A DNA stretch of 35,736 nucleotides from an uncultured Campylobacterales bacterium (GTDB lineage: Bacteria > Campylobacterota > Campylobacteria > Campylobacterales > CACVAW01): contig CACVAW010000024.1 of NCBI GenBank assembly GCA_902727925.1, positions 1 through 35,736 on the forward strand, written 5' to 3'. The notes below the pieces were generated by a model that worked only from the letters and a program-made list of their open reading frames with translations, was not told where the DNA came from and searched no databases. Within the stretch, counting starts at the first letter, position 1, and every line of letters starts with the position of its first letter. This document shows, piece by piece, positions 1-35,736 of this stretch. The position numbers and the translations under genes were made by a program.

Positions 1-73
1 ACGCTCGATAGGAGTCGAACCTACAACCTACGGAGCCGAAATCCGTTGCTCTATCCAGTTGAGCTACAAGCGC
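1..73 (-). tRNA. tRNA-Arg (anticodon TCG), 3' end at window edge
   Basis: The reverse complement folds as a cloverleaf: acceptor GCGCTTG with CGAGCGT, D-arm GCTC/GAGC, anticodon stem ACGGA/TCCGT with loop TTTCGGC, and T-arm GTAGG/CCTAT around TTCGACT. The loop places TCG at positions 34-36, which reads CGA-type arginine codons. The discriminator base and CCA would lie just outside the window. It follows tRNA-His and tRNA-Pro on the same strand. Confidence 0.9.
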
Positions 74-137
74 ACAAAGGAATACAAAATAGTAAAACTA
101 AATTAATAATAATTAACTTAATTTTATCATTTAAAAA

Positions 138-215
138 TGGGGTGAGATACGGGATTCGAACCCGCGACCCCCGGCACCACAAACCAGTGCTCTAACCAGC
201 TGAGCTAATCTCACC
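138..215 (-). tRNA. tRNA-His (anticodon GTG)
   Basis: Cloverleaf on the minus strand with acceptor GTGAGAT/ATCTCAC, anticodon loop TTGTGGT giving GTG, and T-loop TTCGAAT. The features specific to tRNA-His are present: an extra 5' G (G-1) opposite C73, and the 3' CCA is encoded. It is the middle gene of the Pro-His-Arg cluster. Confidence 0.95.
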
Positions 216-238
216 ATATATCATTATTTATATCAAAA

Positions 239-316
239 TGGTCGGGGCGAAAGGATTCGAACCTTCGACCCCCTGGTCCCAAACCAGGTGCGCTAACCAG
301 ACTGCGCTACGCCCCG
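239..316 (-). tRNA. tRNA-Pro (anticodon TGG)
   Basis: Minus-strand cloverleaf with acceptor CGGGGCG/CGCCCCG, anticodon stem CCTGG/CCAGG, loop TTTGGGA giving TGG, T-arm GAAGG/CCTTT around TTCGAAT, and an encoded 3' CCA. First gene of the three-tRNA cluster in the direction of transcription. Confidence 0.95.
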
Positions 317-370
317 ATAATCATTTTTTATTTTAAGGTTGCAATTATACAACTATTCCTATTCAAAGTC

Positions 371-401
371 AATAGGAAATGATTAAAAACCATTTCCTAT
401 T
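371..401 (-). terminator. Hairpin between OmpA-like gene and tRNA cluster
   Basis: A perfect 11-bp inverted repeat, AATAGGAAATG / CATTTCCTATT with a 9-nt loop, lies 12 nt downstream of the ompA-like stop codon. The following U-run is poor on the minus strand. It may be a weak intrinsic terminator or an mRNA 3'-end stabiliser, and the tRNA genes may also receive read-through. Confidence 0.5.
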
Positions 402-413
402 TATAAGTAAAAA

Positions 414-1523
414 TTATTTAATAATAGTAATTTCTACTCTTCTATTTTGTAATCTATGTTCTGGTGTATCATTACTTACTACAGGTGATGTTTCACCTAG
501 ACCTAATGTAACAATTCTTGAATTACTTATTCCACGGTTAACAAGAAGAGTTCTTATTTTCTCTGCTCTTCTTTCAGATAATGCTTGATTAACTGCATAA
601 TTATCTACATTATCAGTATGTCCTACTAATTCAACTCTATACTGAGTGTTAGCTTTTAAGTAACTAATTAATCTTTCTACATTAGCATCACCTCTAGCTA
701 TGTTTGGAGTATTAAAGAAAAAGTTAATTGGTTTAAAGTCATTTTGACAACCAATACTATTTACATTTAATCCAACTGGAGTTTCTGGACATCTATCAAA
801 TGAATCAACTACACCATCACCATCAGTATCTAACTGATATAATGAACAACCATCACTATTTACTGAAAGACCTACTTTAGTATTTGGACAAAGATCAGCA
901 CTATTTGCTACACCATCATTATCACTATCAATACTAACTGGAACTACTATTACAGGTGCTACAGCAACAGGTGCTACTACTACTTCTTTCTTTTCAGAAA
1001 CTCTCACATTACCAAGAGCAAGATTAAGTCCACCTAGTAACATATATTCTCTACCTACTCTGTCTGTGCCATCAAATCTTTGAAGTATTTTACCTTCTAG
1101 TTGAACTTGAAGTGCTTTGTATATTGGATACTTTAGACCTGCACCTACATTTGCAAATACTCCGCTTTCTAAGTTAGTACCATCTGTTTCATTTTCAAGA
1201 TCTTCATATCCTAAACCAGCTAATACATAACCTTTAAGGTCTTGACCTTTTTCATATACACCATTAAGTGCTAATTTCCAGATATCACCAGTACCTATAT
1301 TTCTTGGACCATTTTCAACATATTCTAATGCTAGTTGTGGTTGAATTGTAAAATTATTAAACTTAAATCCTAAATGTGCTGTTCTGTCACTTCTTCTATC
1401 AGCTCCATTAAGAGTTTCTGAGTTAAAGTCATTTGACCCAACCATTGCACTTATTTCGTAATCAGATTCAACTGAAAATAGCGTAGACGATATTAAAGCT
1501 GCTGCTAAAATTATTTTTTTCAT
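414..1523 (-). CDS. OmpA/OprF-family outer-membrane protein with peptidoglycan-binding C-terminus
   Basis: This 369-aa protein has a signal peptide (MKKIILAAALISSTLFS), an N-terminal beta-barrel-like region to about residue 180, and an Ala/Val/Pro linker. Two calcium-binding thrombospondin type-3-like repeats follow (DSDNDGVANSADLCP and DTDGDGVVDSFDRCP, about 198-260). The C-terminal OmpA domain (about 265-369) carries the peptidoglycan-binding signature (VGHTDNVDNYAVNQALSERRA, NRRVEI). It probably anchors the outer membrane to the cell wall and may serve as a porin or adhesin, like CadF/OprF of related bacteria. It starts only 14 nt after the rpsR stop behind an AAGGA site, so it may be cotranscribed with the ribosomal genes or use a promoter inside them. 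The family assignment is firm; the precise orthologue is not. Confidence 0.9.
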   Translation of the reverse strand: MKKIILAAALISSTLFSVESDYEISAMVGSNDFNSETLNGADRRSDRTAHLGFKFNNFTIQPQLALEYVENGPRNIGTGDIWKLALNGVYEKGQDLKGYVLAGLGYEDLENETDGTNLESGVFANVGAGLKYPIYKALQVQLEGKILQRFDGTDRVGREYMLLGGLNLALGNVRVSEKKEVVVAPVAVAPVIVVPVSIDSDNDGVANSADLCPNTKVGLSVNSDGCSLYQLDTDGDGVVDSFDRCPETPVGLNVNSIGCQNDFKPINFFFNTPNIARGDANVERLISYLKANTQYRVELVGHTDNVDNYAVNQALSERRAEKIRTLLVNRGISNSRIVTLGLGETSPVVSNDTPEHRLQNRRVEITIIK

Positions 1524-1537
1524 TTATTTTTCCTTTT

Positions 1538-1804
1538 TTATTTAATTAAATCAAACGGAGAAGATACAACATTGTTTCTATCCACTACATAAGGGATAAA
1601 TGCTGCTTGTCTTGATCTTTTGATTGCTTTTTCAAGAATTTCTTGGTGTCTTTTACAAGTACCAGTTAATCTTCTTGGCATGATTTTAAATCTTTCTGAT
1701 AAAGCGAACTTTATACTTGAAAGATCTTTATAATCTACTGTTTCTACTTTATTTGCACAATATTTGCAAAATTTTTTACCGTATTTTTTTCTTATTTTTG
1801 ACAT
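1538..1804 (-). CDS. rpsR: 30S ribosomal protein S18
   Basis: An 88-aa S18. It begins with a basic tail ([19 protein letters not shown]) holding a CxxC pair with a further Cys in TCKRHQ, suggesting the zinc-binding (C+) form. The core [23 protein letters not shown] is diagnostic. S18 binds S6 on the platform of the small subunit. It sits 12 nt behind ssb in the conserved rpsF-ssb-rpsR operon. The start codon follows AAGGAT at good spacing. Confidence 0.97.
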
Positions 1805-1816
1805 TGTAATCCTTGA

Positions 1817-2272
1817 CTAAAATGGTATTTCATCATCTATATCTATTTGAGGTATTTCTTGCTTTACTTCTTGTTGTATAGATGCTGTATTGTTTGATTG
1901 ATTTTGTTGATTTGGAGTATAAGGTGACCCTGATGATGTATTATCACCTTTAGAGTCTAGCATTTGCATAGTTTCAACTTGGATAGTATGTTTGCTTCTT
2001 TTTTCTCCGTTTTGATTATTCCACTGTTCAAACTTAAGTCTACCTTCAATTAGTATTTTACTACCGCGTTTTAGGTATTGGTTTGCGATTTCAGCAGTTC
2101 TACCAAAGATAGTAACATCTACAAAACAAACCTCTTCAGCTTGTTCGCCCATCTTTGTTTTATATTTTCTATTTGATGCTAATGCTGTATTTGCAACAGC
2201 TGTTCCATTTGGTATGTATCTAAGCTCGATATCACGAGTGAGATTACCTACCATAATGATTTTGTTATACAT
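1817..2272 (-). CDS. ssb: Single-stranded DNA-binding protein
   Basis: A 151-aa SSB with an N-terminal OB fold (MYNKIIMVGNLTRDIELRYIP, about 1-105), a Gln/Asn/Ser-rich flexible linker (about 108-140), and an acidic C-terminal tip ending IDIDDEIPF. That tip recruits replication and repair partners. It coats single-stranded DNA during replication, recombination and repair. Its ATG lies inside the rpsF end (8-nt overlap, ATGTATAA), so translation is probably coupled to S6. Confidence 0.97.
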   Translation of the reverse strand: MYNKIIMVGNLTRDIELRYIPNGTAVANTALASNRKYKTKMGEQAEEVCFVDVTIFGRTAEIANQYLKRGSKILIEGRLKFEQWNNQNGEKRSKHTIQVETMQMLDSKGDNTSSGSPYTPNQQNQSNNTASIQQEVKQEIPQIDIDDEIPF

Positions 2273-2684
2273 TTTCTTCTACTTTTGCCTCAACTGGTGT
2301 TTCAGTAGCAGATTTAGCTACAGGCTCTACTTTTGCTTCGCCTTTAACTATCTCTTTTTTAGGAGTTGATAACTTGTCCCAAAATGAAATATCTTTTTTG
2401 CTTTCATATTTAATTGTCAAGAATCTTAATACTTGTTCATCAATACCTAATATTCTTTCTATTTCTTTAATAGAAGCTCCAGGTGCTTGAAAATAAACTA
2501 CTACATAATAACCACGGTTATTTTTGTCTATCTCATATGCTAGGTTTTTTATACCTATTTCGTTTGTATGTTTAATTTCAGCTTCATTTTTTTGAAGTAA
2601 CTCTTTGATAAACTCTACTTTTGAAGCTAGTTCTTCTGCCTCTAATGTAGGCTTTAGAATAGTTAAAAGTTCATAATGTTTCAT
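2265..2684 (-). CDS. rpsF: 30S ribosomal protein S6
   Basis: A 139-aa S6. The ferredoxin-like core (MKHYELLTILKPTLEAEELA and GIKNLAYEIDKNNRGYYVVVYF) spans about 1-100. A C-terminal extension rich in Lys/Glu/Ala/Val (about 108-139) is longer than the minimal family length, as in several other bacteria. It is the first gene of rpsF-ssb-rpsR. A strong GAGGAG site precedes the ATG, and a possible S6:S18-binding leader hairpin lies about 20 nt upstream. Confidence 0.96.
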   Translation of the reverse strand: MKHYELLTILKPTLEAEELASKVEFIKELLQKNEAEIKHTNEIGIKNLAYEIDKNNRGYYVVVYFQAPGASIKEIERILGIDEQVLRFLTIKYESKKDISFWDKLSTPKKEIVKGEAKVEPVAKSATETPVEAKVEENV

Positions 2685-2701
2685 TATTTCTCCTCTTAGA
2701 T

Positions 2702-2724
2702 TTCGGCCAATTTAGTATGACCAA
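2702..2724 (-). promoter_or_regulatory. Candidate S6:S18 autoregulatory leader hairpin of rpsF
   Basis: In the rpsF 5' leader the minus strand reads TTGGTCA, an 8-nt loop, then TGGCCGAA. These pair except for one G, leaving a CCG within the 3' arm next to a bulge. Bacterial rpsF leaders are known to carry a structured motif with a conserved bulged CCG that binds the S6:S18 dimer for feedback control. The match here is by eye and short. Confidence 0.35.
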
Positions 2725-2744
2725 GGTTTTTAACCCGTTATTGT

Positions 2745-2750
2745 ATTATA
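2745..2750 (-). promoter_or_regulatory. Putative -10 box for rpsF-ssb-rpsR
   Basis: The minus strand carries a perfect TATAAT (ATTATA on plus) about 60 nt upstream of the rpsF start, overlapping the holA stop region. This would give a leader long enough to hold the hairpin at 2702-2724. No clear -35 is seen, which is common for Campylobacterota promoters. Confidence 0.45.
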
Positions 2751-3726
2751 AAAAACTTTGAAGTTTTATTAAACTTGATATTAGAATAGAAGTTTTATTC
2801 TCAGCAGTTGATTTAAGTCCTAGTTCACATTCACATAAGATGCTCAATATTTTATTGATATTAGAGTTTTTGATTTTAAGACTATGAACAGAAATTTTAT
2901 TCGATATATCAGGAGGAAGATTATATCCAAGGATATCTTTGACATCTACTTTTCCATTTATTTTTATATATAGATGAAACAAAAACACACTATGAAAGTA
3001 CTTATTTATAGCTCTTAATATATCAAGATTGTCATGTGTTTGATTTGATATTATTTTTTCTAGGTATTTAAGTATATCTTGTTTGTCAAATAGTTTTTGT
3101 ACAAGTAGTTCTAAATCTATCGTAGAAGTTCCGTATATATATTTATCTATCTCTTTTTTTGTTATCTGTTTTTCAGATACTGACTTTAGTTTTTTGAGAC
3201 TATTGATTGACTTTGCTAAAGACCCATTTTCTACTTCATATAGGTATTCTAATGTATACTTGTCTACTACAATTTCAATTTCTTTGCTGATAGCACTTAA
3301 TATAGTTATAGCTTCATATAGGTTTGGTTTAAATACTCTTAAAAAGTTTGCTTTGTTTTTCACACCAAAAGGTGTTTGAAATTTTTTAGCTTTTGTATCA
3401 TCACCGAAGTACTCTACTATGAGCTTACTATTATCTGTTTTTGCACAAACTTGGATTAATGACTTTATCTCTTTTGCTGGTATATTTTTATCTGTTTTGA
3501 TAAGTAATATATTCATACCACCAAAGAGTGATTCTTGAGAAAGATGTCTTTTAGATAAGGCAAAGTCATATTCATCAAAATATAACTTCACGATATTCTC
3601 ATCTTTATAAGTCCCAAGAATTTTATTTGTATATGTGTCTCTTAGATATTCGCTTTGCCCATATATAAGAAATGAGTTAGGAAGCTTGTTTTGAGTGATT
3701 AACCTGTCTAAATCTCTTGAGTACAT
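2746..3726 (-). CDS. holA: DNA polymerase III subunit delta
   Basis: A 326-aa HolA, near the usual size for this subunit. N-terminal features such as MYSRDLDRLI and NSFLIYGQSEYLRDTYTNKI are typical of the delta clamp-opening subunit, whose AAA-like fold lacks a functional P-loop. The later STIDLELLVQKLFDK segment matches the family's middle region. Delta wrenches open the beta clamp as part of the clamp loader. Its first 19 nt overlap the end of the upstream small ORF, so the two are likely cotranscribed. Campylobacterota HolA proteins are divergent, which keeps confidence just short of certain. Confidence 0.85.
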   Translation of the reverse strand: MYSRDLDRLITQNKLPNSFLIYGQSEYLRDTYTNKILGTYKDENIVKLYFDEYDFALSKRHLSQESLFGGMNILLIKTDKNIPAKEIKSLIQVCAKTDNSKLIVEYFGDDTKAKKFQTPFGVKNKANFLRVFKPNLYEAITILSAISKEIEIVVDKYTLEYLYEVENGSLAKSINSLKKLKSVSEKQITKKEIDKYIYGTSTIDLELLVQKLFDKQDILKYLEKIISNQTHDNLDILRAINKYFHSVFLFHLYIKINGKVDVKDILGYNLPPDISNKISVHSLKIKNSNINKILSILCECELGLKSTAENKTSILISSLIKLQSFL

Positions 3727-3926
3727 TCGTTTTGTTTTACTTTGATAATTAATTCTTCACTGTTTTCTTCTAACCCAAACTTATGAAACTTACAAAAATT
3801 ACTATTCATATAAGATATCATATCATTCACCTCTTCATAAAGCTTTGCATCTGAATCTGCTACAAATGCTTTCATCCCACTTTTTCTAAGACATCCACAA
3901 GCACCGTCTATTATTACTTTTTTCAA
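3708..3926 (-). CDS. Small Cys-containing protein upstream of holA, function unknown
   Basis: The ORF track starts at 3962, but a TAGGAGT site lies 6 nt before a TTG codon at 3926. I prefer the 72-aa form beginning (M)KKVIIDGACGCLRKSGMKA. It is soluble-looking with no signal peptide. There are four cysteines: two in GACGC, one in NFCKF and one in NECTQ near the C-terminus. The sequence upstream of the chosen start (TTGGTACAAT) looks more like a promoter than coding sequence. It overlaps holA by 19 nt, so the two are probably translationally coupled. I do not recognise the family. Confidence 0.7.
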   Translation of the reverse strand: MKKVIIDGACGCLRKSGMKAFVADSDAKLYEEVNDMISYMNSNFCKFHKFGLEENSEELIIKVKQNECTQEI

Positions 3927-4047
3927 TTGTCCACTCCTAGTAAATTTGTCTAATTGTACCAAATAAGCTCTTTTAAATGATCAGACTTAAGATGTAATTC
4001 TTGACTTAATTAAGTCCATTTTGTCCACTTTTTAGAACTTTTTTATC

Positions 4048-4098
4048 AATATACCATACTTTACTCAGAATTTTAAACCCCCATTTCTTTAGTTAAGT
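4048..4098. repeat. Imperfect direct repeat, copy A (IS relic)
   Basis: The segment CAATATACCATACTTTACTC onward to TTAGTTAAGT is about three-quarters identical, in the same orientation, to 4329-4380. The two copies bracket the degenerate transposase segment and look like end regions of one IS family. Confidence 0.55.
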
Positions 4099-4116
4099 TT
4101 AAAAATAGGGGCTATA

Positions 4117-4288
4117 CTAGTTTAGAGGATTAATTCTAAAGATTTTCAACAATAATTTGTACAAATTTTCACCTCTATTATTAAATCTAAACTCACATTC
4201 TTTTAAGTGTAAATAATATCTTCTAATCTCTCTTCTCTTACCTTTTGAAATCGTATTTCTTGATGAACATTTTGGACATATTTTGCTA
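4117..4288 (-). pseudogene. Degenerate IS1595-family transposase relic
   Basis: The minus strand from about 4288 translates as SKICPKCSSRNTISKGK, followed by RRYYLHLKECEFRFNNRGEN and LYKLLLKIFRINPLN, then a stop at 4117. The second part matches the conserved C-terminal end of IS1595/ISXO2-type transposases (the YLHLKECE-RFNNR motif). The first part resembles their N-terminal zinc-ribbon CPKC. The DDE catalytic middle is missing, so this is an internal-deletion relic. A GGGGCTATAC sequence just beyond the stop (about 4108-4117) may be a terminal inverted repeat. The rest of the 3963-4435 gap holds only flanking relic repeats and no intact gene. Confidence 0.65.
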
Positions 4289-4328
4289 CTTTTTTACAGC
4301 CATTTATAAATAAACCTTTGTTTACTAC

Positions 4329-4380
4329 CAATACACCATATCTCACTCAACTTTTTAAGCACCCATTTTTTTAATTAAGT
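4329..4380. repeat. Imperfect direct repeat, copy B (IS relic)
   Basis: Partner of 4048-4098 in the same orientation: CAATACACCATATCTCACTC through TTAATTAAGT. On the minus strand both copies lead into similar broken reading frames (WYIDKK versus WCIGSK), suggesting two decayed copies of one element in tandem. Confidence 0.55.
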
Positions 4381-4435
4381 CTTTATTGTTAACTTTCGCA
4401 CAGAATATACCTTTATGTTAATAGATTAGAAGAAC

Positions 4436-5746
4436 TCATCTAATGGTATTTATTATCTCTTTTTCATCTATCTCTTTTTCATATTTAATTACAAGAATCT
4501 TCTGTGTTATATTTGTGTAATACTCTATGATACCTGTTTTATTGTCCAATAAATTTAGCTTGCTTTCATTATATTCGTCAAAATTCAAATACAAGTTCTT
4601 ACTACTTGCTGGTCTTTTTAATGTAAGTATCCAAAAGAACCAAAGCACACATATACCAAGTACGAAAAATCCAAGACTTTCTTTCCCAAACTCTTGTAAT
4701 ATATAACCACCTGAGATACCACCCACAAATGCTCCTAGATATGAAAATGTATTTGCTACACTTAAAGATAAGCCTTTTTGGTGAATTTTGGCATACTTAC
4801 TTACAAATGACTGTAACAGTGGTTCAAACATATTAAACCCAAGGAAAAAACTCATCACACCACAAATAAACAGTACCAAAGAGCTTGTTTGAGTCATAAT
4901 AACAAAACCAATAGCAATAAGAGCAATAGATATTAAAAATACTTCTTTACCGCGTCCTCTTATCTCACCAAATATCACGGCCAAAGGCATAGATAATATA
5001 CCCATACCAATAGCAAACATATATATTTTCCATAATTCACTTCTATCCCACAAAAAGTCATTATTCATAATTATAGGAATAATCAAAAATGCCATAGTCA
5101 CAACACTGCTATGAAAGAAGAATGTCAAAAACATACGACCTAGTTTATGATCTTTAAAAAGTGATTTTATATTTATTTTTTTTGTATCATAGCTATGTGA
5201 TATAGTTGGTGGGTTTTCTACTTTTGCTATCATCAAAATAAGAGCGATAAAAGACAAAACAGCAGTAACAATAAAAAGCTTATCAAGTCCGTACTTAGCT
5301 CCTATGATGGGTCCAAGAATCATAGATACAGCAAAACTAGCACCTATACTCATTCCCATAATAGCCATTGCTTTACCTCTTTTTTCTTCGATGGTAAAGT
5401 CACTTATCATAGCTATAATAACAGCACTTATCGCTCCACTTCCTTGAATAAGTCTACCAATAATAAGAGTATATATATCATCAGCCATAGCACATACGAT
5501 AGACCCTATGATAAAAATCACAAGCCCAATATATACAGCTTGTTTTCTTCCTACTTTGTCACTTAGCCTACCAAAAGGTATTTGGAAAACTATCTGAGTA
5601 AGTGCATACCCACCCATAACAAACCCAACCAAAAAAGTAGTAGAGTATTCTAACTCAAGTGCGTACAAAGAAAGGACTGGCAAGACTATAAAAAGCCCTA
5701 AGAACCTAAGAGCTATTATAAAGCTCAGTGTAAATACATTTTTCAT
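4436..5746 (-). CDS. MFS transporter, YajR-like, with C-terminal soluble domain
   Basis: A 436-aa major facilitator with about 12 hydrophobic helices. The loop 2-3 signature is clear (PFGRLSDKVGRKQAVYIG, about 57-74), and RLIQGSGAISAV falls in helix 4 as in proton-driven drug exporters. After the last helix comes a hydrophilic tail of about 55 residues (IIEYYTNITQKILVIKYEKE). This resembles the small alpha-beta C-terminal (YAM) domain of YajR, and that domain reading is inference from position and length. It probably exports small molecules across the inner membrane; the substrate is unknown. The ATG overlaps the upstream phosphoglycerol-transferase stop by one base (TAATG), so the two are translationally coupled. 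Confidence 0.8.
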   Translation of the reverse strand: MKNVFTLSFIIALRFLGLFIVLPVLSLYALELEYSTTFLVGFVMGGYALTQIVFQIPFGRLSDKVGRKQAVYIGLVIFIIGSIVCAMADDIYTLIIGRLIQGSGAISAVIIAMISDFTIEEKRGKAMAIMGMSIGASFAVSMILGPIIGAKYGLDKLFIVTAVLSFIALILMIAKVENPPTISHSYDTKKINIKSLFKDHKLGRMFLTFFFHSSVVTMAFLIIPIIMNNDFLWDRSELWKIYMFAIGMGILSMPLAVIFGEIRGRGKEVFLISIALIAIGFVIMTQTSSLVLFICGVMSFFLGFNMFEPLLQSFVSKYAKIHQKGLSLSVANTFSYLGAFVGGISGGYILQEFGKESLGFFVLGICVLWFFWILTLKRPASSKNLYLNFDEYNESKLNLLDNKTGIIEYYTNITQKILVIKYEKEIDEKEIINTIR

Positions 5747-7557
5747 TAATTAATTCCTAAATATTTTTTTATTTTGTGTTTATCAAAAATTATATTATCT
5801 TCTTTTATCTCAAATAATTTTTTATTTTGTGATGAAGAAAATAAAGCACAAAAATTTTTCTTATTATTTATAGTGGCATTATATATCTCTTCTTCTATTT
5901 CTTTACACTTATATACCAATAAATACTGTTTTAATTGCTTTGCTTGTGATATTAAACCATCTTTTTTAGTATTTAAGAGAAAAAACTCAAACTTTGGACT
6001 TATATTGAGTTCATCATCAAGCTCTAACAAAATAGGTGAAACAAACTCTTTTTTACCATCTATGGTTAATTTGTCTTTTGATATTAATATAGATTGTTTG
6101 ATTTTTTCAAATTCCCAAAAGGCTAAAAAATCTTTTTTCCATCCAGCTAAACTAGTATGAATTTTAAGTGTCAAGTTTTTATCACGGAAGGGCTTAATCA
6201 GGTTTTGACCAAGACCTCCACTTATATCAAATCCAAGAAAAGGCATAATAGTATTTGCAACATCAAGATGCGACCCTAGAGTATCAATCTCATATGATTC
6301 AAAACCACTATTTAATACCACAAACCTATTTCTTCTTTGCATTTTTTTAAGATACAAATAATCAGCTACATTTCTTTGAGCAAGATGATCAGAGAGAAGT
6401 ACCACTATAGTATTATTATCCTCTTTTAAAACCTTATCAACAAACTTACCTACTAAGTAGTCTGAACAATATATACTATTTAAATACTTATTTGAACTAT
6501 TTTTATATACAGGACAGCTTTTAGAGACTGAGCCTTTAGGTACATGAGTATCAAGAGTGAGTAATGTCAATGCAAAGTTTGTCTTTTGTTCTTTACTTAT
6601 TTTTGAAGCTTTTAAAAACCTCCCGTATGCAAAATCAAACATAGTATCATCATATAAACCCCAATAGTTTTGATATGTTTGATTCTTTAGTCCACTTTTA
6701 ATATGATTATAGCCATATACATTATCATAGCCATGAGTAGTATAAAACTTACCTTTCCCAGCAAACTTAAGCCTAGCTCCACCGATATACTCTTGATAAT
6801 AACCACGAGAACCAAGCATATCACCAAGACAATTTGCCTTAGGCAAAAACTCATCAATCCCAAAAAGCGAACTTGCATCACCATGAGTAAAAAGAGAAAT
6901 ACCACATTGACTAGAAACCATACCAGCTATTGTCCAACCTGTACCAGTTACACTATTCATATTACTAAAAGATATTCCCTCTTTTTTAAATCTATCTAAA
7001 TTAGGTGTTAATTCTGGGAAAATATTGTTATTAGAAAATGTATCTTCAAGACTTTCAAGATATATTAACACTAAATTTTTCGTTTGATTTTTTTTATTTG
7101 TCACCATCAGAGGAGTATAAACCTCATCAAAAACAAGTGGATTTGGATCTAAAGCAAGCTCTATTTTAGGTTTTAAAAACACATCATACAAATTTTTACT
7201 AACTGGATGAATAACAAAGGCTATAAAGATTAATAGATACACAAGTTTTGTTTTGTTTTTTCTTGTTTTTTTATACAGTTTATTAGCAAAAAAATAAAAA
7301 ACAACACTAAATAAAGCAACACCAGTATAAAGACCAAATTGATTTGTAGCACTTCCTTTTACACCAAAAAGAATATGAAAAAGAACTGCCTCATCAAATC
7401 CAGCACCTGTGAAATAATCTGATACTATATACAAAATACTAAGTAATATAAATCCCAATATACTTATAGTAATAAGCGCTTGGGAGATAAACCAACTCCT
7501 TTTAGGAATAAATAAATATATCCCTAAAAGAAATAGAACTAAACTTAGATATAACAA
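5746..7557 (-). CDS. Phosphoglycerol transferase I-like sulfatase-fold membrane enzyme (OpgB/MdoB-like)
   Basis: A 603-aa protein. About four to five N-terminal transmembrane helices (to about residue 120) are followed by a periplasmic alkaline-phosphatase/sulfatase-fold domain. Metal and catalytic motifs include LVLIYLESLED (Glu168), TGTGWTIAGMVSSQCG with the likely nucleophilic Thr around 204-209, LDTHVPKG, and LLSDH. The ESLE...GTGWTIAGM pattern matches OpgB/MdoB, which transfers phosphoglycerol from phosphatidylglycerol to periplasmic glucans, better than LtaS or EptA. Substrate in this organism is unproven. The start is TTG with a poor ribosome-binding site, 9 nt behind ilvD, so expression probably depends on ilvD translation. 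Confidence 0.75.
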   Translation of the reverse strand: MLYLSLVLFLLGIYLFIPKRSWFISQALITISILGFILLSILYIVSDYFTGAGFDEAVLFHILFGVKGSATNQFGLYTGVALFSVVFYFFANKLYKKTRKNKTKLVYLLIFIAFVIHPVSKNLYDVFLKPKIELALDPNPLVFDEVYTPLMVTNKKNQTKNLVLIYLESLEDTFSNNNIFPELTPNLDRFKKEGISFSNMNSVTGTGWTIAGMVSSQCGISLFTHGDASSLFGIDEFLPKANCLGDMLGSRGYYQEYIGGARLKFAGKGKFYTTHGYDNVYGYNHIKSGLKNQTYQNYWGLYDDTMFDFAYGRFLKASKISKEQKTNFALTLLTLDTHVPKGSVSKSCPVYKNSSNKYLNSIYCSDYLVGKFVDKVLKEDNNTIVVLLSDHLAQRNVADYLYLKKMQRRNRFVVLNSGFESYEIDTLGSHLDVANTIMPFLGFDISGGLGQNLIKPFRDKNLTLKIHTSLAGWKKDFLAFWEFEKIKQSILISKDKLTIDGKKEFVSPILLELDDELNISPKFEFFLLNTKKDGLISQAKQLKQYLLVYKCKEIEEEIYNATINNKKNFCALFSSSQNKKLFEIKEDNIIFDKHKIKKYLGIN

Positions 7558-7566
7558 TAATCTAGC

Positions 7567-9255
7567 TTAGAGTTCAGTCTTAAGTATTGCACCATTACTA
7601 GCATTTGTTACAAGTAATCTGTATTGTTTTAGCCATGAACTTGTTAATTTTTTAGGTTCAAAAGTAAATTCTTTTTTTCTTTTTGCTATTTCAGCGTCAT
7701 CAAGTTTTGCTTTGATTTCATAAGTATCTACATTGATATATATTTCATCACCATCTTTAAGCAAACCTATAAGACCACCCTCAGCAGCTTCAGGACTTAC
7801 ATGACCTATACTTAGCCCCCTTGTCGCACCACTAAATCTTCCATCAGTTATAAGAGCTACACTGTCACCCATACCCATTCCCATGATAAGACTTGTAGGT
7901 GCTAACATCTCTTGCATACCAGGTCCACCAAGTGGTCCTTCATATCTAATTACTACAACATCACCAGGTTTTACCTTACCTTTTGTGATACCTAAGATAC
8001 AAGCATCTTGAGAATCAAAACACACAGCCTTACCTGTAAAATGACGCTCTCCTGTAATTCCAGCTGTTTTTATTACACATCCCTGCTCTGCTAAGTTACC
8101 ATAAAGAATTGCTAGACCTCCTACATCACTATATGGATTGTCTATAGTATGAATGATACTAGTATCTTTTATTTTGGCGTCTTTTATTTTTTCGTATAGT
8201 GTTTCACCTGTGATACTGATATTATCAATTAATATATTATCTTCTCTTTTTGTCATCTCTTTCATTACAGCGTTTACACCACCTGCACGGTTGATATCTT
8301 CCATATGTACAGTACTTAGACTTGGAGAAATTTTGGCTATATGAGATACTCTCTTACTTATCTTGTTTATATCACCGATATTAAAGTCTACTTTTGCTTC
8401 TTTTGCGATTGCTAACATATGAAGTACTGTGTTTGAGCTTCCACCCATCGCCATATCTACAGCAAATGCGTTTCTTACAGCGTTTTCATTAAGTATATTT
8501 TTGAGTTTGAATTTTTCTATTTTAGCTTCATCAAGAGCTATTTCACATATTCTTTTTGCTGCTTGTCTATATAGAACTTCTCGCTCAGGTGTAAGAGCAA
8601 GTATAGTTCCATTTCCAGGAAGTGCTATACCCATAGCTTCCATAAGAGTATTCATAGAATTTGCAGTAAACATACCAGAACACGAACCTCCACTTGGACA
8701 TGCTTTACATTCAAGTTCTATTAATTTTTCTTCACTGATTTCTCCAGCTTCAAACTTCCCAACTCCCTCAAATACGGAAGCTAAATCTACAGGAGTACCA
8801 TCATGCATACGCCCTTTACTCATAGGTCCACCACTCACAAATACAGTAGGTACATCCACTCTTAAAGCTCCCATTATCATACCAGGAACTATCTTATCGC
8901 AGTTTGGTATAGCAATCATTGCGTCAAGCTTGTGTGCATTCATCACTGTTTCTATAGAATTTGCTATGATTTCACGAGAAGGCAAAGAAAAGAGCATACC
9001 ATCATGACCCATAGCGATACCATCATCAACACCAATAGTATTAAATTCAAACGGCACACAACCATTCTTCTTAATCTCATCTTTGATTATAGCTCCCACT
9101 TTATTTAAGAAGAAATGCCCAGGAATAAGCTCAATAAAAGAGTTTGCTATACCAATAAATGGCTTTGCAAAATCTTCATCTTTAAGTCCAGTTGCACGGA
9201 ACAAACTTCTATGTGGCGCTCTATTGTGCCCCTTTTTTACTATATCACTTCTCAT
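7567..9255 (-). CDS. ilvD: Dihydroxy-acid dehydratase
   Basis: A 562-aa IlvD that dehydrates dihydroxy-isovalerate and dihydroxy-methylvalerate in branched-chain amino-acid synthesis. Iron-sulfur ligand motifs are seen: [10 protein letters not shown] and [17 protein letters not shown]. Family signatures [21 protein letters not shown] and [11 protein letters not shown] are also present. The ORF track begins at TTG (9258), but the next codon is ATG at 9255 with AGGAT at good spacing and gives the standard [18 protein letters not shown] beginning, so I use 9255. It is the first gene of ilvD, phosphoglycerol transferase and MFS transporter, all closely spaced. Confidence 0.97.
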
Positions 9256-9267
9256 CAAATATCCTAA

Positions 9268-9663
9268 TTATTTATTTTTATATATTAATCCTAAAATAAC
9301 GCCACCAAGCATACATTCAAACAAAACCACACCAAACCAACTAAGAGCAAGACTAAAAGGTATAGGCATATAAGCAAACGATCCAAAGCCCATAGATACA
9401 CCTGACACGGCACCAAATATAAATGAGTACTGAATTGCTTTTCCCATTGATTTATTAGCTATTAGTTCTGAGTAAATAAGAACAAACCCAAATACTGTAA
9501 ATAATGTAACTGAATGAATTAGTATAACATTCATATCTTCTTGCGCTCTCCATAACTGGGCTGTACTATCATATAAAGATACCAGTGCCACACCATGAAC
9601 TAAAAAGTCTATAACAAACCAACTCACAAAGATTAAACCTATCGCTAAAAGTGTTTTTTTCAT
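9268..9663 (-). CDS. Small four-helix membrane protein, function unknown
   Basis: About 131 aa, nearly all hydrophobic, with four predicted helices: LLAIGLIFVSWFVIDFLVHG, a segment around VILIHSVTLFTVFGFVLIYS, one around YSFIFGAVSGVSMGFGSFAY, and LALSWFGVVLFECMLGGVIL. The track starts at MKDFF (9678), but that ATG overlaps the GAAGGA site serving the next ATG (MKKTLLAIG), so I place the start at 9663. It ends 12 nt before ilvD, so it may be cotranscribed. It faces away from the TonB receptor gene across a short divergent promoter region. I do not recognise a specific family. Confidence 0.75.
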   Translation of the reverse strand: MKKTLLAIGLIFVSWFVIDFLVHGVALVSLYDSTAQLWRAQEDMNVILIHSVTLFTVFGFVLIYSELIANKSMGKAIQYSFIFGAVSGVSMGFGSFAYMPIPFSLALSWFGVVLFECMLGGVILGLIYKNK

Positions 9664-9749
9664 AAAAAAATCCTTCAATTATAATAGCCATAATAATAAC
9701 ATAATTTGATAGAATCCCAACTTCCCAAAATCAAATCAAAAGGAGTTTT

Positions 9750-11624
9750 ATGAAAATACTAAATGGCTTTCATAAAAAAAATTATTTTGCTCTTTGTACT
9801 ATCTTAGCTTTTGCAGTGGCTTCATCTTTGCATGCAGCAAGCTCAAGTACAAAAGAAAATAATTTAAAATTAGTAGATGAAAAGGAATATATACCTACAT
9901 TTACTATTGTCAAACGGATCAAAGTTGAAAGTGCCTTCAAAGAAGATATAAATGCAAGTTCTATCACAAGTGAACTTTCCATAATATCTAAAAAGCAAAT
10001 AAACAATCAAAACCACCTCAGTACCTCAGACATCCTCACAAATAACTCTACTATCTCAGTATCAAGTAACGGTCTTGCTGGACAATCTAAGAACTTATAC
10101 TTAAGAGGATTAGATAGCTCAAAAATACTGTTTCTTGTAGATGGTGTTAAATATAGTGACCCAACATCAATCTCAAATAGTGCCGATATATCAAACCTAT
10201 ATCTAGGTAATATTGACAAAATCGAGATAATAAAAGGTGCACAACCAATTATATGGGGAAATGCAAGTGGTGGAGTTATCAATATTATAACTGATAGCAA
10301 CAATACTACCAACTCTATAGATATTATGCAAGGTTCATTTAATACAAGAAAATTAAATTCAAACCTAAACTATTCAAATTACTTAGTAGATGTAAGCCTA
10401 AGCTCTTCACATCTAAAATCTGACTCCTTGTCTGCTCAAAGTCCGAAAAATACTGACCCCAAAGACTACGAAGATGATGAATATACAAATCATACAAATA
10501 CAGCGTCTATTAATTTCAAGCTTGACGCGTACACAAAAATAAACTTACTTCATAATAATATATACTCTTATGGAAATTATGATCGTTCTAATCCAAATGG
10601 AGATGATCCCTTTGTTAGTAAAAACCATATATACAGAGCCTCATTCACTCACAAAAAAGATAAATTTTCATTTAACTCTTATGTAAGTAAAAACAAATTT
10701 CAAAGATACTATCCTACTGGATTTACTAAAGCTTTTGATGGAAGTATCAGCGAAATAGGAGTTGATGGCTCATACAAATATATACCAAGTTCACTTATAA
10801 AGTTCGGTATCACAAGTGAAAAATCTAAAGACAAAGAATACAATGTAAGCCAACTAAATAATGCAATCTTTTTACATAATATTACAGATATTAAGGGAAC
10901 TACAATATCTACAGGTATAAGATATGATGAGTTTAACACATTCAAAGATAAAGTAACTTACCAAGTAGGTCTAAAAAAAGATATAAAAGACTTTACCATA
11001 GGTTCAAACTACTCAAGTGCATACAAAACTCCTTCTTTATATCAGCTATACGAAACAGAGTTTGGAATTGGTAATCCTAACTTAAAGCCTGAAGATGTAA
11101 AATCATTTGATATATACGCAGGATACAAAGATATTCAAATATCATATTTTCGGACACGAATTAAAAACTTAATTGGGTTTAAAAATAATAGATATCAAAA
11201 TCTTGATAGCACTTCACATATCAATGGACTAGAACTGACCTACTTTACTAAATACAAAGACATTTTAGATTTTAATATGAATTTTACTCACTTACTCAAG
11301 CTTGAGGGTGAAGATTTACTGTATAGAAGAGCTAAAAATGTTTTAAATAGTACTCTTAATTTTTATATGAATAAATTTACACTAGGTATTAGCTCAAAAT
11401 ATATAGGTACAAGAGACGATGTTATTTTTGATTCTAACTTTAACTCTGTACCAGTACAAACAGGTAGATACACTCTATTTAATCTAAACCTAAACTATCA
11501 GATAAATAAATCTCTTAAAACTTATATCAAAATAGATAATATAACAGATAAATATTATCAAAATGTAGCAGGATTTAGTTCAAGTCCGAGAGCTTTTTAT
11601 TTAGGGCTTAAAGCTACTTTTTAA
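9750..11624 (+). CDS. TonB-dependent outer-membrane receptor (BtuB/siderophore-receptor type)
   Basis: A 624-aa protein with a signal peptide (about 1-30, ending SSLHAA) and a plug domain (about 60-185: QINNQNHLSTSDIL, LRGLDSSKILFLVDGVKY, IEIIKGAQPIIWGNASGGVINI). A 22-strand-type beta barrel follows and ends in the C-terminal aromatic signature AFYLGLKATF. Such receptors import scarce ligands (iron chelates, cobalamin or others) using TonB energy. The ligand cannot be read here, although barrel motifs such as SSAYKTPSLYQLYE are of the BtuB/siderophore class. A strong AAAAGGAG precedes the ATG. It leads a four-gene plus-strand cluster with 10-nt or overlapping junctions. Confidence 0.92.
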   Translation: MKILNGFHKKNYFALCTILAFAVASSLHAASSSTKENNLKLVDEKEYIPTFTIVKRIKVESAFKEDINASSITSELSIISKKQINNQNHLSTSDILTNNSTISVSSNGLAGQSKNLYLRGLDSSKILFLVDGVKYSDPTSISNSADISNLYLGNIDKIEIIKGAQPIIWGNASGGVINIITDSNNTTNSIDIMQGSFNTRKLNSNLNYSNYLVDVSLSSSHLKSDSLSAQSPKNTDPKDYEDDEYTNHTNTASINFKLDAYTKINLLHNNIYSYGNYDRSNPNGDDPFVSKNHIYRASFTHKKDKFSFNSYVSKNKFQRYYPTGFTKAFDGSISEIGVDGSYKYIPSSLIKFGITSEKSKDKEYNVSQLNNAIFLHNITDIKGTTISTGIRYDEFNTFKDKVTYQVGLKKDIKDFTIGSNYSSAYKTPSLYQLYETEFGIGNPNLKPEDVKSFDIYAGYKDIQISYFRTRIKNLIGFKNNRYQNLDSTSHINGLELTYFTKYKDILDFNMNFTHLLKLEGEDLLYRRAKNVLNSTLNFYMNKFTLGISSKYIGTRDDVIFDSNFNSVPVQTGRYTLFNLNLNYQINKSLKTYIKIDNITDKYYQNVAGFSSSPRAFYLGLKATF

Positions 11625-11634
11625 AAGGAATTAT

Positions 11635-12219
11635 TTGAAAATAGACTTTAATAACTACCTTGTATACAAATTCCTAAACTCCCTTTTTGCTGGAGTTAGT
11701 ATAGGTGCTATATTTACTATATATGCACCTATCAAGGACCCTTATATATATTCTATTGGAGGTATTGCTCTTGGATTTGGGCTACTTGCCGTAGCTTTCT
11801 TTTATGAAAAGATACTTAATATAAAAGCTTATCTTTTCATATCTCTTTTAGTCGAAGTTCTCATATTCCTTACTATAGTAGTGATTTTGGTATTCAAATA
11901 CTCCTATATAAACGCTCTTTTTGTATATATAGGATATCAAGTAAGCTTCATCTTTGGTTCATACCTCACAAGAGCAGAAACCATAATACTAAATAATGCA
12001 AAAAAACTCAGCCTAATAGACATATATAAACAAATGGGCTACTTAATAGGTATGTTTTGTTCTTTTGTTTTTTACAAATTAGCCCAAACTCTGTATAATA
12101 TCAACTCAAGTGAAAATCAAGTTTATTATATACACTTTGTTTTCCTCACTTTACAAATACTAATAATTATATTTTTGCTAAGAGCATTTAAAGGTAGACA
12201 TATTGATAATAACAGTTAA
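11635..12219 (+). CDS. Six-helix membrane protein, MFS-half-like
   Basis: A 194-aa integral membrane protein with six hydrophobic helices (roughly 8-30, 37-58, 64-88, 93-112, 130-152, 165-186). This is half the size of a classical MFS carrier. The start is TTG preceded by AAAAGGAA. It begins 10 nt after the TonB-receptor stop and overlaps the next gene by 17 nt, so it is part of the same transcript. It may form the inner-membrane step of uptake of the receptor's ligand, but this is inferred only from context. No specific family was recognised. Confidence 0.8.
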   Translation: MKIDFNNYLVYKFLNSLFAGVSIGAIFTIYAPIKDPYIYSIGGIALGFGLLAVAFFYEKILNIKAYLFISLLVEVLIFLTIVVILVFKYSYINALFVYIGYQVSFIFGSYLTRAETIILNNAKKLSLIDIYKQMGYLIGMFCSFVFYKLAQTLYNINSSENQVYYIHFVFLTLQILIIIFLLRAFKGRHIDNNS

Positions 12220-12607
12220 AAGCTTACTTAAAGACAAATACTCTGTAGAACTAGTACTATCTATTCTTGCATTTATCGTTGCTATATATCTTGACAAAGT
12301 CATAGAAGTAGTCATTTATGCACTTTATTTTCTTATATTTTTAGAACTTACTAGAGCGATACTGACATTTATTAGAGAGCAAAGAGTTATTGTGAGATAT
12401 CTTGTGGATGCACTTATTATTTTTGTATTAAGAGAGTTTATTATCAATGTTGTTAAGATAAACACCCAAGACCTCCAACACATATCAGACATACTAAAAA
12501 ACAGCGTAGGTATCAATACAATCTTACTAGGTGGAGTTTTGCTTTTTATGTTTTTTGTTCGCTACTTAAGTAATAATACCATGATGAAAAAAAGTGTGTT
12601 AGAATAA
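12203..12607 (+). CDS. PsiE-like small membrane protein
   Basis: A 134-aa protein with four hydrophobic helices. The helix 1-2 region and the basic loop TFIREQRVIVRYLVDALIIF followed by LREFIIN resemble the PsiE (phosphate-starvation-inducible E) family, whose biochemical role is unknown. The start is TTG with an AAAGG about 10 nt upstream, inside the preceding gene (17-nt overlap). Its TAA overlaps the ATG of the decarboxylase (TAATG). The conserved packing suggests the cluster is translated as a unit. The family call is from pattern memory and is moderately sure. Confidence 0.65.
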   Translation: MIITVKSLLKDKYSVELVLSILAFIVAIYLDKVIEVVIYALYFLIFLELTRAILTFIREQRVIVRYLVDALIIFVLREFIINVVKINTQDLQHISDILKNSVGINTILLGGVLLFMFFVRYLSNNTMMKKSVLE

Positions 12608-14067
12608 TGTTAGTCAAAGATCAAAACAAAACTCCATTAATAGACGCATTAAAAGAGTATCAAGAAGATAATATCACACCCTTTGATGTACCAGGACACA
12701 AGCACGGAGCTGGTGCAAAATCTTATGCAAACTTCATAGGTAAAAAAGCTCTAAGCTTAGATGTGAACTCCATGAGATCACTTGATAATCTATCAAACCC
12801 TATCTCAGTAATAAAAGAGGCCGAAGACCTAGCAAGTGACTTGTTTTGGTCTGATCATGCATTTTTCTTAGTCAATGGTACTACTGTTGGAATTGAAGCT
12901 ATGATAATGAGTGTGTGCCGTCCAGGAGATAAGATAATACTACCAAGAAATGTACATAAATCCACTATAAACGGTCTTATACTAAGTGACGCTATCCCAG
13001 CATATATAGAGCCAGAAATCGACCAAGAACTTGGATGTAGCCTAGGCGTGAGTATCGAAAATGTAGAAAAAACTATAGCAAGACACCCCAATGCAAAAGC
13101 AATCCTAATCACAAATCCCACCTACTATGGGTTTGCGAGTGATATCAAATCCATCATCAACCTAGCACATAAACACGGAATGGCAGTTCTTGTTGATGAA
13201 GCACATGGCTCACATATAGGCTTTAGTGATGAACTGCCAATATCTGCTATGGAGGCTGGAGCTGATATGAGTGCTATTAGTATGCATAAAACTGGTGGGT
13301 CTCTTACGCAAAGCTCAATACTGCTTATGAATGAAGGGTTTGTGACAGCAAATCATGTAAAAACTGTACTAAACCTCCTCCAAACTACAAGTGCTTCATA
13401 CCTACTTATGGGAAGCTTAGATAGTGCTAGACACAACCTTGCAGTAAACGGAGCGAAGGCTCTAAAAAAAGTTATCAAGCTCTCAAAAAAATATAGAAAA
13501 AAGATCAATGAAATACCAGGGCTATATGCCTTCGGAAAAGAACTTGTTGGCAAAAATGCAATATTTTCTTTTGATGAAACAAAACTAAGTATTCAAGTAA
13601 AAGAACTAGGTCTTAGTGGATTTGAAGTGTATGATATATTAAGAGATGAGTACAAAATACAAGTAGAATTCGGAGATACCTATAACATTCTAGCAATCAT
13701 TAGTCTAGGTGATACAGAAGATTCTCTTAATACACTTTATAATGCACTCCTAGATATATCAAAAAAATACAAAAAAAATCATGTGTTTTCAAAAAACATT
13801 CAAGCAGTTAGACATAGTCCAGATGTAATAGTATCTCCAAGACACGCGTTTTATAGTAGTAAAAAGATAGTACCTCTAGAAGAAAGCATAGGGCATATAA
13901 GCGCAGAATTCATAATGGCCTATCCCCCAGGAATACCTATACTAGTTCCAGGTGAACGTATATCAAAAGAGATTGTTCAATATATTAAATTCTTAAAAGA
14001 TGAAGAAACAACTATAACTGGTATGGAAGATGCCTACGCAAATAAAATAAATGTATTAGGAATGTGA
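12607..14067 (+). CDS. PLP-dependent Orn/Lys/Arg decarboxylase (SpeA/CadA-like short form)
   Basis: A 486-aa fold-type-I PLP enzyme of the short, Gram-positive-SpeA-like length, lacking the N-terminal wing domain of large inducible decarboxylases. Seen: DVPGHKHGAG (about 27-36), NGTTVGIEAMIM, LPRNVHKS, VDEAHGSHIGF with the PLP-pyridine Asp197, and SMHKTGGSLTQSS with the Schiff-base Lys228. A C-terminal domain includes AYPPGIPILVPGE. It decarboxylates arginine, lysine or ornithine to a polyamine or diamine; which substrate cannot be decided by reading. It closes the TonB-receptor cluster and is followed by strong hairpins. Its product might feed polyamine pools or a diamine-based siderophore, but no siderophore synthetase is visible. 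Confidence 0.88.
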   Translation: MLVKDQNKTPLIDALKEYQEDNITPFDVPGHKHGAGAKSYANFIGKKALSLDVNSMRSLDNLSNPISVIKEAEDLASDLFWSDHAFFLVNGTTVGIEAMIMSVCRPGDKIILPRNVHKSTINGLILSDAIPAYIEPEIDQELGCSLGVSIENVEKTIARHPNAKAILITNPTYYGFASDIKSIINLAHKHGMAVLVDEAHGSHIGFSDELPISAMEAGADMSAISMHKTGGSLTQSSILLMNEGFVTANHVKTVLNLLQTTSASYLLMGSLDSARHNLAVNGAKALKKVIKLSKKYRKKINEIPGLYAFGKELVGKNAIFSFDETKLSIQVKELGLSGFEVYDILRDEYKIQVEFGDTYNILAIISLGDTEDSLNTLYNALLDISKKYKKNHVFSKNIQAVRHSPDVIVSPRHAFYSSKKIVPLEESIGHISAEFIMAYPPGIPILVPGERISKEIVQYIKFLKDEETTITGMEDAYANKINVLGM

Positions 14068-14108
14068 GAGGCGTAAAAAAACGCAAACTGCTTTGCGTTT
14101 TTAGCCTC
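14068..14108 (+). terminator. Intrinsic terminator after the decarboxylase
   Basis: Starting one base after the TGA stop, AACGCAAA / TTTGCGTT forms a stem with loop CTGC, flanked by A and T runs. It is nested inside a GAGGC / GCCTC outer pair. Because A- and T-runs lie on both sides it could work in both directions. Confidence 0.8.
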
Positions 14109-14111
14109 GAA

Positions 14112-14153
14112 CCGAACTAGTGATATTTTAGCTCTGCTAAAATCACTAGTCGG
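14112..14153. terminator. Long bulged hairpin
   Basis: CCGAACTAGTGATATTTTAGC pairs with GCTAAAATCACTAGTCGG around a TCT loop. The stem is about 18 bp with two small bulges. It stands between the two converging genes and is too long for a simple terminator, so it may be a relic mobile or processing element. Confidence 0.5.
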
Positions 14154-14168
14154 AACACTTTAACCCTA

Positions 14169-14186
14169 GCAAAAACTCGTTTTTGC
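14169..14186 (-). terminator. Short A/T hairpin before the DUF2892 gene end
   Basis: GCAAAAA-CTCG-TTTTTGC is a perfect 7-bp stem with a tetraloop. It is the third hairpin in the 134-nt gap between convergent genes and plausibly terminates the minus-strand DUF2892 gene. Confidence 0.5.
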
Positions 14187-14201
14187 AATAAAATCTCAAG
14201 A

Positions 14202-14408
14202 TCAACCTCTACAACATTTATGCCACCACTTCTCTGATGGGACAGCACAAAATAAAGATTTTGGACACCATGCAATACTTATTGTATAAATCGGAAGTAA
14301 GCCAATTACCCCCCCCCACCAAGATTCAGAATAAATACCAAAAGATATACAAATAATACCTAAACAAATACGAATAAATTTATCTACTTTACCAACATTA
14401 CACTTCAT
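14202..14408 (-). CDS. DUF2892-family small membrane protein with G9 tract
   Basis: A 68-aa protein of the DUF2892 (YgaP-type membrane segment) family: MKCNVGKVDKFIRICLG at the start, a glycine-rich double-helix hairpin, and WCPKSLFC after the second helix. It has six cysteines, including a terminal CC. An AGGA lies 7 nt before the ATG. Codons for WWGGV run through an uninterrupted nine-G tract (plus-strand C9 at 14309-14317), so slippage would frameshift the protein at about residue 33. In the read given the frame is open. Biochemical function of the family is unknown. Confidence 0.8.
   Translation of the reverse strand: MKCNVGKVDKFIRICLGIICISFGIYSESWWGGVIGLLPIYTISIAWCPKSLFCAVPSEKWWHKCCRG
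14309..14317 (-). repeat. Homopolymeric G9 tract inside a coding sequence
   Basis: Nine consecutive C on plus (G on the coding strand) in a strongly A+T-rich genome. Tracts of this length are phase-variation hot spots in Campylobacter and Helicobacter. Confidence 0.8.
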
Positions 14409-14514
14409 AACTAAATCCTAAATATTAAGCATTATAATATTATATCTATAATGACTATTAATGTAAATAAAAACTTGGAAAATATAAAAAGGGGATTATT
14501 GAAAAGTAAAAATC

Positions 14515-14539
14515 ATGAGTAGGGGATTTCCCCACTCAT
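14515..14539 (-). terminator. Intrinsic terminator of the RRM-protein gene
   Basis: On the minus strand ATGAGTGGGG pairs with CCCCTACTCAT (one bulged base), then GATTTTTACTTTTC gives a T-rich tail. It lies 17 nt after the RRM gene stop. The remaining gap up to 14408 shows no gene. Confidence 0.8.
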
Positions 14540-14556
14540 AGTTAGTCAAAGAAATA

Positions 14557-14808
14557 CTATCTTTGTTCTCTTGGTCTAGCTTCGTTTACTCTAAGCGCTC
14601 TACCATCAAATTCTTGTCCGTTAAGCTCATCAATAGCTTTTTGTCCTGAAGCATCGTCAGCCATTGCTACAAAACCAAAACCTTTTGCTCTACCTGTATC
14701 TCTATCAGTTATTATTTTTACAGATTCAACTGTTCCATATTTACTAAATAAGCTTTCTAAACTTTCTTCACCTGTATTGTAAGATATATTACCTACATAA
14801 ATTTGCAT
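14557..14808 (-). CDS. RRM-domain RNA-binding protein
   Basis: An 83-aa single RNA-recognition-motif protein. RNP2 is IYVGNISY (about 3-10) and RNP1 is AKGFGFVAM (about 41-49), with the usual aromatic residues for RNA stacking. The C-terminus is short and basic (NEARPREQR), without the Gly-rich tail of cyanobacterial cold-inducible homologues. It probably binds single-stranded RNA as a chaperone or regulator. It is monocistronic, with its own terminator downstream and an A+T-rich promoter region upstream. Confidence 0.93.
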   Translation of the reverse strand: MQIYVGNISYNTGEESLESLFSKYGTVESVKIITDRDTGRAKGFGFVAMADDASGQKAIDELNGQEFDGRALRVNEARPREQR

Positions 14809-14893
14809 TTCTGTCCTTCAAAATTTGTTTGCATCTTGTCAATAATCAATAATTATCAATAAGTATCGTAACTATACAATAATTTTATATATA

Positions 14894-16018
14894 TTATATA
14901 CTGATATCTGATTTATTTGCTATTTTTTTTATATATGTATGTATAGCTTTACTTATAGTATCATTTATATTATCAAGTTGAGTTATAAGAATATTTTCCA
15001 CGCTTGGATATAAAGACTTTTGGTTAAATATATATTTTCCACTTATTATTTTATTGTTAAAAGTAGCTGGTTCAAGCGGATTGTGACCACCTATACCATC
15101 TACAAATGAGCCACAGAGTATAGTGATATCTGTAATGGCATAGATATTAACAAGTTCACCAAGAACATCAACCAAAACAACATCACTATCAAAATTCTCA
15201 GTTTCACTAAATTTACTAAAAGACAAATTTCTATTTTTACTAAACTTAGCCAAATATTCACTTACCTCAATAAATCTCTCAGGATGTCTTGGCACTACAA
15301 TGATTTTTCTATTGCCAATATCAAGACTATCCAATATTAATTTCTCTTCATCTTTATGTGAACTAGCTATTGTGATTACTTCTTGATTAGACTTTGTATA
15401 TGTTTTGGTTGTTTTTATCTTAGCAATAGTTTTTATATTTCCTACTACTTGAATATCTTTTGCACCAAGTGATTTTAATCTAGTTTTATCTTCTTTACTC
15501 TGTGCATATATGATATCCACATATTTGAAAAATATCTTATAAAAAAACGCAAACCTTAAATACTTAGGATAAGATTTTTCAGAGATTCTAGTATTAAGAA
15601 GTACTACTTTCATACCTTTGAGTTTAGCAACAACTACCATCATAAGCCAAAATTCAGCTTCAAGTATAACTAATGTATTCGCTCTTTTGACCCAAAAAGG
15701 TAATAACATTTCATAAGGTAAATACCCAGTCTTTGCAGATAACTTCTTTGCAGCATCCTGACCAGTCTTTGTAATAGTAGTTATAAAAACATCTTTACCC
15801 TCTATAAAAGGCTTTATAGCAGTAACCTCACCAAGAGAACAAGCATGAACCCATAAGTCACAAGATTTAAACTTATTATTACATAGGAAAAATCTTGCAG
15901 GCAAAGACTGACGGAATTTTGATTTAACAAAAGGTAATATTAAAAGAAAAGGGAGGGAAAAAACATATATAAAAGAAACAAAAAAATAATAAAATATGAA
16001 GAAAAGTCTATTTAACAT
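14894..16018 (-). CDS. waaA: 3-deoxy-D-manno-octulosonic acid (Kdo) transferase
   Basis: A 374-aa GT-B glycosyltransferase that adds Kdo to lipid IVA in LPS inner-core synthesis. It has an N-terminal membrane anchor (LFFIFYYFFVSFIYVFSLPFL), then LWVHACSLGEVTAIKPF (the conserved Gly/Glu active-site segment), ITTITKTGQDAA, ILEAEFWLMM, and in the second half VVPRHPERF and GGHNPLEPA. It is somewhat shorter than the E. coli enzyme. The ATG has a weak ribosome-binding site, and a hairpin separates it from the upstream zinc-ribbon gene. Confidence 0.93.
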   Translation of the reverse strand: MLNRLFFIFYYFFVSFIYVFSLPFLLILPFVKSKFRQSLPARFFLCNNKFKSCDLWVHACSLGEVTAIKPFIEGKDVFITTITKTGQDAAKKLSAKTGYLPYEMLLPFWVKRANTLVILEAEFWLMMVVVAKLKGMKVVLLNTRISEKSYPKYLRFAFFYKIFFKYVDIIYAQSKEDKTRLKSLGAKDIQVVGNIKTIAKIKTTKTYTKSNQEVITIASSHKDEEKLILDSLDIGNRKIIVVPRHPERFIEVSEYLAKFSKNRNLSFSKFSETENFDSDVVLVDVLGELVNIYAITDITILCGSFVDGIGGHNPLEPATFNNKIISGKYIFNQKSLYPSVENILITQLDNINDTISKAIHTYIKKIANKSDISI

Positions 16019-16029
16019 AGTATAAAGAG

Positions 16030-16056
16030 AAAGAGATACTTAAATAGTATCTCTTT
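16030..16056 (-). terminator. Hairpin between zinc-ribbon gene and waaA
   Basis: Perfect 10-bp stem AAAGAGATAC / GTATCTCTTT with a 7-nt loop, 11 nt after the zinc-ribbon gene stop and just before the waaA start. It could terminate or attenuate transcription entering waaA. The T-tail is only moderate. Confidence 0.55.
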
Positions 16057-16067
16057 TAAAGTAATGT

Positions 16068-16775
16068 TTATTCTTCTGGTAAATAGATAATTCTACCACA
16101 ACTCTGACAAGTAATAAGTTCATCACTTAAAAGTACTGCTGAATAAGTTTGTTCATTAATAACTAAATGACATCCGTAACAAGCTTTTCTTTTAACTGGT
16201 ACAATAGCGCTGTCTCCAGCCCATTTTCTTATACTTTCATAAAAAGAAAATACTTTTACATTAACATCACTCTTGATTTTATCTCTTTTTGTTTGAATCT
16301 GTGCTTTTGACTTTTCGATATCTTCAAGTATTCTTGCAGTCTCTTTTTCTTTGTTTTTAAATTCGTCTTCAATACCCTGAACTTGCTCTTTAAGTGTTTC
16401 AACTTCTTTAGCATTTGATTCTATATAGTTTTCAAATCTAGCTATCTCTTCATTTGCAAAGTTTATTTGTTCTTTTGCAATATCAATTTCTATATTGATA
16501 GATTGAATCTCTTTTTCTGTTTTTAAAGATGCTGATTGAACTTTTTTCTTTTCTAGTTTTTCACCAAGCTCATCAATATAAGACTCATTTTTACTGATTT
16601 TTACTAAAAGATCTTTATTAGAATCTTCAAGTTTTTGTATTTGATTACTTATTTCATCAAAATTCTTTGCTGAAATTTCTAATTCTTTATTCGCTTCTTC
16701 AATCTTTGGATTATACGAACTCATTTCTTTATCTATTGAAGATAGCTCTACTAATTTTTGTAGATGTTGATTCAT
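16068..16775 (-). CDS. Coiled-coil protein with C-terminal C4 zinc ribbon
   Basis: A 235-aa protein. Residues 1 to about 175 are almost entirely heptad-rich coiled coil with many Glu, Lys, Ile and Leu. The C-terminal zinc ribbon has two CxxC knuckles (CYGCHLVI and CQSCGRIIY, about 198-231). This is the C4-type zinc-ribbon family (DUF164) found throughout Campylobacterota, often proposed as a nucleic-acid-binding or regulatory factor. Its ATG overlaps the Nif3-like stop by 4 nt (ATGA), a conserved pairing. Confidence 0.9.
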   Translation of the reverse strand: MNQHLQKLVELSSIDKEMSSYNPKIEEANKELEISAKNFDEISNQIQKLEDSNKDLLVKISKNESYIDELGEKLEKKKVQSASLKTEKEIQSINIEIDIAKEQINFANEEIARFENYIESNAKEVETLKEQVQGIEDEFKNKEKETARILEDIEKSKAQIQTKRDKIKSDVNVKVFSFYESIRKWAGDSAIVPVKRKACYGCHLVINEQTYSAVLLSDELITCQSCGRIIYLPEE

Positions 16776-17506
16776 TTTACACCCTTATACTCAAATGGAT
16801 TTTTACAATCTGATATTATAGCTTTTAAACCAAAATTTTTAAGCTCATCATATAAAATACCAGCAAAGAACTTCTCACTCTCATAATGTCTGATATCAAT
16901 CAAACTAAGAGTATTACTTCTAGCTTCCATACCTTGATGATACTTGATATCACCTGTTAGATAACAATCAGCATCACTTATACCTGATACAAACTCGCCA
17001 CCACTACCGTTAAGGATAACAGCCGTTTTAATATACTCACTACTCTTAGTATACTTAACATATTTCAGCCCAAAAACTCGACTAACATCATCCAAAAACT
17101 CATCAAACTCTTGATCCACTTCAAAATAATGTAAATAATCCTGCTCAACTTTGATAAGCTTTTTCTTTAAAACATTCTTAACAATATACTTAGTAAAATG
17201 AGTCTTATCAAAATTCGTATGCATAGCTATAACACTAATATTCTTCTTAATAAGCTCTCTTAACAGATTATTAGGATACCTATCATCAATACTCTTGATA
17301 CCTTTAAAAATAAGAGGATGATGTACTATTACAAGAGAATTATTTTTAAACTCTTTTATATTAAAACTATCAATTTCAAGACTAAGATATATATCATCAA
17401 CCTCATCACTCAAACTTCCTACTATAAGACCGCTATTATCCCAACTGTCTTGCAATTCAAATGGAGATATTTCATTAAGTATTTTATATATTTGTGCTAA
17501 TTTCAA
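16772..17506 (-). CDS. Nif3-like dinuclear metal-centre protein (YbgI/GTP cyclohydrolase I type 2 family)
   Basis: A 244-aa Nif3-family protein. Metal-site motifs include SWDNSGLIVG (about 20-30), VIVHHPLIFKG (about 58-69), VIAMHTNFD, and a late TGDIKYHQGMEA with IDIRHYESE. Family members form toroidal hexamers with two metals per subunit, but their physiological substrate is uncertain. The start is TTG with AAGGAG 7 nt before it. It lies 20 nt downstream of a small ORF and is coupled to the zinc-ribbon gene. Confidence 0.9.
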   Translation of the reverse strand: MKLAQIYKILNEISPFELQDSWDNSGLIVGSLSDEVDDIYLSLEIDSFNIKEFKNNSLVIVHHPLIFKGIKSIDDRYPNNLLRELIKKNISVIAMHTNFDKTHFTKYIVKNVLKKKLIKVEQDYLHYFEVDQEFDEFLDDVSRVFGLKYVKYTKSSEYIKTAVILNGSGGEFVSGISDADCYLTGDIKYHQGMEARSNTLSLIDIRHYESEKFFAGILYDELKNFGLKAIISDCKNPFEYKGVK

Positions 17507-17526
17507 GAATACTCCTTATAAAGGAT

Positions 17527-17733
17527 TTAGATAATATCTTTTAATTTTCTGATTAAAATCATAGGATTTGAAGAATGGTCTATAAGTTTATAGATAACAT
17601 CACATTCTTCTGTATTTACAAGACTACATAAAGATTTTGCTTTATTATAGTTCTTGTTGGCTATTTCTAGCTTAAGCTCATTAAAAGAGATAAGAACAAA
17701 AGAGTTTATATCACTCTTTAAGTCCCTATCCAA
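17527..17733 (-). CDS. Small hypothetical protein, start uncertain
   Basis: A 68-aa mainly alpha-helical, soluble-looking ORF (ELKLEIANKNYNKAKSLCSL and KLIDHSSNPMILIRKLKDII) between the PEGA-protein gene and the Nif3-like gene, same strand, with short gaps on either side. The only initiation codon near its 5' end is TTG and no convincing ribosome-binding site precedes it. The amino-acid composition is protein-like and no other ORF competes. I do not recognise a family. Confidence 0.5.
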   Translation of the reverse strand: MDRDLKSDINSFVLISFNELKLEIANKNYNKAKSLCSLVNTEECDVIYKLIDHSSNPMILIRKLKDII

Positions 17734-17751
17734 AAACTTATTATTATAAGT

Positions 17752-18111
17752 TCAGTCGTTAGATTTTTTAAGTTCTACATAATAGCTACCTGGCTTATAT
17801 TCCCAAGCTGCACCATTTATTAAATCTGTTGTTGTGAAGTATCCGCTCAAAAGTGTAATAAAATTAAAACTAGTATCTAACCCTAATACTCTTGAATTAT
17901 ATCCACTCTTAGATATTTTTAAATTTTTATGCTTATTTTTGTCTAGTGTTACACTTAAAGGTGTTTTTCCTTTAGATTCACCATCAATATATACATCTGC
18001 GCCCTGTGGATCACTATCAATAGTAATAACTTGAGTTGTACCTGTAAAAATTGTAGCACTTGCAAACATTAATGATGCACTCACCATTAAACCTAATAAA
18101 ATCTTTTTCAT
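17752..18111 (-). CDS. Exported PEGA-domain protein
   Basis: A 119-aa protein with a clear signal peptide (MKKILLGLMVSASLMFASA) and a PEGA surface-domain motif: SDPQGADVYIDGESKGKTPLS (about 33-53) followed by LKISKSGYNSR. PEGA domains occur in surface-layer and cell-envelope proteins. After the domain a hydrophobic stretch around FITLLSGYFTTTDLINGA resembles small envelope proteins of unknown role. AGGAT precedes the ATG, and it is divergent from the DUF4105 gene across 62 nt. Confidence 0.8.
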   Translation of the reverse strand: MKKILLGLMVSASLMFASATIFTGTTQVITIDSDPQGADVYIDGESKGKTPLSVTLDKNKHKNLKISKSGYNSRVLGLDTSFNFITLLSGYFTTTDLINGAAWEYKPGSYYVELKKSND

Positions 18112-18173
18112 ATATATCCTTTTGAAATTTTTTAGGCTAATATTCTACTATTATTCTTAAGGGAAGTCAAACT

Positions 18174-19787
18174 TTGAAATATCTTATTTTCTTACTATCT
18201 TCATCCATATTACTGGCAAATAGTTGGAATAAATTATTTTACTTTAAAGACAATAAAAACATATACCAAGATCAGTTTTTCCTGTCTTCATCACATACAC
18301 CCAAAGATGAGCTAAATACAACTATAAATCTACTCAAAAGCACCCAAGCAAAAGATATAGCTTGTAACTTCCCAGCTAGATATACATATATCAAGAATCA
18401 TTATAAAATACCCAAGCAAGACCTTAGCTTATGCCAAGAACTAAATAAATTTTTAAAAACATTTAAAAAAGATATTATCTCTCTTGCCTTTAGCTCAGAA
18501 TATATAAATTCTCCAGGTTCAGCATTTGGTCATATCATGGTACTTCTAAGAAACCAAAACGAGCCTATAGAATTAGCAAGTGCAGTGCATTTTGCAGCCA
18601 AGACAGATACCGATAGAGGATTCACCTATCTCAAAAATGGACTTAACGGTAAGTATGACTCATATTTCATCCATGAACCGTTTTTTAAAAAGATCTATCA
18701 CTACAACACAATACAACAAAGATCTATTCATATATATGACCTCAACTACTCAAAACAGCAAATCAAATTGCTCCTTTATCATCTATTTGAACTACGAAAA
18801 GCCAAATTCAAATATTACTTTTTAAATAAAAACTGCGCATCAAGGACTTCTGAATTTCTTAGTATCGCATCAAAACAAAAGACTAAAAATCATTTTTACT
18901 ATCTACCAATAGACACATTAAAAGCTAACAAACAATCTATCTCATCACACCAAAAACTAATACCACTTATTAATAAACTAGACTACTTATTAAATGATAT
19001 GAACAAAACTTCAAAAAAAGACTTCAAAAAAATCATCAAAAACAATTTAACTCCAGATAACAATATCTCAAGAGATACAAAACAAGCATTACAGTATTAC
19101 ACCACCCTTAATTTCAAAAAATGGGGTAGAAGCTTCAAAAACTACGATGACATAATAAACCTCACATATAAGCCAAAACCAATCATAGATAACACTCCAC
19201 ATCCCCTAGAAAAATCAAAACCAAGCAATCTAACAATAGGCTACTCTGATAAGTCTTTGTATCTTGAATATAGACCATTATTCACAGATCTAGAAGACGT
19301 GCATTATCAAAACGAATCAAGTCTAGTCCTACTAACTCCAAAAATACTAATAAAAGACAAAAACATAAAACTAAAAGAACTAAAAATACTAGAACTAATA
19401 TCAATGCCCACAGAAAAAATCTACTACAAAACACCCAGCTTCAAAGTAAGTTCAATCCTAAACAGAGAAAACAACAAAAATCAATTAAAACTAGAAAATG
19501 AATTAGGGGTAGGAAGAACATTTGGTAACAATAAAATAAAACTTAATTACTTATTAGGATTAGGGCTCAGCAACATAGACCCCTACTTAAAAGCAAGTAC
19601 AAATATCAATATCTACCCTAAAAGAAACTTCAAAATAGGACTACAAAGCTATATAAAAAGAAGCTATAAAGAAGAGTATATACAAAATAAATTGTTCATG
19701 TCATATCAAAACAAATTACTTTACACTCTAGGAGTAGAAAAAAGTCAGAATACAAACTTGTTTTTGAAGCTTAAATATAACTTTTAA
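18174..19787 (+). CDS. DUF4105 / Lnb N-terminal periplasmic-domain protein
   Basis: A 537-aa exported protein. After the signal peptide (MKYLIFLLSSSILLANS) comes the Lnb N-terminal periplasmic domain (DUF4105), a predicted papain-like cysteine fold. SPGSAFGHIMVLLRN supplies the His (about 113-127) and YFLNKNCASRTSEFL the Cys (about 216-230), a plausible His/Cys pair. The C-terminal 150 residues look like beta-strand repeats ending FLKLKYNF, as in outer-membrane barrels. The start is TTG behind AAGGGAAG. It may hydrolyse an amide or peptide bond in the envelope. The catalytic role is inferred from the family. Confidence 0.8.
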   Translation: MKYLIFLLSSSILLANSWNKLFYFKDNKNIYQDQFFLSSSHTPKDELNTTINLLKSTQAKDIACNFPARYTYIKNHYKIPKQDLSLCQELNKFLKTFKKDIISLAFSSEYINSPGSAFGHIMVLLRNQNEPIELASAVHFAAKTDTDRGFTYLKNGLNGKYDSYFIHEPFFKKIYHYNTIQQRSIHIYDLNYSKQQIKLLLYHLFELRKAKFKYYFLNKNCASRTSEFLSIASKQKTKNHFYYLPIDTLKANKQSISSHQKLIPLINKLDYLLNDMNKTSKKDFKKIIKNNLTPDNNISRDTKQALQYYTTLNFKKWGRSFKNYDDIINLTYKPKPIIDNTPHPLEKSKPSNLTIGYSDKSLYLEYRPLFTDLEDVHYQNESSLVLLTPKILIKDKNIKLKELKILELISMPTEKIYYKTPSFKVSSILNRENNKNQLKLENELGVGRTFGNNKIKLNYLLGLGLSNIDPYLKASTNINIYPKRNFKIGLQSYIKRSYKEEYIQNKLFMSYQNKLLYTLGVEKSQNTNLFLKLKYNF

Positions 19788-19852
19788 TTGAACTTCAAAT
19801 ATTGAATATAATCTAGCAATATAAAATATATCCAATACACAAGGAAATACTC

Positions 19853-20353
19853 ATGAATGAAAGTCTACAATCACAACTAACACAAGAACTAAACAAAATA
19901 AAAATGATTTGGGGAGCACTACTTTTTAGTGTATTTATCTATCTTACTATCTCATTCGTATTAACAAAAATAGATTCAGGTCTTAACTTCGATCCAAGCA
20001 TACTTCAAATAAATTTTTTGGGTATCAGTGTATTACTATGGGCATATATATTAGGTTTGGCCTTATTTTTATTAGGCTACTATATGATTAATTACCTCCA
20101 AAAAAGAAGCTTCAAAACAATAGAGGAACAGTCACAAACACTAGATGAAAAAAAACTTGCTTTCATACTAAAAGAAAATACCAAAAACACATTTATACTT
20201 TTTGCTATATTCGAATTAATTACAATTATAGGATTGATACTATTTATGAAATCAGGTTATCTAAATATAGTTATACATCTATCTATCTTGACTATCATTG
20301 GAGCACTTCTAATATGGCCAAGTGAGAATAAAATTCTTAAAAATATTATTTAA
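19853..20353 (+). CDS. Four-helix membrane protein, function unknown
   Basis: A 166-aa protein with hydrophobic helices at about 18-40, 53-78, 112-133 and 136-155, separated by a charged loop (KRSFKTIEEQSQTLDEKKLAF). An AAGGAA lies before the ATG. It is 65 nt after the DUF4105 gene on the same strand and ends at a strong bidirectional terminator facing tpx. No family recognised. Confidence 0.7.
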   Translation: MNESLQSQLTQELNKIKMIWGALLFSVFIYLTISFVLTKIDSGLNFDPSILQINFLGISVLLWAYILGLALFLLGYYMINYLQKRSFKTIEEQSQTLDEKKLAFILKENTKNTFILFAIFELITIIGLILFMKSGYLNIVIHLSILTIIGALLIWPSENKILKNII

Positions 20354-20358
20354 AACAA

Positions 20359-20386
20359 AAAGAGAAGAGTCTAAACTCTTCTCTTT
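20359..20386. terminator. Bidirectional terminator between convergent genes
   Basis: Perfect 12-bp stem AAAGAGAAGAGT / ACTCTTCTCTTT with a CTAA loop, placed between the plus-strand membrane-protein stop and the minus-strand tpx stop. Confidence 0.8.
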
Positions 20387-20409
20387 GATCTAATTTAGGT
20401 TTTTATAAC

Positions 20410-20910
20410 CTACTTTATCACCTTAAGTACAGCTTCATAATCAGGTTCAGCTGTAATCTCTTCACAAAGCTCTTTGTATATAACAACTCCTTTTGTATCT
20501 ATTACAAATACAGCTCTTGCACTTAGACCTGCAAGTACTCCATCAGCAATAGTAAGTCCATAAGCATTTGAAAACTCTTTTGATCTAAAATCAGAACCTA
20601 CATTAAGGTTTTCAATTCCCTCAGTAGTACAAAATCTACCCATAGCAAACGGTAAATCCTGAGAAACAATAGTAACTTCCGTATTTGATACTTTAGAAGC
20701 TTCTTCATTAAATCTTCTAGCCTCACTTGCACACACAGCAGTATCCAAAGAAGGAACAACAACTATTACTTGAACCTTATCTTTTTTACCACCTACTTGA
20801 ATATTTTCAAGCTTTTGATTTACCACATTGATTGCACTCGTAGTATCACCTACATTTACATCCGTACCACTTAATCCTACTACATTACCTTTTAACTTTG
20901 TTGAAGCCAT
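20410..20910 (-). CDS. tpx: Thiol peroxidase (2-Cys Tpx peroxiredoxin)
   Basis: A 166-aa Tpx that reduces hydroperoxides with thioredoxin. The peroxidatic cysteine is C60 in PSLDTAVCASEARRFNEEA and the resolving cysteine is C94 in GRFCTTEGI, matching the spacing in E. coli Tpx. The length is normal. It is monocistronic, with TATAAT about 27 nt upstream and a shared terminator downstream. Confidence 0.97.
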   Translation of the reverse strand: MASTKLKGNVVGLSGTDVNVGDTTSAINVVNQKLENIQVGGKKDKVQVIVVVPSLDTAVCASEARRFNEEASKVSNTEVTIVSQDLPFAMGRFCTTEGIENLNVGSDFRSKEFSNAYGLTIADGVLAGLSARAVFVIDTKGVVIYKELCEEITAEPDYEAVLKVIK

Positions 20911-20936
20911 TTCTTACCTTATTTATTATTTTTGGA

Positions 20937-20942
20937 ATTATA
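20937..20942 (-). promoter_or_regulatory. Putative -10 box for tpx
   Basis: The minus strand shows GGTATAATT, a perfect TATAAT, 27 nt before the tpx ATG, implying a very short leader containing AAGGTAAG. Confidence 0.55.
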
Positions 20943-21025
20943 CCTAATCTAATGCGAAAATGTCTTTTGAAATATTTGATTATTTAACACATGAAAATTT
21001 GAGTATAACCAAGATTTTATGACTA

Positions 21026-21049
21026 TTATTTGGGTTATAACCCAAATAA
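21026..21049. repeat. Perfect 24-bp palindrome centred on GGTTATAACC
   Basis: TTATTTGGGTTATAACCCAAATAA reads identically on both strands, 24 nt beyond the AAA ATPase stop. The same GGTTATAACC core occurs twice upstream of that gene, and a degraded half (GTATAACC) lies at about 21003-21010. Confidence 0.85.
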
Positions 21050-21073
21050 CTAAGAAATATAAATTGTTTGATA

Positions 21074-22264
21074 TTAATACATAAATCCAAAAAGATATAA
21101 AGGTATTTTATTCCCAATACCAACTTCTATATTGTCACAAGCTAAAAAAGAATTAGGCAAGTCTCTTATTTGTTCATAAGACTTGTTCTTACCACCTACT
21201 TCTACAATATACTTATCATCAATTAAAAAATCCCCTTTATTAGGTATCTTTACACTATACTTATCTTGTAACTGATTTGCAAAAAATGTTTCTCTTATCG
21301 TTCCTATCTCTATCTTTTTCGAATAAGTATAATTCAAATTAGAATTATTAAGATATATTTTCTCAGGCTTTAAAAATATATTATCACCTTTATGTTTGCT
21401 TCTTAATATGTTAAATATCTTTGCCTTATTTAAATAATCCATATACAAATATAAAGTTTCTCTATCAATCCCAATTTTTGAACTTAACTCTTTCATATTT
21501 AACTTATATGGCTTTGACTCACAAATAAGCTTCGTTAACTTTTTTAAGTTCACTATATTCTCATATTTGATTTTAAATATTGATGGAATATCTACTTCAA
21601 TAACCGTACTAATAGTCTCTTGTAGTTTCAAACCATATGTTCTCTTATTTTCAAAATAAAATGGATAAAACCCAGATTTTAGATACTCTTGCCAATGCTC
21701 AAGTGGCTTAATCTCTTTTAATATCTCATAGCTAATATCCAAATGATTTTCTAATATATCCTCAAGACTATAAGTCCTAAGCGAAATCCCTAGTTTTATC
21801 TCTAAAAACTCCTTATATGAAAGACCATTTACACGGTACAAAAAAGCCCTACGACTAAGGTCGACTTTAGAATGTTCTAACTGCAAAGCAGATGAACCAG
21901 AGAATATCACCTTCAAATCAAACATATCATAAATCTGTTTTAACTCAATCTCAAAGTTTTTATACTTGTGTATCTCATCAATAACCAGAACCTTTCCCCC
22001 AAAACCTGAAAACTCTCTAGCAACTTCAACCAAAGAAAAGTTGGTAAAATCAAGACTATCTGCACTGATATATAGTTTTTGTTTTAAAGGCCAGTCTAAA
22101 TTCTCTAAATACTGTAATAAATATGTAGTTTTTCCCACTCCTCTAGCTCCAATAATCCCTATTAGCTTATCATCATGATCTATTAAGTCCCATAAATAAC
22201 GTTTATATGTAGACTTTTGATTACTAAGATACTGAATAAAATTACTATGAGCTATATCAAACAT
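21074..22264 (-). CDS. AAA ATPase of the AAA_14/DUF4143 family
   Basis: A 396-aa protein. The P-loop is IGARGVGKTT (about 38-47), Walker B VLVIDEIHK (about 92-100), and a sensor-like VIFSGSSAL. The family hallmark SRRAFLYRVNGLSYKEFLEI is followed by a winged-helix-like segment (SSKIGIDRETLYLYMDYL) and a C-terminal PD-(D/E)XK-like region (GDFLIDDKYIVEVGGKNKS). Such ATPases are common, sporadically distributed and poorly understood, and several behave as accessory or mobile genes. AAGGAAG precedes the ATG. It stands alone between tpx and putA and is bracketed by GGTTATAACC palindromes, suggesting self-regulation or insertion as a cassette. Confidence 0.88.
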   Translation of the reverse strand: MFDIAHSNFIQYLSNQKSTYKRYLWDLIDHDDKLIGIIGARGVGKTTYLLQYLENLDWPLKQKLYISADSLDFTNFSLVEVAREFSGFGGKVLVIDEIHKYKNFEIELKQIYDMFDLKVIFSGSSALQLEHSKVDLSRRAFLYRVNGLSYKEFLEIKLGISLRTYSLEDILENHLDISYEILKEIKPLEHWQEYLKSGFYPFYFENKRTYGLKLQETISTVIEVDIPSIFKIKYENIVNLKKLTKLICESKPYKLNMKELSSKIGIDRETLYLYMDYLNKAKIFNILRSKHKGDNIFLKPEKIYLNNSNLNYTYSKKIEIGTIRETFFANQLQDKYSVKIPNKGDFLIDDKYIVEVGGKNKSYEQIRDLPNSFLACDNIEVGIGNKIPLYLFGFMY

Positions 22265-22302
22265 AAATCTTCCTTAAATATTACTTCAAGGAGCATAATA
22301 TC

Positions 22303-22332
22303 ATATAAGTTAGGTTATAACCAAACTTATAT
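22303..22332. promoter_or_regulatory. 30-bp near-perfect palindrome upstream of the AAA ATPase
   Basis: ATATAAGTT-A-GGTTATAACC-A-AACTTATAT, symmetrical except for one A:A position. It begins 39 nt upstream of the ATPase start, so it would overlap or abut the promoter. Likely an operator. Confidence 0.7.
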
Positions 22333-22338
22333 AAAAAT

Positions 22339-22359
22339 AATCTAGGTTATAACCAGATT
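22339..22359. promoter_or_regulatory. Second upstream GGTTATAACC palindrome
   Basis: AATCT-(A)-GGTTATAACC-AGATT, its core exactly 32 bp (three helical turns) from the core of the neighbouring site. This phasing suggests cooperative protein binding on one DNA face. The rest of the 22265-22651 gap holds the putA promoter and no further gene. Confidence 0.65.
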
Positions 22360-22617
22360 TATTAAGTAATTTGATGGAAAAATAATTTTATATAAATATT
22401 TTTCTCCAGTCCACGAAGGAACTTCAATTAAGTTCAAAGATAAAAAAAGAAAACTAAACTAAACTCTTTTATTTCTTTATTTTGAAAAAATACGCCATAA
22501 ATATCCCAATAGAATTTCCATCATATTTATTACCACTCCAAAGTCTCTTTTAAAGAAATTCAAGGTCTAACTCCTTTGGTACAATACCTAAATAAATACC
22601 TTATAAGTCTCTCTCGA

Positions 22618-22623
22618 TATAAT
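22618..22623 (+). promoter_or_regulatory. Putative -10 box for putA
   Basis: TATAAT in CTCGATATAATCAA, 28 nt before the GTG start and upstream of the GAAGGAAG ribosome-binding site. Confidence 0.5.
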
Positions 22624-22651
22624 CAATTTATATTAAAAGAAGGAAGCTAGA

Positions 22652-25600
22652 GTGGCTATACCAGAAAATATTATACAAGATGTCAAAAAAATTGCTTATG
22701 AATGGCAACAAGAAATACAAGCATCAAGGAAGGGAAAAGAACAAGACTTTCATGAAATGATGCTAAAAATGCTAAAAAACCCTGTAAATAAAATTTTTCT
22801 TATTGAATTACTAGACCAAAGCTTTCGTTCGAATAATAAAGACAGAGTGGCAGACCAATTAAAACATATACTCAATAAATACAAAAGTACAAACTTCTTC
22901 TCTCAGTTTGAGCAAATTCTTATATGGTTATTCCGTGATGTTGGTATTTATGTAAGTTCTATTTCTATACCCTTATTTGTGAAATACCTTAGAAATGATA
23001 TCAGCTCTATTGTTATTAAAGGCGAGGATCCAATCCTATCAAAACATATGCAAAAAAGAAAAAAAGAAGGTACCCGAGTAAATATCAATGTAATTGGTGA
23101 GATTGTACTAAGCAAACAAGAAGCAGACCAAAGAGTATCCAAGTATATAAAACTATTAGAAAATCCTGATGTTGACTATCTTTCAATCAAAATATCAAAT
23201 TTATTCTCTCAGATAATCCCACATGCACATGATAATAATATAAAACATATTTCACATCAATTAAAAAAAGTCTACGATGCAGCAATAACAAATAAGTATA
23301 AAGACAAAGAGCAAAATGAGCATTACAAATTTGTAAATCTTGACATGGAAGAATATAAAGATCTAGAAACTACAATGGATGCTTTCAAATATGTACTAGA
23401 CCAAAAAAAATATAAAAACCTTCAAGCTGGAATAGTTATACAAACTTATCTTCCAGATGCTATGATTTATATAAAAGATCTTTATAACTGGTCGAAAAAC
23501 AGAGTTGATAATGGTGGAGCTCCTATTAAAATTCGTATAGTCAAAGGTGCAAATCAAGAGATGGAACTAACTGAATCATCTTTAAGAGGTTGGCCAAATG
23601 TTACATATTCATCTAAAGCAGAGTCTGATGCAAACTTTAAAATAGCGATGGACTTCCTACTTGACAAAAAAGTTACTCCATATATACATACAGGCATAGC
23701 TTCACATAATCTTTTTGACCATGCACTAGCTATGCTTTTGGCCAAAGAAAGAAATGTTGAGCAATATGTAAGTGCAGAGATGTTAGAAGGTATGAGTGAA
23801 GCAGCTTATGAAGTACTAAAGAAACAAGGATTAAATGTGATTCTTTATGCTCCAACTGCCACAAAAGAAACTTTTACTAATGCTATTGCATACTTAGTAA
23901 GAAGGTTTGATGAAAATACAGCTGAACAAAACTTCTTAAGACATAGCTTTGGTCTTGAAGTTAATACTCCAGCATGGGAAACACTCATAAAAAGTTATGA
24001 TGATGCTATCTCTATCATCCCTACACTAAAGCCAACACCTAATAGAAAACAAGATAGAAATATAAAAATAATAAAACAAAAAATTGATTTAAAAAACTAC
24101 CATTTTGAAAATGAAAGCGATACTGACTTTGTTCTAAAAGCTAATAGAGAATGGGCAGAAAACATTCGTAAAAAGTGGCAAAATATAAGTGAAGTTGGTG
24201 GATTTAATGCTTACCCTGTTGTTGGTGGTAAAATCATTCAAAGAGATGAATATACTGAAGTTATAGACAAAAGCCAATACCATGATAAAAAAATAGCTGG
24301 TAACTATATACAAGCAACACATCAAGATATGGACATAGCAATAAAAACTGCAAAAGAAGATTCTGATGGATGGAGAAAACTAACAAGCACTCAAAGGCAA
24401 AAAATTTTAATGGATGCAGCTCATGAGTTTAAAATAGCTCGGGCTGATCTTATTGGAGTAGCTGCAGCAGAAGTTGGTAAAGTTTTTACAGAAACTGATG
24501 TTGAAATAAGTGAAGCGATTGATTTCTTGAACTTCTATCCTTACAGTGTTGCAAAAATCTCTGCTCTTACAGGAGTTGAAACAAGTGGCAAAGGTGTTGG
24601 ATTAGTTATTAGCCCATGGAACTTCCCTATTGCTATCCCTGCTGGTGGTATTGCAGCAGCTCTAGCAGCTGGAAATACAGTAATACTTAAACCTGCTAAA
24701 GACGCTATTCTTTGTGGATATAGACTTTGTCAATGTTTTTGGGACGCTGGTATTAGTAAAAACACTTTACAGTTTGTTCCTGCCAAGGGTTCAGATGTAG
24801 GTAAATATATGATCCCAAATAAAGATATAGATTTCACTATATTTACAGGTGGAGAAAAAACTGCATATAATATTATAAAATCTCGTCCAGATATATCTCT
24901 GAGTGCCGAAACTGGTGGGAAGGATGCTACTATTGTAACATCTTTAGCTGACCGTGATCAAGCTATTAAAAATGTTTTAGTATCTGCATTTAACAACTCT
25001 GGTCAAAAATGTTCAGCAACTTCACTTCTTGTTTTAGAAAAAGAACTTTTTTATGATGAAACTTTTAAACAAACTCTTAAAGAAGCTGTAGAATCACTCA
25101 CAACTGGTTCTGTTTGGGATTTTTCAAATCGTATAGGAACTCTTTGTAATCTTCCCTCAGGTAAGCTTGAAAAAGCACTTGGATTTCTTAACGAAGATGA
25201 ACAATGGTTGGTTAAACCCTCATATATAGACAACAACCCTTATATGCTAACTCCTTCAGTAAGATGGGGAACTAAAAAGAATGATTTTTGTCATAAAAAT
25301 GAACTCTTTGGTCCAGTACTTAGTGTAATGTGTGCCCAAGATTTAGATGATGCTATAGATATAGTTAATTCTACTGGATATGGACTAACCTCTGGGATTG
25401 AGACCTTAGACAAAAGAGAACAAGATTACTGGAAAGACAAAATAATCGCTGGAAATCTTTATATAAACCGTGGAACAACAGGAGCTATAGTGATTAGACA
25501 ACCATTTGGTGGTATGAGAAAATCAGCTATAGGAAGTGGTAAAAAAGCAGGTGGATTTAATTATGTAAGTCAATTTATGAACTTAAAATATAAAGAAACA

Positions 25601-26233
25601 AACTTATATGAATCATGTTCAAGTCAATTTGTAGATCAAATGAGAATTTTACTCACAAGAGATACTGTATTTAATGATGAATGTGAATCAGCATTAAGAT
25701 ATATTTGTCATTTTACACATTGGTATGAAGTTGAATTCTTGAAAGAACATGACTATGCGCATATAAGAGGTGAAAGCAATATTATCCGTTATCTTCCTGT
25801 CAAAAGTGTACTTCTTAGAATAGAAGACAACGATAACCTTGATGAAATTCTAACAACTATTATGGCAATAAAAATGATTGGAGCAAAACTTCATATATCA
25901 ATACCCAAAAAATCTCGTAAAGCAGAACTTATCTGGCTAGAATCAAAACAAACCTCTTTTATAGCCCAAGAAGATAGCTTCAGTAGGGATAATGAAGATG
26001 AACTCATCACCAAAATCCCCAACTCTCAAAGAGTCAGATTCCTAGACCCAAAAAATATAACACAAAATATTTATGAAGCTATATCTGACAAAGCAATATA
26101 TATAGCAAGTCAAAAGTTTGTATCTCATGCAAGACTTGAACTTATGCACTATTTCACAGAACAAAGTATTTCAAACTCATACCATAGATATGGAAACCTA
26201 GGTATTCAGAATATAAAACTAAAGAAAATTTAA
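22652..26233 (+). CDS. putA: Bifunctional proline dehydrogenase / L-glutamate gamma-semialdehyde dehydrogenase
   Basis: A 1193-aa PutA that oxidises proline to glutamate in two channelled steps. The FAD-dependent PRODH barrel occupies about 60-460 (IRIVKGANQEMEL, TGIASHNLFDHALA, and the typical FLRHSFGLEVNTP end). The NAD-dependent aldehyde dehydrogenase spans about 510-1010 (SPWNFPIAIPAGG, AAGNTVILKPAK, catalytic Cys787 in NNSGQKCSAT, FGGMRKSAIGSG). A C-terminal extension of about 180 residues follows. There is no N-terminal ribbon-helix-helix repressor domain, as in other Campylobacterota. GTG start with a strong GAAGGAAG. Confidence 0.96.
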   Translation: MAIPENIIQDVKKIAYEWQQEIQASRKGKEQDFHEMMLKMLKNPVNKIFLIELLDQSFRSNNKDRVADQLKHILNKYKSTNFFSQFEQILIWLFRDVGIYVSSISIPLFVKYLRNDISSIVIKGEDPILSKHMQKRKKEGTRVNINVIGEIVLSKQEADQRVSKYIKLLENPDVDYLSIKISNLFSQIIPHAHDNNIKHISHQLKKVYDAAITNKYKDKEQNEHYKFVNLDMEEYKDLETTMDAFKYVLDQKKYKNLQAGIVIQTYLPDAMIYIKDLYNWSKNRVDNGGAPIKIRIVKGANQEMELTESSLRGWPNVTYSSKAESDANFKIAMDFLLDKKVTPYIHTGIASHNLFDHALAMLLAKERNVEQYVSAEMLEGMSEAAYEVLKKQGLNVILYAPTATKETFTNAIAYLVRRFDENTAEQNFLRHSFGLEVNTPAWETLIKSYDDAISIIPTLKPTPNRKQDRNIKIIKQKIDLKNYHFENESDTDFVLKANREWAENIRKKWQNISEVGGFNAYPVVGGKIIQRDEYTEVIDKSQYHDKKIAGNYIQATHQDMDIAIKTAKEDSDGWRKLTSTQRQKILMDAAHEFKIARADLIGVAAAEVGKVFTETDVEISEAIDFLNFYPYSVAKISALTGVETSGKGVGLVISPWNFPIAIPAGGIAAALAAGNTVILKPAKDAILCGYRLCQCFWDAGISKNTLQFVPAKGSDVGKYMIPNKDIDFTIFTGGEKTAYNIIKSRPDISLSAETGGKDATIVTSLADRDQAIKNVLVSAFNNSGQKCSATSLLVLEKELFYDETFKQTLKEAVESLTTGSVWDFSNRIGTLCNLPSGKLEKALGFLNEDEQWLVKPSYIDNNPYMLTPSVRWGTKKNDFCHKNELFGPVLSVMCAQDLDDAIDIVNSTGYGLTSGIETLDKREQDYWKDKIIAGNLYINRGTTGAIVIRQPFGGMRKSAIGSGKKAGGFNYVSQFMNLKYKETNLYESCSSQFVDQMRILLTRDTVFNDECESALRYICHFTHWYEVEFLKEHDYAHIRGESNIIRYLPVKSVLLRIEDNDNLDEILTTIMAIKMIGAKLHISIPKKSRKAELIWLESKQTSFIAQEDSFSRDNEDELITKIPNSQRVRFLDPKNITQNIYEAISDKAIYIASQKFVSHARLELMHYFTEQSISNSYHRYGNLGIQNIKLKKI

Positions 26234-26234
26234 A

Positions 26235-26259
26235 GGGGGGGGGTATCATTCCCCTCCCC
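26235..26259. repeat. G9 tract and complementary C-rich arm after putA
   Basis: Nine G follow the putA TAA after one base, then TATCATT, then CCCCTCCCC. The arms can pair as a G:C hairpin, so this may be the putA terminator, but a nine-base G-run is also slippage-prone. Confidence 0.7.
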
Positions 26260-26463
26260 ATTCAAATCATAAGTGCATAATTTTCAATAAATTGAATAAG
26301 CAGGGGTGATTCCATCTCTTGATAATACTTTATAAAAACTTCATTTCTATTTAATTCTTATTTTAATTTATTTAAAGTATCTTGGTTTTTTTCAGTCATA
26401 CTTTTGGGGATATTTACAATACTGTAGGCATCCCATTAAGTAGGACAACTTAAAACAGAATAA

Positions 26464-26509
26464 TTGCTTACTTGAATTTTTCAATATTAGAATATATCTG
26501 TCCAGTTTT
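26464..26509. repeat. 46-bp direct repeat, left copy
   Basis: TTGCTTACTTGAATTTTTCA onward to ATCTGTCCAGTTTT matches 35199-35243 in the same orientation with three differences (two substitutions, one base gap). The two copies flank the sbcDC-plus-four-gene segment. Between the G9 tract and this repeat (26260-26463) I see only broken reading frames. Confidence 0.8.
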
Positions 26510-26525
26510 TTTTTTGGGGGGGGGG
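26506..26525. repeat. T10G10 homopolymer pair
   Basis: Ten T directly followed by ten G, ending 6 bp beyond the stop codon of the 830-aa ATPase gene (on its strand, C10A10). The right copy of the neighbouring repeat lacks this expansion. Confidence 0.8.
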
Positions 26526-26531
26526 ATTTCA

Positions 26532-29024
26532 TTATCTTGTAATCACACCATAATCTTTAAACTCAAATGTATGTACATTATCTTTACCAAATTTATTCAA
26601 CATAAAATTATAAATTCTATCATCATGAGTTGAAATAAAAAACTGTTTATCTGTTTGTTCCTGAATTGAACGAATTAAATCTACAAAAGAATGTATGTTT
26701 ATATCATCCATATTTTGAATTGGGTCATCTAAAAATATAGAATCTAGTTCACTCCATTGTTGTTTAATTGCAAAACTTAAAAATATACTTAGTGCCAGTA
26801 CATTATTTTGTGCCGAACTAAATATATATGAAGGACTATGTTTTTTCTGCATATCTGACATCACTTCAAAAATCAATCTATTACCTAAAGTTGGATTATT
26901 TTGTATTCTTATACTTAACTCTTTCATATATACACTAGGATTTAAATAATAGTAAAACTTTTTGATAGTTTCTTCGTAATTAGATAATAGTGTTTTTGTT
27001 TTATCATCAATTGTAGTTTTAATTGCACTTTTTAAGTTGTCATAATCATTATTAATATTTGATAGCAACACAACTTCTTCTTCTAGCTTTTTAACTTTTT
27101 CAGTTAATTCATCAATTAATTCAAGTTGTTTATTATTTTTAAAATATTCAATTAATGAAGTTGTTAACTCAATAATTCTTTTACTTCTAAGAAGTCCACT
27201 GTTATTCTTTTCTAAGATAGAATTTTCATTTCTGAATTTCTCTTCTAACTCATTTATGGTTTCAAATTTAAGTTTTTCTTTTTCTTGACTATAATATTCA
27301 AAATTTTTATAATTTAAATTCAGTATTCTTGACTTTTTTTCAAATAAATCTTGATAATATTTTAAAGATAAACTACTCTTATATTCTTTATGTTTTTCAA
27401 CTTCTTGAATAAAGGTAATATATTTTTTATCAAAACCATCTATACTGACTTTAAGTATCTCTAAATTATCCACTACAATGTTATTAGATTCTTTTAAAAT
27501 ATCAAAATCAATACTTTCTTTCAACAAAGCACTATATTCTTCATCTAAATCTGTACTTATTTTTTTAATAGTTTTTATAATATCAAGTGACTGATTTCTA
27601 AATAACTCTTGTAGTTCATCTTCTTTTTTTTCAAGTTCATCAATTGAATTATTAATAGAATTAAAGCCTTCGTTTACAAGGTCACTTTCAAGTTTTTCTT
27701 TTAAAAATATTTTAGTCTTATTGATATCAAATTTATTTTCACAAATAGGACAACTATCTAAATTATTATTTTCATCTTGAAGTAAAAACTCTTCAGCTGA
27801 TTTATACATCATTTGTTTCATTGTTAAAAGATTAGCTAAACTATCTCTTAAAAGCTCAATTGATTCTTGAATAGCTATTATTTCTTTCTTTGTTCTAAGA
27901 TAACTTACTTTTTTCTCTAAATATTCTTTTTTATATTCAATTAATGCACTGATTGTATTTTCAAAACCTGCATTTTCTTGGAATAAAATACTTGTCTTTT
28001 TAAAATAACTAATTTCATTAAGTCTTTTATCTAATTTAACTATATTATCTTTTTTTTCTAAATATAAAAAATAATTCTTTAGATTACTTTTTACCTGTTC
28101 ATAAATTTCTTTTTTTGAAAACATAATAATAAAATTTTTTAAAGATTTAAATTCAGCATACTCTTTCGTGTAATTTTTAATCTCCTTTTCTTTATCATTA
28201 TAGTTTTCTAGTAGGTAAGTCATTAGCTTAATTTTATTTTTGATACTTAACTCATTATTTTCAAGGTTTTTTCTATCAATAAAAGCTTTATTTCTTATTT
28301 TATCAAGTTTATTAAAATCTACTTTATTTTTATACAATCTTTCAAGCTCTTCATGCTCTAATTTAGGATTGTTTTGTAAATTTTGTAGTTTAGCTTCTTC
28401 AATATTTAAGATATTTTTTTCCTTGACCAACTCATCAGATAATCTAATAGTTTCATCATTCAAAATTTTCTTAGTATTTTTTATATGTTCATCATATGCT
28501 TTATGCGTTTTAAGTCCAAACAAACTTACTATTGCTTTATACCTATCAGGATCTTTTGTTTGTCTGATAAAATTACTAATAAGTTCTTGTGAAAGAAGTT
28601 GTGTAAAATTAAAGCTTTTTTCAAAACTAATCTCATTAGAAAAGCCATCTTTAACTAAAATATTATTTAAAGAGCTCTCTCTATTTCCATTTAGTGTGAG
28701 GATTCCATTTCCATAATCATTCTTTTTTTTTTGAGGAATAGATCGTTTGACTGTTTGACCATTATCAAATTTAATTTGTACGCCATCATTGACATTTATC
28801 TTACAAAATGAATTTCTTAACAAAGGATAATCATTTCTCTCTTTTGCAGAATCATGGTATCTTTCTAGCTTACCTGTTAATCCCCATTCAATTCCATCAA
28901 AAAATGAAGTTTTTCCAAAACCATTTCGTCCATAAAATAAAATAATATTTTTGTCACTTGGAATATCAAATCTTTCTTGTTTATATGCTCTAAAACTATT
29001 AAACTGAATCTGCTCTATTTTCAC
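26532..29024 (-). CDS. Rad50/SMC-like AAA ATPase with zinc-hook CxxC, probable defence-system motor (ABC-3C/Lamassu-like)
   Basis: An 830-aa protein with split ABC-ATPase ends. Walker A is YGRNGFGKTSF (about 31-41), then long coiled coils, and a central CPIC (425-428) at the hairpin apex as in Rad50/SbcC hooks. A signature-like SSAQNNVLALSIFLSFA (about 736-752), Walker B LDSIFLDDPIQNMDD (about 760-774) and H-loop FFISTHDDR (about 795-803) follow. Only one CxxC half-hook is expected per subunit, so dimerisation through zinc is plausible. It differs from the adjacent SbcC in length and in its signature, with SSAQ in place of LSGGE. The start is GTG behind GAGGAG inside the preceding gene (26-nt overlap), so translation is coupled. 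Defence function is inference from architecture and neighbours. Confidence 0.75.
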   Translation of the reverse strand: MKIEQIQFNSFRAYKQERFDIPSDKNIILFYGRNGFGKTSFFDGIEWGLTGKLERYHDSAKERNDYPLLRNSFCKINVNDGVQIKFDNGQTVKRSIPQKKKNDYGNGILTLNGNRESSLNNILVKDGFSNEISFEKSFNFTQLLSQELISNFIRQTKDPDRYKAIVSLFGLKTHKAYDEHIKNTKKILNDETIRLSDELVKEKNILNIEEAKLQNLQNNPKLEHEELERLYKNKVDFNKLDKIRNKAFIDRKNLENNELSIKNKIKLMTYLLENYNDKEKEIKNYTKEYAEFKSLKNFIIMFSKKEIYEQVKSNLKNYFLYLEKKDNIVKLDKRLNEISYFKKTSILFQENAGFENTISALIEYKKEYLEKKVSYLRTKKEIIAIQESIELLRDSLANLLTMKQMMYKSAEEFLLQDENNNLDSCPICENKFDINKTKIFLKEKLESDLVNEGFNSINNSIDELEKKEDELQELFRNQSLDIIKTIKKISTDLDEEYSALLKESIDFDILKESNNIVVDNLEILKVSIDGFDKKYITFIQEVEKHKEYKSSLSLKYYQDLFEKKSRILNLNYKNFEYYSQEKEKLKFETINELEEKFRNENSILEKNNSGLLRSKRIIELTTSLIEYFKNNKQLELIDELTEKVKKLEEEVVLLSNINNDYDNLKSAIKTTIDDKTKTLLSNYEETIKKFYYYLNPSVYMKELSIRIQNNPTLGNRLIFEVMSDMQKKHSPSYIFSSAQNNVLALSIFLSFAIKQQWSELDSIFLDDPIQNMDDINIHSFVDLIRSIQEQTDKQFFISTHDDRIYNFMLNKFGKDNVHTFEFKDYGVITR

Positions 29025-29604
29025 TTTGATACTCCTCTTTCAATGTATTTATAAAGCTTTTTATTTCATGTTCTTCAATTTTATTTTTAATATCAATAGA
29101 TGTTAAAAATTTATTTGCGAGTTGTCGTTTATTTGTTTTTTCATATATACTATGCTTAATAATATTTTCATCAGAACTAATAGCTTCAGAAATTGAAAAA
29201 TCAAAATGAGAGAATAATGGTATTTGTTTTACGATCACATCTTTTACATTTTCATTATTATTTATATCATCTACTTTTAATACATATTTTTTACAGCAAA
29301 ATTTATTAGATTCAATTTGATTTATAAAATCTTCCTTTATCTCTATATTCTTAGGAATAATAAATAAAAGATATATATTCCAAATTAGTTTATTAGGCAA
29401 TTCAAACTGTTCTAAGTCTGATTGGATATGTCCAGCAATGAATTTTTGAACATCTTTCCATTCTTTTTCTAGTTCTACTATTGTTTCAATTGACTTTAAA
29501 GCTATAATATTGTTTTCTGAGTTAAAAACAATAGGCTTAAGCTTTTGTTCATTTTTTGATAGTTTGAGTAGACTTAAATCTAACTCCTCATAATTATCTA
29601 ACAT
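28999..29604 (-). CDS. Putative ABC-three-component middle component (LmuC-like)
   Basis: A 201-aa soluble protein. The segment ELEKEWKDVQKFIAG, then NIYLLFIIPKNIEIKEDF and NKFCCKKYVLKVD, matches my memory of ABC-3C middle-component families, which bridge an SMC-like ATPase and an effector subunit. A database search is needed to confirm this. The remainder is helical and charged. It follows the 245-aa gene by 12 nt with an AAGGAAA site, and its last 26 nt contain the ribosome-binding site and GTG start of the ATPase gene. That is the expected pairing for a middle component and its ATPase. Confidence 0.5.
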   Translation of the reverse strand: MLDNYEELDLSLLKLSKNEQKLKPIVFNSENNIIALKSIETIVELEKEWKDVQKFIAGHIQSDLEQFELPNKLIWNIYLLFIIPKNIEIKEDFINQIESNKFCCKKYVLKVDDINNNENVKDVIVKQIPLFSHFDFSISEAISSDENIIKHSIYEKTNKRQLANKFLTSIDIKNKIEEHEIKSFINTLKEEYQSENRADSV

Positions 29605-29616
29605 TTTTCATTTTCC

Positions 29617-30354
29617 TTAAAATATTTTTTTTGCATTATTTAAATTATTAAAATTTGTAACACAATTACCACATTTAAAATTTAAATTATTACTTTTTTT
29701 TAGATTCATAAAATCATTTGCTTGTGATTCTTCATCAAAAATTATTCCCGTATTTTTACTAAAAAAGCTTGAGAGTATTTTTGATAATTTATTTTGTATA
29801 TTTAGCTCTCCTGTTTGACATGAGTTACAGGTTAGTCCACCATTATTCATCAATTGACAAATAAATACTGTACCATTAGAAATATTATATATTTGATTAG
29901 TTGTAATAAAGTCGGCTATTGAACCAATTTGCATTCCCAAACTCACTTCAGAAGTTTTTGCAGAATTAAAAAGCCAATTATCAATTTTTTTAATAGTTAC
30001 CTTATTATTATTTTTATGGGGTAAAGAAGTAATGTTATCTACTATTTTACCAATTATGTAAAAATGTATAATTTTATTAATACTAATACCATTTGATACT
30101 TCATTTTTATCTATATCACAGTTTATTTGTTGCAATAAGTTATTTACATCTATATCATCAAGAATATGTTCTTGAATCTCATTCAATGAATTAAGCATGT
30201 TTCTTCTTAGAGTAGTATCAGAAGTAAAATTACTTTGTAAATCAGTACGAATATCAACTATTTGCTCATCCCAAATTTCTTTCAAAGTTCTTCTAGTTGA
30301 TACATTTATTGTACTATGATCTAAATCATTGTCACTTATAATAACTTCTGTCAT
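29617..30354 (-). CDS. Unrecognised 245-aa protein with two CxxC pairs, candidate effector or sensor of the module
   Basis: No family recognised. Residues 1 to about 110 are helical and charged (STRRTLKEIWDEQIVDIRTD). A middle section includes SLGMQIGSIADFITTNQIYN. The C-terminal part holds CNSC (GGLTCNSCQTG, about 175-180) and CGNC (NFKCGNCVTNF, about 228-233), which could bind one zinc ion. Its ATG overlaps the stop of the upstream membrane protein (TAATG), and the middle-component gene follows 12 nt later. The position corresponds to the effector/C-terminal-domain subunit of three-component ABC systems, but no nuclease or protease motif is visible to me. Confidence 0.7.
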   Translation of the reverse strand: MTEVIISDNDLDHSTINVSTRRTLKEIWDEQIVDIRTDLQSNFTSDTTLRRNMLNSLNEIQEHILDDIDVNNLLQQINCDIDKNEVSNGISINKIIHFYIIGKIVDNITSLPHKNNNKVTIKKIDNWLFNSAKTSEVSLGMQIGSIADFITTNQIYNISNGTVFICQLMNNGGLTCNSCQTGELNIQNKLSKILSSFFSKNTGIIFDEESQANDFMNLKKSNNLNFKCGNCVTNFNNLNNAKKIF

Positions 30355-30650
30355 TAGCTAACCTTAATTGTTGAACTTGTTAACCTATTTTCTTCAACTT
30401 GGGTACCTTTAACTACATCAATTTCACTATCTTTAAGAACATTTTTCCTAATTTGAGTTACTTCTTTTTCTACTTTTTGTAATTCAACTTTTGTTTTATT
30501 CTCAACTTCTGAAACTCTCTCATCAATTCTCTTATTTTCATAATTTATATATTTTTTAAATATAGCATATATTATAAAAATGGCAACAAGTGTAATTATT
30601 GCACCTTCTCCTAATCTATCCCATGGAATACTCTCAATTAATTTACCCAT
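30354..30650 (-). CDS. Single-pass membrane protein with cytoplasmic coiled coil
   Basis: A 98-aa protein. One hydrophobic helix (AIITLVAIFIIYAIFKKYI, about 17-35) is followed by a charged coiled-coil stretch (RVSEVENKTKVELQKVEKEV) and a polar tail. The site TAGAAGGAG overlaps the sbcC stop, which ties its translation to sbcC. It could anchor the downstream module at the membrane or act as a membrane-disrupting effector. Both ideas rest on architecture only. It also superficially resembles small phage-type membrane proteins. Confidence 0.75.
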   Translation of the reverse strand: MGKLIESIPWDRLGEGAIITLVAIFIIYAIFKKYINYENKRIDERVSEVENKTKVELQKVEKEVTQIRKNVLKDSEIDVVKGTQVEENRLTSSTIKVS

Positions 30651-30662
30651 CCTTAACTCCTT

Positions 30663-33600
30663 CTAATTTAAATTTAATTCACTCGTCCCATCACCCTTAG
30701 GAACAACTTTTATTTGCAATGGTATTCTTTCTTTCAGAGCCTCTACATGAGAAATCACACCGACCATTTTTCCGCTACTTTGAAGTAAGTTTAGAGCATT
30801 TAGTGCTGTTTCTAAGCTATCCTCATCTAGTGTTCCAAATCCTTCATCTAAGAAGAGTGAATCTATAGCAATTTTCTGGCTAGCAAGCTCTGAGAGTCCG
30901 AGAGCAAGGGCTAGACTTACTATGAAGCTTTCTCCACCAGAAAGTGTGCTTACAGGTCTTATAGTATTTCCTTGGAAGCTGTCTATTACTTCTATTTCTA
31001 GTAGCTGTTCAGTACTTCTTTGTAGCTCATACCTACTTGATAGTACACTCAAGTGATTGTTTGCTAGGCTTATTAATTGGTCTAGTGTGATACCTTGAGC
31101 AAATTTGGCAAATTTATCACCTTGGCTTGAACCTATCATTTCGTTTAGTTTTATCCATACGCTAAAGGTTTCTTTTTTCTTTTCAAGTTTGTTTATCTTA
31201 TCTTCGTGTTTTTTGATATTTGAAGCATTTATTTCTAGTTCTTTTTCTAAACTTCCTATTGATTTTTGTAGTTCATCTATATTTAATTGAAGCTCTTTTA
31301 GTTCAGTATTTATATCTTCTAGTTCTCTATCTGTTAGATTTAATTCTTTTTGTTCTTTTAGCTTTTTTGTTGTATCTGTTTTAAGTGTTTGGATTCTTGT
31401 ATATTTTTCTTCAATAGCTTTGCAAGTTCTAGTTAGCTCTTCTCTTTTAGTACTAGATACTAAAGCTTTTTCAAATTCTTCACATGAGCTAAAGCTATTG
31501 TCTTTTAGTGCTTTTTCAAATGATATATTTAGCTCTTCTAGTTCTGTACTGTTTTGAGTTTGTATTTGTTTTAGTTCTTTTACTTGAATATTTAATGAGT
31601 CATTTTCTGAGTTTTTTTGAGCTAATTCTTTTTCACAACTGTTATAACTATCTTGTATGCTCTTAAAGTTATGGTTTATAGTTTTTTCATACTCTTTTAT
31701 ATCATCAATATCTAATATAGTTTTACTTTTTTGCTCTAACTTCTCTATTTCTTTGTTTAAACCTTTTAGCTCTATTTTATACTCTTCTTGAAGTTTTAGA
31801 GTGTTTTTTACTTTTATATCGATTTGAAGTATATCTGCATACTCTTTTTGGATTTTCTCTTTTTCTAAAGATAATTTTTCTTTTTGATCTCTCAAGCTTA
31901 TTATCTCTTGTAGTTTTCTTTGAGCTTCTTGTTTATCCTTAGCTAAGATAAGTTTTGAGTTATCTTCTAAAGTGAGTTTATTGTTTAAGAAAAACTCATC
32001 TAGGGATAAAATCTTTTGTTCTTGTTTTTCTAGTGCTAAAGTACTAGATTCTAGTTCTGAGTTTAGTTTAGCTAGGTTTATCTGAGCTGTTTTTTGTTCT
32101 GTTGTTTCATATGATAGTAGTTCTTCTTGCTCTTGAATTTGTTTTGTTGTTTCATCTATATTTATCTCTAAAGTATGAGTGATATAAGGATGTGAAATCG
32201 AACCACATAGATAACACTCTTCACCCTCTTTTAGTTTAGCTCTGTCACTTTCATAGTTTTTAAGTAGTAGTTCTCTTTCTCTTATGGCTTTTTTCGCTTG
32301 TAGGGTTTCTTCTATTTGTTTTAGAAGTTTTGTTTTCTCTTCATTTATTTTGTTTTGTGTACTTATATCTTTATTTATATCTTCTAGGAGTTTTTTCTCT
32401 TTGTTTATATCTTCTAAAATTTTTTCATACTCTACTATAGACCTAGTAAGCTCTTGTATATCGTTTATTTGGCTTCTTATGTTTTCTTCATTTAGGTTTA
32501 TATTTGAGCTTTTTTCTTTTAAGAGTTTATATTCCTCTTCTTTTGTCTCACTTTGTTCTTTTAAGTTTTTTATTTCTAGATTTTGTTTTTTTATTTCTTT
32601 ACTTATGAGACTTTCATCTTCTAAAATAGATTCAATATCTAAAGATAAAAAAATTGAAAGATTATGCTTTTGTTTTAGTAATTTTGAGTCTAGTTCCCTT
32701 GTTTGTACTTGTTTTGCTCTTTTTTGACTTTGTATTTCTCTTAAGTCTTTTAATTTTATACTATTTTGCTCATATGATATTTTTTCTCTACTGTATTTAT
32801 CTTGTAGTAGCTTTGATTGATTTTGTTTTGATTCTAAAAGCTCTTGTAGTTCAATACTTTGTTTTCCAAAAAGTTCTAGTTTTTGTTTATCTTTACTAAT
32901 TCTTTGATTTAGTAGGTTTTTTTCTTGATATATTGCTTGTACATTTAAAGCTTTATTTGAAAGTTCAAGACTCATAAACTCTTCTTTTTTATCTTCTTTT
33001 TCTTTTGATATTAGCTCAAACTCTTCATGGTACTTGACACTATCTATCTCTAATTTTTGTAAGTTTTCGAGCCATAGTGATGTCTTTTTTGAAAATTCTT
33101 CTTTTTTATCTAGTCCTTTTTTTTGAACTTTGAAAGTCTCTAAATTTTGGTTTTTCTTTTCTACTACTGCTTTTTCAAGTAAGTCTATATTTCCTAAAGA
33201 TAGTTCTTCATCTTCTATAGCTCTTTTTTTAAGTATATAGGTGTCATATATCTCTTTTGATATTTGTTTATAAATCCCCGTACCCGTGATTTTTTCAAGT
33301 AAAGTGGACCTATCTGATTCTTTTGCTTTTAAAAATGCATCAAAACTTCCTTGGGCTAACATCATCGACTGAATAAATCTATCGAAGTCTAAACCTGATA
33401 ATTCTTCTACATACTTAGGTACATCTGTTACTGTAGATTTTATCACTTTAGATGATTCTACATCAGCTAGTTCCATTTTGGCACTTTGGAATTTGCCATC
33501 AGCTGACTTTCTAGCTCTTTTTTGAGTCCATGAAGATCTATATATGATACCCTTTATTTCAAACTCTACTTCACAATAACACTCACCAGTATGCCTAGAC

Positions 33601-33803
33601 ATAATCTCACTTGGTGGTTTTTTAAGTCTTGGAGTTCTTCCATATAATGCACAGGTGATAATGTCTAGTATAGTACTTTTACCAGAACCAGTAGGCCCTG
33701 TAATCGCAAATAGGGCATTATCATTTAGAAATGTACGAAAATCTATCTCGAATTCACCCTTTAATGAGTTGATATTCAATGATTTTACTTTTAATATTTT
33801 CAT
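30663..33803 (-). CDS. sbcC: Exonuclease subunit SbcC (Rad50 homologue)
   Basis: A 1046-aa ATPase subunit of the SbcCD hairpin-cleaving nuclease. Walker A GPTGSGKST (36-44), zinc-hook ECYLCGS (C530, C533) midway through long coiled coils, ABC signature STLSGGESFIVSLALALGL and Walker B SLFLDEGFGTLDED near the C-terminus. It cleaves DNA hairpins and blocked ends together with SbcD. Its ATG overlaps the sbcD stop by 4 nt. Unusually, four further genes follow on the same strand, beginning 12 nt downstream. Confidence 0.97.
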   Translation of the reverse strand: MKILKVKSLNINSLKGEFEIDFRTFLNDNALFAITGPTGSGKSTILDIITCALYGRTPRLKKPPSEIMSRHTGECYCEVEFEIKGIIYRSSWTQKRARKSADGKFQSAKMELADVESSKVIKSTVTDVPKYVEELSGLDFDRFIQSMMLAQGSFDAFLKAKESDRSTLLEKITGTGIYKQISKEIYDTYILKKRAIEDEELSLGNIDLLEKAVVEKKNQNLETFKVQKKGLDKKEEFSKKTSLWLENLQKLEIDSVKYHEEFELISKEKEDKKEEFMSLELSNKALNVQAIYQEKNLLNQRISKDKQKLELFGKQSIELQELLESKQNQSKLLQDKYSREKISYEQNSIKLKDLREIQSQKRAKQVQTRELDSKLLKQKHNLSIFLSLDIESILEDESLISKEIKKQNLEIKNLKEQSETKEEEYKLLKEKSSNINLNEENIRSQINDIQELTRSIVEYEKILEDINKEKKLLEDINKDISTQNKINEEKTKLLKQIEETLQAKKAIRERELLLKNYESDRAKLKEGEECYLCGSISHPYITHTLEINIDETTKQIQEQEELLSYETTEQKTAQINLAKLNSELESSTLALEKQEQKILSLDEFFLNNKLTLEDNSKLILAKDKQEAQRKLQEIISLRDQKEKLSLEKEKIQKEYADILQIDIKVKNTLKLQEEYKIELKGLNKEIEKLEQKSKTILDIDDIKEYEKTINHNFKSIQDSYNSCEKELAQKNSENDSLNIQVKELKQIQTQNSTELEELNISFEKALKDNSFSSCEEFEKALVSSTKREELTRTCKAIEEKYTRIQTLKTDTTKKLKEQKELNLTDRELEDINTELKELQLNIDELQKSIGSLEKELEINASNIKKHEDKINKLEKKKETFSVWIKLNEMIGSSQGDKFAKFAQGITLDQLISLANNHLSVLSSRYELQRSTEQLLEIEVIDSFQGNTIRPVSTLSGGESFIVSLALALGLSELASQKIAIDSLFLDEGFGTLDEDSLETALNALNLLQSSGKMVGVISHVEALKERIPLQIKVVPKGDGTSELNLN

Positions 33804-34987
33804 TGAGTAGACACCTTCTCATAAATTTTTTTAAAACTTAGTGTTAGCTCTTCGACAAATTCTTTATCTTCTAGCTCCTCTATATCTAATCTTCTTGTAA
33901 ATACATCTGTAGGTGTAAGTTCATCTAGGCTAGTTACTTTTAACTCTTTTGCTTCTAGTTTCTTTTGGGTTTTATCTATCTTTATAGCTAAGATAATAAA
34001 TTCATTTTTGTCAGCATATTCTCTTATCTCCTGATTTGCAGACATTGGATTGTCATCATTAAGATGTATTTCAATCCATGTTGTTTTATCTTCAATTTTT
34101 TCTAGTTCTTTTAGTACTGATTCTAAATTACCTCTTAGGACTTGTAGTTTTCTTTTATTTGGTATTTCTATCTCTTTTACATTTACTTTTTCATTTTTGA
34201 ACTCAACAATATTAATTTTCTTTTTTTGATTTGCTTCTGAAAAACTAAGAGGAATGGGAGAACCACTATATCTCACATGGTTACATCCTACTATTTGATT
34301 TATATGAAGATGACCTAAAGCTACATAATCAAAATACTTGCCTAAAAAATCACTCCCAATATCAAGAGTACCACCTATATAGATATCTTTTTCACTTTCA
34401 CTTGTACGAGATCCTAGCGTTGTTAGATGTCCTGTAGCGATTATTGGGAGATTGTCTTTGGCAGTTAATTTAATAGCTTCTTTATATATGTCAATATAAT
34501 GTTGCTTTATTCCAGTATTTAAAGAAGATTCTTTTTCATTTGTAGTTTGGCCACTTACAGACTCTCGCACAATACTATCTCTTAAGAATGGAACAGCACA
34601 AACAACACCTTGAAGTTTATCTTTTTTATAAATAGGTATTAACTCATTTTCATCAACATCACCCGAAGTGATAACATATACATTCATAAACTCTAATAGT
34701 TGTTTTGGAGCTTTAAGAGTAGAAATTGAGTCATGATTTCCAGCAGTAATAATGACATATAAATTTTCTATTGCAAACAATTGTTTTAAAAAATTATAAT
34801 AAAGTTCTAAAGCATAATTGGGAGGATTACCTGTATCAAAAATATCCCCTGCAACTATAAGAACATCAATATTTTCTTTTTTGATTATCTCAGTAAGCCA
34901 AGACAAAAAAGCTTTATGTTCTTCAGCTCTACTTTTCCCCATAAACTTTTGACCGATATGCCAGTCAGATGTGTGTAATATTCTCAA
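33800..34987 (-). CDS. sbcD: Exonuclease subunit SbcD (Mre11 homologue)
   Basis: A 395-aa calcineurin-like phosphoesterase. Metal-site motifs: TSDWHIG (about 6-12), AGDIFDTG, TAGNHDS, ATGHLTTLG and ALGHLHINQ, then YSGSPIPLSFSEA typical of SbcD. The C-terminal third provides the SbcC-binding part. The start is TTG with TAGGAT immediately upstream, inside one arm of an inverted repeat. It is the first gene of a six-gene minus-strand operon. Confidence 0.96.
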   Translation of the reverse strand: MRILHTSDWHIGQKFMGKSRAEEHKAFLSWLTEIIKKENIDVLIVAGDIFDTGNPPNYALELYYNFLKQLFAIENLYVIITAGNHDSISTLKAPKQLLEFMNVYVITSGDVDENELIPIYKKDKLQGVVCAVPFLRDSIVRESVSGQTTNEKESSLNTGIKQHYIDIYKEAIKLTAKDNLPIIATGHLTTLGSRTSESEKDIYIGGTLDIGSDFLGKYFDYVALGHLHINQIVGCNHVRYSGSPIPLSFSEANQKKKINIVEFKNEKVNVKEIEIPNKRKLQVLRGNLESVLKELEKIEDKTTWIEIHLNDDNPMSANQEIREYADKNEFIILAIKIDKTQKKLEAKELKVTSLDELTPTDVFTRRLDIEELEDKEFVEELTLSFKKIYEKVSTQ

Positions 34988-35017
34988 AATAATCCTATTT
35001 TTATTATTAGGATTATT
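34988..35017 (-). promoter_or_regulatory. Inverted repeat overlapping -10 and ribosome-binding site of sbcD
   Basis: Perfect 10-bp arms AATAATCCTA / TAGGATTATT around a 10-nt spacer, directly abutting the TTG start. One arm contains the Shine-Dalgarno TAGGA and the other overlaps a TATAAT (35015-35020, minus strand). Either a DNA operator or an RNA hairpin sequestering the site. The rest of the gap to 35198 shows no gene. Confidence 0.6.
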
Positions 35018-35198
35018 ATATCAATAGTTTAATCAATAAAAAGATGAAGATTGGGGTAAGATAACAAAGCTTTTTTTGATAATCATTTCAAATAGTACTT
35101 TGTATATCTTGTATAGTTATGATGAACTAGCAATTAAGTTAAATATAAGGGTCAGAACACAATTCACTACTTATCAATCACCAAATGATTTTAAAAAG

Positions 35199-35243
35199 TT
35201 GCTTAGTTGAATTTTTAATGTTAGAATATATCTGTCCAGTTTT
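35199..35243. repeat. Direct repeat, right copy
   Basis: TTGCTTAGTTGAATTTTTAA through ATCTGTCCAGTTTT, the partner of 26464-26509. It lies 16 bp before the end of an IS30-type element. Confidence 0.8.
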
Positions 35244-35259
35244 ACAACAGGATTTAGTT

Positions 35260-35609
35260 CGCCAATTCGATAAATAAGTGCAATTTTTTTAAGAAGGAGA
35301 AAAGGGGAGGGTTAACCAAGAGTTAGCTATTCTTTTTTTCTACTACAAAGAAAGGAATTGGCATGAGATACAATCAGTTAACCTTGGGAGAAAGGTATCA
35401 TATAGAAGCTTTGATGAGACTTGGATACAAACAAATAGATATTGCCAAAGAGTTGGGCGTACATCCAAGTACAATAAGCAGAGAATTACAACGGAATAAA
35501 TTTAGAGGTAAATATAAACCTGTTCAAGCACAAGCAGAATATATTTTGAGGCAAAAGAAGAAACGAAAACGTTCATCTATAAGTACATCAATAGAGAGGT
35601 ATATAAGAG
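35260..35609 (+). mobile_element. IS30-family element, copy 1, interrupted
   Basis: Begins CGCCAATTCGATAAATAAGT, 103 nt before a transposase ATG, and continues for 350 bp until an identical beginning appears at 35610. The remainder of copy 1, if present, lies beyond the window. Confidence 0.75.
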
Positions 35610-35623
35610 CGCCAATTCGATAA
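35363..35623 (+). pseudogene. IS30-family transposase, truncated by insertion of a second copy
   Basis: The ORF encodes 86 residues: MRYNQLTLGERYHIEALMRL, then a helix-turn-helix YKQIDIAKELGVHPSTISREL, characteristic of the IS30 N-terminal DNA-binding region. The native sequence ends at about IERYIR, after which APIR-stop is encoded by the beginning of the next IS copy. The DDE catalytic domain is therefore missing here. AAAGGAA precedes the ATG. Confidence 0.85.
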
Positions 35624-35736
35624 ATAAGTGCAATTTTTTTTAAGAAGGAGAAAAGGGGAGGGTTAACCAAGAGTTAGCTATTCTTTTTTTCTACTACAAA
35701 GAAAGGAATTGGCATGAGATACAATCAGTTAACCTT
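35610..35736 (+). mobile_element. IS30-family element, copy 2, left end (runs off the window)
   Basis: From CGCCAATTCG it repeats 35260-35385 with a single difference, an extra T in the T-run (8 versus 7). It includes the transposase ATG at 35714. Same orientation as copy 1. Confidence 0.85.
35714..35736 (+). CDS. IS30-family transposase, 5' fragment at window edge
   Basis: ATGAGATACAATCAGTTAAC is identical to the start of the copy 1 transposase (MRYNQLT) with the same AAAGGAATTGGC upstream. The rest lies outside the window, so intactness cannot be judged. Confidence 0.75.

Follow-up and report, generated by a model that had tools for sequence, protein, structure and literature searches.

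Four genes lying directly behind sbcD and sbcC in an uncultured Campylobacterales bacterium are best explained, with good likelihood in our judgement, as a Lamassu-type abortive-infection module with a split membrane effector, placed in a slot that elsewhere receives many other defence systems. The window, by which we mean the whole stretch of 35,736 nucleotides that was analysed, contains these genes together with two insertion sequence ends, as follows.

33800-34987, minus strand: sbcD, a nuclease of Mre11 type that anchors the slot on the left (TIGR00619, 227 bits against a cut-off of 77.65; PF12320; motifs intact)
30663-33803, minus strand: sbcC, Rad50-type ATPase with a CYLC hook (NCBIfam SbcC models, 1e-100 to 1e-156; 49-69% identity to the SbcC of locus L012)
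30354-30650, minus strand: 98-aa protein, one transmembrane helix followed by a coiled coil, candidate effector (hydropathy)
29617-30354, minus strand: 245-aa protein, CxxC motifs at residues 176 and 228; lacks an enzyme domain and is probably the C-terminal docking domain of a third component (similarity to L020)
28999-29604, minus strand: 201-aa ABC-3C middle component, MC1 / LmuC (PF20289, 46.4 bits; LmuC, 9.6e-7)
26532-29024, minus strand: 830-aa LmuB-like Rad50/SMC ATPase with a CPIC hook (PADLOC LmuB, 2e-74; AAA_23)
26478-26509, minus strand: remnant of an IS3-family end, just after lmuB, where other loci have a DUF2779 gene (32-nt direct repeat, 94%)
35212-35243, minus strand: another copy of this IS3-family end in the same orientation, located upstream of sbcD (94% match to the first)

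Layout of the locus

The six genes, from sbcD and sbcC through those for the 98-, 245-, 201- and 830-aa proteins, are arranged on the minus strand as the initial annotation of this DNA had claimed, and are joined by overlaps or by gaps of no more than 12 nt. sbcD and sbcC overlap by 4 nt, a gap of 12 nt separates sbcC from the 98-aa gene, the 98- and 245-aa genes share 1 nt, another 12-nt gap follows, and the 201- and 830-aa genes overlap by 26 nt. Several of the starts are preceded by AAGGAG or AAGGAAA, which resemble ribosome-binding sites. The metallophosphoesterase motifs of SbcD are intact, as are the Walker A, CYLC hook, LSGGE and Walker B motifs of SbcC. Because the GC content of the four-gene module (23-26%, with GC3 of 12-14%) is lower than that of sbcDC (29-30%, with GC3 of 16-18%), the module is apparently a later arrival behind sbcDC. 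In another part of the window, beyond putA at 21074-22264, an AAA_14/DUF4143 ATPase matches the PADLOC candidate PDC-S01 (1.8e-26) and is possibly a second defence gene.

Identity of the ATPase and the middle component

The initial annotation had proposed an ABC-3C/Lamassu-like module, and profile searches with Pfam and PADLOC agree with it. The 201-aa protein scores well above the cut-off of 27.3 bits for PF20289 (MComp1, ABC-3C middle component 1) and matches LmuC as well, so that the misgiving voiced earlier, that it might resemble no middle component, falls away. Its nearest relative found is the middle component of L020, a locus from a Fusobacteriaceae genome (42% identity over 86 aa). 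The 830-aa protein, which is 33% identical to the LmuB of L015, possesses a Walker A motif (GRNGFGKT), its own CPIC hook at residue 425, an SSAQ signature and the motif IFLDD. The order third component, middle component, ATPase is the same as in L012-L016, L020 and L233. An AlphaFold model of the middle component was acceptable (pLDDT 77), and comparison of it with the PDB gave no significant match. ABC-3C and Lamassu have been treated in review as one superfamily with LmuA, LmuC/MC and LmuB (PMC10586767). Since the MComp1 and LmuB models both match, the 830-aa and 201-aa proteins place the module, as judged by these profiles, in ABC-3C/Lamassu. The other two proteins in the proposed profile check, of 98 and 245 aa, gave no family.

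A probable docking domain and a candidate effector

The 245-aa protein had been described as a CxxC protein of no recognised type. This holds insofar as no family in Pfam, NCBIfam or PADLOC and no recognisable enzyme domain was detected. None of the Pfam CTD models matches it, a search of the whole of its own genome with the CTD5 model was also negative, and no credible direct relative was found among 399 genomes of the order, plasmids and viral contigs; two weak matches at the level of the order proved spurious. An AlphaFold model reached a pLDDT of only 35. However, residues 92-231 and the C-terminus of the protease-type third component of L020 can be aligned collinearly, with both CxxC motifs in register and a local score of 86 that none of 400 shuffles attained. 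BLAST gives a weak match to the same effector (E 1.1) and single-sequence hhalign an E of 0.088. Two CxxC motifs are rarely obtained by chance in a protein of this composition (115 of 20000 shuffles), and their distances from the C-terminus are similar in the window (70 and 18 residues), in L020 (68 and 25) and in L233 (69 and 25). A further profile comparison, A4 against A3, had returned 98% and was dropped as circular, L020 being present in both. The alignment and the shuffles argue moderately that the protein is probably the C-terminal docking domain of a third component, split from its effector.

The 98-aa protein contains one strongly hydrophobic segment (residues 13-31, 19-residue mean 2.3). 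No family was found for it in Pfam, NCBIfam or PADLOC and no relative in any fetched locus, so that, as first remarked, it is a membrane protein that matches no known subtype and remains an orphan. A motif that it shares with the 245-aa protein (STIKVS/STINVS) was considered as an interaction motif and lies within chance (33 of 300 shuffles). Because the 245-aa protein lacks an enzyme domain, this membrane/coiled-coil protein becomes the candidate effector; its position and topology hint that it likely fills that role.

Comparison with known systems sheds light on this arrangement. In the usual LmuA an enzyme is fused to the docking domain, whereas the 245-aa protein of the window is without one and has a 98-aa membrane protein as its neighbor. 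Lamassu systems with an MBL hydrolase and a protease effector (L015, L020, L027, L047) share MC1, LmuB and gene order with the window, and L015, L027 and L047 are likewise located directly behind sbcDC. Their third component, however, combines a trypsin-like and a docking domain in one protein (CTD4 in L015) and is accompanied by a gene for the hydrolase, whereas the window has neither hydrolase nor protease. (At 4705-8697 of L015 the hydrolase gene is split by a 450-aa transposase-like gene, and that system may be broken.) The ABC-3C systems with CTD1 and a Cap4-like nuclease effector (L012, L013, L014) resemble the window in their MC1 and LmuB and in following sbcDC or Mre11-Rad50; they differ in that nuclease and CTD1 are fused and a DUF2779 gene closes the locus. 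A Priestia plasmid (L233) encodes an alpha/beta hydrolase of 296 aa, a stand-alone CTD5 of 246 aa, MC1 and the ATPase. Like the probable docking domain of the window, that of the plasmid is encoded on its own, measures about 245 aa and carries a pair of CxxC motifs near the C-terminus, and the effector has a separate gene, as it probably has in the window. Unlike the candidate of the window, this effector is a hydrolase rather than a membrane protein, and BLAST detects no similarity between the two domains. Since effectors in separate genes do exist, as in L233, an unfused effector would mark a variant of ABC-3C/Lamassu rather than exclusion from it.

A recurrent slot behind sbcDC

MComp1 was found in 6 of 397 Campylobacterota genomes and true SbcD, scoring above the cut-off, in only 24, which does not describe a core locus of the phylum, the possibility that had been set against a defence role. 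In five of the six genomes, that of the window included, the MC1 module immediately follows, on the same strand, sbcD-sbcC or a shorter Mre11-Rad50 pair; the probability of this by chance is about 6e-10, assuming a generous 1% per locus. Outside the phylum, 2 of 50 scoreable ABC-3C/Lamassu loci (L027 and L047) were behind sbcDC and the other 48 were without it.

The contents of this place were surveyed in 79 loci fetched around SbcD/Mre11 genes of Campylobacterota. In 62 of the 72 loci that could be scored, sbcC and the next gene are read in the same direction, in 40 of them with a gap of at most 50 nt, and the window, with same-strand cargo 12 nt behind sbcC, is of this kind. Among the lead cargo proteins 24 of 30 match PADLOC at E <= 1e-10; the types include HerA, SIR2, Mokosh, OLD, Gabija, Ppl, Hachiman, Qat, UG6 reverse transcriptase and several PDC candidates. 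As a control, 61 genes upstream of sbcD gave 20 families with one member each, versus 366 cargo families, a comparison that is qualitative because the control proteins are shorter. In 26 of 77 loci, frequently though not universally, the run behind sbcC is closed by a gene for DUF2779, which has been placed in the 3'-5' exonuclease clade of RNase H-like proteins and has a PD-(D/E)XK-like DUF83 domain (PMC3985635). In the Chitinophagaceae, 5 of 7 SbcC loci have Lamassu, Gabija, Hachiman, PDC-S06 or another LmuB system behind sbcDC, and L047, a further Bacteroidota locus, has its Lamassu there. The place behind sbcDC thus appears, from these comparisons, to be an exchangeable defence slot that is often closed by a DUF2779 nuclease gene. 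Two further observations concern its parts. In L175 the Mre11 and Rad50 genes are separated by genes for proteins of 1025 and 368 aa, a position for cargo within the pair. Where DUF2779 genes occur apart from sbcDC (L213-L231), they are often beside genes for DUF262-like (GmrSD-type) or WYL-like regulators, judging by eye from the starts of the sequences.

Relatives whose bookends, sbcDC and DUF2779, are 81-98% identical carry unrelated cargo, namely Gabija, Hachiman, Mokosh, Qat, Ppl, SIR2-HerA, OLD and Lamassu. Among six species with sbcD 91-97%, sbcC 88-93% and DUF2779 81-92% identical, not one cargo is shared, and a second set of species shows the same pattern; within it, L196 and L202 have their outer flanks in common at either end. 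L012 and L137 are 93-99% identical in the outer right flank, yet one contains ABC-3C and the other OLD. In the copies of L014 and L199 sbcC is 44% but DUF2779 93% identical, and the bookends therefore seem to recombine independently. One genome (G171) possesses two separate cassettes of sbcDC, cargo and DUF2779, with bookends 92-95% identical. These patterns suggest strongly that the cargo of the slot is exchanged among related bacteria, whereas its bookends are conserved.

Like the defense hotspots at core genes of E. coli and P. aeruginosa (PMC10121019, PMC10250203), the sbcDC slot has conserved flanks and interchangeable cargo; unlike them, it holds its cargo inside the Mre11-Rad50 operon, has DNA nucleases as bookends and occurs as a cassette at several chromosomal places. 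In open-licence papers on SbcC/SbcD or Mre11/Rad50 in defence islands and on DUF2779 we found no description of such a slot, and its novelty is to that extent provisional.

Insertion sequence remnants in the window

The window's slot is without a DUF2779 bookend and has the IS3 remnant in its place. The two IS3-end copies bracket the 8.7-kb block from sbcD to lmuB, and a third, at G000:C40:67618, has an IS3 OrfB-like tail next to it. The assignment to IS3 comes from the OrfB-like tail read beside two of the copies. The bracketing ends fit, but do not prove, IS-mediated movement or trimming. The only DUF2779 gene of this genome is on contig C26 (L212, 8951-10558), not beside sbcDC but with an AAA ATPase and an IS630-like transposase nearby. 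At the junction with IS3, ten C and then ten A (26510-26530) immediately follow the stop codon of lmuB. At the contig end, identical 102-nt direct repeats (35284-35385 and 35635-35736) surround the N-terminus of an IS30-like transposase (ORF 35363-35623), and these repeats are probably the reason that the contig breaks there.

Proposed mechanism and alternatives

Sequence comparison documents the identity of LmuB and the middle component, the layout of the operon, its recurrence and the variety of cargo. In the mechanism that we propose, the 830-aa LmuB would sense aberrant DNA, ends or hairpins, the 201-aa MC/LmuC would act as a bridge, and the 245-aa docking protein would hold or release the effector. 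The separate 98-aa membrane/coiled-coil protein would be that effector, with membrane damage in infected cells as the likely outcome. The module would have been inserted into the recurrent cargo slot behind sbcD-sbcC and is probably co-expressed with sbcDC; both co-transcription and anti-phage activity we infer. Reviews link Lamassu/DdmABC to palindromic or hairpin DNA and to DNA ends, which LmuB senses before activating the effector (PMC12904381, PMC12409362).

What part sbcDC plays admits of several answers. The initial annotation had suggested that the module might share the DNA-end sensing of SbcCD or be controlled by its expression. The adjacency is real and recurrent but is not peculiar to ABC-3C, and since the slot hosts many unrelated defence systems, a shared position for insertion and expression is favored over dedicated sharing of end sensing. 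At its simplest, the slot would be a device for recombination and expression only, in which sbcDC and DUF2779 supply a steady promoter and homology for swapping and are not functional partners of the cargo. We give this an even chance: cargo has been swapped between common outer flanks (L012/L137; L196/L202) and bookends recombine independently (L014/L199), but other operons would do equally well, both bookends are DNA nucleases in their own right, and duplicated cassettes retain the two of them.

SbcCD acts on hairpins, palindromes and DNA ends, the same kinds of structure as in Lamassu sensing, and this overlap makes a partnership attractive. SbcCD could process ends or hairpins and so trigger LmuB, or it could remove the host's own hairpins and breaks and thus keep Lamassu from being set off by the host chromosome. 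The linkage in most Campylobacterota MC1 genomes and in two loci elsewhere, and the retention by G171 of two complete cassettes, speak for such a working role. It is nevertheless doubtful, as the slot also houses unrelated sensors (Qat, Hachiman, Gabija, Mokosh, SIR2-HerA) and nearly all Lamassu loci elsewhere do without sbcDC. A shared address is the more economical reading, because the slot serves systems with unrelated triggers. A broader proposal, that SbcDC and DUF2779 make up the fixed chassis of a modular immune system, which accepts many different effector systems as plug-ins, the chassis processing DNA ends for sensing or shielding the host from its cargo, and the ABC-3C of the window being one plug-in with a new membrane-acting split effector, we regard as unlikely.

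It is less probable still that the 98- and 245-aa genes are unrelated hitchhikers beside a two-gene MC-LmuB remnant; neither protein has a family match and the 98-aa protein has no relatives found, but the genes occupy the third-component position, their starts are coupled and the C-terminus of the 245-aa protein resembles that of the L020 effector. A core Campylobacterota housekeeping locus, suggested by sbcDC being a repair enzyme, is hardly credible given the rarity of MC1 and true SbcD, the low GC of the module and the IS remnants on both sides.

A Lamassu-type module in an exchangeable slot, our preferred reading, provides a rule for finding new defence systems, which is to read the genes between sbcC/rad50 and DUF2779. 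It raises the testable question of whether a DNA-repair nuclease pair is the mere address of the slot or a working partner of its contents. If the 98-aa protein is truly a Lamassu effector that acts on membranes and has a gene separate from that of its docking domain, it would widen the known range of Lamassu effectors.
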